Shown here: positions 1 through 64,000 of the stretch, in pieces
Layout of the letters: each line of letters opens with the position of its first letter
Numbering within the stretch: position 1 is the first letter of the stretch
Assembly: GCF_018326425.1 (NCBI RefSeq)
Contig: NZ_AP024601.1
Coordinates: 1-64,000, forward strand
Length of the DNA stretch: 64,000 nucleotides
From: Polycladomyces abyssicola
GTDB lineage: Bacteria > Bacillota > Bacilli > Thermoactinomycetales > JIR-001
Direction: 5' to 3'
Translations under genes and position numbers: made by a program
The notes under the pieces: generated by a model
The model's database searches: none
What the model saw: the letters and a program-made list of their open reading frames with translations, nothing else
Told to the model about the DNA's origin: nothing

Positions 1-60
1 GGATACTGTGGGTAACTCTCTTTTTTTGTTGATATGAATGAGCAAACCGTTTCCCATTTG

Positions 61-69
61 TGTGGATAA
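61..69 (-). promoter_or_regulatory. DnaA box upstream of dnaA
   Basis: TGTGGATAA is an exact reverse-orientation match to the DnaA box TTATCCACA. It lies 31 bases before the dnaA start codon, where DnaA normally autoregulates its own transcription and where the upstream half of a bipartite Bacillus-type origin sits. A weaker TGTGGAAAG follows at 74-82. Only this short part of the upstream cluster is inside the window. Confidence 0.75.
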
Positions 70-100
70 ACCTGTGGAAAGTGGTGGAAGGGGGGAGAAG

Positions 101-1450
101 ATGGAAACGCATTATCAACAGCTATGGGATCGTGCTTTGCAGTACATCCAGGAAAAGCTGAGCAAACCCAGTTATGAAACATGGTTGAAATCCACAGAGG
201 CTGTGGATTACCGGGATCAGACGCTGATCATCGCCGCGCCGAACGAATTTGCCCGCGACTGGTTGGAATCCCGTTACTCCAATTTGGTGCGAGAAACTTT
301 GCGGGAAGTAACGGGGTCGGTAATCGGCGTGCAGTTCGTCACACACTCGTCGAAAGCGAATGACGACAATGATACCGTCTCGCCGACGAACGAGCCGGGG
401 GAAATGGACGATTCACCCAAAACGATGCTCAATCCCCGGTATACGTTTGACACGTTCGTGATCGGCTCGGGCAACCGGTTCGCACATGCGGCTTCACTTG
501 CAGTGGCAGAAGCACCCGCCAAAGCGTACAATCCCCTGTTTATTTACGGTGGCGTCGGGTTGGGCAAAACACACCTGATGCACGCAATCGGGCATTATGT
601 ATTGAGTCATAATCCGGGCAGCAATGTGGTGTATCTGTCATCCGAGAAATTCACCAATGAATTCATCAACTCGATCCGAGACAACAAAACGGTGGATTTC
701 CGGAACAAATACCGCAATGTAGACGTGTTGCTGATCGACGACATCCAATTTCTCGCGGGCAAGGAACAGACACAGGAAGAGTTTTTCCACACTTTCAATG
801 CGTTGCATGAGGAAAGCAAACAGATCGTCATTTCCAGCGATCGGCCGCCCAAGGAGATTCCCACATTAGAAGATCGGCTCCGTTCCCGGTTTGAATGGGG
901 GCTGATCACGGACATTCAGCCTCCCGATCTGGAGACGCGAATCGCCATTCTGCGCAAAAAAGCGATTGCGGACAACCTCAACATTCCCAATGAAGTGTTG
1001 ATTTTCATCGCTAACCGGGTCGACACCAACATTCGGGAGCTGGAAGGGGCATTGATCCGCGTCGTCGCATACTCCGCGTTGATGAGCAAACCGATTACGG
1101 CCGAACTGGCGGAAGAAGCGCTCAAGGACTTGGTCACGCAATCCGGACCGCGGGCGATCACGATTCGGGACATACAACAAGTGGTCAGTGATTATTACCG
1201 GTTGGATCTGGAGGATCTCAAAGGGAAAAAACGGACGAAAAGCGTCGCGTTCCCCCGACAGATCGCCATGTACCTATCCAGGGAAATGACCGATTATTCT
1301 CTGCCGAAAATCGGGGAAGAGTTCGGTGGCAGGGATCATACAACGGTGATTCATGCTCATGAAAAGATCGCCAAGATCGTCGAAAGCGATCCCCATCTGC
1401 AACAGGCGATCGAAGAGTTGAAAAGCCGTATCCGTCAGCGGACGACCTAA
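101..1450 (+). CDS. dnaA: Chromosomal replication initiator protein DnaA
   Basis: DnaA binds DnaA boxes, forms a filament at oriC and melts the origin. The 449-residue product has the N-terminal DnaB-contact domain, a variable linker near residues 85-110, an AAA+ domain with Walker A GGVGLGKT at 150-157 and Walker B LLIDD near 211-215, and a C-terminal helix-turn-helix carrying the DnaA signature [12 protein letters not shown] at 409-420. The start at ATG 101 was chosen over an upstream in-frame ATG at 38 because a GGGGGGAG ribosome site lies just before 101 and METHYQQLW resembles known DnaA N-termini. DnaA boxes flank the gene on both sides, so autoregulation is likely. The length matches the family (about 440-450). 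Confidence 0.98.
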
Positions 1451-1819
1451 TCATTCACATGTTATTCACAGAAAAACTGTGGATGACTTTTCTTATACGA
1501 AGCAGTTCGCTGTCACCATGAAAACAGGGCTGTGGATGAATGTGGATAATCATCAGTGTTTATCCCCAGCTTGTACACACATTATCCACATCGAAATATG
1601 CCGTCACATCTGGGTTTACGACACTTATACACATTATCCACAGGCCCTACTACTAGTACTCCTGCTTTTTTATATTATCCAATAATAGAAAATAGAACAG
1701 GAACCGCGCAGAACGTCCTCTCCGTTTTTCACCGACCGCTTCTTTCAGATACGCCAACAGACCCGGTAATCCCCAACATATCCACATCGTAGAGGAGAAA
1801 CCGAAAAAGGAGGATTCCC
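1451..1819 (+). other. oriC: Origin of replication oriC (dnaA-dnaN intergenic region)
   Basis: This 369-base gap holds no gene but a dense DnaA-box cluster. Perfect boxes are TGTGGATAA at 1541-1549, TTATCCACA at 1582-1590 and TTATCCACA at 1634-1642. Near-matches are TTATTCACA 1462-1470, TGTGGATGA 1478-1486 and 1531-1539, TTATCCCCA 1560-1568 and TTATACACA 1625-1633. The last box abuts a GC cluster, DnaA-trios and an AT-rich stretch. The dnaA-dnaN position and this layout are those of the Bacillus incC half-origin. A ribosome site AAGGAGGA at 1807-1814 belongs to dnaN. Confidence 0.93.
1643..1695 (+). other. DnaA-trio and DNA unwinding element
   Basis: Directly after the last perfect DnaA box (1634-1642) come GGCC and then the triplets CTA-CTA-CTA-GTA at 1647-1658, which read 3'-GAT on the lower strand as DnaA-trios do. 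They lead into an AT-rich stretch (1666-1695, starting TTTTTATATTATCC). In Bacillus, DnaA loaded on the box extends along the trios to open the duplex here. The assignment is by pattern only. Confidence 0.8.
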
Positions 1820-2953
1820 ATGAAATTTCGCGTACAACGCGCGGCATTGGTGGAAGCCGTGTCCCAAGTGTCCAAAGCGGTATCGCAAAAAACAACGATC
1901 CCCATATTGACGGGGATCAAAGTCTCGGCTGAAGACACAGGTTTGACGTTGACCGGGATGAACTCCGATCTGACGATTCAAGTACGAATTCCCCACCGGG
2001 TGGATGATAAAGAACAAGTAAATGTGGAAAGAATAGGAAATATCGTCTTACCCGGACGCATTTTGGGAGACATCGTACGCAAATTGCCAGGTGATGAAGT
2101 GGAGTGGACGGTAGATCGTTTGATCACCACAATTCGTTCGGGTCAGGCCCAGTTCCAGCTGAACGGACTGGATGCCGAAGAATACCCGCGTCTGCCGCAA
2201 CTGGAGGAACATCAAACTTTCAGCATGCAGGCGGATCTGTTGAAATCGATGATCCGGCAAACCGGTTTTGCCGTTTCAACACAAGAGGCTCGGGGCGTGT
2301 TGACGGGGGTGCTGTGTCAGCTGAAACAAGGACGCCTCATCTTCGTCGCGACCGACAGTCACCGACTCTCCCGCCGGGAAGCCGAAGTGGAAGCAGATCC
2401 GGAGCTGGATTTGCACAATGTCGTCATCCCCGGCAAAAGCTTGTCAGAGCTGGCCAAGATTTTGGCAGATCAGGACGGTTGGGTGGATGTAGTCGTCGCT
2501 GACAATCAAATCCTGGTCAAAGCGGACAATCTGCTGTTCTTCTCTCGACTGCTAGAAGGAAATTATCCGGATACCAACCGGGTCATTCCCCAAGGCGGCA
2601 TCTCGGAGATGGTCACTTCCACCCGCGAAATGCTGGAATCAGTGGAGCGTGCCTCATTAATTAGTCGGGATGGACGCGACAATGTGATAAAATGGACTGT
2701 GAAAGCCGAAGGGCATGTGGAAGTCACTTCGGCCGCACAGGATGTCGGTGTGGCGACAGAAGAGGTTCCCGCCAAGGTGAGCGGAGAAGAACTGACCATC
2801 TCGTTTAACGCCCGATACATGATAGAGGCGCTTCGGGCGGTGGACAGCGAAGAGATCCGCATCACCTTTACGGGAACGATGACACCGTTCGTCATCCAAC
2901 CGGCCGACCGTGAGGACGCCCTTCATTTGATTGTTCCGATCCGCACGCGTTAG
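1820..2953 (+). CDS. dnaN: DNA polymerase III beta sliding clamp
   Basis: The beta clamp encircles DNA as a dimer and tethers polymerase III and other enzymes at the fork. The 377-residue protein starts MKFRVQRAALVEAVSQV and spans three clamp folds, with FNARYMIEAL near 322-331 and the C-terminal LIVPIRTR typical of the family. The start ATG 1820 follows an AAGGAGGA site by 5 bases. It lies just after oriC, in its usual place, and probably shares transcription with dnaA. YabA, encoded at 47268, bridges DnaN and DnaA in B. subtilis to limit re-initiation. Confidence 0.98.
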   Translation: MKFRVQRAALVEAVSQVSKAVSQKTTIPILTGIKVSAEDTGLTLTGMNSDLTIQVRIPHRVDDKEQVNVERIGNIVLPGRILGDIVRKLPGDEVEWTVDRLITTIRSGQAQFQLNGLDAEEYPRLPQLEEHQTFSMQADLLKSMIRQTGFAVSTQEARGVLTGVLCQLKQGRLIFVATDSHRLSRREAEVEADPELDLHNVVIPGKSLSELAKILADQDGWVDVVVADNQILVKADNLLFFSRLLEGNYPDTNRVIPQGGISEMVTSTREMLESVERASLISRDGRDNVIKWTVKAEGHVEVTSAAQDVGVATEEVPAKVSGEELTISFNARYMIEALRAVDSEEIRITFTGTMTPFVIQPADREDALHLIVPIRTR

Positions 2954-3100
2954 CGCGTGTTTGAAACATTCATGAGGCAGTGACGTTTTCCCGGGCGGGT
3001 GAAGACCTGAGCCCGACCGAGTGAAGAACTGAAAAGCGCAGGGATGGGCGCGGGCAATATCCTGAAAGTGAAGCCAACTTTGCCCGCGTCCTGTACTTTC
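2954..3100. repeat. Structured intergenic element, copy A
   Basis: This gap between dnaN and yaaA contains an element repeated, diverged, at 23906-24050. Shared blocks in the same order are a CGTGT-type left end (about 2956), TTTTCC (2986), GAGCCC, GAGTGAAGA, the block AAAGCGCAGGGAT (3033-3045), and a perfect 9-base stem CGCGGGCAA (3049-3057) with TTGCCCGCG (3080-3088). TTTTC (2986-2990) can pair with GAAAA (3031-3035) to close an inner domain. The pairing is kept in copy B with different bases, which suggests a structured RNA or a mobile palindromic repeat. No coding potential is seen. I do not recognise the family. Confidence 0.6.
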
Positions 3101-3234
3101 GGTTCGAAGCGGGCATGGTATGCTTCCTTGACAGGGCAAAGTTGGAATGAGTCGGGAAAACGGACGATATTCATCGAACACGCAAAAGCCAACGTTTGCG
3201 GATGAGGAAAAGAAGGAGTTGGAGTGAAGACCCC

Positions 3235-3450
3235 GTGCAAATCGTCAAGATCGATACCCCCTATATCACGCTTGGTCAATTGCTCAAAGTGCTGGATGTG
3301 ATTCAGACCGGCGGGCAGGCCAAATGGTTTCTCGCCGAACACGTCGTGAAAGTGAACGGCGAAGAGGAGGACCGCCGCGGACGCAAAATCTATCCACAGG
3401 ACATTGTGGAAATCGACGGGCTGGAGCCGGTGCGCGTGGTGGCGGACTGA
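3235..3450 (+). CDS. yaaA: S4-domain RNA-binding protein YaaA
   Basis: This is a 71-72-residue S4-domain protein, of the YaaA/YbcJ type, found between dnaN and recF in Bacillales. The S4 fold is seen in ITLGQLLKVLDVIQTGG, AKWFLAEHVVKVNGE and RRGRKIYPQDIVEIDG. The family binds structured RNA; in B. subtilis it is linked to ribosome assembly, so its exact role here is inferred. I place the start at GTG 3235, preceded by GGAG at 3221, because this gives the family's usual N-terminus. An in-frame ATG at 3196 would add 13 basic residues. It ends 14 bases before recF. Confidence 0.88.
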   Translation: MQIVKIDTPYITLGQLLKVLDVIQTGGQAKWFLAEHVVKVNGEEEDRRGRKIYPQDIVEIDGLEPVRVVAD

Positions 3451-3464
3451 CGGGAGGGACCGTT

Positions 3465-4580
3465 TTGCGCGTACAACGTTTGGAACTTCGCCATTATCGC
3501 AACATCGACCACCTCGACTTGACGTGTCCGGGGGAACTCCACCTCTTCATCGGTCCCAATGCACAGGGGAAAACCAACATTTTGGAATCCCTTTACGTAC
3601 TGGCTTTGGGCAAGTCGCACCGTGCGCGTTCCCACAAGGAATTGATCCAGTGGAATCAACCGTTTGCCCAACTGAATGCGCGCGTCATGCGCGGCGAAGG
3701 AATGCAGCGGCTGGAAATCCGCTTGACGGAGCAGGGGAAAAAGGCGAGTCGAAACGGCGTGGAGCAACGCCGGCTGTCCGAGTACATCGGCACATTGACG
3801 GCGGTGCTGTTTGCCCCGGAGGATTTGGCGTTGGTCAAGGGAAGCCCGCAGGTTCGCCGAAGGTTCCTGGACATGGAAATCGGTCAGGTCAGCCCCGCTT
3901 ATGTGCATCACTTGTCGCAATACAACAAACTGATGGTCCAGCGGAACCATCTGCTCAAAGATTTGTTTCGCAACCGTGGCCAACTCCCGCTGTTGGAAGT
4001 GTTGGACCATCAACTCGCACAAGCTGCTGCCGTCGTATGGAAGAAGCGGGCCATGTTTATCGGGCGGTTGGCCGTTTGGGCAGAAGAAATCCACCGGGCC
4101 ATCACCCAAGGGCAGGAACGGCTGCAACTCCGGTATTGCCCCTCCATTCCCGTCGGGCCCGAAGAGGAGGAATCCGTGCTGGCCGAACGTTTGGTCCGTC
4201 AATTGGAAAAGGTGCGTGAAAAGGAAATTGCCCGGGGCAGCACATCGATCGGACCGCACCGGGACGACCTGCAACTTGCGGTCGGCGATACGGACCTTCA
4301 TACATACGGTTCCCAAGGACAACAGCGAACGGCCGCGCTTTCGCTCAAACTGGCGGAGATCGAACTGATTCGACAGGAAACCGGTCATTATCCCATTCTT
4401 CTTTTGGATGATGTCCTGTCCGAATTGGACGATAGCCGCAAAACGCACCTGTTGGAGGCGATCCGTGGAAAGGTGCAGACATTTGTCACCGCGACCGGCT
4501 TGGAAGGTATCGGCTCCGACACATTGGCACGGGCGCAAGTATACGCGGTCAAGCAGGGAACCATTTCCGAATGGAGGTGA
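3465..4580 (+). CDS. recF: DNA replication and repair protein RecF
   Basis: RecF is an SMC-like ATPase that loads RecA onto gapped DNA together with RecO and RecR (recR is at 35365). The product is 371 residues, matching the family. Walker A GPNAQGKTN lies near residues 30-38, the ABC-type signature SQGQQRTAALSLK near 287-299, and Walker B LLLDDVLSELD near 317-327. The TTG at 3465 is used because it follows GGGAGG at 3452-3457 and gives the conserved RVQRLELRHYRN start. The open frame reaches further upstream but only overlaps yaaA. The stop codon lies within the ribosome site of the next gene, suggesting coupled translation. Confidence 0.96.
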   Translation: MRVQRLELRHYRNIDHLDLTCPGELHLFIGPNAQGKTNILESLYVLALGKSHRARSHKELIQWNQPFAQLNARVMRGEGMQRLEIRLTEQGKKASRNGVEQRRLSEYIGTLTAVLFAPEDLALVKGSPQVRRRFLDMEIGQVSPAYVHHLSQYNKLMVQRNHLLKDLFRNRGQLPLLEVLDHQLAQAAAVVWKKRAMFIGRLAVWAEEIHRAITQGQERLQLRYCPSIPVGPEEEESVLAERLVRQLEKVREKEIARGSTSIGPHRDDLQLAVGDTDLHTYGSQGQQRTAALSLKLAEIELIRQETGHYPILLLDDVLSELDDSRKTHLLEAIRGKVQTFVTATGLEGIGSDTLARAQVYAVKQGTISEWR

Positions 4581-4585
4581 TCCGG

Positions 4586-4849
4586 GTGTATATTCACTTG
4601 GGTGGCAACAAGATGATTCGCTCCACCGAGGTGGTGGCCATCTTGGATGCAGGTACGCGCCGAGCCCCCCATTCGCTTACGCCGTTTTTGGAGGCGGCAC
4701 AGGCCAGCGGACGCATGGAAACCATCTCGCATGAAGAGGTCAAATCCTATGTGGTGACGAAAGAGGCAATCTACCCCTCGCCGATCTCGTCGACCACACT
4801 GATGAAACGGGCACAACCGCCCCGAAACGGTTCTCATCGATCATCTTGA
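4586..4849 (+). CDS. remB: Extracellular-matrix regulator RemB / YaaB (DUF370)
   Basis: This 87-residue protein, beginning YIHLGGNKMIRSTEVVAILD, belongs to the DUF370 family. In B. subtilis, YaaB (RemB) sits between recF and gyrB and is implicated in activation of biofilm matrix genes, next to its better-studied paralogue RemA. The GTG start at 4586 directly follows GGAGGTGATCC, one of the strongest ribosome sites in the window. It overlaps the recF stop, so it is probably co-translated. The C-terminal tail after residue 70 is low in conservation. Function is transferred from the Bacillus homologue and position. Confidence 0.88.
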   Translation: MYIHLGGNKMIRSTEVVAILDAGTRRAPHSLTPFLEAAQASGRMETISHEEVKSYVVTKEAIYPSPISSTTLMKRAQPPRNGSHRSS

Positions 4850-4893
4850 ATTTTCCGCAAACCGACGGCAAGTTTTCACATAGGAGAGAGTAG

Positions 4894-6816
<1,923 letters not shown>

Positions 6817-6844
6817 TGCGGCGTGAATCGGAGGGAATAGAGAT

Positions 6845-9295
6845 ATGCCTGAGGGAACCGAGCGCATACAAGAAGTGAATATCAGCCAGGAGATGCGCAA
6901 CTCGTTTTTGGACTACGCGATGAGCGTCATCGTCAGCCGGGCCCTGCCGGACGTCCGGGATGGATTGAAACCGGTGCACCGCCGGATTCTCTACACCATG
7001 TTTGACTTGGGGATGACCCCGGACAAACCGTACAAAAAATCGTCCCGCGTCGTCGGGAACGTGACCGCTCAGTTCCACCCGCACGGCGATGCGGCCGTGT
7101 ACGACGCGATGGTTCGGATGGCACAGGATTTCTCCTACCGCTACATGCTGGTGGACGGTCACGGCAACTTCGGTTCCGTTGACGGGGACGCACCCGCTGC
7201 GATGCGGTACACCGAAGCCCGGATGGCGCCGATCACCTTGGAGCTGCTGCGGGACATCCACAAAGACACGATCGACTTCGGTCCCAACTATGACGGTCAA
7301 CAAGAAGAACCGCTGGTGTTGCCTGCCCGTTTCCCCAACCTGCTGGTCAACGGGGCATCGGGCATCGCCGTCGGGATGGCCACCAACATCCCCCCGCACA
7401 ACCTGCGGGAAGCGATTGACGGCTTGATCCTGATGATCGACAACCCCGATGTGACGATCGATGAATTGATGAAAAAGATCAAAGGACCGGATTTCCCCAC
7501 CGGCGGCATCATCATGGGCAAGGACGGCATCAAGAAGGCTTACCGGACCGGCCGGGGCAGCATCCAGATCCGGGCCAAAACGAGGATCGAGGAAGCCAAC
7601 AACGGCAAGATGCGCATCGTGGTCGAAGAGTTGCCGTATCAGGTGAACAAGGCAAAATTGGTGGAGAAAATCGCCGAACTGGTGCGGGACAAAAAGATCG
7701 AAGGCATCACCGACCTGCGCGATGAATCAGACCGCAACGGTATGCGTGTCGTCATCGAATTGCGCCGGGATGTCAATCCGCAAATCATCTTAAACAACTT
7801 GTTCAAACACACCGCCCTGCAAACCAGCTTCGGCGTGATCATGTTGGCCTTGGTGGACGGTCAGCCGCGGATTCTCAATCTGAAGCAACTGCTCCATCAC
7901 TATCTGGAGCATCAGATTGAGGTGATCCGCCGCCGTACGGCGTACGATCTGCGCAAAGCGGAAGAGCGAGCCCACATCCTCGAAGGGCTGCGCATCGCGT
8001 TGGATCACATCGACGAAGTGATCGCTTTGATTCGCGGCTCACGCACCGCGCAGGAAGCACGCGACGGGCTGATGGAACGGTTCGGCTTGTCTGAGAAGCA
8101 GGCACAGGCGATCCTGGACATGCGCCTGCAACGATTGACCGGCTTGGAGCGGGAGAAAATCGAAGATGAGTATCAGGAACTGCAAAAATTGATCGCCCAC
8201 TTGCGCGACATCTTGTCCAGCGAAGACAAAATTCGCGGGGTGGTACGCGAGGAACTGTTGGAAATCCGCGAGAAATTCGGGGATGATCGGCGGACGCGGA
8301 TTCGCGCCAAAGCGGACGAAATCGATGAGGAAGACCTGATTCCGGAAGAAGAGGTGGCGATCCTGCTCACCCATCGCGGGTACATCAAACGGATGCCGCT
8401 GTCCACCTACCGTGCGCAAAAGCGTGGCGGTCGCGGCATCACTGGCATGGGCACGCGGGAGGATGACTTTGTCCAGCACCTGTTCGTCACTCATTCGCAT
8501 AACCACCTCTTGTTCTTCTCCAACAAGGGGAAAGTCTATCGGCTCAAAGCGTATGAAGTGCCGGAGTTGGGGCGGACGGCCCGGGGAACGCCAATCATCA
8601 ACCTGATCCAGATCGATCAGGATGAATACATCCATGCGGTCATCCCGGTCAAGGAGTTCGCCCAAGACAAATTCCTGTTCTTCGCCACCCGGCACGGTGT
8701 CGTGAAAAAGACGGCATTGCAGGAGTTTGAGAACATCCGGCGTAACGGCTTGTTCGCCATTAACTTACGTGAAGGTGACGAGCTGGTCGGCGTCCACCTG
8801 ACCGACGGCAACCAGGAAGTCTTGCTGGGAACCAAGTATGGCATGTCCATCCGCTTCCCGGAACAGGAAGTCAGGGAAATGGGCCGGGCGGCCACAGGAG
8901 TGAAAGGGATCACCCTCGCCGAGGGGGATGAAGTGATTGATATGGACGTCGCCACGGATGGTTTGGATGTGATGATCGTCACTTCCAAAGGGTATGGCAA
9001 GCGGACCCCGCTGGAAGAATATCGCGTACAATCCCGTGGCGGCAAGGGGATCAAGACACTCAGTCTGAACAAACGGAAGGGATTCGTCGTCGCACACAAA
9101 GTGGTATCGCCGGAAGAGGATCTCATGATCGTCACCACCGGCGGCGTCGTGAACCGGCAGAAAATCGCGGGTATCTCCACGCAGGGACGCTATGCTCAGG
9201 GCGTCAAGCTGATTCACCTGAAAGAGGGAGAGGAAGTAGCCACCGTTGCACCGGTTCACAAGGAAGAGGAAAACGGAGAAGAGACGAGTGAATAG
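6845..9295 (+). CDS. gyrA: DNA gyrase subunit A
   Basis: GyrA cleaves and rejoins DNA and wraps it in its C-terminal beta-pinwheel. The 816-residue protein carries the active-site tyrosine region [10 protein letters not shown], the coiled-coil end [13 protein letters not shown], and the GyrA-box QKRGGRG (residues near 522-528) that distinguishes GyrA from ParC. A second similar motif, QSRGGKG, lies near 729. The start ATG 6845 follows CGGAGGGAA. A strong hairpin follows within 10 bases of the stop and ends the rightward replication-gene block. Confidence 0.98.
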
Positions 9296-9300
9296 TCACG

Positions 9301-9332
9301 CTTGGGGCCTCCCATCAAAGGGAGGCCCCAAG
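9301..9332. terminator. Hairpin between convergent gyrA and yvbH-like gene
   Basis: CTTGGGGCCTCCC (9301-9313) pairs perfectly with GGGAGGCCCCAAG (9320-9332) around a 6-base loop. It sits 5 bases after the gyrA stop and between convergent genes, so it could serve both strands. Neither side has a clear U-tract, so termination strength is uncertain. Confidence 0.6.
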
Positions 9333-9384
9333 CGCTAACAAAGTGGTTGAGGGCGTGTCTGGCCATTCTATCAGGCGGCCATGT

Positions 9385-9999
9385 TTAGTTATTGATATAA
9401 CGCTCAAAGACAAAACCGAAATCCTTAATGCGATATTGCTTGGTGGCGTCCACCAGCCATTGGAAGGAAGCCTGGTTTAACTCTTTGAACTGATTGACCA
9501 ATCCGCTTTCCGTGCTCGCCACTCGGCTCAGCGTTTGAGAAGCCAGTTCCAGGCTTTGTTTGGCGTAAGACAGTATTACTTCATTTTCGTGCGTGATTTC
9601 CGCGATTTTGATGAGTGCCTTGTACAAATCCTTCAACTCTTCCAGATGCTTTTTATGTACATCTATGGAGTAGTGCTGGGAACCGATGTGGAATTTGAGT
9701 TCCACGTCTAAGTCTACCGTACCGGCAGTTTCAAGCACGACATTGGAGATTTTGTGCGTCACGTAATCATAGCGGCGGAGCACCCGTTTTTTGCTGGTCG
9801 CACTGGTACCGTCCAGGTGGATCAACGCTTTGTTGGTAAAGCAGTACTCATCCGATTTCGACTTGATCAGAAAATAGATTTTCTCGCCGTCTTCATGCAT
9901 CAAATAATCATCGGCGTCCACCTTGTCGTAATCCTTCGGATAGATCACGGACCCGATATCGCTCAATCCCAATACGTCGGCTGCCACTTTCCCAAACAC
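9385..9999 (-). CDS. PH-domain protein of the YvbH type
   Basis: The protein resembles B. subtilis YvbH, a bacterial pleckstrin-homology domain protein with a C-terminal oligomerisation region. Recognisable stretches are FGKVAADVLGLSDIG, ADDYLMHEDGEKIYFLIK, EYCFTNKALIHLDG and HLEELKDLYKALI. Its biochemical role is unknown. I chose GTG 9999: it follows GAAGGGTTGGG, gives 204 residues as I recall for YvbH, and restores the family N-terminus. A longer frame from TTG 10053 would begin at the predicted transcription start and is unlikely. A good promoter lies at 10059-10086. The gene is transcribed against gyrA and in the same direction as yaaC. Confidence 0.8.
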   Translation of the reverse strand: MFGKVAADVLGLSDIGSVIYPKDYDKVDADDYLMHEDGEKIYFLIKSKSDEYCFTNKALIHLDGTSATSKKRVLRRYDYVTHKISNVVLETAGTVDLDVELKFHIGSQHYSIDVHKKHLEELKDLYKALIKIAEITHENEVILSYAKQSLELASQTLSRVASTESGLVNQFKELNQASFQWLVDATKQYRIKDFGFVFERYINN

Positions 10000-10058
10000 G
10001 TTTTCCCAACCCTTCTTTTTGAGAATGATTGAAAAATTTTTCACTATATCCAACCATG

Positions 10059-10086
10059 ATTATAACATGAATGGGAAAATTGTCAT
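10059..10086 (-). promoter_or_regulatory. SigA-type promoter of the YvbH-like gene
   Basis: On the minus strand ATGACA (10081-10086) and TATAAT (10059-10064) are separated by 16 bases. Transcription would start near 10052, giving a leader of about 50 bases before GTG 9999. This supports the shorter start for the gene. Confidence 0.65.
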
Positions 10087-10110
10087 ATACGAGAGAAAGG
10101 ATTTCATACA

Positions 10111-10151
10111 AAGCCCCGTCCGATCAGCGGCCAACTTTTCGGACGGGGCTT
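10111..10151. terminator. Terminator downstream of yaaC
   Basis: AAGCCCCGTCCGA (10111-10123) pairs with TCGGACGGGGCTT (10139-10151) around a 15-base loop. It lies 35 bases beyond the leftward yaaC stop codon and is followed on that strand by a short TTTGT. It separates yaaC from the promoter of the next leftward gene. Confidence 0.7.
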
Positions 10152-10173
10152 CTTCGTGCGGGATTCCCACAAG

Positions 10174-10194
10174 TTATCCACAGAGTTATCCACA
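10174..10194 (+). promoter_or_regulatory. Two perfect DnaA boxes in tandem
   Basis: TTATCCACA occurs exactly at 10174-10182 and again at 10186-10194, same orientation, 12 bases start to start. The second copy overlaps the stop codon of leftward yaaC. They are about 8.5 kb from oriC. Two exact 9-mers this close are improbable by chance and suggest a DnaA-binding, titration or regulatory site. Confidence 0.7.
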
Positions 10195-11220
10195 ACCCGT
10201 GGAGGAATTGTGGAAACATCCGTTCCGGCACCACAGGGCATCCCATACCAACAACGGCATCTTTATTCGCACCAAAAGCAAAAATGAACGGATCAATGCT
10301 GTTTCATCCGCCGTACCTTCAAGATTCATTTCCGCCCACAAAGGTGTTTCATAGCGGCAAAGCATACTGAGTGCAAACAGGATGGCATAGTGGACCAACA
10401 GCTCGGGGAGGAGTCCGCATACGGCGTTTTCCCCGGTATAGACAAAGGTTTGATTCGTCAGGGAAGCGCGAAACCAGGGGTGTACCTCTTCTAACCGGGT
10501 CGGTTTGTCATGATCGGATTGCAGTTGAAAGGATACGCGGCCATTATTGGCGGATAAGAGGATGAATGTATGATTCCCCGCTTTCTTTGATCCGTTCAAT
10601 CGTCGAATCCAGCCGTCAGGCGTCAAGTGCAATGCATCGAGTAATTTTTCCGAAACCGAGTAAAAAGGGGTTGTAACATCCTCTTCGTGACAGATGATCG
10701 GGTACAGCGTAGTGTGCCCATAAAGAAACTGGTACGTTTCCTGCAATTCCGGAATCAATCCCCATAATTCCTTCAGAAACAACACTTCGCCCTCCAGTCC
10801 CCATATCCCAAACAGGCCAAGCAGCAAAGGGAACAATCCCTCCTTTTGCACACGCACTTCTTCGTCCCGAAAGCGGAACAAGCTTTTTTTCCGTTTGCGT
10901 GTAGAGAGTCCGTGCCGCAGGACCGATGTGTTTTGGGGATAATCAGGCATCCGTGACAGTACGATCGCCTTCATCAAATGCATCATGCCATAATAGGCGG
11001 GAAGTGGTTGAATCAGCGGGTCACATGTCCGTAGGGAGTGGATGGTCTCCCGGCCAAGTGTGAGGTAATAGCGGAACGGTTGGGAACTGAGATATGCCGC
11101 CCTTTCCGCATTTTCTACTCCCTGTTCCCGGTAGCGTTCGGTCAAAAACCGCTTGGCCGCGGGTTCATTTTCCAACCGCAAAAACAGCGACCAGACGGTT
11201 TCTTCCGTCGGATGGATCAC
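10186..11220 (-). CDS. yaaC: YaaC-like protein
   Basis: This 344-residue protein matches the YaaC family in position (between gyrA and guaB, transcribed leftward, exactly as in B. subtilis) and in overall composition. Its function is not known. The sequence is rich in hydrophobic and aromatic residues but shows no convincing signal peptide and no catalytic motif that I can name. The GTG start at 11220 is preceded on its strand by GAGGTG. The 3' end carries a DnaA box across the stop codon and a hairpin follows. The family name rests mainly on synteny plus resemblance, so I am less sure of the homology than for its neighbours. Confidence 0.75.
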   Translation of the reverse strand: MIHPTEETVWSLFLRLENEPAAKRFLTERYREQGVENAERAAYLSSQPFRYYLTLGRETIHSLRTCDPLIQPLPAYYGMMHLMKAIVLSRMPDYPQNTSVLRHGLSTRKRKKSLFRFRDEEVRVQKEGLFPLLLGLFGIWGLEGEVLFLKELWGLIPELQETYQFLYGHTTLYPIICHEEDVTTPFYSVSEKLLDALHLTPDGWIRRLNGSKKAGNHTFILLSANNGRVSFQLQSDHDKPTRLEEVHPWFRASLTNQTFVYTGENAVCGLLPELLVHYAILFALSMLCRYETPLWAEMNLEGTADETALIRSFLLLVRIKMPLLVWDALWCRNGCFHNSSTGCG

Positions 11221-11332
11221 GGGGATACACCTCGAATGTCAATGTTTTATTAGTTTGTCCGGTTCGTGGAAAGCCATGCTTTGTTTAGAAAATTCGACCT
11301 TGCACTACTCCGTGAAAATCGCGGGTTTTGTC

Positions 11333-12872
<1,540 letters not shown>

Positions 12873-12968
12873 GATTCGGCGGGGAATCTTCTCTGTTTCA
12901 CAAAGTTTGCGGGCTATTTCCCGTCTCCGCTCCGCGCTCGACGGGAAATTCGGATCCGCTCGCAATAT

Positions 12969-12995
12969 CAGCAGGGAAGATTCCCTGCTTTTTTC
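12969..12995 (+). terminator. Rho-independent terminator of guaB
   Basis: AGCAGGGAA (12970-12978) pairs with TTCCCTGCT (12981-12989), followed by a run of T. Two further imperfect hairpins lie between it and the guaB stop: AAGATTC/GAATCTT at 12871-12890, and TTTCCCGTC with GACGGGAAA near 12914-12945. Confidence 0.85.
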
Positions 12996-13091
12996 TTGCC
13001 TTTTTTCTGTCATTGATTCCGCACGATCGCGAACGTAAAATGGAGATATGCTTGTGTTCAATTTTTCCAATTGTCGCCGGAGGTGACACGT

Positions 13092-14336
13092 TTGCGTCAC
13101 TGGTTTCGGAGTGCTCAACAGAGAAAAATCGCTGCACTCCTACTGATCTTTTGTCTGCTTCCCTCCCTTGTACCGGCACAGGCCGCTTCAAAACCACCTC
13201 AGGTTCGCGCCGCTTCCTACATCGTGATGGAGTTCCAATCCGGCCGGGTGCTGGCGGAGAAAGATGCAGATGTACCTCGTCCGCCGGCCAGCATGACCAA
13301 GATGATGGTGGAATACATCGTGATGGAAAAGGTTCGGCGTGGGGAACTTCATTGGGAGGATCAGGTGACGGTAAGCAAGCACGCCGCGGGTGTGAATGAA
13401 GCCCAAGTAAATTTGGTGCCGGGTGAGAAACGGACCATATTGGAACTGTTTACGGCCATGTCGGTCTATTCGGCCAACGACGCGACCGTTGCTTTGGCTG
13501 AAAAAATCGGCGGGAGCGAAGAAGCATTTGTGGGATTGATGAACCGCAAGGCCCGGGAGTTAGGAATGACCCATACGCATTATCACAATGCGACGGGGTT
13601 GGACAATCATTTCTATGCTGATCCGCCCAACGTACTGGGTTCTCATGTGATGTCCGCACGTGACTGTGCACTTTTGGCACGTCGGTTGTTGAAAGATTAT
13701 CCGGAAGTGACCAAGATCATTTCCCAGCCGCGAATTGTTTTTCGCAAAGGAGAACCACGCCAACAACGTCTGACCAACTGGAATCTCATGTTGCCGGGAC
13801 TCAGGTTTTACTACCCCGGCGTGGACGGATTGAAAACCGGCCACACCAGGAATGCGGGATATTGTTTCACCGGAACCGCCGTGAAGAATGGGATGCGGTT
13901 GATCACCGTTGTGATGGATACGCCGGCCGAAAGCACCCGATTTACGGCTACAAAGCAATTGTTGGATTACGGGTTCAGCCAATTCACCCTAAAGACGTTT
14001 CTTTCGGGCGGACAAGTGATACCGGGGTACGAGCGCGTGCCGGTAACGGACGGTGTGGTGCCCGAGATTCCGCTGGTGACGGATCACCCTGTCGTTTTTC
14101 CGGTTGAGAAAGGACAAGAGAGCCGGTACACGCTCCACGTGGATTACATAAAAAGACTGGAAGCTCCGCTTCGTGCAGGAGAGGTAGTCGGTACACTGCG
14201 AATTTTGTATGATGGGAAAGAGATGCGGAATCCAGATCCCATTCCCGTCAGAGTACTTCAGGATGTGGAAAAAGCCAGCTGGTGGGAGTTGTTTTTCCGG
14301 AAAATCGGCGAGGAAGTCAGCGGTTTGTTTTCTTGA
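13092..14336 (+). CDS. dacA: D-alanyl-D-alanine carboxypeptidase (PBP5 type)
   Basis: DacA trims the terminal D-alanine from peptidoglycan pentapeptides on the outer face of the membrane. The 414-residue product has an N-terminal signal peptide (ALLLIFCLLPSLVPAQA), then the serine-transferase motifs SMTK (SxxK), SAN (SxN) and KTGHT (KTG), and a C-terminal beta domain ending in an amphipathic anchor ELFFRKIGEEVSGLF. The TTG at 13092 is chosen because GGAGGTGA lies at 13079-13086; the frame is open from 13071. Position between guaB and pdxS matches B. subtilis dacA. Confidence 0.94.
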   Translation: MRHWFRSAQQRKIAALLLIFCLLPSLVPAQAASKPPQVRAASYIVMEFQSGRVLAEKDADVPRPPASMTKMMVEYIVMEKVRRGELHWEDQVTVSKHAAGVNEAQVNLVPGEKRTILELFTAMSVYSANDATVALAEKIGGSEEAFVGLMNRKARELGMTHTHYHNATGLDNHFYADPPNVLGSHVMSARDCALLARRLLKDYPEVTKIISQPRIVFRKGEPRQQRLTNWNLMLPGLRFYYPGVDGLKTGHTRNAGYCFTGTAVKNGMRLITVVMDTPAESTRFTATKQLLDYGFSQFTLKTFLSGGQVIPGYERVPVTDGVVPEIPLVTDHPVVFPVEKGQESRYTLHVDYIKRLEAPLRAGEVVGTLRILYDGKEMRNPDPIPVRVLQDVEKASWWELFFRKIGEEVSGLFS

Positions 14337-14400
14337 TGCTGTAATTGATGAAAGCTGATTTGTCGTTTGGTAGCCAGTCTGAGTCTGACAAACGGCCTTT

Positions 14401-14452
14401 CCCTGGTAGTGACTTCTCCACATGGGGAAGGGATTGATCGTCACTCCCAGGG
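14401..14452. other. Long hairpin upstream of pdxS
   Basis: CCCTGGTAGTGAC (14401-14413) pairs with GTCACTCCCAGGG (14440-14452) with one mismatch, and TTCTCC can pair with GGGGAA inside. There is no U-tract, so it is not a standard terminator for dacA. It lies just upstream of the pdxS promoter and may be a regulatory palindrome or an RNA end. Confidence 0.45.
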
Positions 14453-14461
14453 GTTGGTCTC

Positions 14462-14489
14462 TTACAGTTCCACGGTTATTTGGTATAAT
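14462..14489 (+). promoter_or_regulatory. Promoter of pdxST
   Basis: TTACAG (14462-14467) and a perfect TATAAT (14484-14489) are separated by 16 bases. They lie about 90 bases before the pdxS start codon. Confidence 0.6.
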
Positions 14490-14580
14490 AAATGTGCTGA
14501 GTGAGAACACGATAAACGATCAAGGATACATGCATTGAATGGAGTTTCATCGGGATGCGGGAAGGGCAGGGAGAGAAGCA

Positions 14581-15477
14581 ATGGCTGAGAAAAACGTGAT
14601 CACAGGTACGGACCGTGTCAAACGCGGCATGGCCGAAATGCAAAAAGGCGGCGTCATCATGGACGTCGTCAACGCCGAACAGGCCAAAATCGCGGAAGCC
14701 GCCGGAGCAGTGGCCGTCATGGCGCTGGAGCGCGTCCCGGCCGATATTCGGGCCGCGGGCGGTGTGGCGCGGATGGCGGACCCGACCGTTATCGAAGAAG
14801 TGATGAACGCGGTGAGCATTCCGGTCATGGCCAAAGCGCGGATCGGACACTTCGTGGAGGCACGTCTGTTGGAAGCGCTGGGCGTGGACTATATCGACGA
14901 AAGCGAAGTGCTCACGCCGGCGGATGACGTGTACCATATCGATAAAACGCAATTTACCGTGCCATTCGTCTGCGGAGCGCGGGATTTGGGTGAAGCGCTG
15001 CGCCGGATCGGTGAAGGTGCATCGATGATCCGGACCAAAGGGGAACCCGGCACCGGCAATATCGTCGAGGCCGTCCGCCATATGCGGATGATGCAGAGCC
15101 AGATCCGCAAGGTGCAATCGATGTCCCGCGACGAACTGATGGCGGAAGCCAAACAGCTGGGAGCACCGTATGAGCTGTTGCTGCAAGTGCACGAAACCGG
15201 CCGCCTTCCGGTTGTCAACTTCGCCGCAGGCGGTGTGGCGACACCGGCAGACGCTGCATTGATGATGCACCTGGGTGCTGACGGCGTCTTTGTCGGATCG
15301 GGGATTTTCAAATCGGAGAATCCGGAAAAATATGCCCGTGCGATCGTCGAAGCAACGGCGCATTATGAAGATTTTGAGCTGATCGCCCATCTGTCCAAAG
15401 GTTTGGGCGGCGCGATGACGGGAATCGAAATTTCCCGCCTCGCCAAAGAAGACCGCATGCAGGAACGCGGCTGGTAA
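14581..15477 (+). CDS. pdxS: Pyridoxal 5'-phosphate synthase subunit PdxS
   Basis: PdxS condenses ribose 5-phosphate, glyceraldehyde 3-phosphate and ammonia to make vitamin B6 phosphate; the ammonia comes from PdxT. The 298-residue TIM barrel shows [10 protein letters not shown], the catalytic lysine region [26 protein letters not shown] and [16 protein letters not shown], all typical. ATG 14581 follows GGGAGAG and gives the family N-terminus; the frame is open 14 codons further. pdxT follows after 16 bases, forming the usual two-gene operon. Confidence 0.97.
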
Positions 15478-15493
15478 TGGGAGGAATGGCACG

Positions 15494-16081
15494 ATGAAAA
15501 TCGGGGTGCTCGCTTTGCAGGGAGCCGTTCGGGAGCATTTGCGCTTGTTGGAAATGGCCGGCGCCGACGCGGTACCGGTGAAACGGGCCGAGCAGCTGGC
15601 TGATCTGGACGGTTTGGTCATTCCGGGCGGGGAATCCACCACCATCAGCAAGCTGATGCATAAATACGACCTCGTGGAGCCGGTCAAACGGATGGCCGAA
15701 GCAGGGAAACCGATGTTTGGTACCTGCGCCGGTTTAATCCTGCTGGCCAAACGCATCGAAGGGACGGACACCCACCATTTGGGTTTGATGGACATCGCCG
15801 TCGAGCGGAATGCATTCGGTCGTCAGCGTGAAAGTTTTGAAGCCGATCTGAACATTCGCGGCGTGGCCGATAACTTCCGTGCGGTGTTTATTCGGGCACC
15901 GTACATCACGCAAGTGGATGACGGTGTGGAAGCACTGTCCGAGATCGACGGAAAAATCGTGGCGGCCCGTCAAGGTCATCTGCTGGGTGCCGCATTCCAT
16001 CCTGAGCTGACTGATGACGTACGGGTGCATGCCTACTTTGTGGACATGGTGAAGGAATCCCTGCAAGTCCCGACGGTTTAA
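15494..16081 (+). CDS. pdxT: Pyridoxal 5'-phosphate synthase glutaminase subunit PdxT
   Basis: PdxT releases ammonia from glutamine and channels it to PdxS. The 195-residue class I glutamine amidotransferase has the start [23 protein letters not shown], the nucleophile in GTCAGLI (Cys near 77), and the His-Glu pair in AFHPELT near 171-174. A GGGAGGAA site precedes ATG 15494. It ends the operon; the serS T-box leader begins about 100 bases on. Confidence 0.97.
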
Positions 16082-16189
16082 ATGCGGAGTGTTGGATGAT
16101 AATAGGATTGAAAGTGGCAGTGAATCATGACCACGAGCATAACTGGTACCTGCCGGATGTCCCCGGCAAATCCATCTGACATATGCCAA

Positions 16190-16455
16190 ATGCGCTGATG
16201 AGAACGAGTACCTTCATCCTGTCGGTTACAGAGAGGCGGTGGGTGGTGCGAACCGTCGCGTCAGATGAAGGGAATCCCTCTCGGAGCAGGGCGTGAAAGC
16301 GCGGACCCGTTAACGGTTCCGTGCCCGAAACGCTTCCGTCAGGCGGAACGTTACTCCGTCGGAGAGCGGGCCGAAACGGTGGGAAACCATCCTTTTCGGT
16401 CAACAAGGGTGGCAACGCGGAACCTTCCGTCCCTTCGGTGGCGGGAGGTTTTTTA
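16190..16455 (+). promoter_or_regulatory. T-box leader of serS
   Basis: This leader fills most of the 400-base gap before serS. Stem I elements GATGAGAACGAGTA (about 16195) and GGTGGGTGGTGCGAA are followed by a candidate specifier TCC (16275-16277, serine). The hallmark T-box AACAAGGGTGGCAACGCG lies at 16402-16419, where GGTGGC can pair with an uncharged tRNA 3' end. The competing terminator stem near 16422-16447 is followed by TTTTTT. Transcription of serS should rise when tRNA-Ser is uncharged. The specifier assignment is inferred from spacing. Confidence 0.92.
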
Positions 16456-16475
16456 TTTTTGAATTGGGAGGTTGA

Positions 16476-17768
<1,293 letters not shown>

Positions 17769-17792
17769 AGCGCACAGGTGGATCGCCATAAT

Positions 17793-17860
17793 GGGGGACC
17801 GTTTTCTCAGTGGTATTCCCTGGACATACCTCAACGGGAAAACAGGTCCCGCCCCTTTCT
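17793..17860 (+). terminator. Branched terminator-like structure after serS
   Basis: GGGACCGTTTTC (17795-17806) pairs with GAAAAC (17837-17842) and GGTCCC (17844-17849) across one bulged A. An inner GGTAT (17812-17816) pairs with ATACC (17826-17830). CCCCTTTCT follows. It plausibly ends serS transcription. Confidence 0.5.
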
Positions 17861-17909
17861 AACAACCTCCTGAGATGGTAAACAAACCCGGTAGTATTCC
17901 CCTTAACCC

Positions 17910-17937
17910 TTGACAATTTGGCGCATTTGAGTATAAT
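17910..17937 (+). promoter_or_regulatory. Promoter of tRNA-Ser(UGA)
   Basis: A consensus TTGACA (17910-17915) and TATAAT (17932-17937) are 16 bases apart, 24 bases before the tRNA. This is the closest match to the SigA consensus in the window. Confidence 0.85.
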
Positions 17938-17961
17938 GACATCATGTCTCCGTCTATTATG

Positions 17962-18050
17962 GAGAGGTGGTCGAGTGGTTTAAGGCAGCGGTCTTGAAAA
18001 CCGCCGAGGGCTTACGCCCTCCGTGGGTTCGAATCCCACCCTCTCCGCCA
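17962..18050 (+). tRNA. tRNA-Ser (anticodon UGA)
   Basis: This is an 89-base class II tRNA. Acceptor GGAGAGG pairs with CCTCTCC, the anticodon loop CTTGAAA gives anticodon TGA, and there is a long variable arm. The T-arm has GGTTCGAAT and the 3' CCA is encoded. It reads UCA and probably other UCN codons. Confidence 0.97.
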
Positions 18051-18060
18051 AACACGAGGA

Positions 18061-18094
18061 AGCCGTTCTGCATGGGCAGGACGGCTCCTTTTTA
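18061..18094 (+). terminator. Terminator of tRNA-Ser
   Basis: AGCCGTTCTG (18061-18070) pairs with CAGGACGGCT (18077-18086), followed by CCTTTTTAT. It lies 11 bases after the tRNA CCA. Confidence 0.85.
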
Positions 18095-18241
18095 TGGTTG
18101 AATCAAGAAGGCTTGCCCCATGAGACAATCGAAAAAGACAGTGCATTGGGTGATCCGTTCCTTCGGTGTTTTCCCTGGATAGGATTAATTGAACGTTTTC
18201 GATCGGATACGGAGCCGTCTCGATGACGGCTCCTTTTTCTT
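18095..18241 (+). other. Unexplained stretch ending in a second terminator
   Basis: No gene is seen in 18095-18210. It is closed by GAGCCGTC (18212-18219) pairing with GACGGCTC (18225-18232), followed by CTTTTTCTT on the plus strand. The stem nearly repeats that of the previous terminator. Only a weak TAGGAT box with no good -35 was found, so a small RNA is possible but unproven. On the minus strand the hairpin lies just beyond the stop of the DUF1540 gene. Confidence 0.5.
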
Positions 18242-18246
18242 CAGGT

Positions 18247-18399
18247 TCATTTCGGCTTAAACGTGTGACAATCGGTTTCCTCGGAATTTTTTGCTTGTTC
18301 CCCACGATGACTGACGACATAGATCCGATCGGCCTTGCATTTGTTACCTTCGCCCCAGTAAGTGCAATTGTTGACTTCGCACAGTACATCTCGCGCCAT
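18247..18399 (-). CDS. DUF1540-type small cysteine-rich protein
   Basis: This 50-residue leftward gene starts with ATG at 18399 after AAAGGAGTGA. The product contains DVLCEVNNCTYWGEG, NKCKADRIYVVSH and ETDCHTFKPK. The four cysteines in the pattern C-x4-C-x8-C-x20-C and the NCxYW...C.A..I.V context are typical of DUF1540 proteins of Firmicutes, which are thought to bind metal and have no known function. Pattern and ribosome site together make this convincing despite its size. It diverges from asnB, with 194 bases between the two starts. Confidence 0.85.
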   Translation of the reverse strand: MARDVLCEVNNCTYWGEGNKCKADRIYVVSHRGEQAKNSEETDCHTFKPK

Positions 18400-18593
18400 G
18401 CTTTGTCACTCCTTTGCTTGGACGTTAATGTTTATTTTTCACGATCCGGCCGCGAATATGACGGTGAATTCAGGGAGCATTGCCGAATCTCGGTGTCAGG
18501 GCGCACCCAGATCCCTTTCTCCACATAGGATGTTGGTGGGGCAATCGCCCAGAACCCAACAGTGGATCATTGGCATGGAGGGATGGGAAACCC

Positions 18594-20441
18594 ATGTGCG
18601 GTATCACGGGATGGATTGACTGGAAACGGGATTTGCGAAACCAGGGTGCGATTTTGGAGACAATGAACCAAACCCATTGTCGCCGCGGACCGGATGCAGA
18701 GGGAAAATGGCTGTCTCAACACGCGGCATTGGGTCATCGGCGTCTGGCCGTGATCGACCTGGAAGGGGGGGCCCAGCCGATGGTCCGTCGGACCGAGGAA
18801 CGAACATACGTCATTGTCTACAATGGCGAATTGTACAATATGGACGAACTGCGGCGGGAGTTGGAACAATGCGGCCACCGTATGGAATCGCGATCCGACA
18901 CCGAGTTGGTATTGCGGGCGTACATGCAATGGGGACCGGCATGCATGAGCCGATTGCGGGGAATTTTTGCTTACGCCATTTGGGATGAAGCGGAGAAACG
19001 ACTTTTTCTGGCACGAGATCGTATCGGGGTAAAACCGTTGTTTTATGCGGTACGTGATGGGGCGTTTCTGTTCGGTTCCGAGCTGAAATCCTTGTTGGCA
19101 CATCCCGATGTGGAACCAGTGATTGACGCCGAGGGGTTGGCAGAAGTGCTGGTGATGTCGCCGGCGCGAACACCTGGCCACGGTGTGTTCCGGGGAGTGG
19201 AGGAATTGCGCGCCGGATGGTGGATGATCGTGGATCGGGACGGGATCCGCAAACAACCGTACTGGACATTGGAAAGCCGGGAACACACCGATGATCTGCC
19301 AACCACGATCGAACGGGTACGGTCGTTGTTCCAGGATACTGTTCGCCGGCAGTTAGTATCAGACGTGCCGGTTGGAACGATGCTGTCCGGCGGTCTGGAC
19401 TCCAGTGCCATCTCCGCTTGGGCGTCCCGGGTGATGGAAGAGGAAGGACGCGGCCCCGTGGATACTTTTTCCGTCGACTACGTAGGGAATGACCGGCATT
19501 TCACGCCGAACGAGTTTCAGCCCAATTCCGATGCACCTTGGGTCAAACGGATGAGTGAATATTTGCAGTCTCGTCATCACGTCATCGAAGTGGATTTACC
19601 GGAATTGGTCTCAGCGCTGGCGGATGCCCTTCGGGCACGGGATCTGCCGGGGATGACGGATGTGGACGCTTCCCTGCTCCTGTTTTGCAAGGAAATCAAA
19701 CAATCAGCCACGATGGTACTTTCGGGCGAATGTGCCGACGAAGTGTTTGGGGGCTATCCATGGTTTCACCGACGGGAAATGTTGGAAGCAGACACGTTTC
19801 CTTGGGCGCGTATGACGGATCAGCGGGTTCGCTTTCTCTCTCCGGATGTGACGCGGATGACGCGGCCTGACGAGTATGTACAGGAGCGGTATCGGGAAGC
19901 GATTGCCGAGGTGCCCGCTTTGGAGAGAGAGGAGGATTCCAATGCGCGGATGCGGGAGATGTTTTACCTCAACCTCACGCGTTGGATGCCGACCCTGTTG
20001 GACCGTAAAGACCGCATGAGTATGGCGGTCGGATTGGAAGTGCGGGTGCCGTTTTGCGATCATCCGCTGGTTGAATACATGTGGAATGTTCCATGGGAAT
20101 GGAAGGCGTTGGAGGGGAGGGAAAAGGGATTACTCAGACGGGCGTTGACCGGCATCCTGCCTGATGATGTATTGTGGCGCAAAAAAAGTCCCTATCCGAA
20201 AACACACGATCCGGGTTATTTAACCGCTGTGAGGAATCAGGTCCTGCAATTGCTGGACGATCCACAATCCCCGTTGCGTGATCTTTTGGATATAGAAGCG
20301 GTTCGATCGTTTGCACGTGCCGATCTTTCCAAAGTACATCTCCCTTGGTTCGGCCAACTGATGAACGTACCGCAATTGTTTGCCCATTGGTGGCAACTGG
20401 ATATGTGGATGCGCGAATACGGCGTGACGATCCAGGCATGA
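18594..20441 (+). CDS. asnB: Asparagine synthetase (glutamine-hydrolysing)
   Basis: The enzyme makes asparagine from aspartate, ATP and glutamine. The 615-residue protein begins MCGITGWIDW, with Cys2 as the N-terminal glutaminase nucleophile after Met removal, then the N-terminal nucleophile domain (YNGELYN, RSDTELVL) and the synthetase domain with the ATP pyrophosphatase motif LSGGLDSSAI near residues 264-273 and SGECADEVFGGYPWF. ATG 18594 follows GGAGGGATGG; any earlier in-frame start would block Cys2. It is not part of the conserved Bacillus origin order, so it is a lineage insertion here. B. subtilis has three paralogues (AsnB, AsnH, AsnO) and I cannot say which is orthologous. Confidence 0.94.
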   Translation: MCGITGWIDWKRDLRNQGAILETMNQTHCRRGPDAEGKWLSQHAALGHRRLAVIDLEGGAQPMVRRTEERTYVIVYNGELYNMDELRRELEQCGHRMESRSDTELVLRAYMQWGPACMSRLRGIFAYAIWDEAEKRLFLARDRIGVKPLFYAVRDGAFLFGSELKSLLAHPDVEPVIDAEGLAEVLVMSPARTPGHGVFRGVEELRAGWWMIVDRDGIRKQPYWTLESREHTDDLPTTIERVRSLFQDTVRRQLVSDVPVGTMLSGGLDSSAISAWASRVMEEEGRGPVDTFSVDYVGNDRHFTPNEFQPNSDAPWVKRMSEYLQSRHHVIEVDLPELVSALADALRARDLPGMTDVDASLLLFCKEIKQSATMVLSGECADEVFGGYPWFHRREMLEADTFPWARMTDQRVRFLSPDVTRMTRPDEYVQERYREAIAEVPALEREEDSNARMREMFYLNLTRWMPTLLDRKDRMSMAVGLEVRVPFCDHPLVEYMWNVPWEWKALEGREKGLLRRALTGILPDDVLWRKKSPYPKTHDPGYLTAVRNQVLQLLDDPQSPLRDLLDIEAVRSFARADLSKVHLPWFGQLMNVPQLFAHWWQLDMWMREYGVTIQA

Positions 20442-20652
20442 TCAGACACACTTTCACTTTGGCATCGAGTGATTCTTTCTCCTTCCGCTCATCAATTGCA
20501 GTGCTCCAAGGTCACACTCGTTGGAAAAAGGTATCTCAAGAAGGAGCAAACATGAGTTGACGCGATTGAACTTTCCTCAAATGAGAGGAAAGCTTTCCTT
20601 TCTGCTGTTTTACATGAGGACAAAAAATTCTTGACCGTTTTTGTCGAAACCC

Positions 20653-20681
20653 TTTCACTATGCGAACATATGTTCTATAAT
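20653..20681 (+). promoter_or_regulatory. LexA (SOS) box overlapping a promoter
   Basis: CGAACATATGTTCT at 20663-20676 matches the Bacillus LexA/DinR operator CGAACnnnnGTTCG at 13 of 14 defined or palindromic positions, with a fully intact GAAC-N4-GTTC core. It directly abuts a perfect TATAAT at 20676-20681; a weak -35-like TTTCAC lies at 20653-20658. The next gene downstream is the 38-residue peptide at 20717. Repression by LexA and induction by DNA damage are inferred. Confidence 0.8.
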
Positions 20682-20716
20682 AGGTGTACAAATTACCCTC
20701 GTGAAGGGGGATGGCC

Positions 20717-20833
20717 ATGGAACGTTGGATTCAACTAATGGCCGCCATCATTGCGTTGTTCCGTTTGGTGTTGGAATTAAGGGAACTATGGGGGCGTCGG
20801 CAAAAACGGTCCAACCGAAAAAAGAAAAAGTAA
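20717..20833 (+). CDS. LexA-box-controlled small amphipathic basic peptide
   Basis: This 38-codon open frame starts with ATG 20717, 6 bases after GAAGGGGG; an in-frame ATG at 20711 is too close to that site. The product has one hydrophobic or amphipathic helix, WIQLMAAIIALFRLVLEL, followed by RELWGRRQKRSNRKKKK, a strongly basic tail. A LexA box and TATAAT lie 40-50 bases upstream. I recognise no family. By analogy, SOS-induced single-helix peptides include TisB-like membrane toxins and division inhibitors, but this is only analogy. The frame is closed just before the tRNA-Arg promoter. Confidence 0.65.
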   Translation: MERWIQLMAAIIALFRLVLELRELWGRRQKRSNRKKKK

Positions 20834-20855
20834 CTCCTTTCCACACATACACTGG

Positions 20856-20884
20856 TTGCAGGAAAATTTCCAATGTGGTAGAAT
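20856..20884 (+). promoter_or_regulatory. Promoter of tRNA-Arg
   Basis: TTGCAG (20856-20861) and TAGAAT (20879-20884) are 17 bases apart, 15 bases before the tRNA. Confidence 0.7.
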
Positions 20885-20899
20885 AAGGCTCGACCTTAT

Positions 20900-20976
20900 G
20901 CGCCCGTAGCTCAGCAGGATAGAGCAGCGGTTTCCTAAACCGCGTGTCGGAGGTTCGAGTCCTCTCGGGCGCGCCA
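20900..20976 (+). tRNA. tRNA-Arg (anticodon CCU)
   Basis: This is a 77-base tRNA. Acceptor GCGCCCG pairs with CGGGCGC, the anticodon stem-loop is GCGGT-TTCCTAA-ACCGC giving anticodon CCT, the T-arm is GAGGTTCGAGTCCTC, and CCA is encoded. It reads the AGG codon. Confidence 0.97.
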
Positions 20977-21070
20977 ATTCGTTAAAGCCGCGTTAATACA
21001 AGGATCGAATGGGCGGCTGGGCGGCGAAATATTGCAAGCTTAAAGAGTTATTTTTATCTTTTGGAGAAAT

Positions 21071-21092
21071 GGGACGGTTTAACGCCGTCCCT
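21071..21092 (+). terminator. Terminator after tRNA-Arg
   Basis: GGGACGG (21071-21077) pairs with CCGTCCC (21085-21091), followed by TTCTTTTTT. About 95 bases separate it from the tRNA end; nothing else was recognised in between. Confidence 0.85.
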
Positions 21093-21164
21093 TCTTTTTT
21101 GTGCTTGTTTAAGACGATAAAATAAATAACGTAGAAATATTCAATCATATACAGGGGGTTTTCT

Positions 21165-21725
21165 ATGCCGAATGATAAAGAGATCCGCGTCGTGGTGGGA
21201 GCCGGTAGTTTCATCAACAATCCTGGGTGGATCCACACTCAGGAAGAGGAGCTCAATCTCCTGAAGCGGGAAGATTGGATCCGACGTTTTCATTCAGGAA
21301 GCCTCACCGCCATCTTGGCCGAACATGTGTGGGAGCATCTCACTTATGAAGAGGGAGTACGGGCGGCACGCATTTGCTTCGAGTTTTTGAAGCCGGGTGG
21401 TTATATTCGTTGTGCCGTACCGGACGGTTTTTTCCCAGATCCCGAATATCAGCGAATTGTACAAGTGGGAGGACCGGGACCGAAAGATCACCCCGCCGCC
21501 AGCCACAAGATCGTCTACAATTACCGCACTTTAACACAGATGTTTGAAGAGGCCGGTTTTGAGACGAAGCTACTGGAATACTGCGACGAAAACGGACAGT
21601 TTCATTACCGCCACTGGGATCCAGGGGATGGGAAAATATACCGTTCGCTACGTTTTGACTACCGCAACAGGGACGGCAATCTAAGATTCGTATCGATCAT
21701 TGTGGATGCGATCAAGCAGCAGTAA
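21165..21725 (+). CDS. Methyltransferase-like protein, short
   Basis: This 186-residue protein resembles class I SAM-dependent methyltransferases in its middle: AEHVWEHLTYEEGVRAARICFEFLKPGGYIRCAVPDG has the post-motif II to motif III layout (LKPGG) seen in methyltransferase type 11 proteins. It begins VVVGAGSFINNPGWIHT, with VGAGS only loosely resembling motif I (GxGxG), and the spacing is short. ATG 21165 follows AGGGGG. It has its own terminator. The substrate is unknown, and it may be a reduced member that does not bind SAM. Confidence 0.7.
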   Translation: MPNDKEIRVVVGAGSFINNPGWIHTQEEELNLLKREDWIRRFHSGSLTAILAEHVWEHLTYEEGVRAARICFEFLKPGGYIRCAVPDGFFPDPEYQRIVQVGGPGPKDHPAASHKIVYNYRTLTQMFEEAGFETKLLEYCDENGQFHYRHWDPGDGKIYRSLRFDYRNRDGNLRFVSIIVDAIKQQ

Positions 21726-21861
21726 TAAAACGGAAGCAAAGAGGAATTAGACGAGAAGAATAATAGTAGCAATATCTAAGCCGGGGGCGCCTTTTTTGAG
21801 AAGCGACAAGAGACAGCTTTTAACCGTCCCTAACTTTTCGTTATGGTCTTTTAACGACAGA

Positions 21862-21889
21862 CAGCCCCGATGCAAGTTCGGGGCTGTTT
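21862..21889. terminator. Terminator between convergent genes
   Basis: CAGCCCCGA (21862-21870) pairs with TCGGGGCTG (21877-21885), followed by TTTTTG on the plus strand. It lies 11 bases before the stop of the leftward NERD-helicase gene. Confidence 0.8.
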
Positions 21890-21896
21890 TTGCGTT

Positions 21897-23777
21897 CTAG
21901 GCCCTTACCGCCTCCCGTTGCAATAACCGGTCAAAATACGGGGTGAAGGTCGATTCTCCGGAGTAGGATACAAACAAATAGTCACGGGCCCTCGTCATTC
22001 CTATGTACAGCAAGGAAGCTTCTTGGGCCGGCTTGACTTCTTGATGGTGAAATGGCATGCTGTCTACGCCCACCACGAAAGCTGCCTTGAAGTCCAGCCC
22101 CTTACTGCTGTGTATCGTGCAGATCTTGACAGCTGCTTCATCTTTGTTGAAATTCATTTTGGTGTCTTGGCTTTCTGATATCCAGTAATACGGAATTCCC
22201 CTTTGTTTCAGGTATTGCTGAAGGAGCCGTACAATTGGGTATGATCGATTGTTGTAGCGATATAAAACGGCGATTTCCTCATAAGGTACCCGTTTTTCGT
22301 AATGCAACCGTTCAATCTGTTCTGCCACCCATGCCAATTCTTCCGACATGGACGAGGCTTTGTGGATGACGGGTGGATTGCCGGGGCGTTGAGAGCTTTC
22401 AGGAGGGATCACCTCCATATCGTCCTCCTGATCGTGGTCATCCAACCCATGGGTTTGATAAAAGTCCCATGCCATCTGGATAATCGGTGCGGTGTTGCGG
22501 TAGTTGGTCTTTAATACACGGGAACGTCCCCGGAAGCTCAAACCAATATCTTGTGCAAAGTTTCGCCGGCGGGAATAGACGGTCTGGGCACCATCCTCAA
22601 CGATCAAAAGGGACATCGTTTCCGGATTGAGCAGTTTCACCAAAAGTTTCAACCATTCACTGGAAAAATCCTGACCCTCATCGATTAACACCGCATCATA
22701 TTGTGGAAAATGCCCTTCCCCTTTTTCCAGGCGTGTGAGAACGTCAGGGATTTGATCCTCGTGAATCCCGAGCTCCTCCTTCAGCCACCGGTGAAAATGA
22801 CGGACCGTAATTCGACCATGGGTCGGGGGCGGGTTTACCGTTGACATTTCGCTGGATTCGCCGATATTTTCCCGCAATTTGTGCTGGATCATCTGATCAA
22901 TATAGCGAGCCAAAGCGATATTGTAACACAAAACGAGAATGCGCCAATCCGGGTGGGACTCAGCCAAAATCTTGGCCCGGCTGGCCAGAATCAGTGTTTT
23001 TCCACTTCCCGCCACGCCGCGAATCAACCGATGTTTGTCACCAATTTGTTTGGCCAGGTTCTCCTGCTGGATATCCATCACTTTTACATCATCCAGTTCC
23101 ACCAGTGCATACTGGGAACCAGGTAACGGGCGGACAGGTTTATATTCCGCACTGATCCGCACTTCAGGGAACAGATGATAACGGATGGTCCGGATGTCCC
23201 TTTGACTGAGTGGAACATGTCGGAACGGCGCAACGAACATGTTTTTGATTTTATCCAACAGATTGGCAGGGGAGAAAGATTCGCTCTGTGGGTCGATGTC
23301 ATCCCGTGTCAGGCACAGTTTGGGATTCAATACATCCGTGAGGGCATGCCGATCCAGATCCAGTTGGGTGAGACGGGTCATCACAACACCGTAACCGTAA
23401 GGAAATTTCAGACGATACTTGTATTTCCCCTCGAGTTGAATCAAACTTTTATCCCGTTCCAACAGTTTGGCGATCCGAAAAGCATAATCTCGCGCTTGTT
23501 TCAGCGGACTTTTTTGTACGGTCAAACCATCAGCTGTCTGGATGAACCATTGGTCCGGATTCAGCCGGTGCAATGCATTTTTGGTGTAATCTTTGACTTC
23601 CAGCACGACCAGCCCCAAATCCGGCCCAATCACGACAAAGTCCGGGCGCATGCCTTGAATGTCCGGTTCATAATAGACAATATAATCGTCGGGTAAAAAG
23701 TGGCGCAACACTTGGAACAACAGTCGTTCACCTGCGGTGGCGTTTGAAGGGAGCTTCTCAGGTACACTTTGGGCCAT
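21897..23777 (-). CDS. NERD-domain nuclease fused to UvrD-like SF1 helicase
   Basis: The 626-residue protein joins an N-terminal NERD nuclease-related domain to a superfamily I helicase. NERD: RPDFVVI with Asp46 and EVK at 60-62, the D...ExK metal site of PD-(D/E)xK nucleases. Helicase: Walker A GVAGSGKT at 254-261, motif II LIDEGQDFS, motif IV KTNYRNT, motif V THSSKGLDFKAAF and motif VI YIGMTRARDYLF. ATG 23777 follows GAAGGAGAG. Such proteins are thought to process DNA; related nuclease-helicase fusions occur in phage defence, but a repair role is as likely. It is a lineage insertion in an otherwise conserved origin region and stands alone between terminators. Confidence 0.88.
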   Translation of the reverse strand: MAQSVPEKLPSNATAGERLLFQVLRHFLPDDYIVYYEPDIQGMRPDFVVIGPDLGLVVLEVKDYTKNALHRLNPDQWFIQTADGLTVQKSPLKQARDYAFRIAKLLERDKSLIQLEGKYKYRLKFPYGYGVVMTRLTQLDLDRHALTDVLNPKLCLTRDDIDPQSESFSPANLLDKIKNMFVAPFRHVPLSQRDIRTIRYHLFPEVRISAEYKPVRPLPGSQYALVELDDVKVMDIQQENLAKQIGDKHRLIRGVAGSGKTLILASRAKILAESHPDWRILVLCYNIALARYIDQMIQHKLRENIGESSEMSTVNPPPTHGRITVRHFHRWLKEELGIHEDQIPDVLTRLEKGEGHFPQYDAVLIDEGQDFSSEWLKLLVKLLNPETMSLLIVEDGAQTVYSRRRNFAQDIGLSFRGRSRVLKTNYRNTAPIIQMAWDFYQTHGLDDHDQEDDMEVIPPESSQRPGNPPVIHKASSMSEELAWVAEQIERLHYEKRVPYEEIAVLYRYNNRSYPIVRLLQQYLKQRGIPYYWISESQDTKMNFNKDEAAVKICTIHSSKGLDFKAAFVVGVDSMPFHHQEVKPAQEASLLYIGMTRARDYLFVSYSGESTFTPYFDRLLQREAVRA

Positions 23778-23905
23778 AAGATGTTCTCTCCTTCACTAGT
23801 ATCAGAAGGTTATAAATAAAAAATCAATCCATATTGTATCATTTTTATTTGACAGTTCAATCGAACAGATGCTCTCCATCCATGAAATCAGACGCTTCCT
23901 AACAA

Positions 23906-24050
23906 GGCGTGTCTCGTAAGGAGGAAATGTTTTCCGGGTGAGCGACTTGACCTAAGCCCTTGCTGAGCGAAGATCCGGAAAGCGCAGGGATTGAATCGCG
24001 GGCAATACCCGCTAATCGAAGCGTACTTTGCCCGCGACTAGTGCAGAACC
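23906..24050. repeat. Structured intergenic element, copy B
   Basis: This lies in the 328-base gap between the divergent helicase and tetR genes and is the diverged second copy of the element at 2954-3100. It starts GGCGTGTCTC (23906), has TTTTCCGG (23930-23937) pairing with CCGGAAA (23975-23981), the shared block AAAGCGCAGGGAT (23979-23991), and the same 9-base stem CGCGGGCAA (23997-24005) with TTGCCCGCG (24028-24036). The outer stem differs in sequence from copy A but keeps pairing. Nothing else was recognised in this gap apart from an AT-rich stretch near 23815-23850. Confidence 0.6.
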
Positions 24051-24105
24051 TTTATTCCTGATATAAAATAGGACATATCCGTAATATGTGGAGGTTTATC
24101 CAAGT

Positions 24106-24693
24106 ATGCGTCATGAAACGATCGATCTGATCTTCGATGCAGCTGTCGAAGTTTTTGCTGAATATGGTTTTGAACGGGCCAAAGTGGATGATATCGCCAT
24201 GAAGGCGGGCATCGCCAAAGGGACGATTTACTATCATTTCAAAAGCAAGGAAGAGCTTTTTGTCGCTTTGATGAACGAAGGTTTAGAAAAAATGCTGGAT
24301 CACGCACGCACAGAGATGGAACAGGCCGAACCTCCCCGGGAACAGCTTCGCCGCATGTTGGCGGCTCAGGTGCGTTTTTTGATCGGACACGGGACGTTCA
24401 CCAAGCTCCTATTGACGGAAGTGTGGGGGTCCAAGGAACGGCAACAGGCGTTTCGAAGTCGCATCCGTCAATACATTGATCTCATCGAACAGGTATTGCG
24501 CAGGGGAACGGAGCAGGGAATATTTCACTTGACCCATCCAAATGAAACGGCCGCTTCCATTTTTGGTGCTGTCGGTGTAGCGGTTTTGCACACGATTTAT
24601 CGTTGTCAGGATCAATCGGAACAAATGGAGGCGGAAATCCCCAAAATCATCGACACATTGGAACATCTGTTGTTTAACGGGATCACCGCTTGA
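24106..24693 (+). CDS. TetR/AcrR family transcriptional regulator
   Basis: This 195-residue repressor has the N-terminal TetR helix-turn-helix IFDAAVEVFAEYGFERAKVDDIAMKAG continuing with IAKGTIYYHFKSKEELF, and an all-helical ligand domain. ATG 24106 follows GGAGGT by 10 bases. The gene precedes a YhgE/Pip membrane protein, and a palindromic operator (24750-24765) lies in between. It probably represses that gene. The effector is unknown. Confidence 0.92.
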   Translation: MRHETIDLIFDAAVEVFAEYGFERAKVDDIAMKAGIAKGTIYYHFKSKEELFVALMNEGLEKMLDHARTEMEQAEPPREQLRRMLAAQVRFLIGHGTFTKLLLTEVWGSKERQQAFRSRIRQYIDLIEQVLRRGTEQGIFHLTHPNETAASIFGAVGVAVLHTIYRCQDQSEQMEAEIPKIIDTLEHLLFNGITA

Positions 24694-24713
24694 GTTTGAC
24701 GGTGTTTTTCAGG

Positions 24714-24765
24714 TTGCAAATTTGGATAGATAGAGTATAATGTCATTTGTACTGACCAGTCAGTA
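24714..24765 (+). promoter_or_regulatory. Promoter with TetR-type operator for the YhgE/Pip gene
   Basis: TTGCAA (24714-24719) and TATAAT (24736-24741) are 16 bases apart. TACTGAC (24750-24756) and GTCAGTA (24759-24765) form a perfect inverted repeat with 2 bases between, covering the predicted transcription start. Position between tetR and its target suggests it is the binding site of the adjacent regulator. Confidence 0.75.
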
Positions 24766-24783
24766 TATAGTGTGATGGGGAGG

Positions 24784-26937
24784 ATGAGCCGATTGCGAAG
24801 AAAAGCATGGAGATGGCCCCAAACGTACGGTCTGATGAACATGTGGGAAAAACCGGGCTTGCGGTTGGGGCTGTTGGGAATCATCTTGGTCCCTGTTGTT
24901 TACAGTTTTATTTATCTGTGGGCATTTTATGATCCTTATGCACAGGTGGACCGCCTCCCTGTCGCCGTGGTGAATGAGGATCAGGGAGCGGTGGCGGATG
25001 GGAAGGCAGTCCGTGCCGGTGATGATCTGGTCAAGGAGTTGAAAAAGGAAAAGAAATTGGATTGGGATTTTGTTTCGCGCAAAGAAATGGAGAAAGGATT
25101 TCGGGAAGACCGCTATTATTTCGGTGTTGTCATTCCACGGGATTTTTCCCGCAGGGCGGTAAGTGTGAACAGTGCCGCTCCGTTGAAAGGGGAATTAGAG
25201 TTTTATGTGGATGAAGGGAAAAATTTCATTTCCTCCCAAATCGGCCGTAAGGCTTTTTTGGCCATGGAAGGAGAAATCCAGCGACAGTTGACTGAGATGT
25301 ACGCTCGGGGTATGTTGGATAAAATGAAGCGCTCCACCCAAGATTTGTCCAAAGCTGCTGATGGAGCCGGAACATTGGCCGACTCCACCAGTCAGGCAGC
25401 ATCTGCCGGGCGCAAGATCCATTCGGGTGTCAAACGGTTGGAACAGGGAGCCCAGCGATTGAAACAAGGCGGTGACCAGCTGGACAACGGTGCCCAAGCA
25501 TTGGCACAGGGCGCTGCCCAAGCTGGCGATGGAGCAGGTCAATTAGCTGCCGGAGCAGAACGGCTGAATAGCGGAATTCATCAATTATCTCAGGGGATTC
25601 AGCGGGGAGCAAAGGGAGCCGCCCAACTGAACGAGGGCGCGCGGCAAGTGAAGGATGGTTTGCAGGAAGCCTCTCGTAAAGTGAACGACCGGTTGTTGCC
25701 GGGCTCCGCACAAGTAGCCGAGGGAAGTGAAAAAGTGGCTGAAGGGGCGGAACAGGCCCAAGTGACCTACCAACAACTGCTCAAACGCTATCCCTGGCTT
25801 AAAGCGGACCCCGACGGCATCAAACTGGCGGTCATTTTGACGGGAATGCGTGACGGTGGACAACGGCTGTCCGATGGAGCTGATCAACTGCATCAGGGAG
25901 TGACGCAATTAAACGACGGATTGAACCGTTTGACTGACGGACAGGATCGGGTGGTTCAGGGAACCGAACAACTGCGCGACGGGATCGTTCAACAACAAGC
26001 GGGTGCGGCGCAATTGGTATCCGGATCGTCGCAACTTGCCGGCAAATTGCGTGAACTTCAGCAAGGAATGGCTAACCTGACGTCCGGCATCAGTCAATGG
26101 CGAGACGGACTCAGTCAATGGATTGCCGGTCAGAAACAACTATCGGGTGCGCTGGCCCAATTGGATGATGGTACCGATCGCTTGAGTGACGGATTGACCC
26201 GTATCACTGATGGTCAAATCCAATTGGCTCATGGATTGGTTGAGGGTACGGATCAAGCTCGCAATCAGCTGCGGGGAGCGGATGCCAAAGCCAAGATGAT
26301 GGCTGATCCGGTCGATATAAAGGAAGACCGATTGAACCCGGTGCCCAACTATGCGACTGCTTTAACTCCGTATTTCCTGTCGCTTTCCTTGTGGGTGGGC
26401 GGCTTGATTCTGTTTACGATTCTGGATCTTTATCGGTCCCCGTGGGAGAAACAACAACGCATCTCCTGGGTTGCGGGGGGACTGATCGGTGTATTGCAAG
26501 CGGTCGTGGCCACAACGGCGCTTACGAGGGGATTGGGCATTTCCCCGCAACATCCTGTGGGAGTTTACGCGTTTGCGATCCTTATGTCGTTTGCGTTTAT
26601 CGCGTTGAATCAAATGTTGGTACTGTTGTTGAACAACGTGGGCCGTTTCCTGTCCATTTTGCTGTTGATGCTGCAATTGACTTCCAGTGGAGGCACCTAT
26701 CCCGTTGAATTGTTGCCGGCCTTTTTCCGTCACATTCATCCCTACTTGCCGATGACCTATTCTGTGGATGGATTGCGTGCCGCCGTTACTACCGGGGATG
26801 TTAGTGTGTTGGAACGTGACGCCTGGATTTTGGTCGGGTTTATGGCAGTTGCTTTGCTGATCGTGGAATTGTACCGCGTATGGCAGGGATTCCGCCTGCG
26901 ACGGACAAAACGAGGGGAAGCTGGTGTGACGGTTTAG
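24784..26937 (+). CDS. YhgE/Pip domain membrane protein
   Basis: This 717-residue membrane protein has one N-terminal membrane segment (LLGIILVPVVYSFIYLWAF), a conserved YhgE N-domain (DPYAQVDRLPVAVVNEDQGA), a long extracellular region from about 190 to 510 built of short repeats of the form QLxxGxxxL(x)DG, and a C-terminal block of about five membrane segments. The family includes the lactococcal phage infection protein Pip and B. subtilis YhgE; the C-terminal part resembles ABC-2-type permeases. ATG 24784 abuts its GGGGAGG, so TTG 24793 is an equally good start. Regulation by the upstream TetR protein is likely. Confidence 0.88.
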   Translation: MSRLRRKAWRWPQTYGLMNMWEKPGLRLGLLGIILVPVVYSFIYLWAFYDPYAQVDRLPVAVVNEDQGAVADGKAVRAGDDLVKELKKEKKLDWDFVSRKEMEKGFREDRYYFGVVIPRDFSRRAVSVNSAAPLKGELEFYVDEGKNFISSQIGRKAFLAMEGEIQRQLTEMYARGMLDKMKRSTQDLSKAADGAGTLADSTSQAASAGRKIHSGVKRLEQGAQRLKQGGDQLDNGAQALAQGAAQAGDGAGQLAAGAERLNSGIHQLSQGIQRGAKGAAQLNEGARQVKDGLQEASRKVNDRLLPGSAQVAEGSEKVAEGAEQAQVTYQQLLKRYPWLKADPDGIKLAVILTGMRDGGQRLSDGADQLHQGVTQLNDGLNRLTDGQDRVVQGTEQLRDGIVQQQAGAAQLVSGSSQLAGKLRELQQGMANLTSGISQWRDGLSQWIAGQKQLSGALAQLDDGTDRLSDGLTRITDGQIQLAHGLVEGTDQARNQLRGADAKAKMMADPVDIKEDRLNPVPNYATALTPYFLSLSLWVGGLILFTILDLYRSPWEKQQRISWVAGGLIGVLQAVVATTALTRGLGISPQHPVGVYAFAILMSFAFIALNQMLVLLLNNVGRFLSILLLMLQLTSSGGTYPVELLPAFFRHIHPYLPMTYSVDGLRAAVTTGDVSVLERDAWILVGFMAVALLIVELYRVWQGFRLRRTKRGEAGVTV

Positions 26938-26969
26938 GTAAATTCTGTATTGATTAGGATAGAAAAACC

Positions 26970-26985
26970 TGTTTCTCGTGAAACA
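26970..26985. other. parS: parS-like ParB (Spo0J) binding site
   Basis: TGTTTCTCGTGAAACA matches the Bacillus parS palindrome TGTTTCACGTGAAACA at 15 of 16 positions. It lies in the intergenic region after the YhgE/Pip gene, about 25 kb from oriC, where Firmicute chromosomes carry several parS copies used for origin segregation and SMC loading. Confidence 0.8.
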
Positions 26986-27092
26986 AAAACTGGCCGAGAG
27001 CTTTCCAGTTCATTATTTCCTATTGAGCCCTAGACGGCTTGATACAGAACGGAGCCGGGAAATCGGAGATCTCAGGCTTTCTCGACAATCAC

Positions 27093-27120
27093 GCGGTCCT
27101 TTGGAACCGCATTTTTTTTT
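27093..27120 (+). terminator. Terminator before the zinc operon
   Basis: GCGGTCC and GGAACCGC (27093-27110) form a short stem with a 3-base loop and one bulge, followed by ATTTTTTTTT. It probably stops read-through from the YhgE/Pip gene. Confidence 0.75.
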
Positions 27121-27136
27121 TGCGCATCCTGTTCAT

Positions 27137-27183
27137 AAATCGTAATTTTTACGTTTTACAAATGGTGGTGAGTGACATATAAT
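27137..27183 (+). promoter_or_regulatory. Zur box and promoter of the znu operon
   Basis: AAATCGTAATTTTTACGTTT (27137-27156) contains the perfect inverted repeat CGTAA-TTT-TTACG and resembles the Bacillus Zur operator. It overlaps the -35 TTTACA (27155-27160), which is 17 bases from TATAAT (27178-27183). Repression under zinc sufficiency by the Zur protein encoded at 29959 follows from this placement. Confidence 0.8.
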
Positions 27184-27231
27184 CATCCATGACTAGGATT
27201 ATTACAAAGACGGTAAAGGTGGGTATCCAAA

Positions 27232-28179
27232 GTGAAAAAGATCGGTTTCGGTTTGTTGGCCGTTCTGCTTTGCAGTTTGACGGCGTTGGCGGGATGTGCC
27301 AAGCCGGAGGCGGCCGATCGTGCGAACGGCAAGATCGCAGTATATACCAGCATTTATCCGCTCGCTTATTTTGCGGAACAAATCGGGGGAAAGCGGGTCG
27401 ACGTCCATGCATTGGTTCCGCCTGGGACGGAACCGCATGAATTCGAGTTGTCGACTCGGGATATGGCTCGGTTGAGCCAAGCGGATGTGTTCATTTACAA
27501 TGGTGCGGGATTGGAAGCATGGTCCGAGCAGGCGAAACAGACGCTTGATCCGAGTCGGACGGTGCAGGTGAACGCGACCAAAGGAGTTCCGTTGCTGGAT
27601 GCCAAGGCGGAACATGAGGAGCATGGGGAACATGAGCACGGGCACGGCGGTGTGGATCCGCATGTTTGGCTCGATCCGCAGCGTGCCATGATCCAGGCAC
27701 GCAACATCCGGGACGGATTGATTCAAGCCGATCCGCGTCACAAAGCGGAGTATGAAGCCAATTACGTGAAGTTGCAACAACGTTTGAATGAGCTGGACCG
27801 GGCATTTGCCGATCTGGCGAAACGCACTCCCGTCAAGACATTTCTGGTTTCCCATGCAGCCTTCGGATATTTGGCGGATCGCTACGGGTTGAAACAAATC
27901 GCCATCGCCGGTCTGTCTCCGACTGATGAGCCCAGTGCCAAGGAATTGCAAGCGTTGATTGAAACGGCCAAACGGGAAAAGGTACGTGTGATCTTTTTTG
28001 AAACACTGGTTAATCCCAAAACGGCGGAAACGCTGAAAAGGGAAATCGGGGCGAAGGCTTTGACGCTCAATCCGCTGGAAGGCTTGACGCCGGAGGAGAT
28101 CAAACGCGGGGAGAACTACTTCACGATTATGGAGAAAAACCGGAAGAACCTGGCCCAAGCGTGGGGGATCCAACCATGA
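27232..28179 (+). CDS. znuA: Zinc ABC transporter substrate-binding lipoprotein
   Basis: This 315-residue cluster 9 metal-binding protein captures Zn2+ outside the membrane. It has a lipoprotein signal with lipobox LAGC (Cys near 22), the N-lobe histidine in PPGTEPHEFELS, a histidine-rich loop EEHGEHEHGHGG near 124-135, then DPHVWLDP, a His in VSHAAFGYLADRYG and FFETLVNP. The GTG start at 27232 follows AAAGGTGGG. It overlaps znuC by 4 bases, and a Zur box lies upstream, which favours zinc over manganese. Confidence 0.93.
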   Translation: MKKIGFGLLAVLLCSLTALAGCAKPEAADRANGKIAVYTSIYPLAYFAEQIGGKRVDVHALVPPGTEPHEFELSTRDMARLSQADVFIYNGAGLEAWSEQAKQTLDPSRTVQVNATKGVPLLDAKAEHEEHGEHEHGHGGVDPHVWLDPQRAMIQARNIRDGLIQADPRHKAEYEANYVKLQQRLNELDRAFADLAKRTPVKTFLVSHAAFGYLADRYGLKQIAIAGLSPTDEPSAKELQALIETAKREKVRVIFFETLVNPKTAETLKREIGAKALTLNPLEGLTPEEIKRGENYFTIMEKNRKNLAQAWGIQP

Positions 28180-28964
28180 CGGAAATGATTCGGATGGAAC
28201 GGGTTCATTTTTCGTATCAAAATGAAAAAGTGTTGGACAATGTGAGTCTCACACTGCACCAGGGGGAATTTCTGGCCTTGGTCGGACCAAACGGCTCCGG
28301 AAAATCAACGCTGATCAAATTGGCACTCGGTTGGCTCAAACCGCAAGCGGGCGACATTCAACTGATGGGACAGGATATCAGACGGTTTCGTGATCGCGAC
28401 AAGATCGGGTATGTATCCCAGAAAGCCAATAGCTTCAATTTAGGGTTTCCGGCGACCGTTTTCGAAGTGGTGGCCGCCGGATTATACGGGAAAATGGGTT
28501 TGTTCCGGTGGATGGGAAGAAAGGAAAAACAAAAAGTGTATGAAGCGATCGAGCAGGTGGGATTGAGCGATTGGGCTCACCGCAACATCGGTCGCCTTTC
28601 CGGGGGACAACAACAACGTGCATTTATTGCACGCGCGTTGGTGAGTGATCCTGACCTGCTGATATTGGATGAGCCGACCGTTGGGGTCGATGCCGAATCA
28701 GTAGACCGATTTTACCGGTTGCTGACACATTTGCACCGGGAAAAGGGATTGACGTTGCTGTTGGTCACGCACGACATCGGTGCGGTCACCACCTATGTGG
28801 ATCGAATTGCCTGTTTGAACAAACGGATTTTCTTCCATGGCGACCCGGAGGAATTTACCCGGAAGCAAAAAGAGATTCTCACAGCCGCTTACGGCCACGA
28901 AGTGCAGATGATTGACCATCAGCACGAGGCAAAAGATGAGATGTCCCTGTTCGTCAGTACATGA
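28176..28964 (+). CDS. znuC: Zinc ABC transporter ATP-binding protein
   Basis: This 262-residue ATPase powers zinc import. It has Walker A GPNGSGKST, the ABC signature LSGGQQQR, Walker B LLILDEPTVGVD and the switch histidine in LLVTHD. ATG 28176 overlaps the znuA stop (ATGA), indicating coupled translation. The C-terminal extension after about 225 (GDPEEFTRKQKEIL, YGHEVQMIDHQHE) is as in other Mn/Zn-type ATPases. An 85-base gap to znuB contains an AGGGCGT/ACGCCCT inverted repeat. Confidence 0.94.
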   Translation: MTEMIRMERVHFSYQNEKVLDNVSLTLHQGEFLALVGPNGSGKSTLIKLALGWLKPQAGDIQLMGQDIRRFRDRDKIGYVSQKANSFNLGFPATVFEVVAAGLYGKMGLFRWMGRKEKQKVYEAIEQVGLSDWAHRNIGRLSGGQQQRAFIARALVSDPDLLILDEPTVGVDAESVDRFYRLLTHLHREKGLTLLLVTHDIGAVTTYVDRIACLNKRIFFHGDPEEFTRKQKEILTAAYGHEVQMIDHQHEAKDEMSLFVST

Positions 28965-29049
28965 GAATGGTGCGGGAGGGGGAAGCGCGTATTAGGGCGT
29001 GTCTGATATAAGTGGTAAAATCAAAGGAGAACGCCCTGGTAGTGCGTAA

Positions 29050-29922
29050 ATGATGGAAGTGATGTGGCAATATGAGTTTATGCGGCATGCATTGCTGGCC
29101 GGGGTGATTGTAGGGCTGATCTCACCATTGGTCGGCGTGTTTTTGGTAGTCCGCCGGTTGTCGTTGATTGCTGATGCATTGTCGCACGTGACACTGTCGG
29201 GGGTTGCTGCCGGCTTGCTTTTGCAGAGGGAAATCTCTTGGCTTCAATCATTCAACCCGCTCTATATGGGGACCGCTTTTTCTGTGGCGGGTGCATTGTT
29301 CGTCGAGCAGTTGCGTCGTTTGTATCGTTCGTACCAGGAGTTGGCGATTCCCATTATTCTTTCCGGCGGGATCGGGCTCGGCGTGGTACTGATCAGTGCC
29401 GGAGAAGGGTTTAATGTGAATGTGATGGGATATTTGTTCGGTTCGATCATCGCCGTAAACGATAACGATGTGAAGTGGGTCGTGGTCGTCGGGATCATCG
29501 TTGCATTGACGATCGCGCTTTTGTATAAGGAACTGTTTGCTCTCTCGTTTGATGAGGAGAGCGCGTATCTTTCCGGTATCCCCCGTCGCGGAATCAACTT
29601 GGTTTTTATCCTGTTGGTCGCACTGGTGATCACGGCATCGGTTCGTGTCGTGGGCATCTTGCTGGTCTCTGCGCTGATGACCTTACCTGTGGCTGCTAGC
29701 TTGCAATTGGCGCAAAGTTTTCGGCAAACGGTTATGCTCTCCGTACTATTTGCGGAAACATCCGTGATCAGTGGATTGATCTGTTCTTTTTACTTCGATT
29801 TGGCCCCTGGTGGCACGATCGTGCTGATCGCCGTTGGTTGGCTGTTGCTGACGATCCTGTTGAAACGGCTCCAACAGATCAGCCGGTACCGTTGGATGAA
29901 ACGGGAACAAGAGGCTGAATGA
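29050..29922 (+). CDS. znuB: Zinc ABC transporter permease
   Basis: This 290-residue integral membrane protein has about eight hydrophobic segments and the family motif RRLSLIADALSHVTLSGVA near the N-terminus. It forms the channel of the ZnuABC importer. No strong ribosome site precedes ATG 29050; AAAGGAG lies 20 bases up, and ATG 29062 after GAAGTG is an alternative start. The zur gene follows after 36 bases, so transporter and regulator are likely co-transcribed. Confidence 0.93.
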   Translation: MMEVMWQYEFMRHALLAGVIVGLISPLVGVFLVVRRLSLIADALSHVTLSGVAAGLLLQREISWLQSFNPLYMGTAFSVAGALFVEQLRRLYRSYQELAIPIILSGGIGLGVVLISAGEGFNVNVMGYLFGSIIAVNDNDVKWVVVVGIIVALTIALLYKELFALSFDEESAYLSGIPRRGINLVFILLVALVITASVRVVGILLVSALMTLPVAASLQLAQSFRQTVMLSVLFAETSVISGLICSFYFDLAPGGTIVLIAVGWLLLTILLKRLQQISRYRWMKREQEAE

Positions 29923-29958
29923 ACCTTTTTCCAACAATGGGAATGGGAGCGGATCGGG

Positions 29959-30375
29959 ATGGATTATCGACATGCACTGGAGAAATTGAAGGCAAACGGG
30001 TATAAATTCACAGGAAAACGGGAAATGATGGTGCAGCTGTTCGCAGAAGAGAATCGCTATCTGTCCGCTAAAGAAGTGTTGGACCACATGCAGAAAACTT
30101 ACCCGGGCTTAAGTTTCGACACGGTGTACCGCAACCTTTCTCTGTTCGAGGATCTGGGTATTTTGGAAGGGACGGATTGGGATGGCGAGCGGCGGTATCG
30201 CTTCCGTTGCGAAGGCGATACCCACCATCACCATTTGATCTGTACCGAATGCGGTCGGACACGGAAATTGGAGATTTGTCCCATGAACGCTATTTTGGGT
30301 CAACCCGAGGATTTCCACATCACCGGTCATCGTTTTGAAATTTACGGACGTTGTGTTGACTGTGACCAAAATTAA
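29959..30375 (+). CDS. zur: Fur-family zinc-responsive repressor Zur
   Basis: This 138-residue Fur-family regulator has the winged-helix part (KFTGKREMMVQLF, SFDTVYRNLSLFEDLGIL), the metal-sensing HHHHLICTECG segment and the structural-zinc cysteines in CTEC and CVDC. Zur rather than Fur or PerR is inferred from its place directly after znuABC and from the Zur-type operator upstream of znuA. With zinc bound it should repress this operon, including its own gene. Confidence 0.88.
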   Translation: MDYRHALEKLKANGYKFTGKREMMVQLFAEENRYLSAKEVLDHMQKTYPGLSFDTVYRNLSLFEDLGILEGTDWDGERRYRFRCEGDTHHHHLICTECGRTRKLEICPMNAILGQPEDFHITGHRFEIYGRCVDCDQN

Positions 30376-30864
<489 letters not shown>

Positions 30865-30890
30865 AGGAGAGCCTCTGGATGGATTTCCCC

Positions 30891-30919
30891 TTGACTTCTC
30901 GGCAGTTTACCCTTAAGAT
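30891..30919 (+). promoter_or_regulatory. Promoter of tRNA-Ser(CGA)
   Basis: TTGACT (30891-30896) and TAAGAT (30914-30919) are 17 bases apart, 32 bases before the tRNA. Confidence 0.7.
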
Positions 30920-30951
30920 TATGTAATGTCCAGTACATCAATCCGACCCGT

Positions 30952-31047
<96 letters not shown>

Positions 31048-31062
31048 CCAAGATGTGAGAGA

Positions 31063-31089
31063 GTCACCCCGTATTGGGGTGGCTTTTTT
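31063..31089 (+). terminator. Terminator of tRNA-Ser(CGA)
   Basis: GTCACCCC (31063-31070) pairs with GGGGTGGC (31076-31083) around GTATT, followed by TTTTTT. Confidence 0.85.
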
Positions 31090-31119
31090 GCACTCTCAAG
31101 TAGCAAATCCTTCCCCTCA

Positions 31120-31148
31120 TTGTAAAAGAGGACAAAATGTGTTACCAT
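31120..31148 (+). promoter_or_regulatory. Probable promoter of the SRP RNA
   Basis: TTGTAA (31120-31125) and TACCAT (31143-31148) are 17 bases apart and place the start near 31155, where the RNA's terminal stem begins. An alternative -10, TATAAG at 31148, would start too late. Confidence 0.5.
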
Positions 31149-31154
31149 ATAAGA

Positions 31155-31423
31155 ACCGCGCTAGACGGGGAACTTGCGGTGCCCTGTAACCCGCAATCCG
31201 CATTAGCGGGGTCGAATTCCCGTCCTGAGGCCTTCTCCGTGTGGGGCCAGGTCTGGGTAATCGATGTTGAGGATTGGGTCCTGCGCAACGAGAACTTCCG
31301 AACCGTGTCAGGTCCTGACGGAAGCAGCACTAAGGAAGACCTCTCGTGTGCCGCAGGGGTGCCTGATCTGAGTCGGTTGCCCAGGAGCCGCCCGGGCGGA
31401 AAGGTCGAAGGCGGGTGCGCGGT
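31155..31423 (+). ncRNA. ffs: Signal recognition particle RNA, large Bacillus type
   Basis: This is the SRP RNA of about 269 bases, which binds Ffh and targets membrane and secreted proteins. The conserved domain IV core is clear: GGTCCTGACGGAAGCAGCA near 31314-31332 with the GGAA tetraloop and the asymmetric AGCA loop. The Alu-domain features TAGACGGGG...GGTGCCCTGTAAC appear at the 5' end, as in B. subtilis scRNA. ACCGCGC (31155-31161) pairs with GCGCGGT (31417-31423) to close the molecule. The exact ends are estimated. Confidence 0.95.
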
Positions 31424-31435
31424 ATACATAAGCGG

Positions 31436-31475
31436 GAAAGCATGGTATCCCTGTGGGATGCCATGCTTTCTTTTT
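31436..31475 (+). terminator. Terminator of the SRP RNA
   Basis: A long stem GAAAGCATGG...CCATGCTTTC (31436-31470) with additional inner pairing TATCCC/GGGAT is followed by TTTTT. Confidence 0.9.
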
Positions 31476-31641
31476 ATGTGTGGCAAACACACGTCAAAAA
31501 AATTCCATTATTAGAAGGAAGATGCACTCAGAACGAGAATTAAACTGTAGGATGAAACGGTTGCGGATGGAAACGGAGAATACCGCTTCTCGGGATTGGA
31601 TAGACGGCGATTTCTGCGGCAAAGGGGGGAGGTGGCATGGG

Positions 31642-33075
31642 GTGCCCATCGGGTTTCATCTCGATATGGAGTTGAGGCAGTTAGTCGCCTGGTTGGAGAA
31701 GATGCCCCAAGCTGTCATGGTTGTGGATGACCGCGGATACGTCGTCGCGGTAAATCCGATGTTTTTGCATTCCATCCTGCGTGACAGGGAAGAAGTGGAG
31801 GGAAAACCTTTCGCCCAATTTGTCGCCATTCCCAATGAAGCGGTTGAATTCATTCACCATGCCAACGATACCTGTGTTTGGTATCGACAGATACACGGTA
31901 GTGTTATCGCAAAAGATGGAAGTTATTTTCCCACGGATGTGCAAATGGTCCGTGGTTGGGACGGGCAACGTCGATATCATCTCCTGTTTTTCAACCGAAT
32001 CATCCGGCAGGTCGAGCCACAATTGCTGCAACGCTTTGCCGATCATTTGATCTCCGATATCCATCTGGGAATCGTGCTGGTGGACGAACACGGGATTTTG
32101 ATGGAGATCAACAGGGCAGCATGCGATTTGTTCGGCGTTCAAAGGGACAAACTGATTCATCAGCCGCTCGATAAGTTGATGGCCCATGTATTGCCCGCAC
32201 AAGAGCAGCATGTGCTGGAAAATGCATTGACCGGCATCACGACCCGAAATGTTGCGACGACATGGAAGATTGGCGACAAACAGGTACATCTTCTGGTTGA
32301 CGCTCATACTTTGAGGGACGAGGCAGGTCATATCTTGGGAGCGTACATGGTACTGAAAGATATGACCAGCTTGCGTTTGTTGGAGGAACAAATCAAACGC
32401 AACGACCGTTTGGCGACAATCGGTCAAATTGCCGCAGGTACTGCTCACGAAATTCGAAATCCGCTGACTTCGATCAAAGGCTTTTTGCAAGTGATCAAGT
32501 ATGCCCTCAAGGAAAAAGGGCATGTTAAAGAACAGGGATATACGGAGATCATGCTCCGTGAAATCAACCGGATCAACAGTTTGGTCAGCGAATTTTTGCT
32601 CCTCAGCAAACCGCGCAACATCAAACTCCGCCCGCTTCAAGTCACTGATATTTGGAACGAAATGCTACCCATTGTTGAAAATGAAGCTATTTTACATAAT
32701 ATGGAAGTTAATTTTGTGACGGAACGCTCCGTTTTCCCCCTGATTGTAGCGGATAGTGAGCTATTAAAACAGGTGTTTCTCAATCTGTGCAAAAACGCGA
32801 TTGAAGCCATGGGGGAAGGCGGGATGCTGACCGTGCGGATCAGGTTGGAGGAAGCGGAACAAAAACTGGCTATCGATGTCCAGGATACCGGCCCTGGTAT
32901 CCCCTCCTATGCGCTGGACAAGATCTTTGACCCGTTTTTTACGACCAAAGAAAACGGAACCGGTCTCGGGTTGCCTGTTTGTCAAAAAATCATTCATGAA
33001 ATCGGAGGCATGATTCGCGTCTCCTCCAAAGAATGGGGAACCGTTTTTACGGTATTGATGCCGTATATCGATTAG
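31642..33075 (+). CDS. PAS-domain sensor histidine kinase, possibly sporulation kinase
   Basis: This cytoplasmic kinase of about 477 residues has two PAS domains (MPQAVMVVDDRGYVVAVNP and LGIVLVDEHGILMEINRAA), a HisKA dimerisation domain with the phosphoaccepting His in HEIRNPLTSIKGFLQ, and an ATPase domain with N box NLCKNAIEAM, G1 DTGPGIP and G2 GTGLGLPV. No membrane segment is visible, and no response regulator is adjacent. This resembles orphan KinA/KinE-type kinases that feed the Spo0 phosphorelay. GTG 31642 follows GGGGGGAGGTGG; in-frame ATGs at 31522 and 31666 are alternatives. A terminator follows. Confidence 0.85.
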   Translation: MPIGFHLDMELRQLVAWLEKMPQAVMVVDDRGYVVAVNPMFLHSILRDREEVEGKPFAQFVAIPNEAVEFIHHANDTCVWYRQIHGSVIAKDGSYFPTDVQMVRGWDGQRRYHLLFFNRIIRQVEPQLLQRFADHLISDIHLGIVLVDEHGILMEINRAACDLFGVQRDKLIHQPLDKLMAHVLPAQEQHVLENALTGITTRNVATTWKIGDKQVHLLVDAHTLRDEAGHILGAYMVLKDMTSLRLLEEQIKRNDRLATIGQIAAGTAHEIRNPLTSIKGFLQVIKYALKEKGHVKEQGYTEIMLREINRINSLVSEFLLLSKPRNIKLRPLQVTDIWNEMLPIVENEAILHNMEVNFVTERSVFPLIVADSELLKQVFLNLCKNAIEAMGEGGMLTVRIRLEEAEQKLAIDVQDTGPGIPSYALDKIFDPFFTTKENGTGLGLPVCQKIIHEIGGMIRVSSKEWGTVFTVLMPYID

Positions 33076-33145
33076 GATGTCTGGTAAATACTGTTCAATT
33101 GCTTTTCCGGTTTGCTCCCCCTGCGACCCTCCCTACCGAATGTTT

Positions 33146-33165
33146 GCCGCTCGTGCGGCTTTTTC
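33146..33165 (+). terminator. Terminator after the histidine kinase
   Basis: GCCGC (33146-33150) pairs with GCGGC (33155-33159) around TCGT, followed by TTTTTCC. Confidence 0.7.
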
Positions 33166-33168
33166 CTT

Positions 33169-33198
33169 TTGGAAAAAAAGGGCCAACTGTAGTATGAT
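33169..33198 (+). promoter_or_regulatory. Probable dnaX promoter
   Basis: TTGGAA (33169-33174) and TATGAT (33193-33198) are 18 bases apart, about 50 bases before the dnaX start. Confidence 0.5.
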
Positions 33199-33251
33199 GG
33201 AGTCGATAAATGATAGAGGGACCTCCCCGTACGAATACTGGAGTGATGGTT

Positions 33252-34955
33252 TTGTCGTATCGGGCATTGTACCGTGTTTGGCGGCCGCAAACCTTTCAGG
33301 ATCTTGTCGGCCAAGAACACATCACTCGAACATTGCAGAATGCATTGGCAGAAGGATCTTTTTCGCATGCCTATCTGTTCAGCGGTCCGAGAGGAACCGG
33401 CAAGACCAGTGCTGCCAAAATCATGGCCAAGGCAGTCAACTGTGAAAAAGGTCCGGCACCGGAGCCGTGTAATGATTGTCAAACATGCCGCCGCATCACC
33501 GAAGGCTCTTTAATGGATGTAGTGGAAATTGACGCGGCATCCAATCGTGGCGTCGATGAAATTCGGGATTTGCGGGATAAAGTGAAGTACGCCCCGACCG
33601 AAGTGCGTTACAAAGTCTATATCATCGACGAAGTGCACATGCTGACGACAGAAGCGTTCAATGCTTTGCTGAAAACGCTGGAAGAGCCACCGGGGCATGT
33701 GATTTTTATCCTGGCCACGACCGAGCCGCATAAACTGCCACCGACCATTGTTTCCCGTTGTCAACGGTTCGCGTTTCGTCGGATCGCGTTGCCGGAGATC
33801 GTCAATCGTCTTCGATATATCTGCGAAGCGCAATCCGTGGAAGCAGATGAGAATGCGTTGCATCAGATTGCACTGGCGGCAGACGGAGGAATGCGGGATG
33901 CATTGAGCTTATTGGATCAGGTACTGGCATTCGGAGGCCGGCAAGTGGATGAGGAAACGGTATTGGCAGTGACCGGTTCTGTCTCCCGTAACGAACTGGC
34001 GGGGATTTTGCGTGCTTTGGCCAACGCCGATGCCGGTGCAGCGCTGGAACGGGCAGATCGACTGATTATGGGTGGTTTGGAGCCGGAACGTCTGTTGCAC
34101 GACCTGATCCATGCCTGTCGGGATTTGTTGCTGATGAAGACTGCTCCTCAATTGCCAGAAGTGAAGGATCGGATTCATGATCAACTGTGGACGGAATTGG
34201 CGGAAAAATGGTCCGTCGGTCAATTGTCTGCGGTGATGGACGGCTTGATCGCTTATCAGCAACAAATGAAATGGACACCGCATCCGAGGATTGTCTTGGA
34301 GCTGGCTATTGTGAACGCATCGCAGTCAAACTCTGCGTTAAACGAGAAGGAGGCGGTCCCCTCTGATACGGTTCGTCGTCTCGAGGAACGAATCCGTCAG
34401 TTAGAGGAGCGACTTCAGGCCATTCAGGGACAAATTGTCACTCAATCACCCCAAACCGCGGGATTTCGTCGCCACGATCCTCCCCAAAAAGCGTCGACAC
34501 GTTCTGCCGGGGCGTCCGTTCAACAAGATCAGTGGAAGAGTTTGTTGCAACAATCCGACACAGAAACGTTCCGGCGTGTCAAGCAGTGGTGGCCGGATAT
34601 TCTGTATAAAGTAAAAGAGCGGAAAATCACGGTTCATGCATGGTTGGTGGATGGGGACCCCGTGATGGCTTCAAAAGACGCTGTTGTCGTAGCGTTCAAA
34701 AACAAAATTCACCGGGAAACCACGGAAAAAGAGACAAACAAATCGTTGATTGAACAGGTGATGCAGGATGTGCTGGGCAGCTCGTTCCGGTTGATCACGG
34801 TGATGCGTCAGGATTGGGATGCACTTTCCGACTCGATGACCGAAATGTCTGCCGCGGCGGAAGAGGGAAAGGATGCGGGTGCCTCCCCATCTGACGATGT
34901 CATGCAAAAAGCGGTCGAGTTGTTCGGTGAGGATTTGGTGGAAGTGGTCGATTAA
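33252..34955 (+). CDS. dnaX: DNA polymerase III subunits gamma/tau
   Basis: DnaX forms the clamp loader with HolA and HolB (holB at 45370). The 567-residue protein has the AAA+ core with Walker A GPRGTGKTS, four zinc-binding cysteines in CEKGPAPEPCNDCQTC, Walker B IIDEVHML, and SRCQRFAFRRI, followed by a tau-type extension with a coiled coil (RRLEERIRQLEERLQAI). I prefer TTG 33252, which gives MSYRALYRVWRPQ as in B. subtilis DnaX and follows GGAGTGAT; ATG 33246 is possible. ebfC and recR follow in the conserved operon. Confidence 0.95.
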   Translation: MSYRALYRVWRPQTFQDLVGQEHITRTLQNALAEGSFSHAYLFSGPRGTGKTSAAKIMAKAVNCEKGPAPEPCNDCQTCRRITEGSLMDVVEIDAASNRGVDEIRDLRDKVKYAPTEVRYKVYIIDEVHMLTTEAFNALLKTLEEPPGHVIFILATTEPHKLPPTIVSRCQRFAFRRIALPEIVNRLRYICEAQSVEADENALHQIALAADGGMRDALSLLDQVLAFGGRQVDEETVLAVTGSVSRNELAGILRALANADAGAALERADRLIMGGLEPERLLHDLIHACRDLLLMKTAPQLPEVKDRIHDQLWTELAEKWSVGQLSAVMDGLIAYQQQMKWTPHPRIVLELAIVNASQSNSALNEKEAVPSDTVRRLEERIRQLEERLQAIQGQIVTQSPQTAGFRRHDPPQKASTRSAGASVQQDQWKSLLQQSDTETFRRVKQWWPDILYKVKERKITVHAWLVDGDPVMASKDAVVVAFKNKIHRETTEKETNKSLIEQVMQDVLGSSFRLITVMRQDWDALSDSMTEMSAAAEEGKDAGASPSDDVMQKAVELFGEDLVEVVD

Positions 34956-35003
34956 AATAGAAGGGATAACTGCAGGCCATTGGGCCGATAGGAGGAATGG
35001 ACA

Positions 35004-35318
35004 ATGATGCGGAACATGAACCAAATGATGAAACAAGTGAAAAAAATGCAGGAACAGATGCAAAAAGCGCAGGAAGAACTGGGTAAAAAAGAAGTGGAAG
35101 GCACGGCAGGGGGCGGTGTCGTCAAAGTAGTGATGAACGGGCACAAGCAGGTGGTTTCCGTGGAAATCGCTCCGGAAGTGGTAGACCCGGACGATGTGGA
35201 AATGCTGCAGGATCTCATCACGGCCGCTTTCCAAGATGCCCTGAAGAAAACGGATGAACTGATCGCCCAGGATCTCGGTAAATTTACTGGCGGACTCAAT
35301 TTGCCCGGTTTGTTCTAA
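35004..35318 (+). CDS. ebfC: Nucleoid-associated protein YbaB/EbfC
   Basis: This 104-residue protein of the YbaB/EbfC family binds DNA as a tweezer-like dimer. It has the methionine- and lysine-rich N-terminal helix ([19 protein letters not shown]), [16 protein letters not shown] and a final [11 protein letters not shown], all conserved. B. subtilis calls it YaaK. ATG 35004 follows ATAGGAGGA. It sits between dnaX and recR as usual. Confidence 0.95.
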
Positions 35319-35364
35319 TGGCATGGTTGCATCCATAAAATAAAGGCATCAGGAGTGCGTGGAA

Positions 35365-35961
35365 GTGTACGTACCTGAACCCATCTCCAAGTTGATCGAA
35401 GGTTTTATGAGGCTGCCGGGCATTGGACCGAAGACGGCCCAACGCCTGGCCTTTTTTGTATTGAAAATGGAAGAGGAAGATGTACTGGATCTGGCCAAGG
35501 CACTCGTTCGTGCCAAACGTGATCTGCGCTTTTGCGCCGTTTGCAATAACATCAGCGACCGGGAAGTATGTTCCATTTGCAGTGACAAGCATCGTGACCG
35601 TTCGACGATTTGTGTCGTGCAGGACCCCCGTGACGTGATGGCGATGGAACGGACACGGGAGTACAACGGGCTGTACCATGTTTTGCATGGAGCCATATCA
35701 CCCATGGAAGGGATCGGTCCGGATGAGTTGAAGATCCCGGAACTGTTAAAGCGGTTGGAAGATGAAACAGTACAGGAGTTGATCTTGGCCACCAACCCCA
35801 ATATTGAAGGGGAAGCAACCGCGATGTATTTGGCCAAATTGGTCAAGCCGTTCGGGCTGCGCGTGACCCGGATTGCTCATGGATTGCCCGTAGGCGGGGA
35901 TTTGGAATATGCGGACGAAGTGACATTGACGAAGGCGCTGGAAGGTCGCCGGGAGCTATAA
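35365..35961 (+). CDS. recR: Recombination protein RecR
   Basis: RecR acts with RecF and RecO in RecA loading at gaps. The 198-residue protein has the helix-hairpin-helix [16 protein letters not shown], a C4 zinc finger ([16 protein letters not shown]) and a TOPRIM domain ([33 protein letters not shown]), ending [17 protein letters not shown] 35365 follows AGGAG by 9 bases and gives exactly the B. subtilis length; GTG 35359 is the other option. Confidence 0.96.
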
Positions 35962-35986
35962 AGCATTTGTGTGAAGGAGCGTTTCC

Positions 35987-36967
35987 ATGCAGACACCGAT
36001 GATTTCCACTCCTCCCCCCATCGGGCCTCGTTCGCAAAAGCCTTCGGCCAAGGTGCAGTTGATATCCGCCTGGATGCTGTTTCTCAGCTTTCTCACGATG
36101 ATACCGATGGAATATGCTTCTTTGGACTGGGAAAAAACATCGGCGGGAACATGGCGAATCGTCGAAGGAGATCACTTGAGCCTGTCGCTGGCATTGGCCT
36201 ATGGTCTATGGGCATTGTGGACAGTGGTGGGAACCGGTGTTTTTCTGATTGCTGGCATCGTCAATCGGTTCGCCTACGAACGTTCACATGCAGATATCAC
36301 CTGGCGGGATCTGATCTACTTTTTGGCTTGGGTACAATGCTTGTCGCTCCTGCTTTCCCTTCCCTTTGAATTGTTTCCGGGAGTAGGAGGTAGTGTGAGT
36401 TTATTGTACCCGTATTTGCCGCATCTCATCATTTTGGGTCTGGGATTGATCTTGTATCGCCATCGCTTGCATCTGTTGGGATTTCGCCGTCCGAATTCCT
36501 ACGGATGGATGGTGATTGTCATCAGTTTGCTGTATGTGGTCGTCTTTTTCCAATGGATCGATCAATGGGTGACTCATCCCGTCGCTCGCTATTTCTCGTT
36601 GGAACTGGATTCGTGGCGGGAGGAAAGTATCTCCCAAGGCATTCGCCAGGCTGGAACATCCGGATGGGGTGCATTGGCCGGACAGATCGTGATGTTGGGT
36701 ATGATCGGACCCATTGCCGAAGAGATGTTGTTTCGGGGGGTTTTGCAGGAGGTATTGCGGCGTCGCCTCGGTGTATGGGTGAGTGTTTTGTTATCGTCCG
36801 TGTTGTTTGCGCTGTTTCATGTGGATGTCGCTTTGCTGGCGCCGTTATTGGTGTTGGGTCTCATTCTCGGATCTCTGAAGGCTGTCTTCCGAAGCCTGTG
36901 GGCGCCCATTTTGTTTCACATGATCAACAACACTTCATCGGTGATCATGGAATTGTTACATCGATAA
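35987..36967 (+). CDS. CPBP-family intramembrane metalloprotease
   Basis: This 326-residue membrane protein has about eight hydrophobic segments and the CPBP (CaaX protease and bacteriocin-processing) motifs: EEMLFRG (EExxxR, near 245-250), FALFHVD with the second His, and a later HMINNTSS. Such proteases act within the membrane; their bacterial substrates are mostly unknown, with roles in bacteriocin immunity and protein processing. The N-terminal 25 residues are proline-rich and cytoplasmic. ATG 35987 follows GAAGGAG. It is inserted between recR and bofA, where B. subtilis has yaaL. Confidence 0.9.
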   Translation: MQTPMISTPPPIGPRSQKPSAKVQLISAWMLFLSFLTMIPMEYASLDWEKTSAGTWRIVEGDHLSLSLALAYGLWALWTVVGTGVFLIAGIVNRFAYERSHADITWRDLIYFLAWVQCLSLLLSLPFELFPGVGGSVSLLYPYLPHLIILGLGLILYRHRLHLLGFRRPNSYGWMVIVISLLYVVVFFQWIDQWVTHPVARYFSLELDSWREESISQGIRQAGTSGWGALAGQIVMLGMIGPIAEEMLFRGVLQEVLRRRLGVWVSVLLSSVLFALFHVDVALLAPLLVLGLILGSLKAVFRSLWAPILFHMINNTSSVIMELLHR

Positions 36968-37072
36968 AAGTGGCGGTGTCCGATTACATCAAACCAGGAT
37001 CGTGTGTCGCCCCGCCCATCGTTCTATTCCCAAGTCCTCCTTCATATGCTTGTACCAAGGGGAGGGATGAAC

Positions 37073-37345
37073 ATGGGAATCAAATGGTGGATAATGGCGG
37101 GTGCTGGCGGCATGATCCTTTTTATGTTGCTCAGCCGGTCCGCTTGGCGACCGCTCAAGTGGATCTGGTACGGGGTGTTGTATACGGCGGTAGGGGCGGT
37201 TGTGTTGTTTCTGTTCAACCTGGTGGGTGAATGGATGCATTTCCGCATTCCCATCAATCCGATGACTGCCTTTATCACCGGTGTGCTCGGTTTACCTGGA
37301 TTGTTGTATTTGGTGATCGTTAAGGGCTTTTTATTGGGTGGATAA
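37073..37345 (+). CDS. bofA: Pro-sigma-K processing inhibitor BofA
   Basis: BofA is a small membrane protein that holds the SpoIVFB protease inactive in the outer forespore membrane until the signal for sigma-K activation. The 90-residue product has two or three hydrophobic segments and the conserved C-terminal block NPMTAFITGVLGLPGLLYLV. ATG 37073 is 6 bases after GGAGGG; ATG 37067 is also possible. Its place between recR and an rRNA operon is that of Bacillus bofA. It supports a spore-forming host. Confidence 0.92.
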   Translation: MGIKWWIMAGAGGMILFMLLSRSAWRPLKWIWYGVLYTAVGAVVLFLFNLVGEWMHFRIPINPMTAFITGVLGLPGLLYLVIVKGFLLGG

Positions 37346-37374
37346 AGATGGGATCATGATCATCAAAAAAAGTG

Positions 37375-37403
37375 TTGACGAAACATGTCGACCGTGATAT
37401 ATT
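37375..37403 (+). promoter_or_regulatory. rRNA promoter P1
   Basis: TTGACG (37375-37380) and TATATT (37398-37403) are 17 bases apart, about 210 bases before the 16S rRNA. Confidence 0.8.
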
Positions 37404-37467
37404 AATTGCTGTCGCCGATACGGACAGGATGTCCGGAAGGCAAACAAAAAAACCTCGAAAAAAAGTG

Positions 37468-37496
37468 TTGACAAGATCGAGTGAAAGTGATAAGAT
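37468..37496 (+). promoter_or_regulatory. rRNA promoter P2 and leader
   Basis: TTGACA (37468-37473) and TAAGAT (37491-37496) are 17 bases apart. Both rRNA promoters share the preceding context AAAGTG. The leader downstream contains CCTTGAAAACTGAA near 37564, resembling a boxA antitermination element. Confidence 0.85.
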
Positions 37497-37617
37497 TGAT
37501 CTTGTCGCCGCGCGAGAGCGCGGGAGGATGAAAGCGAGATTGCGAGAAGCGATCGAGCGGCGTTCCTTGAAAACTGAAGAGTGGAGGAAGGACTCGTCAG
37601 TTCTTCTTGAGTGATAT

Positions 37618-39182
<1,565 letters not shown>

Positions 39183-39326
39183 TACGGAGCTTTTAAGCGA
39201 AACGACTAAACGGTGTTTGTGCTGGCGAGTCTGGAATCCACTCCTCAGTTTTGAGGGAATGCCCCTCATGTTGCACCTTGAAAATTGGATACGGGAGAGT
39301 CAAGCATTCACAGGTAGCGAGTCCTG
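39183..39326 (+). other. 16S-23S internal transcribed spacer without tRNA
   Basis: The 144-base spacer has no tRNA. It contains CACCTTGAAAATTGGATA near 39281, a boxA-like antitermination sequence, and repeats part of the pre-16S context (CTCCTCAGTTTTGAGG), consistent with processing stems. Confidence 0.7.
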
Positions 39327-42264
<2,938 letters not shown>

Positions 42265-42331
42265 CTCACTCGCAGAGTGAATGCAGACAATCCCGTAACC
42301 AATTTTGAAGGTGTAACCAAACACCATATCC

Positions 42332-42451
<120 letters not shown>

Positions 42452-42462
42452 GGTCGAAACAA

Positions 42463-42492
42463 AGCAGCTCACCACATGGTGGGCTGCTTTTT
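42463..42492 (+). terminator. rRNA operon terminator
   Basis: AGCAGCTCACCA (42463-42474) pairs with TGGTGGGCTGCT (42477-42488), followed by TTTTTG. Confidence 0.9.
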
Positions 42493-42672
42493 TGTTTGAT
42501 TGAATTGTGCGCTTAACAGAGAGTGACATGGAATGGGTTTCAGCATAAAATAAAATAGAAGCGAAGTGTGGTTGTGTCTTGCAAAGAGAAGGTATGATCC
42601 ACCAGCGCCCTGGTGATAATGGGTAAAACGACAAAGACGAAAAGGTGGGTCGGCAGATTGCAGGAACGTGTG

Positions 42673-42846
42673 ATGCCCTTTCGTTGTATCGTGTGTGATC
42701 AGCGTCATTGGGACGGGATTACGGTAATGGAAGAATTCATTTGCGGGCGTTGTGAGCGTGAGATGATCCGCACACCCGTCGAACACGAAAAGTATCCGTT
42801 TTTCGTCGTTCAGATGCGGAAAATTTGGCTGAAAGAGCAGGCATAA
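42673..42846 (+). CDS. csfB: Sigma-G inhibitor Gin (CsfB)
   Basis: This 57-residue zinc-finger protein has two cysteine pairs, FRCIVCDQ and FICGRCEREM, as in CsfB/Gin, which blocks sigma-G activity at the wrong time or place in sporulation. B. subtilis csfB also follows an rRNA operon and precedes yaaO-tmk. ATG 42673 follows AGGAA by 6 bases; the frame is open back to 42613, with no ribosome site there. Confidence 0.85.
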   Translation: MPFRCIVCDQRHWDGITVMEEFICGRCEREMIRTPVEHEKYPFFVVQMRKIWLKEQA

Positions 42847-42918
42847 GACAACATAAAACAAATGGAAACGGGGACCTCTTCGTGTCCCTGTTTCTTTGTG
42901 TATGAGGGAGGGGAGAAT

Positions 42919-44343
42919 TTGCTCGACCATTTTCGGGCGCCACTGTATGAAGCGCTCTGCTCTCATTGTTCACATTCCCGTGGGAATTATCATGTCCCGG
43001 GTCACAAACAAGGTCGTGCATTTGATGAGGAGGGCCTCCGGCATTTTCGTTCCATTTTGGAGATCGACCTGACAGAGGTGGGGGCCTTGGATGATCTGCA
43101 CGACGCCCAAGGTGTGATTGCTGAGGCACAGTCGTTGGCGGCTGACGCTTTCGGTGCGGATCGGACGTTTTTTTTGGTAGGGGGCACCACAGCGGGTATT
43201 TTGGCGACGATTCTGAGCATCTGCCGACATGGAGATATGCTTGCTGTTCAGCGTCATTCGCATCAATCCGTGTTTCACGCCTGTCGTTTGGCAGGTGTTC
43301 AACCAGTGTATCTCGGCTCCTGTCTCGATCCGGTCACCGGATTGGACTGTGGAATCGATGTTGGGCAGTTAGAAGAAGTGCTTCACCGTTTCCCAGGGAT
43401 CAAAGGGGTGGTGATCACCAGCCCTTCTTATTTTGGCGTAGTACAACCCGTAAAAACCATCGCGGCGATCTGCCATCAATACGGTGTGCCGTTGGTGGTG
43501 GACGAAGCCCACGGAGCGCATTTGCCTTTTTCTGATCAACTGCCATTGTCGGCCATGCAGGCTGGTGCCGATGTGGCGGTGCAGTCAACTCACAAAATGT
43601 TACCGGCGATGACCATGTCGTCGATGTTGCATGTGAAAGGTGACGCCATTGATCCGGAGGATCTCGTCTCATGGCTGCGTGTCATCCAATCCAGCAGTCC
43701 GTCCTATCCATTGATGGCTTCGCTGGATCTGGCCAGGCGCTACATGATGACCCGTGGCAGGGAGGAACTTTCACGTGTCATCGGGGCTGCTCTTCGCCTG
43801 CGGGGGCGGGTGTCCAAGCTGGCTCATCTGGAACCGTTGTCCGCTAAGAGTCAAGATCCGCTGAAGCTGGCGATTCAGGCCAAAAAACGGATATCGGGCT
43901 ATCGAATGTTGGAGTGGTTGGAGCAGCACGGGATCTATGCAGAACTTGCTGATCATCAATCCGTCCTGTTCGTCTTTTCCATAGGGACGAGGGAAAGTGA
44001 TTGGGCGTTGCTGTGGGAGACCTTGCGGCGACTGGACCGGGAAATTCCCGATATGGCCGAAGAGAGTCCTTGGTCCGTCCCGGATTTGCGTGCGTGGACG
44101 CTGGCCGATCGACCGCTTCATGAGTTGATGGCGGCCAAGAAAACCAATGTGCCGCTCCGCTCTGCAGCCGGGAGGATATCCGGTGCAATGGTGGTGCCGT
44201 ATCCTCCGGGAATCCCGTTGTTGTTGCCCGGTGAGCCCGTAACAGAAGAAAAGGTGTCGTATATGGAACGAGTGGTGGAACGGGGTGGAAAAATTCGGGG
44301 GCTTTCCGGACGTTTCCCCTTTTCGCTATCCGTGTTACAGTGA
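42919..44343 (+). CDS. yaaO: PLP-dependent lysine/arginine/ornithine decarboxylase-like protein
   Basis: This 474-residue fold-type I PLP enzyme is the YaaO member of the Orn/Lys/Arg decarboxylase family. It has GNYHVPGHKQGRAFDEEG near the start, VDEAHGAH with the PLP-ring aspartate, and STHKML with the Schiff-base lysine. The C-terminal domain runs from about 340. The true substrate is unproven; B. subtilis YaaO has no settled substrate known to me, while the paralogue SpeA decarboxylates arginine. TTG 42919 follows GGGAGGGGAG; the frame is open further upstream. Next gene is tmk. Confidence 0.88.
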   Translation: MLDHFRAPLYEALCSHCSHSRGNYHVPGHKQGRAFDEEGLRHFRSILEIDLTEVGALDDLHDAQGVIAEAQSLAADAFGADRTFFLVGGTTAGILATILSICRHGDMLAVQRHSHQSVFHACRLAGVQPVYLGSCLDPVTGLDCGIDVGQLEEVLHRFPGIKGVVITSPSYFGVVQPVKTIAAICHQYGVPLVVDEAHGAHLPFSDQLPLSAMQAGADVAVQSTHKMLPAMTMSSMLHVKGDAIDPEDLVSWLRVIQSSSPSYPLMASLDLARRYMMTRGREELSRVIGAALRLRGRVSKLAHLEPLSAKSQDPLKLAIQAKKRISGYRMLEWLEQHGIYAELADHQSVLFVFSIGTRESDWALLWETLRRLDREIPDMAEESPWSVPDLRAWTLADRPLHELMAAKKTNVPLRSAAGRISGAMVVPYPPGIPLLLPGEPVTEEKVSYMERVVERGGKIRGLSGRFPFSLSVLQ

Positions 44344-44387
44344 ACGTAGTCATAGGTAATCAAACTGAAAAGATGATGGAGGAACGG

Positions 44388-45355
<968 letters not shown>

Positions 45356-45369
45356 CGGAGGGATGACGT

Positions 45370-46395
45370 ATGGCGTTTGGGGATGTTGTCGGACAGGAGC
45401 ATGTGGCTCGCTTTCTGCAAAACGGATTGCGCACCGACCGTTTGGCGCATGCCTATGCCTTCGTCGGACCGTCCGGCACAGGACGCAAACAGATGGCGCT
45501 GGAGCTGGCCAAGGCACTTCATTGTGAGCGGTTGTCCGGCGACGCTTGCGGTGAATGCCGAAATTGCCGCCGGATCGATCACGGTAATCATCCCGATGTA
45601 ACGATGATTACGCCTGATGGCCAATCGATCAAAATCGAACAGGTTCGCCAGTTGCAACGGGCGTTTCAATACAGTGCAGAAAAAGGGGCGACACGCGTAG
45701 CCATACTGGAGCAGGCGGACAAACTGACGGTGCAGGCGGCCAACAGTTTGTTGAAGTTTTTGGAGGAACCCTCTCTGCGTATGGTCGTTGTTCTGATTGC
45801 GGAAAATGTACATGCACTGTTGCCGACGATACGCTCACGTTGCCAGTTGCTCCGATTCACTCCTCTCTCTCCCCATGTCATCGCACAATCTTTGGAGCAA
45901 GAAGGAATTTCCCCAACACTGGCCCGCATCGCCGGTCATTTGAGCCAAGGTTTGGGACAGGCACGAAAGTTGGCTTCCGGGGATGGATTTGCCCAGCTTT
46001 GTGAGCGGGTGATAAAATGGAGTGAGGAACTGTTATCGACAAGGTCGGCAGCGCTTGTTACCCTGCAAACAGAGTGGATGGATCGGGAAGCGTCAAAAGA
46101 AACGCTGGAAACGATGCTTGACCTGATGCTGCTCTGGTTGCGGGATTTACTCCGTGTCAAGTTGGGGAGCGCAGGCGAGCCGGTCTTTGTCGAATGGAGT
46201 GCCGTCAGGGAGCGTCAAGCCGCTCAATGGACCATTTCTCACCTGATACATGCGATGGAGTCCATTCTTCATGCCCGACGGCAGTTGGCTGGGCCCATGC
46301 AACCCCAAGCGGTGTTGGATCAAATGGTCCTGGTCATGCAGGAGGGATCTGTCCATGTTGGCAGTCGTAGGAGTCCGCTTCAGGCAAGCGGGTAA
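45370..46395 (+). CDS. holB: DNA polymerase III delta-prime subunit
   Basis: HolB is the delta-prime subunit of the clamp loader. The 341-residue AAA+ protein has a degenerate P-loop GPSGTGRKQ in which the usual lysine-threonine is altered, cysteine zinc ligands in CGECRNCRRI, and SRCQLLRF. Loss of ATP binding in this subunit is normal for delta-prime. ATG 45370 follows CGGAGGG. ricT begins 40 bases before its end. Confidence 0.93.
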   Translation: MAFGDVVGQEHVARFLQNGLRTDRLAHAYAFVGPSGTGRKQMALELAKALHCERLSGDACGECRNCRRIDHGNHPDVTMITPDGQSIKIEQVRQLQRAFQYSAEKGATRVAILEQADKLTVQAANSLLKFLEEPSLRMVVVLIAENVHALLPTIRSRCQLLRFTPLSPHVIAQSLEQEGISPTLARIAGHLSQGLGQARKLASGDGFAQLCERVIKWSEELLSTRSAALVTLQTEWMDREASKETLETMLDLMLLWLRDLLRVKLGSAGEPVFVEWSAVRERQAAQWTISHLIHAMESILHARRQLAGPMQPQAVLDQMVLVMQEGSVHVGSRRSPLQASG

Positions 46396-47158
46396 GATAT
46401 ACTACTTTGATCCCGGCGACCATCCGATCCGCCGCGGTGACCACGTCATCGTGGAAACCGTTCGCGGGATCGAATACGGCAAGGTGGTCGTCGGAAAACG
46501 GTTTGTGTCGGAAGATGAAGTGGTATTGCCGTTGAAAAAGGTGATTCGCATCGCCGACGATCGGGATGCTGAAGTGATGAAGGCCAATCGTGAATCGGCC
46601 AAGGAAGCGATGGTCATTTGTGCGGAGAAAATCCGCCAGCACGGGTTGGGAATGAAGTTGGTGGATGCGGAATACACCTTTGACCGCAACAAGATCATTT
46701 TTTATTTTACGGCCGACGGACGTGTTGATTTTCGTGAGTTGGTTCGCGATTTGGCCGCTGTTTTTCGCACGCGGATCGAATTGCGTCAAATCGGGGTCCG
46801 TGACGAAGCCAAAATGTTGGGTGGAATCGGACCTTGCGGCCGTATTTTGTGTTGTTCTTCCTTTCTCGGTGATTTTGAACCCGTTTCAATCAAAATGGCC
46901 AAGGATCAGAATCTGTCACTCAATCCGGCGAAGATATCCGGGTTGTGTGGCAGGTTGATGTGTTGTCTCAAGTTCGAAAATGAACATTATGAAATGGCCA
47001 AACGCAATATGCCCGACATCGGGGCGCGGGTAAAAACCCCCGAAGGCGAAGGAAAAGTAGTCGTTCTCAACATGCTGGAACGCAAAGTCCAAGTGGAATT
47101 GACAGAATCCGGCCGCAAAGTGGAACATCCTGCGGAGGAAGTCACCGTTGTCAGATGA
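46355..47158 (+). CDS. ricT: PSP1-domain protein RicT (YaaT)
   Basis: RicT forms, with RicA (YmcA) and RicF (YlbF), an iron-sulphur complex that stimulates RNase Y-dependent RNA maturation and affects sporulation and competence. The 267-residue protein has the PSP1 C-terminal core with GPCGRILCCSSFLGDF and GLCGRLMCCLKFENEHY, whose cysteines supply cluster ligands. ATG 46355 follows GGAGGG and lies inside the holB end in another frame, suggesting coupling. The position is as in B. subtilis. Confidence 0.93.
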   Translation: MLAVVGVRFRQAGKIYYFDPGDHPIRRGDHVIVETVRGIEYGKVVVGKRFVSEDEVVLPLKKVIRIADDRDAEVMKANRESAKEAMVICAEKIRQHGLGMKLVDAEYTFDRNKIIFYFTADGRVDFRELVRDLAAVFRTRIELRQIGVRDEAKMLGGIGPCGRILCCSSFLGDFEPVSIKMAKDQNLSLNPAKISGLCGRLMCCLKFENEHYEMAKRNMPDIGARVKTPEGEGKVVVLNMLERKVQVELTESGRKVEHPAEEVTVVR

Positions 47159-47267
47159 GAAACAGACGCCATTACGATCATCGTCATGACAGAATCTTCG
47201 GTGTAGCGGTATTGAAACCACCGGCGGATGGTTATGCCACAGAGATCGGGTGATTGAGGTGGGGGGC

Positions 47268-47606
47268 GTGGACAAACAGGCGATTTTTACCCAAGTGTCC
47301 CAAATCGAAGAACGCATCGGCGATCTTTATACCGAATTGGGAGGCCTCAAGGAACAGATTGTCCAGCTGATCGAAGAAAATACGCGTCTGGTGATGGAAA
47401 ACCAGAACTTACGCGAACAATTGAAGAAGTTGAGCCGGACGGAAGAAGGAAAACATGTGCGAAAACGTTCCGAGGAAGCGGGAGGAGAGGGGTATGACAA
47501 CCTAACCCGCCTCTACAACGAAGGGTTTCACATCTGCAATGTGCATTACGGTAGTTTGCGCTCAGATGGAGATTGTTTGTTCTGTCTGTCCTTTTTGAAC
47601 AAATGA
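47268..47606 (+). CDS. yabA: Replication initiation control protein YabA
   Basis: YabA restrains DnaA by bridging it to the DnaN clamp and disrupting cooperative DnaA binding. The 112-residue protein has an N-terminal leucine-zipper coiled coil ([22 protein letters not shown]) and a C-terminal zinc domain HICNVHYGS...[11 protein letters not shown] 47268 follows GAGGTGGGG and gives the family start MDKQAIF. With dnaA, dnaN and oriC nearby, the full initiation-control set is present. Confidence 0.94.
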
Positions 47607-47724
47607 GTGACCGTTATTCGCAAAGTCAGGTTGTTGACAAGGTGCCCGATTTTCCACGAGCAGGTTTTGCGTTGGACATCAGGATGTCTTGACAGGGGGA
47701 GGATACGGAACCTTCAGGTAAGGG

Positions 47725-47781
47725 ACGGCTTTCCGCGGGACTTTTGTGAGAAGTCTCGTCGGAACAGCCGGTGTTTTTTTT
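47725..47781 (+). terminator. Strong terminator or attenuator ahead of yazA
   Basis: CGGCTTTCCGCGGGACTT (from 47726) pairs with AAGTCTCGTCGGAACAGCCG (to 47770) with one bulged base and few mismatches, and is followed by GTGTTTTTTTT. It stands 19 bases before the yazA start and 118 bases after yabA. Upstream, GACATC-AG-GATGTC can form a small hairpin. It may simply end yabA or act as an attenuator for yazA-rsmI. Confidence 0.7.
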
Positions 47782-47799
47782 GTGAGGGAGGTTGCGCAA

Positions 47800-48060
47800 A
47801 TGAGCGCGAAACCGTATGTGGTATATGTGTTGGAATGTGCGGACGGCACATTTTACACGGGGATCACCACCGATTTGAATCGTCGCCTTCGTCAGCATGA
47901 ATCGGGTGAAGGAGCCAAGTATACCCGCGGCAGGGGACCGTTTATCGTCAGATGGGTGGAAACGGGGCCGGATCGGTCATGGGCGCTCAAGCGGGAGAGG
48001 GAGATCAAACGGATGAGCCGTAGGCAAAAAGAACGGCTCATGTATGGAATGGAGGTGTGA
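47800..48060 (+). CDS. yazA: GIY-YIG domain protein YazA
   Basis: This 86-residue single-domain GIY-YIG protein of the YhbQ/YazA type starts KPYVVYVLECADGTFYTGITTD, has the catalytic Arg in LNRRLRQHE, and continues to AKYTRGRGP and ALKREREIKRMSR. The first motif reads YVL...YTG rather than strict GIY...YIG, which is normal for this family. The function is presumed DNA-related. ATG 47800 follows GGGAGG. It overlaps the ribosome site of rsmI. Confidence 0.92.
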   Translation: MSAKPYVVYVLECADGTFYTGITTDLNRRLRQHESGEGAKYTRGRGPFIVRWVETGPDRSWALKREREIKRMSRRQKERLMYGMEV

Positions 48061-48065
48061 GTAAG

Positions 48066-48950
48066 TTGCAGGTGCAAAAGAGTTTTGATCACACGGGCGG
48101 TATATTGTACATCGTGGGCACACCGATCGGCAACTTGGACGATTGGACTCCGAGAGCCAAAAACGCATTTGAAACAGCCGATGTCATCGCCGCCGAAGAC
48201 ACACGCCACACGCAAAAACTGCTGAACCGATTCGGCATTCGAAAACCGCTCATCAGTTACCATGAACATAATCGTCACACTCGGGAAAAGGAATTGATCG
48301 ATCGTCTGAAACAAGGAGAAACAGTCGCTCTCGTGAGCGATGCCGGTATGCCCGGAATCTCCGATCCGGGGGAGGAATTGATCCGGTCAGCGATTGCGTG
48401 CGACATCCCCGTCATTCCCGTTCCGGGTCCCAATGCGGCAGTAACGGCTCTCGTCGCATCTGGCCTGCCCCCCCAACCGTTCCTCTTTTTGGGTTTTTTA
48501 CCCCGGAACACCCGTGAACGGGAAGAGGTTTGTCGTCGATGGAGAAGGGTGGAGGCCACGTTGGTCTGTTACGAAGCCCCGCACCGGCTGAAGGCCATGT
48601 TGCAAACGGTACTGGAAGTGATGGGTGACAGGCGTGTGGCTTTGGCACGTGAACTGACGAAACGACATGAGGAGTGGTTACGCGGTACGGTGAGCGAGTG
48701 TCTTCAATGGCTGGAGGATCACCCACCACGCGGGGAGTATACGGTTGTCATCGCCGGTTGGGAAGGGGAGACGCCTTCCATGGACGATTCGGAGGAAACC
48801 GCTTGGTGGCAGTCATTGACTGTCATAGAGCATGTGAAACATTATCTCGCACAAGGGGAAACCAAAAAAGTGGCGATCCAGCGAACAGCACAAGATCGTG
48901 GTTTACCCAAACGGGAAGTGTACAATCTGTATCACCGAGAGCAGGATTAA
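48066..48950 (+). CDS. rsmI: 16S rRNA 2'-O-ribose C1402 methyltransferase RsmI
   Basis: RsmI methylates the 2'-OH of C1402 in 16S rRNA. The protein of about 294 residues is a tetrapyrrole-methylase-fold enzyme with LYIVGTPIGNLDD, AEDTRHTQKLL, VALVSDAGMPGISDPG and VPGPNAAVTALVASG. GGAGG ends at 48055, so TTG 48066 is better spaced than GTG 48057. A C-terminal region from about 225 is also typical. The gene yabB (TrmN6), present between yabA and yazA in B. subtilis, is absent. Confidence 0.94.
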   Translation: MQVQKSFDHTGGILYIVGTPIGNLDDWTPRAKNAFETADVIAAEDTRHTQKLLNRFGIRKPLISYHEHNRHTREKELIDRLKQGETVALVSDAGMPGISDPGEELIRSAIACDIPVIPVPGPNAAVTALVASGLPPQPFLFLGFLPRNTREREEVCRRWRRVEATLVCYEAPHRLKAMLQTVLEVMGDRRVALARELTKRHEEWLRGTVSECLQWLEDHPPRGEYTVVIAGWEGETPSMDDSEETAWWQSLTVIEHVKHYLAQGETKKVAIQRTAQDRGLPKREVYNLYHREQD

Positions 48951-48955
48951 AAGAG

Positions 48956-49245
48956 ATGACCACATCATCAAGGAATGATGGAGGAAAGCCAGGATGGTGC
49001 AAATCCTCGTGGTCGAAGAGAGGAATCCGCGCAGAGGTCGGCGGAGGCGAGAAAGACATCCAGGAAGGGCTCATCAGTTTGGGTACCTCCATCGTCGTGG
49101 CGATCGGTTTGGTGTTCATCAGCTTGACCTTGACATACAGGGGACTCCTCACCCCGATGATCATCTGTCTTCGCTCTTGTTCGTTCCGATCGGCTCGTTG
49201 GCGGGCTTGCTTCTCACCGGTCACTCGCTCTCCATAGCATCATGA
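48956..49245 (+). pseudogene. Possible frameshifted small membrane-protein gene
   Basis: No intact gene is convincing here. One frame from ATG 48956 contains a membrane-like segment GLISLGTSIVVAIGLVFIS followed by LTLTYRGLLTP and then turns arginine-rich. Another frame, starting at ATG 48994 after a good GGAGGAAAG, has a membrane-like end LFVPIGSLAGLLLTGHS. Joining the two near 49165 would give a two-segment membrane protein. This is inference from hydrophobicity only; both frames could be chance. Confidence 0.25.
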
Positions 49246-49337
49246 TCGGCCTCTTAACGGTGCCTGGGTAAGGCATTCCGCTTGATTGAGCAACAGCCGG
49301 CGTTCTTCCTCGAATGCCCTTCACCTTTCTTAGCATC

Positions 49338-49381
49338 GCCATCGGATCATCTGGGAACTGGATCGATCCGGTGGCTTTTTT
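49338..49381 (+). terminator. Terminator upstream of the PTS gene
   Basis: GCCATCGGATC (49338-49348) pairs with GATCCGGTGGC (49365-49375) with one mismatch, followed by TTTTTTT. An outer GGCATTC/GAATGCC repeat lies just upstream (about 49271-49317). It could be an antiterminator-controlled site for the PTS gene, but no antiterminator target was recognised. Confidence 0.7.
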
Positions 49382-49437
49382 TGGCGGGCTTTCGCTGGAG
49401 AAGCCTCATTAAGCCTTTTTCTTTTTAAGAAATCCAT

Positions 49438-49587
49438 ATGGTTGTGACATATCTTGATTCGGAGGAGAAACAGGAAAAATATTTGAAAAAAGAGAAATAT
49501 CGAAAGGAAGGAAAGCATGTTATCGCGAGGGGGAAAGATTTGACTCGCATTACACATCAGTGCCTATTTGACGAACAAGCGTCATAA
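49438..49587 (+). CDS. Possible short lysine-rich ORF
   Basis: A 49-codon open frame from ATG 49438 encodes a charged product with SEEKQEKYLKKEKYRKEGKH. There is no clear ribosome site before the ATG. It fills the AT-rich stretch between a terminator and the PTS gene. I recognise no family and regard it as marginal. Confidence 0.2.
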   Translation: MVVTYLDSEEKQEKYLKKEKYRKEGKHVIARGKDLTRITHQCLFDEQAS

Positions 49588-49620
49588 GCTGGTACCAGCA
49601 ACCTCTTGGAGGTGGTAAAG

Positions 49621-51063
49621 GTGAATATCTTGGGAAAACTGCAGCAGGTGGGAAAAGCGTTCATGCTGCCGATTGCGGTGATGCCGGCGGCAGCTATCCT
49701 CTTCAGGCTGGGCGCGTTGTTGAGTGATCCGAATCTCGTTGCCAAGGGGAGTATCTGGTTTCAAGTCGGGGAAGTGTTAAGCAAAGGGGCGGGCGCCATT
49801 TTCGACAACCTTCCCCTCTTGTTCGCTGTCGGTGTAACCGTGGGCATGACCGGCGGAGCCGGTGCGGCTGCACTGGCGGCAGTGGTAGGTTATATGGTAC
49901 TCAAAGCAGTTGTCGGTGTGCACGACACGGAAGACACCAAGTTGGACACGGGAGTGCTGGGCGGCATTATCACCGGTTTGGTCACTGCTTATCTGTATCG
50001 CAAATACCACGATATACGTTTGCCTGACTGGTTGCAGTTTTTCGGAGGAAAACGGTTTGTCCCCATTGTGACGTCTGTGGTGATGATCGGAATCGGCGTC
50101 GTGTTTTTGTTTGTGTGGCCTGAAGTGCAAAAGGGAATCCAAGCAGCAGGAGATTGGTTGATCGGGGTTGGTTCGATCGGATTATTCGTCTACGGTCTGC
50201 TTAACCGGTTGTTGATCCCCTTTGGATTGCACCACATCCTGAACACGTTGGTGTGGTATACTGTCGGAACGTTTACAAAAGGTGGACACACCTATACGGG
50301 AGACCTGACGCGCTTTTTCGCAGGTGACCCGACAGCGGGGTCGTTTATGGCCGGTTTTTATCCTATTATGATGTTTGCTTTGCCAGCTGCCGCCTTGGCT
50401 ATGATCCACGCCGCCAAGCCGTCAAAGAGGGCCGCGGTACGCGGCGTGTTGTTGAGTGTGGCGTTGACCGCCTTTTTGACCGGAATTACGGAGCCGATCG
50501 AGTATATGTTCATGTTTTTGGCCCCGGTATTATACGGAATTCACGCTTTATTGACCGGGACTTCGATGGCCCTCTTGTATTTGTTGGATATCCGGCACGG
50601 CTTCGGTTTCTCAGCCGGGTTTATCGACTACGTCATCAACTATCCGTTGGCACATAACGCCTTTTGGATCATTCCCATCGGATTGGTTTATGCCGCTTTG
50701 TATTATGTGATTTTCCGGTTTGCCATCGAAAAATGGGATCTGCCCACGCCCGGCAGGTTGGAAGAGGGGGAAGACGGGGAATCGCCGGTTGCCATTGGCA
50801 AAAATGATGAGGATGAGGAGGCACTCGCCGTGTTGCGAGCGCTCGGCGGCAAGGAGAATATCGAGCAGCTGGATGCCTGTATCACGCGGTTGCGGTTGAC
50901 CGTCAAAGATGAGGGAAAACTGGATACCGAGGCGCTGAAACGGTTGGGTGCGTCCGGTGTGGTCAGGTTAGGTAAGGGGAACTATCAAGCCGTGTTTGGC
51001 ACACGATCCGAACTGTTGAAGGATCGGATTCTGAAATGGATGGAACGCGAGGATGAAGGATGA
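49621..51063 (+). CDS. PTS transporter IICB, probably N-acetylglucosamine-specific
   Basis: This 480-residue sugar permease resembles NagE/NagP. The EIIC domain begins NILGKLQQVGKAFMLPIAVMP and contains AIFDNLPLLFAVGV, FFGGKRFVPI, LLIPFGLHHILNT, FAGDPTAGSFMAGFYP and the substrate-site GITEPIEYMFMF. The EIIB domain at the C-terminus has the phosphorylated cysteine in LDACITRLRL near residue 418. No EIIA domain is present, so phosphate must come from a separate protein. The match is closer to GlcNAc than to glucose permeases as I recall them. GTG 49621 follows GGAGGTGG. The next gene overlaps by 4 bases. Confidence 0.9.
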   Translation: MNILGKLQQVGKAFMLPIAVMPAAAILFRLGALLSDPNLVAKGSIWFQVGEVLSKGAGAIFDNLPLLFAVGVTVGMTGGAGAAALAAVVGYMVLKAVVGVHDTEDTKLDTGVLGGIITGLVTAYLYRKYHDIRLPDWLQFFGGKRFVPIVTSVVMIGIGVVFLFVWPEVQKGIQAAGDWLIGVGSIGLFVYGLLNRLLIPFGLHHILNTLVWYTVGTFTKGGHTYTGDLTRFFAGDPTAGSFMAGFYPIMMFALPAAALAMIHAAKPSKRAAVRGVLLSVALTAFLTGITEPIEYMFMFLAPVLYGIHALLTGTSMALLYLLDIRHGFGFSAGFIDYVINYPLAHNAFWIIPIGLVYAALYYVIFRFAIEKWDLPTPGRLEEGEDGESPVAIGKNDEDEEALAVLRALGGKENIEQLDACITRLRLTVKDEGKLDTEALKRLGASGVVRLGKGNYQAVFGTRSELLKDRILKWMEREDEG

Positions 51064-51995
51064 CCCAGGTGAAACGGATTTTAGACGCCACACAGGAAGA
51101 GTTGACCCGTTACTCCGGTCGTCAGCTGCTGGAGTCCATCCGGGCAGCGGAGGGAAGAACGGTCGTGGCTGAAACGGTGGTAACCGTACCACCATTGGTT
51201 GATGGTTGCAGCAACCCCGAATTGGCGGCTGCCTTCGGTGCCGATCTGTTGCTGTTGAACTTGTATGATGTGGAGAGGCCTATGGTGACAGGATTCCCCT
51301 CCCGTACCCCGATACCGGATCTGCCTGAGCCATTGAAGGGATGGGAACATCACCTGGGCTGGGGAGTAACGGCGGAACAAGTGAAACGGGTAACCGGCAG
51401 GCCGGTGGGAATCAATTTGGAACCTGCCACCAGGCATACAGTATCGCCGGGAAGATTGGCCACGGCGGACAATGCGGTCAAAGCCCGCGAACAAGGAGTC
51501 GATTTCGTCACGGTGACCGGGAATCCTGAAACCGGGGTGACAATGGAGGCGATCATCGACGTCTTGCGTACGATACGTGCGGCTGTAGGAGAAGACCTCA
51601 TTCTCATGGCCGGCAAAATGCACGGGGCGGGTACGGGTACGGACCATTGGCTGTCTGAAGAACAAATCGCCCGCATTGCCGAAGTTGGATGTGATGTCTT
51701 GTTGCTGCCGCATGCCGGTACGGTTCCGGGAGTGAACTATCGGCAGCTGATCCGCTGGATTGATGCTGCACACGAAGTGGGAATGCTGGTGATGCTTACC
51801 GTCGGCACATCGCAGGAAGGGGCAGCACCTTCACTGTTGGAGACGCTGGCGGTTACGGGCAAAGAATGTGGAGCGGACTTGTACCATATCGGCGATGCTG
51901 GCTTTTCGGGCATGGCACCGCCGGAAAACATTATGGCCTACTCCATCGCGCTCAGGGGAAAACGTCATACGTATCGGCGAATGGCGAAGCGGTGA
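51060..51995 (+). CDS. TIM-barrel-like protein coupled to the PTS gene
   Basis: This 311-residue protein overlaps the end of the PTS gene (ATGA), so the two are co-translated. The repeated beta-alpha pattern with GADLLLLNLYDVERP, VGINLEPATR, GVDFVTVTGNPETGV, GEDLILMAGKMHGAG, GCDVLLLPHAGTVPG and GADLYHIGDAGFSG suggests a TIM barrel. Relatives next to PTS genes have been annotated loosely as PEP phosphonomutase or HAD-like, without support I can see. A role in handling the imported sugar or in sensing it is plausible but unproven. Confidence 0.65.
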   Translation: MTQVKRILDATQEELTRYSGRQLLESIRAAEGRTVVAETVVTVPPLVDGCSNPELAAAFGADLLLLNLYDVERPMVTGFPSRTPIPDLPEPLKGWEHHLGWGVTAEQVKRVTGRPVGINLEPATRHTVSPGRLATADNAVKAREQGVDFVTVTGNPETGVTMEAIIDVLRTIRAAVGEDLILMAGKMHGAGTGTDHWLSEEQIARIAEVGCDVLLLPHAGTVPGVNYRQLIRWIDAAHEVGMLVMLTVGTSQEGAAPSLLETLAVTGKECGADLYHIGDAGFSGMAPPENIMAYSIALRGKRHTYRRMAKR

Positions 51996-52001
51996 AGAAT
52001 A

Positions 52002-52030
52002 AGCCCCCGTATCAAACGGGGGCGCTTTTC
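52002..52030 (+). terminator. Terminator of the PTS operon
   Basis: GCCCCCGT (52003-52010) pairs with ACGGGGGC (52016-52023), followed by GCTTTTC. Confidence 0.8.
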
Positions 52031-52299
52031 ATGATGAGTGCAACTAATACCTAGGCCATTGGTAGTAGGAATAAACATAAGGTTGTAAAGAATATTCAGT
52101 TTATACGTTGTGCAGAAAATATATCCACTTAAAAGTCAATAAGTGAATCCATCCGATTCACGCTGAAAAACGATCCATTTTTTAAAGAATGGATTGACTT
52201 TAACGAGCGCGAAAAGCCATGGAAGGAAAAATTTTTCCGGTCCCTTTTCATTTTTTCTATGTATCCGGAACCGACCTTATTCAGGGTGTTTAGGCCAAA
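52031..52299. other. AT-rich non-coding stretch between convergent transcripts
   Basis: No gene is seen. Several small hairpins occur: GTGAATC (52143-52149) with GATTCAC (52155-52161), CCATT with AATGG (about 52172-52189), and CGGTCCC (52238-52244) with GGAACCG (52267-52273). The last is followed on the minus strand by GAAAAATTTTTCC and could be the abrB terminator. Confidence 0.45.
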
Positions 52300-52578
52300 T
52301 TATTCAGCAGTAACACCTTCTCTCTCTTTTTGCAACAGTTGGTACATTTCTTCGATGCATTTCTTACTGACCACTTTGTTTCTGTAACGAACGGTGTTGT
52401 CCACTTCACCAGTAAAGATGCAGGCCGGTTCATATTTTTTGAGTACGATGCGCTCTCCGTCCACGTAAATTTCCAAAGCGTCTTTTTCGCCGATTCCCAG
52501 GGTTCGACGAAGTTCGATCGGAATCACCACACGTCCCAGCTCGTCCACCTTGCGTACGATACCCGTAGATTTGAGCAT
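52300..52578 (-). CDS. abrB: Transition-state regulator AbrB
   Basis: AbrB is a DNA-binding repressor of post-exponential genes and is itself repressed by Spo0A-P. The 92-residue protein starts MLKSTGIVRKVDELGRVVIP, the swapped-hairpin DNA-binding domain, continues IELRRTLGIGEKDALEIYVDG, and has the C-terminal oligomerisation part with cysteine in ACIFTGEVDN. ATG 52578 follows AGAGGAGA; the longer frame upstream is not supported. In B. subtilis abrB is next to rsmI; here the PTS operon intervenes. Its promoter is at 52659-52687. Confidence 0.94.
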   Translation of the reverse strand: MLKSTGIVRKVDELGRVVIPIELRRTLGIGEKDALEIYVDGERIVLKKYEPACIFTGEVDNTVRYRNKVVSKKCIEEMYQLLQKEREGVTAE

Positions 52579-52658
52579 GTCCAATTCTCCTCTCTCTTTG
52601 GTCTTTGGTCTTGGTCTTTTCTGTAACGCCAAATTTCGACAGGAACGGCGTCAACTTC

Positions 52659-52687
52659 ATCATACCAGCGATTCCCATAACAGTCAA
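52659..52687 (-). promoter_or_regulatory. abrB promoter
   Basis: On the minus strand TTGACT (52682-52687) and TATGAT (52659-52664) are 17 bases apart, 80 bases before the abrB start. The flanking AT-rich tract at 52690-52730 is the kind of DNA AbrB and Spo0A act on, but no 0A box was assigned. Confidence 0.7.
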
Positions 52688-52859
52688 CAAGACAATTTGG
52701 TAGTTTTACAAAAAAATTAATATGTTAGGGAGAGGGATTTATTCGCTATGATCACAGACATCCTTGCAAGTTATTAAAACGGCAGATTAGTAGATGAAGG
52801 AGTTGCGGTTTTCCGGTAGACTGAAAATACAGGCTGGGGAACGCAAAGGAGGAACGGAC

Positions 52860-53810
52860 ATGCTCCCCGTATCGGACGTGTTGAAACGTAAACTGCAGGA
52901 AACCAACCGGGAACTGCGCAAGGCCTATCCGAGTGAAGCGTTTGAGTACACAGCCATTCGACGCCGTTTGCAAAACGTGGGGGATTTTGTCTCCGTCTCC
53001 AGGCTGGAAGATACGGAATTCGTCCGGTGGTTGGGGGATCGTACACTGGTGGGTGTGGACGGTTCCGTCAACTCCACGCCGGGCAGTCATCCCCGGACAT
53101 TGTCGGTGTTTCAGGCATTGGCCAAGGGAACCAAAGGAGAGGAATACTGGGCGGGGGACGTCTATACACCGCTCTTGACGAACGGTGAAGACGAAGCGGA
53201 TGCTGCGCGGGAAGCGCGCCACCGGGGAGCACTTCTGTCTAGGCTGGAGATGCAGGCTGCGATATATGCCGTGGAGAACTGGCAGCCCAGGGTCGTGATG
53301 ATGGACGGTTCTCTGCTTCATTTTTTGATCGATGACGCAGAAGAATGGACCCGGTTGGCTCGACTTGCGGAATCTGCGGACGTGTTGTTGGTGGGGGTTT
53401 CAGAAGAAATTGGCACCAAGAGTTTGGCACGTGAGGTGTTCCCCGATTATCCCGCATGGACGGATCGTGAGGTGTTTTATGGGACGCTGAAACCCGGAGA
53501 GGCATTTGAATGGGCGGGTTGGAGTCCTGCGGGCAGCGGGTTGTGGAAAGTGATCCTCCGTTCGTCCCGGAGTCCGCAACCGATCGGGATCGACGGGCTG
53601 TTGTCGCAAGCAGCGCACAAATGGGATCTGGTTCGGCTGGTCCGTACGTTGACCCCGGAGCAGGGGAGGGGAATCCCGTTGTGGCTCGATATCGTCGATG
53701 CCGAGGTGCGGGTGACGGACCGGTTGGTGGAGGCGATGGTGGAGGAGTATATCGATCCTGATTTGCGCCATCGATTGTTTTTGCCCAAACGCAGCGAACG
53801 CGTGTTGTGA
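52860..53810 (+). CDS. nurA: NurA-domain nuclease
   Basis: NurA is a 5'-3' exonuclease and endonuclease of the archaeal DNA end-resection machinery, working with the HerA translocase. The 316-residue protein has the expected acidic metal sites in LVGVDGSVNS and VVMMDGSLLHF and a late DIVDAEVRVTDRLVEA. ATG 52860 follows GGAGGAACGG; the frame is open 22 codons more. herA follows after 30 bases. In bacteria this pair is uneven in distribution, and its role (repair or defence) is not settled. Confidence 0.85.
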   Translation: MLPVSDVLKRKLQETNRELRKAYPSEAFEYTAIRRRLQNVGDFVSVSRLEDTEFVRWLGDRTLVGVDGSVNSTPGSHPRTLSVFQALAKGTKGEEYWAGDVYTPLLTNGEDEADAAREARHRGALLSRLEMQAAIYAVENWQPRVVMMDGSLLHFLIDDAEEWTRLARLAESADVLLVGVSEEIGTKSLAREVFPDYPAWTDREVFYGTLKPGEAFEWAGWSPAGSGLWKVILRSSRSPQPIGIDGLLSQAAHKWDLVRLVRTLTPEQGRGIPLWLDIVDAEVRVTDRLVEAMVEEYIDPDLRHRLFLPKRSERVL

Positions 53811-53840
53811 CGGATCATCTCCAGGAGGGGAGGAATGGCC

Positions 53841-55682
53841 ATGCAAGTGGTCGGCGTAACGACACAGCAGGAAGTGTACGTGGTATCGAGGGAACGTAAA
53901 TTTCGCATCAACGAGATTCTGGTGATCGAAGATCCGGCGCTGAACTACCCGCGCGGGGAAGTGGTGGAAACCCTTTCTTACAACCGTCTGATACCGATGG
54001 GTCTCGATCGTTCGCTGGTAGACACACAGGTCATCCGTTCGTTGGAACAGATCGGTTATGATATCGGTTCGGATGAGTTGAACCTGGCCAAATTACGTCT
54101 GTTTTCTGAGGCACCTCATCCGGTTCGGACCGGTTGTCCCGTACGGGAACCCCGGTTTGACGAGGTGCGCGGCTTGTTGGTGAAGACAACGCCGACAGAA
54201 GGGATGGTCTTGGGGGAGATCCGCGGAACGGAAGCGTTGGCGGATACGTTGGATGAGGATCTGAGGGATCAGGTACACATCGTTGAAGATGGGGTCATGC
54301 GACCGCAGGCGGGCGTCCCTTTTTTATTCGACATCCGTGCGATGCAGCAGTATCCGCATATCGGGATTTTCGGCGGGTCGGGTTCCGGGAAATCGTTCGG
54401 TTTGCGGGTGATGCTGGAAGAGCTGATGAAACTGGGAATTCCCACTGTGGTGTTCGATCCGCACTTTGAGATGGATTTCAGTGAGACGGTGCCGGAGTTG
54501 GCAAAATATGCTCCGGATTTCACTAATCGCTGGGTGGCCGTACAGATCGGACAGCATGTGGGGATTGATTTTTCCTCATTGTCCACCCGGGATTTGCAGG
54601 GATTGCTCGGTGCCGCCGGCGGAAGTGTGACGGAATCGATGGTGAATGTGGTGCAGATGTTGCACAAGAAAAAGGATTCGTTCCGCACGTTCAGCGACCG
54701 GTTGAACAATGTGGCTCAGGCTTTGGAAGAAGGCAAACAGGGGCTGGAGCGTCGGTTGCACGGCGGAGACATCGATCCGGTAGAGGCGGAGAAGCTCAAG
54801 GATTTGCTGACATTGTATCAACAATACAACAGCTTGCCGCTCGCGTCGCTCAAAGGGGTTCAATGGCGGCTTAACCGGCTGGAAAAGGCGGGATTGTTCC
54901 AGCAGGACATCCGGCCGATCGAGCGGGCGTTGGAACAGGGAAGGTTGGTGGTGGTACAGGGTTCGGCCTGGTTGTTGCAGGTGTTTGCCACCTATGTGAT
55001 CGGCGCGTTGTACCGTAAAAGGCGGGAGTACAAAGATGCCCGGATGAACGGGGAGAACGGTCGGTTTTTTCCGCCGTTTCTCATCGTAACGGACGAAGCA
55101 CACAATTTCGCCCCCAAAGGGGTGGACTCACCGGCCAAGGCGATTTTAAAGGAGATCGCCCAGGAAGGTCGGAAATACGGCGTTTTCCTCGTGTTTGCCA
55201 CCCAACGTCCCACCCTCTTGGATGAGACGATCACGGCTCAGTTGAACACCAAGTTTGTCTTCCGTACCGTGCGTGGCACCGACATCGCCACGTTGCGGGA
55301 AGAGACCGACTTGACACCGGAGGAGGGGAAGCGGTTGCCGTACTTGCGCTCCGGCGATACGTTCGTTTCCTCCGCTGTATTCGGCCGTACCGTGTTCATG
55401 CGGGTGCGGGCGGCCTATACCCGGAGTCCGCATGTCACCAATCCGTTTGAAGAATTGCAGTCGATCCGACAGGAACAGGACGAAAATGTGCTGAACGTGT
55501 TGCTGTCACGGTTACCGCTGTTTGACACCGACCTGCTGGATGCGGTCACACATGTGAACCGGGAATGCGGCCTGACATGGGACGTGCCACGGTTGAAGCA
55601 AGAGCTGGACCGGTTGGCGGCTGAAGGGCGTATTGCGAAAAAGGAGTCCCCGTTCGTCACGCGCTATGATGCTGTGCGTTAA
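53841..55682 (+). CDS. herA: HerA-like hexameric ATPase/translocase
   Basis: HerA is an FtsK/VirB4-like hexameric DNA translocase that drives NurA. The 613-residue protein has an N-terminal HAS-barrel-like region, Walker A GGSGSGKS near residues 176-183, Walker B in FLIVTDEAHNF, an arginine-bearing FATQRPTLLDETI, and a C-terminal part from about 560 with a winged-helix look (LTWDVPRLKQELDRLAAEGRIAKKE). ATG 53841 is 6 bases after GGGGAGGA; ATG 53835 is too close. The order nurA-herA on one transcript strongly implies one complex. Confidence 0.9.
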   Translation: MQVVGVTTQQEVYVVSRERKFRINEILVIEDPALNYPRGEVVETLSYNRLIPMGLDRSLVDTQVIRSLEQIGYDIGSDELNLAKLRLFSEAPHPVRTGCPVREPRFDEVRGLLVKTTPTEGMVLGEIRGTEALADTLDEDLRDQVHIVEDGVMRPQAGVPFLFDIRAMQQYPHIGIFGGSGSGKSFGLRVMLEELMKLGIPTVVFDPHFEMDFSETVPELAKYAPDFTNRWVAVQIGQHVGIDFSSLSTRDLQGLLGAAGGSVTESMVNVVQMLHKKKDSFRTFSDRLNNVAQALEEGKQGLERRLHGGDIDPVEAEKLKDLLTLYQQYNSLPLASLKGVQWRLNRLEKAGLFQQDIRPIERALEQGRLVVVQGSAWLLQVFATYVIGALYRKRREYKDARMNGENGRFFPPFLIVTDEAHNFAPKGVDSPAKAILKEIAQEGRKYGVFLVFATQRPTLLDETITAQLNTKFVFRTVRGTDIATLREETDLTPEEGKRLPYLRSGDTFVSSAVFGRTVFMRVRAAYTRSPHVTNPFEELQSIRQEQDENVLNVLLSRLPLFDTDLLDAVTHVNRECGLTWDVPRLKQELDRLAAEGRIAKKESPFVTRYDAVR

Positions 55683-55795
55683 AAAGAGACGCCGGCCGGG
55701 ATTGATCAGAGCGACCTTTGAGCGCAGCGATTCAGGAGCGAGAGGGATAATGGCACGCCTGAAATCGCGATGGCACAACCCTTTGTCAACAGTCT

Positions 55796-55827
55796 CACAG
55801 ACCGAAAATCACGGTCTGTGTTTTTTT
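55796..55827 (+). terminator. Terminator of nurA-herA
   Basis: CACAGACCG (55796-55804) pairs with CGGTCTGTG (55812-55820), followed by TTTTTTT. Confidence 0.9.
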
Positions 55828-55859
55828 CTCCGTTTTTCGTACAAGCTTTTCCAGCTCGG

Positions 55860-55925
55860 TTGACCTTCGTTTTTACCCGTCATATAATAAAACCGACGAT
55901 GAAATTGATAACTGTTATCATTATC
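55860..55925 (+). promoter_or_regulatory. Promoter with Fur box for the FTR1 gene
   Basis: TTGACC (55860-55865) and TATAAT (55883-55888) are exactly 17 bases apart. GATAACTGTTATCATTATC at 55907-55925 matches the 19-base Fur consensus at 15 positions and sits just after the predicted transcription start near 55895. Iron-replete Fur should repress this promoter. Confidence 0.85.
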
Positions 55926-55966
55926 ATAGATGACCGCACGGAAACAGGCAGAGGGGAGTGGACACA

Positions 55967-56983
55967 TTGGCCGGGTCTCTGGACGTACAGGCGTTCTTGA
56001 TTACTTTTCGCGAAGTATTGGAAGCGTTGTTGATTGTGGGATTGATCACTTCCTACCTGAAACGGGTCGGAGCGAGCCACTTCAACAAATGGGTGTGGAC
56101 GGGAGCAGGAGCCGCCGTGGTGGCCAGTTTTTTCGTTGCACTCTTATTCCAAGTGGTACTGACCGGTTTTCAAGTGATGGGAAGCGAAATCTATCTGAAG
56201 ATTACCATTATGCTGATCTCGTCCGTCCTGTTAACACAAATGGTGTTGTGGATGGCGGACCAGAGCAAAGGGATCAAGGGACGCCTGGAGAGCAAGCTGA
56301 GTGATATCCTTACCACCGGTAGCGTGATCGGCATGATCATTCACGCGTTTTTGGTGGTCGTGCGCGAAGGCGTGGAAACCGTCTTTTTCTTCGCCGGCAT
56401 CTCGGGCGGCCAGATTGATAAAGCCATTACGAGCTGGGGAGCGCTGTTTGGCGTGGCGGTCGCCGGTGTGGTTTCCTACCTGTTTTTCCGTGGGGCGATG
56501 CGGTTTTCTCTGCAGACATTTTTCCGTGTGACGGGTGCGATGATCGTATTGATCGCTGCCGGACTTTTGGTGCAGGCGATCGGCATGATGCAGGATATCG
56601 GTCTGATGAAAAGTGCGATGCCGCACGTTTACAATCTCGATTGGTTGATGCCGGAACATCCGGTGGATGAGGCTCATTATGTCCGGGAGCACGGCACGCA
56701 TCCGTTGATCAGCGGCAATGTCGGGATTTTCTTCAAAACACTGCTCGGTTACAGCCACAGCCCGTCGATCGAGCAAATTCTTGCCTATCTCGGTTATTTT
56801 GCCGTCGTATTCAGCTGGGTTCGGTTCAAACGCCGTGTCGTTGCACCGTCAGCCACAATTCGTACCGAACAGACGGTTGCCGTTCGCAAAAATGGGGATG
56901 TGAGCCATGCTTCCGATTCAACTGAAGCGTCCCGGCAATATGGACAGTCTGCGGCTGTCGTGAGAAGGGCAAACTGGGGTTAG
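55967..56983 (+). CDS. FTR1-family iron permease
   Basis: This 338-residue membrane protein belongs to the FTR1/EfeU high-affinity iron permeases. Two REGLE-type iron-transit motifs are seen: FREVLEALLIVG near residues 12-23 and VREGVETVFFF near 130-140. About seven hydrophobic segments are visible, and an extra loop VYNLDWLMPEHPVDEAHYVREHG lies outside the membrane. TTG 55967 is 9 bases after AGGGGAG; GTG 55958 would touch that site. A Fur box overlaps the transcript start. The next genes encode exported helical proteins likely to supply iron or electrons. Confidence 0.92.
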   Translation: MAGSLDVQAFLITFREVLEALLIVGLITSYLKRVGASHFNKWVWTGAGAAVVASFFVALLFQVVLTGFQVMGSEIYLKITIMLISSVLLTQMVLWMADQSKGIKGRLESKLSDILTTGSVIGMIIHAFLVVVREGVETVFFFAGISGGQIDKAITSWGALFGVAVAGVVSYLFFRGAMRFSLQTFFRVTGAMIVLIAAGLLVQAIGMMQDIGLMKSAMPHVYNLDWLMPEHPVDEAHYVREHGTHPLISGNVGIFFKTLLGYSHSPSIEQILAYLGYFAVVFSWVRFKRRVVAPSATIRTEQTVAVRKNGDVSHASDSTEASRQYGQSAAVVRRANWG

Positions 56984-57007
56984 GCATACCTGGTAATTCC
57001 ATAAGGG

Positions 57008-57162
57008 GCGGCATCATTTTCCCAGGCGCTAGTGGAGCGAGCCGGGTAAGTGATGCGCGTGATATTGATCACACACGTCTTGGGTGGTTCTGCAGCCGAG
57101 ATAGGCGGGAGAGCTACCCAGGACAATCCGATAGATCGGACACTCCTTGGGGAGGAAAGACA
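57008..57162 (+). promoter_or_regulatory. Structured leader between FTR1 and the next gene
   Basis: A 179-base gap folds extensively. CATCATTTTCCC (57012-57023) pairs with GGGTAAGTGATG (57044-57055), with inner GGC/GCC and GCT/AGC stems. GTGAT (57059-57063) pairs with ATCAC (57068-57072). TGGGT (57081-57085) pairs with ACCCA (57116-57120), enclosing GCC/GGC. TCCGAT (57127-57132) pairs with ATCGGA (57135-57140). Finally CTCC (57143-57146) can pair with GGAG (57151-57154), inside the ribosome site of the gene at 57163. This looks like a riboswitch-like leader; no known class was matched with confidence. Confidence 0.45.
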
Positions 57163-57939
57163 ATGCGAAAGTGGTTGGTTATGTTAATGGCTCTGCTCGT
57201 GATTTGGGGAATGCAAACCTCCACGGCATGGGCCTATTCGTACGGAAAACCGGATGAGGATCCAGTAGCGGACGCGTATCAAAAAGCATACGTCGCCTTG
57301 AACAAGAAACCGGCTGATTTTGCGACTGCTGAACGGGAGTTCAAGCAAGTGCGCGCTGAAATGGCCGAGCACGCGGAGATCGGACCGCAACTGACAAAGG
57401 CGATTGAACAAAACTTGCAAGTAAAAAAAGCCGATCAGGCATTGTTTTATTGGCGGCAGGCGTTGGTTCGCAATATCCAGCGCCGGTTGGACAACCTGTC
57501 GCAGGATTTCAACGACTACTCCAAAGCCAAGGTGTTGCTGGCCAAAGCGTACGGGACGTTTAAAGTGCTGAACACCTTGCATCTGAAACAGGACAATCCG
57601 TCATTGTCCACCAAACTGGACGGGGAATTCCAAAAGGCGCTGAATGCGCTCGGCAATCCGGGATTGTTCGGCGTGGGCAAAAAGCCGGCCGATCGGAAAC
57701 AATTTGAGGCGTCCAAAAAAATCATTCTCTCTGAATTGGAAAAGCAGTATATCCCCACCGGTGAAAAAGTGGCCAGCGGCGGAAAGGGGCATATCGGAAA
57801 AGGTCCCTCTGAGGAAACGCTGGAGGATGGGGAAGAATCTCCGCTTGAAAAATGGGGGCCGTTAACGGCAATCGTCATCGTGGTCGTGGGGGCTGTTGCA
57901 CTGTTTACATGGTTGGGACGCCGGAAACGGCATTCATGA
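57163..57939 (+). CDS. Exported membrane-anchored helical protein, FTR1-associated
   Basis: This 258-residue protein has a signal peptide (LVMLMALLVIWGMQTSTAWA), a mostly helical charged domain from about 30 to 190 with EFKQVRAEMAEHAEIGP and QRRLDNLSQDFNDYSKAKVLLAKAYGTF, a low-complexity linker, and a C-terminal membrane segment (AIVIVVVGAVALFTWL) followed by RRKRHS. It thus displays a helical domain on the outer surface. I do not recognise a named family; FTR1 systems often have helical periplasmic partners or N-terminal helical extensions, so iron delivery is inferred. ATG 57163 follows GGGGAGGA. The next gene overlaps by 4 bases. Confidence 0.8.
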   Translation: MRKWLVMLMALLVIWGMQTSTAWAYSYGKPDEDPVADAYQKAYVALNKKPADFATAEREFKQVRAEMAEHAEIGPQLTKAIEQNLQVKKADQALFYWRQALVRNIQRRLDNLSQDFNDYSKAKVLLAKAYGTFKVLNTLHLKQDNPSLSTKLDGEFQKALNALGNPGLFGVGKKPADRKQFEASKKIILSELEKQYIPTGEKVASGGKGHIGKGPSEETLEDGEESPLEKWGPLTAIVIVVVGAVALFTWLGRRKRHS

Positions 57940-59486
57940 GGTCGTGGATAAAGGCTGCGGGGCTGGTGTTGGCCGCCATGCTGGTACGTCTGTCTTGGAC
58001 AACCGCATGGCCGGAAAGCTGGGATGCCGTTGATTTTGCACTGGCTCTGCGGCGTTATGATCTCTTTGCGATGCAGCCCCATTTTCCGGGATACCCGTTT
58101 TTTATCTTGGCGGGGCATTTTTTTCTGCCCCTCATTGAGAATGAATATCTTTCCTTATCTTGGGTCAGTGCCGTTTCAGGCGGGATCGGTGTCGGTCTTT
58201 TCTACGGGGTGGCACGCCGTTTTTTACCGGAGAAGTGGGCGTTTTGGGGGGGCGTTTGGCTGGCTGTTCACCCGATGACGTGGCTGGCATCGGAACAGCC
58301 GATGTCGGACGCGATGGGATTGGCGACGGCTTTATTGCTCTGGTGGACGGTCAGTTTCAGCTTGCGTTGGCCGGACGGAGACCAACGGCATGGATGGGTG
58401 TTGGTTTCCGGGGCAGTTGTGGTGGCGGTGCTGTTGGGGGTTCGACTTTCCTATTGGCCCCTTGCTGCCGTATTACTTTACCCGGCAATCCGTTTGCTTG
58501 TTGTCAAGGGTAAGTGGCAGCTTAGCGCCGAACGGGTGCGTTACCTCATTTTGGCCGCTGGTTTGGGGATTGGCTTGACCGGTGCCTGGATACTGGCAGT
58601 CAGCAACAGTGAAGGAAGCGTGATGCGGTTTTTTCGGCTGGGTGCCGCCTTTACCGAAGGTCATTTCACGCAATGGGGAGATACCGCTTTCACCGGGGCG
58701 CCGTCATGGGCTGATCGGATGGTTGAGTTTTTCCGAAGGCAAATTTGGGTCGCAGCCATGGGCGGCTGGTATCCGACGGCGCCCACCTGGCAATGGGTAA
58801 CCGGGCTGGCCGTGGCGACGGCACTGTTGGCTGCCGTAACCTTCGAGCGGCGATGGGGTGATCATCGCGTCCGGTTGGTAGCCTTGTGGATGTTCCCTTA
58901 TGGATTGTGGTTGTTTTTCGGGCAAAATGTGGAGAAATGGCGTCATATACTGCCCCTGATCCCGGCCATGATTCTGGCGGCGATGTGGGGAATCCGCCGG
59001 CTGGCCGAGCGCAGGAGATTGGCCGCATACGGATTGCTGGCGTTGATACTCACCTTGCACACAGTCCAAGGTGCATCTCTTGTCCGTATTCATCACGAGG
59101 ACAAGCCGGCGGTAGTAGAGATGGCTGATTACGTCAAAAACCATTATGATCCGGATCGTGTGGTATTGATCACGTGGGAAGAGGAACGGGTGTTGTATGC
59201 ACGCGATTCGCGGTATGAGACAATCCTTTTGCACAGTTGGCCGGTCTTTACGGGGGCATTGACACCTTATCGTCACGGGGAAAAACACGTGCTGATCACC
59301 GGAGCGGTCGTGGACGGATTTGGTCCCCGCAAAGAGTTGCTTCGCCCATACCTGCGGGAAGTGGCCCGTTTTGAGAGTCACCCGCTGATCGATCCGGTTT
59401 ATCATACCATTCGACTGTATGAAATTGACGTGAAAAGATTTTTCAAGGAAACGGTTGACGGGGTGCAAGGAGGAAGAGCATCATGA
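57936..59486 (+). CDS. Membrane glycosyltransferase, GT39/PMT-like
   Basis: This 516-residue protein has about ten hydrophobic segments and the N-terminal loop ESWDAVDFALALRRYDLFAMQPHFPGYP, resembling lipid-linked-sugar glycosyltransferases of the PMT/ArnT superfamily, where an acidic residue after the first segment is catalytic. It would use a polyprenyl-phosphate sugar at the outer face. ATG 57936 overlaps the previous stop (ATGA), and its own stop overlaps the next start, so the three genes are co-translated. Why a glycosyltransferase sits between two exported iron-cluster proteins is unknown; glycosylation of those proteins is one idea. Confidence 0.75.
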   Translation: MRSWIKAAGLVLAAMLVRLSWTTAWPESWDAVDFALALRRYDLFAMQPHFPGYPFFILAGHFFLPLIENEYLSLSWVSAVSGGIGVGLFYGVARRFLPEKWAFWGGVWLAVHPMTWLASEQPMSDAMGLATALLLWWTVSFSLRWPDGDQRHGWVLVSGAVVVAVLLGVRLSYWPLAAVLLYPAIRLLVVKGKWQLSAERVRYLILAAGLGIGLTGAWILAVSNSEGSVMRFFRLGAAFTEGHFTQWGDTAFTGAPSWADRMVEFFRRQIWVAAMGGWYPTAPTWQWVTGLAVATALLAAVTFERRWGDHRVRLVALWMFPYGLWLFFGQNVEKWRHILPLIPAMILAAMWGIRRLAERRRLAAYGLLALILTLHTVQGASLVRIHHEDKPAVVEMADYVKNHYDPDRVVLITWEEERVLYARDSRYETILLHSWPVFTGALTPYRHGEKHVLITGAVVDGFGPRKELLRPYLREVARFESHPLIDPVYHTIRLYEIDVKRFFKETVDGVQGGRAS

Positions 59487-60628
59487 TCAAAAAAATAGCG
59501 CTGGTGACGGTGGCGGCGTTGTTGCTGACCGCTTGTCAAATGAACCAGGATCAAGCGAAAAATCAACCGGACAAGCAGCATCCGGGAACGAAAACGGAAT
59601 CCCCTGCTTACAAAGAGATCGATGCGGCTAAAGAAGTGAATGCCTATCATGAAATCGAGGAGCTGCTGGAAAAAGAACAGCCCCAATGGCCTCAAGTGCG
59701 CCAAGTGTACGAAGGGAAGCTGCGTTCGATCGTCCAGGGCCGCTCTCCTGAAGCGGATCAGCTGATCGACGCGTATCTGAACGCGGGTCAATCGGGGCAG
59801 GCTAAAGTCAAGGAAGTGGAGGAAGTCGTCCTTAAAACCCTACAACGCAGTGCCTATGAAGGCATCAAAACGATTTTGAAAGAAAAAATCCCTGCGCAGA
59901 TGGCACATCACGATCAGGCCACCCAACTGCTGGAACAAGCGAAAGCCCTGTATGAGGGAGTGCTCAAGGAGACAGCGGAAAAGCGGGATGGCAACATGGG
60001 TACCATCACCGCGAGCGAGATCGATACGGCGTTCGCGGAAGCGAAAAAAGCGTTGCATGCCGGTGACAAGCTGGGCTATGCTTTGCAAAAGCAGGCGATC
60101 GATAAGACCTTGATCCGTGTGTTCTATCTGTCCACGCTGCACGATGCGGAAGAAGTCGTCACAGCGATCAAGGAAGAACCGGAGGAAGTAAAGGCGGAAC
60201 AATTGGAGGGGTTTGCCTTTTTCCAAGCGATCAAAAAATCCTTGTCTGAAAAGGCCCCGGAACAGGTGAAACAGATCGAAGCACAATTGGCACCCAATGC
60301 CGATCCGAAAAAAGTAGACCCCCAAGCGATCCGTCAGGCGTTTGTAAAAGCATTCTCGGCCAAAGCACAAGGCTATATGGACAAAGTGTTGGGTGAAAGC
60401 TGGAATGATCGCCATGAGGCGGCAGAGGATGCGTTTGAAGGAAACCTGTTCATAAAAGCGATCGAGCTGGATCTGGAAAAAGCGCTCGGCCAAGCGGAAA
60501 AAGAGAAAGTGATGCAGGCCGCAACCCAATTTTTTGCCGCTGCGAAGTCCGGAGACAAGGCCCAGGCGGAACGGCAAGCCGGTCTGATCCGTGCAGCATT
60601 GAAAAAAGCAGAAACCTATCATGGATGA
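59483..60628 (+). CDS. Helical lipoprotein, FTR1-cluster
   Basis: This 381-residue protein has a lipoprotein signal with lipobox LTAC (Cys near 18) and is almost wholly helical and charged. Two halves look related: VYEGKLRSIVQG...LIDAYLNAG...EVVLKTLQRSAYEGI and FFQAIKKSLSEKAPEQV...AIRQAFVKAFSAKAQGYMDKV share the same pattern of a helix pair ending in an aromatic-rich helix. No catalytic motif is seen. It is the last of three coupled genes after FTR1 and may be an extracytoplasmic iron-binding or scaffold protein. Its start overlaps the previous stop (ATGA). Confidence 0.75.
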   Translation: MIKKIALVTVAALLLTACQMNQDQAKNQPDKQHPGTKTESPAYKEIDAAKEVNAYHEIEELLEKEQPQWPQVRQVYEGKLRSIVQGRSPEADQLIDAYLNAGQSGQAKVKEVEEVVLKTLQRSAYEGIKTILKEKIPAQMAHHDQATQLLEQAKALYEGVLKETAEKRDGNMGTITASEIDTAFAEAKKALHAGDKLGYALQKQAIDKTLIRVFYLSTLHDAEEVVTAIKEEPEEVKAEQLEGFAFFQAIKKSLSEKAPEQVKQIEAQLAPNADPKKVDPQAIRQAFVKAFSAKAQGYMDKVLGESWNDRHEAAEDAFEGNLFIKAIELDLEKALGQAEKEKVMQAATQFFAAAKSGDKAQAERQAGLIRAALKKAETYHG

Positions 60629-60690
60629 GAAACGAAACGGAGCGGAGGCGAAGCGGCTTCCGCCCTTTTTGATGGATCGGGGTGTCAAAA

Positions 60691-61653
60691 ATGAAGGTAT
60701 TGGTGACGGGCGGTGCCGGTTTTATCGGTGCCGCGTTATGTGCCCGGCTGTTATCCCAAGATGAAACGGAAGCGATTTGCGCGGTGGACAATCTGGACGC
60801 GTACTACGATCCGGCCATCAAACGCAAACGGTTGGAGGGACTGATGACTGATCCGCGTTTTTCCTGGGTACGCGCCGACATTCGGGATCGGGAAGCGATG
60901 CAGGACGTCATGAAACGTCAGGCATGGGATGCTGTCGTTCATTTGGCGGCGATCCCCGGTGTCCGCCCGTCATTGGAGAACCCGGCCCTTTATGCCGATG
61001 TGGACGTGACGGGGACGGTCACCGTTCTGCAGGAGGCGGCTCGAGTCAACGTTCGACGGTTTGTTTTTGCCTCCTCTTCTTCCGTGTACGGAGAGCAACC
61101 GTTTCGTCCTTTGAAAGAAGAAGACATACGCGAAACACCCGAATCCCCTTATGCAGCTGCCAAATGGGCCGGCGAAGCGTTTGCCCGCACCTTTCAGCGG
61201 CTGTACGGGATGGCCGTGACCTCGCTCCGCTTTTTTACCGTCTACGGTCCGTCCCAACGGCCCGACATGGCGATTCACCGATTTGCCACATTGCTGGCTG
61301 CGGGAGAACCCTTGCCGGTGTATCAGCCGGACTCGTGCCGGGATTACACGTACATCGACGATGTGGTGGACGGGGTGATCCGGTCGCTTACATCCCCGTC
61401 AGAGGAAACATACCGGGTGTACAATATCGGCTCGGGCCGCCCGATCCGGTTGATGGAGATGGTGGAAACGCTGGGACGTACGATGGGCGTAGTGCCAAAA
61501 ATTCGCATGTTGGGCGCGCAGACCGGGGACGTCTCCCATACATGGGCGGATATTTCCCGGGCAAAACGGGAGTTGGGGTATGAGCCGTCCGTTTCGTTTG
61601 AGGAGGGAATCCGCCGTTTCGTCGACTGGTTCCGAAAGGAGGAACGCGTGTGA
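60691..61653 (+). CDS. NAD-dependent nucleotide-sugar epimerase
   Basis: This 320-residue extended short-chain dehydrogenase has the NAD motif VTGGAGFIG near residues 4-12, DNLDAYYDP typical of UDP-glucuronate or UDP-glucose 4-epimerases, SSSSVYG, and the catalytic YAAAK (Tyr near 149). It likely makes a nucleotide sugar, for example UDP-galacturonate, for the neighbouring glycosyltransferases. ATG 60691 follows a GGATCGGGG site; GTG 60682 lies within it. The next gene overlaps by 4 bases. Confidence 0.9.
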   Translation: MKVLVTGGAGFIGAALCARLLSQDETEAICAVDNLDAYYDPAIKRKRLEGLMTDPRFSWVRADIRDREAMQDVMKRQAWDAVVHLAAIPGVRPSLENPALYADVDVTGTVTVLQEAARVNVRRFVFASSSSVYGEQPFRPLKEEDIRETPESPYAAAKWAGEAFARTFQRLYGMAVTSLRFFTVYGPSQRPDMAIHRFATLLAAGEPLPVYQPDSCRDYTYIDDVVDGVIRSLTSPSEETYRVYNIGSGRPIRLMEMVETLGRTMGVVPKIRMLGAQTGDVSHTWADISRAKRELGYEPSVSFEEGIRRFVDWFRKEERV

Positions 61654-63122
61654 AAAAAGCATCCCGCATCGAAAAGATCGCGGCCCGCTGCTGGAATGTG
61701 TTAAATGAGGGGAAGCCGTTCACCCCCGTGTTTGTCGTCGGGGTATTTGTATTGTATCAAGCGCTGTGGGGGACTTTCGACGCAGGGGCGATCGGATGGG
61801 CGCTCTTGTTGGCGGTGCCGTTGTTCGCTGTGATATACCGGTACGATTTCCCCCTTCATCTGCGCTGGTATCTTTGGCCTCCGGCCGTTATGTATATCGG
61901 CTGGCTGGGCGGATTTTCCCTTGAATTGCAGTTGTGGGCAATGGGTTGGTACTTTTTCTTTACCGTGATCTTTTGGGGAACCATTTACTATCATCTGCGT
62001 ATCGGAATCCCGCTGGACAATTACAAGCGGTTCTGGCGTCTGGTGTTGAAAAACAGCGATTCCACCAGCGGAAACGCACAGGAGCAAATCCCGAAAATCG
62101 TGTTGCTGTTGGCGTACCTGCACTCCGCTGCGCAATCGGTACCCGGGGATTGGCAGGCTGCGTTTGGACCGTTGGGATTCACCGCTGGGTTTGCGCTTTA
62201 CGCATACGGGGTGCATCGTGCATTTTTCGACTGGCGTCCCGAAGAACCGGAGCAATTCACATCTACCCCGCTTCCGAAGCATCCGCCGGCTCGCCGCGTC
62301 ATTCTCGTGGTGATTGACGGTTGCCGCAAGGACCGGTTGGAAGAGGCGGATACGCCGTTTTTGGACTGGCTGAAGCGGACGGGTACGGAGTACACGCGCA
62401 TGGAGACCATTTATCCCGCACGGACGGTAGTCTGTTTTTCCACGATGTTTACCGGGGCGTATCCGCGTGATCACGGCATCACGAGCAACATGGTGTGGAA
62501 ATTGGGCGTCCGATGCGAGAGTGTTTTTGACAAACTGCGGGAAGCGGGAAAAACGGGACGCTTGTTGGGGATCGCTCATCTGGTGGACGCTTTCGGTGAT
62601 GATGTGGATACGGTAACCGCGGTGATGAAGAACGATGAAGCTGACGCGCACATCATGGCCAGAGCTCGTCAGATCATGGAGGAAAAACAGCCCGATCTTT
62701 TGGCCGTACAGCTGATCGCCACTGACCAGACGGGGCACAGCCGTGGTCCGCTGTATGAGGAGTACCGGGAAAAAATTGAAGAAGCCGACCGGCATATTCA
62801 GTCGTTTTACCAGTGGTTGAAAGAGAAAGGCTATCTGGAAGACGCCCTGTTTATCGTGTGCGCTGATCACGGACAATCCGACGGAATCGGCGGTCATGCC
62901 CATCTGGATGAGGGGGAACGTTTTGTGCCGTTCATCCTGCACGGACCGATGGTTCGTGAAGGACACCGTGTTGATGCACTCCGCAACCTGACTTCGGTCA
63001 CGCCGACCATCTGCTATGCGTTGGGGGCTCCCTATCCTGACCGGTCGCGTGGGCCCGTTTTGATGGAAGCGTGGAAACCGGAAGCATGTGTGTCCGCATC
63101 GGCAACGGGCGATGGTTCTTGA
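61650..63122 (+). CDS. Membrane-anchored alkaline-phosphatase-superfamily phosphodiesterase
   Basis: This 490-residue protein has four or five N-terminal hydrophobic segments (to about residue 190) and a C-terminal domain of the alkaline phosphatase/nucleotide pyrophosphatase superfamily. Metal-site motifs are VVIDGCRKDRL (Asp), the nucleophile region TVVCFSTMFTGAYPRDHG, ATDQTGHSRG (Asp, His) and CADHGQSDGIGGHAH (Asp-His, His). The nucleophile is probably one of the Thr/Ser in this block. It could transfer or remove phospho-groups on cell-surface polymers. GTG 61650 overlaps the epimerase stop. The combination with sugar enzymes suggests envelope polysaccharide or lipid modification. Confidence 0.85.
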   Translation: MKKASRIEKIAARCWNVLNEGKPFTPVFVVGVFVLYQALWGTFDAGAIGWALLLAVPLFAVIYRYDFPLHLRWYLWPPAVMYIGWLGGFSLELQLWAMGWYFFFTVIFWGTIYYHLRIGIPLDNYKRFWRLVLKNSDSTSGNAQEQIPKIVLLLAYLHSAAQSVPGDWQAAFGPLGFTAGFALYAYGVHRAFFDWRPEEPEQFTSTPLPKHPPARRVILVVIDGCRKDRLEEADTPFLDWLKRTGTEYTRMETIYPARTVVCFSTMFTGAYPRDHGITSNMVWKLGVRCESVFDKLREAGKTGRLLGIAHLVDAFGDDVDTVTAVMKNDEADAHIMARARQIMEEKQPDLLAVQLIATDQTGHSRGPLYEEYREKIEEADRHIQSFYQWLKEKGYLEDALFIVCADHGQSDGIGGHAHLDEGERFVPFILHGPMVREGHRVDALRNLTSVTPTICYALGAPYPDRSRGPVLMEAWKPEACVSASATGDGS

Positions 63123-63219
63123 ACCAGATCGGTTCTAAGGTTTGTCTGGTCATAACGTAGGAAGTATGGATCAGTCACACCCGATGGCATCATAAATGAA
63201 ACAGGACGAAAGGAGGGAT

Positions 63220-63954
63220 ATGACGGTGCTCTTGTATGTAGTGATCCCGGCGTGGAATGAGGAAGAATCAGTGGGAACCGTGATACGGAAAGTACCCCGC
63301 CATTTTCGCCCGGATGTGGAGGTAAAGGTGCTGCTTGTTGACGACGGTTCGACGGACGGAACGGTGGAAGCTGCCAAGGGAGCGGGAGCGGACGAAGTTC
63401 TCTCGTTTCCGCAAAATCGGGGATTGGGTGCTGCTGTCCGCGAAGGATTGAAGGAAGCGTGGCGTCGGGGTGCCGACGTGGCGGTAATGATCGACGCCGA
63501 CGACGAATATCCCGCCGACGAGATCCCGCAAGTGGTGGCACCGATTCTGAACGGGGATGCCGATTATGTGATGGGTTCACGGTTCAAGGGAACGATCCGC
63601 GGGATGCGTATGCACCGGCGCTTGGGGAATTATGTATTTACCCTGTTGCAGTCGCTGTTGCTTGGTCGATGGATTTACGACGGACAGTCCGGGTTCCGGG
63701 CGTTCAGCCGGGATGTGTTGAGAGATATGGAGATCATCCATGACTACAACTATGCTCAAGTGATGACCCTTAACATTGTGCGGCAAGGTTACCGGATGAT
63801 GGAAGTTCCGATCACTTACAAGGTACGGGAAACGGGGGAATCCTTCATCAAGGGTTGGACATATCTGAGACGGGTGATTCCGGCGATTTGGCGGGAGATG
63901 CGCCGCCCCGTCAAGCAAAGGAAAGAAGGGGAACTGGGACGGGATCGGGTGTGA
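63220..63954 (+). CDS. Family 2 glycosyltransferase (DPM1-like)
   Basis: This 244-residue GT2 enzyme has VVIPAWNEEESVGTVIRK, LLVDDGSTDGT, QNRGLGAAVREG, the DxD-type MIDADDEYP and GSRF, closest to polyprenyl-phosphate mannose or glucose synthases. Such an enzyme could supply the lipid-linked sugar needed by the membrane glycosyltransferase at 57936. AAGGAGGG (63210-63217) is very close to ATG 63220; GTG 63226 is better spaced and ATG 63196 is upstream, so the start is uncertain. No C-terminal membrane segments are seen. The window ends 46 bases after its stop. Confidence 0.9.
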   Translation: MTVLLYVVIPAWNEEESVGTVIRKVPRHFRPDVEVKVLLVDDGSTDGTVEAAKGAGADEVLSFPQNRGLGAAVREGLKEAWRRGADVAVMIDADDEYPADEIPQVVAPILNGDADYVMGSRFKGTIRGMRMHRRLGNYVFTLLQSLLLGRWIYDGQSGFRAFSRDVLRDMEIIHDYNYAQVMTLNIVRQGYRMMEVPITYKVRETGESFIKGWTYLRRVIPAIWREMRRPVKQRKEGELGRDRV

Positions 63955-64000
63955 CGGAGTTTGTATACCCTCCGTTTCGTCAACAATGCGGATAAGCCCT

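Follow-up and report, generated by a model that had tools for sequence, protein, structure and literature searches.

Membrane peptides that shut cells down upon SOS induction are well described in Escherichia coli (TisB, DinQ). The polar strip of TisB comprises D5/K12/Q19/D22/K26, and cationic residues typically mark the C-terminus of membrane type I toxins, providing an anchor in many of them (PMC8309996). Within Bacillota, LexA-controlled membrane proteins arrest division in Bacillus subtilis (YneA) and Staphylococcus aureus (SosA) (PMC9578287), and a review of B. subtilis toxin–antitoxin systems cites LexA control only for type I toxins of E. coli (PMC6562991). The gene analyzed here lies about 20 kb from dnaA, at which the window begins (the window being the whole stretch of 64,000 nucleotides under analysis). 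If the reading developed below is true, a conserved one-helix peptide operated by LexA in Gram-positive spore formers would represent an independent origin of the E. coli strategy, and the Spo0A-type box fixed in its promoter would constitute a direct, testable wiring from DNA damage to the sporulation decision; the peptide family is also tied to small peptides of prophages. The features considered are the following:

18480..20441, + strand: asparagine-synthetase-like gene, conserved upstream neighbor (ORF list; named by eye from the sequence)
20641..20648, + strand: TTGTCGAA, a match to the Spo0A-box core TGTCGAA, roughly −47 to −40 relative to the inferred start of transcription
20663..20675, + strand: LexA operator CGAACATATGTTC (pattern search; GAACN4GTTC kept in 14/14 orthologs)
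20676..20681, + strand: −10 hexamer TATAAT, touching the LexA operator (invariant in 14/14; conserved −35 hexamer absent)
20696..20710, + strand: 5′UTR hairpin CCCUC-GUGAA-GGGGG, pairing the ribosome site (structure prediction)
20704..20710, + strand: ribosome-binding site AAGGGGG, Shine–Dalgarno (SD)-like (direct sequence reading)
20717..20833, + strand: 38-amino-acid peptide MERWIQLMAAIIALFRLVLELRELWGRRQKRSNRKKKK (frame kept in 14 species; synonymous-biased substitutions; single helix by AlphaFold2)
20900..20976, + strand: tRNA-Arg (CCU), conserved downstream neighbor (ARAGORN, Rfam)
G000:C1:1924810-1924932 of the same genome (loci L002, L097), + strand: LexA-free paralog (comparison with relatives' sequences)

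The 38-codon frame runs from the ATG at 20717, six nucleotides past the SD, to the TAA at 20831-20833. An alternative in-frame ATG at 20711 would yield 40 residues, and the start at 20717 is favored because the former abuts the SD and the orthologs align from their ME(R/K)W start. Whole-genome, motif and profile searches recovered orthologs in 14 of the 42 genomes of the order Thermoactinomycetales, including Marinithermofilum abyssi, Paludifilum halophilum and Kroppenstedtia guangzhouensis. They are spread over three families (3/3 genomes of the genus of the window, 10/10 of family f3 and the sole genome of f4), and several other families of the order are without the gene. The orthologous products span 38-51 residues, among which M1, E2, W4, Q6, A10, L14 and R16 are invariant and L7 and E20 nearly so, and the synonymous/nonsynonymous codon differences within the genus amount to 3/1, 8/2 and 9/3. 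The neighborhood is also shared: the C-terminus of asparagine synthetase precedes the peptide gene in the relatives' loci read, the start of the downstream tRNA was in view at 11/14 orthologous loci, and the ortholog in G023 likewise lies 19 kb from the start of its single contig. In the window, dnaN, gyrB, gyrA, guaB and serS (recognized by eye) lie upstream, and the asparagine-synthetase-like gene has a probable internal start at MCGITGW. The flanks outside the promoter and frame exhibit no conservation among the orthologs.

Two GAACN4GTTC cores were observed in the window against 1.67 expected in a pattern search, and since one or two such cores arise by chance per 64 kb, the window sequence alone proves little; the second core (57331) lies inside a coding frame and was discarded. 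What raises the motif above chance is its conservation in front of the orthologs, which rules out the chance origin that the window by itself would allow. A search of the 42 genomes for TTGTCGAA-N15-GAACN4GTTC-TATAAT returned 13 perfect matches, each directly upstream of a peptide ortholog, and the 14th ortholog (L101, from Paludifilum halophilum; L095 is the same sequence) keeps GAACN4GTTC-TATAAT without TTGTCGAA. The original prediction, which had described a GAAC-N4-GTTC operator abutting a perfect TATAAT and a good ribosome site in front of a frame too short for routine gene calling, thus holds at 20663-20675, 20676-20681 and 20704-20710 (AAGGGGG, six nucleotides before the ATG): this unannotated gene is real by conservation, and neither the frame nor the LexA box, whose persistence in close relatives was the check set beforehand, is lost in any of the 14 orthologs. 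From these comparisons, we regard the coding status of the frame and the conservation of its LexA operator as practically certain.

The Bacillus LexA box is CGAACN4GTTCG (PMC9578287), and the window operator carries the CGAACN4GTTC form, the core of which touches TATAAT throughout the 14 orthologs. The same genome encodes lexA, preceded by a near-consensus box of its own, and its dinB is preceded by CGAACGTTTGTTC, which indicates that the motif is in use in this genome. SOS induction of the peptide gene in life is highly probable. A second perfect copy of CGAACATATGTTC, with G as the next base, was observed in this genome at G000:C1:591661-591673 (minus strand; locus L038, ~1500), just past a TATACT-like −10. 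A sequence resembling a ribosome site, a TTG-initiated frame of 29 codons and a hairpin like that of a terminator come after it, and the site possibly belongs to an SOS-controlled small RNA or leader. Separately, five OrfB/TnpB-like transposon gene copies in G029 (L089-L093) have near-LexA boxes (e.g., AAACATATGTTC) directly before TATAAT, as if expression of the transposon gene were damage-linked; these boxes were rejected as sites of the peptide family because the gene they precede is unrelated.

No −35 hexamer is shared among the 14 orthologs, the best matches reaching 3-4 of 6 positions at spacers of 15-19 with no common position; the candidate of the window itself is TTCACT at a spacer of 16. 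As no conserved −35 exists, the promoter is suggested to need an activator. Downstream, predicted hairpins cover the SD across the 14 orthologs, and a role for them as a strong regulator was rejected, given that they are just modestly stronger than at other genes of the window (p = 0.045).

The core motif of the Spo0A box is TGTCGAA (PMC3485338), and TTGTCGAA, which contains it, is exactly conserved at a fixed 15 bp before GAAC in 13/14 orthologous promoters. All eight of its columns are invariant, whereas the 15-bp spacer exhibits 49% mean pairwise identity and one invariant column (p = 6e-9, a value that ignores relatedness and is not to be read literally). The genome also encodes a Spo0A whose DNA-binding domain nearly matches the solved Spo0A chains 1fc3 and 1lq1; TGTCGAA is present upstream of its spo0A, and the upstream region of spoIIE carries just degenerate boxes. 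In the peptide promoter, TTGTCGAA lies 27 bp from the −10, and a conserved second box is absent. Taken as a Spo0A site, TTGTCGAA has good evidence in its favor, short of proof, and we place the chance of a Spo0A input to this promoter at about even. Within the limits of our literature search, no description of such a LexA/Spo0A box pairing was found. The original prediction did not mention this box, nor the paralog and the prophage relatives described below.

The invariance of the core box at its fixed distance, the occurrence of the family in spore formers and the agreement of the genome's own Spo0A with the solved protein would also fit a peptide that is mainly under Spo0A control, acting in early sporulation or in membrane binding, with LexA merely blocking or timing it in the absence of DNA damage. 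Against such a role, the LexA box is kept even in L101, where the Spo0A box is missing, and the gene is missing from several families of the order, which makes it improbable in our judgment. Elsewhere in the genome of the window, TTGTCGAA boxes in tandem, spaced exactly 10 bp from each other (L058, 1500-1528), precede a gene for a lipoprotein-like product and a divergently oriented HTH regulator, and are likely to mark a Spo0A target.

AlphaFold2, run without an alignment, predicted a single helix over residues 2-37 with a pLDDT of 85, although single-helix models come easily and prove little. On this helix, E2, Q6, S/A13, R16 and E20 form a narrow polar strip followed by a Lys/Arg tail, and the polar positions 6, 13, 16 and 20 cluster in an arc of 80 degrees (permutation p = 0.016, and 0.006 in the paralog family). 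The net charge of +9 is borne by the C-terminal tail, residues 1-25 summing to 0, in agreement with the single helix and strongly basic tail originally proposed. Because the invariant R16 and the nearly invariant E20 sit inside the hydrophobic stretch, a peripheral amphipathic helix instead of a spanning one is possible. From the sequence, membrane association is probable. The claim that the peptide belongs to no known family also stood, as no credible match was found in Pfam, NCBIfam (both at E up to 10) or PHROGs, and the peptide gene adds a family without a curated model. A PDB sequence search with the peptide and an IMG/VR scan with the LexA-type family returned no match, nor did collections of plasmids and phages when queried with this peptide or its relatives, a setting in which such short queries have little power. 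Our literature search, within its limits, found no description of the peptide.

In common with TisB (E. coli tisB/IstR-1), the locus has a LexA-repressed promoter, a very short predicted amphipathic helix whose narrow polar strip alternates in charge, and structured mRNA near the start. One amphipathic helix bearing a polar strip, as the AlphaFold2 model and the strip test indicate, amounts to resemblance and not homology. Unlike TisB, the peptide has a C-terminal tail that is longer and strongly basic, no RNA like IstR was found, the host is a Gram-positive spore former, and the promoter carries an invariant Spo0A-type box; a sequence match is also absent (none in Pfam/NCBIfam at E up to 10, with power limited by very short proteins). 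The peptide thus appears TisB-like in plan, with membership of the TisB family unsupported by sequence match. By analogy, growth arrest or toxicity may be its effect, a proposition for which we see equal grounds for belief and doubt.

As with YneA and SosA, the product would be a LexA-controlled small membrane protein of Bacillota, its membrane location being predicted; unlike them, it is a single helix of 38-51 residues with no further domain, is not adjacent to lexA and matches no family, so that neither their family membership nor their larger extracellular part was found in the 38-residue peptide. A function like that of YneA, SosA or SidA, in which the peptide would regulate SOS division or septation by binding a divisome or sporulation component instead of permeabilizing the membrane, draws on the two described division inhibitors, on the conservation of specific residues (W4, Q6, R16 and E20) beyond general hydrophobicity, and on the absence of a yneA-like gene among the ORFs read next to lexA. 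We nevertheless consider it unlikely, since the peptide is much shorter than YneA and has no extracellular or LysM domain, and its prophage relatives have no division link.

The reading that we favor, by a little over even confidence, is that of an SOS-derepressed one-helix membrane peptide, TisB-like in plan, which slows or arrests damaged cells in part of the Thermoactinomycetales. LexA on the operator touching TATAAT would block RNA polymerase, and upon DNA damage RecA-driven cleavage of LexA would free the promoter, as expected from known LexA biology and the observed operator conservation. Spo0A~P, at the box near −43, would probably act as an activator or modulator. The 38-51-residue product may then insert as an amphipathic helix, with its polar strip of alternating charges and a cytosolic Lys/Arg tail, and would leak or perturb the membrane so that the damaged cell slows or arrests, as the TisB analogy and the relationship to prophage peptides suggest.

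This relationship emerged from a second copy of the gene, present in all 14 genomes, with a GTG start in those read and the type sequence VERWILLFSAVVRMVETLMQLSQRYGxRYKRKxRKKNPYF. Examination of four genomes placed the paralog tail-to-tail with recG (named by eye) and revealed no LexA box ahead of this recG-side copy, which is divergent from a gene of ~100 residues and unknown function in relatives and is more conserved than the LexA type. Both families align at the profile level (probability 95.9%), and their joint profile reaches short peptides elsewhere in Bacilli, within the order (G003, G008) and outside it (G131, G105, G166, G119). The copies in G131, G105 and G166 lie near prophage-type genes (repressors, endolysin/amidase and holin-like ORFs; functions by eye), and an IMG/VR search with the prophage-type peptides found relatives on six viral contigs, the homology resting on 25-40 residues of hydrophobic helix. 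Several prophage relatives have palindrome-like sequences between −35 and −10, reminiscent of repressor operators. Since relatives sit by prophage genes with such palindromes, descent of the LexA-controlled gene from a repressor-controlled prophage peptide is suggested, though not proved. Two TGTCGAA motifs also occur upstream of the G131 prophage relative, possibly by coincidence.

The type I toxins and holin-like peptides of Bacilli prophages (TxpA, BsrG/BsrE, YonT, putative holin-like toxins) share with our peptide the short hydrophobic helix and Lys/Arg tail, and its distant relatives lie in prophages by lysis genes, with another short hydrophobic ORF downstream. Unlike these toxins, the peptide gene occupies a conserved chromosomal locus with a LexA operator in place of a phage operator, no antisense RNA was seen, and no Pfam/PHROGs model matches. 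An antisense RNA over the locus, raised in the original prediction, gained no support: one weak minus-strand promoter match (9/12) was found at 20705-20677, with no evidence of conservation, and Rfam, which identified the downstream tRNA-Arg, gave no match to such an RNA. With the promoter match this weak, and with unconserved flanks, a classical type I toxin–antitoxin locus whose antisense or trans-acting small RNA escaped notice is very improbable, even though the peptide is toxin-like, the hairpin holds the ribosome site, and the prophage relatives precede another short hydrophobic frame.

An extension of the favored reading, which we offer tentatively and hold to be rather doubtful, is a dual-input promoter in which LexA repression and Spo0A activation would restrict the TisB-like peptide to DNA-damaged cells entering starvation or sporulation, a prophage-type membrane peptide family having been co-opted by spore formers as a checkpoint for DNA damage.

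Among the prophage-type peptides (ME-WILLLTAVINL-TA), those at L142 (from 7559), L167 (minus strand), L168 (from 4326) and L169 (from 8467) are each followed by a second short hydrophobic ORF within ~200 bp downstream, and in three of these loci a GAGGGCGAAAGCCCTC hairpin separates the two ORFs; we take the pair for a candidate bicistronic unit, of holin-like or type I toxin character, that appears undescribed.
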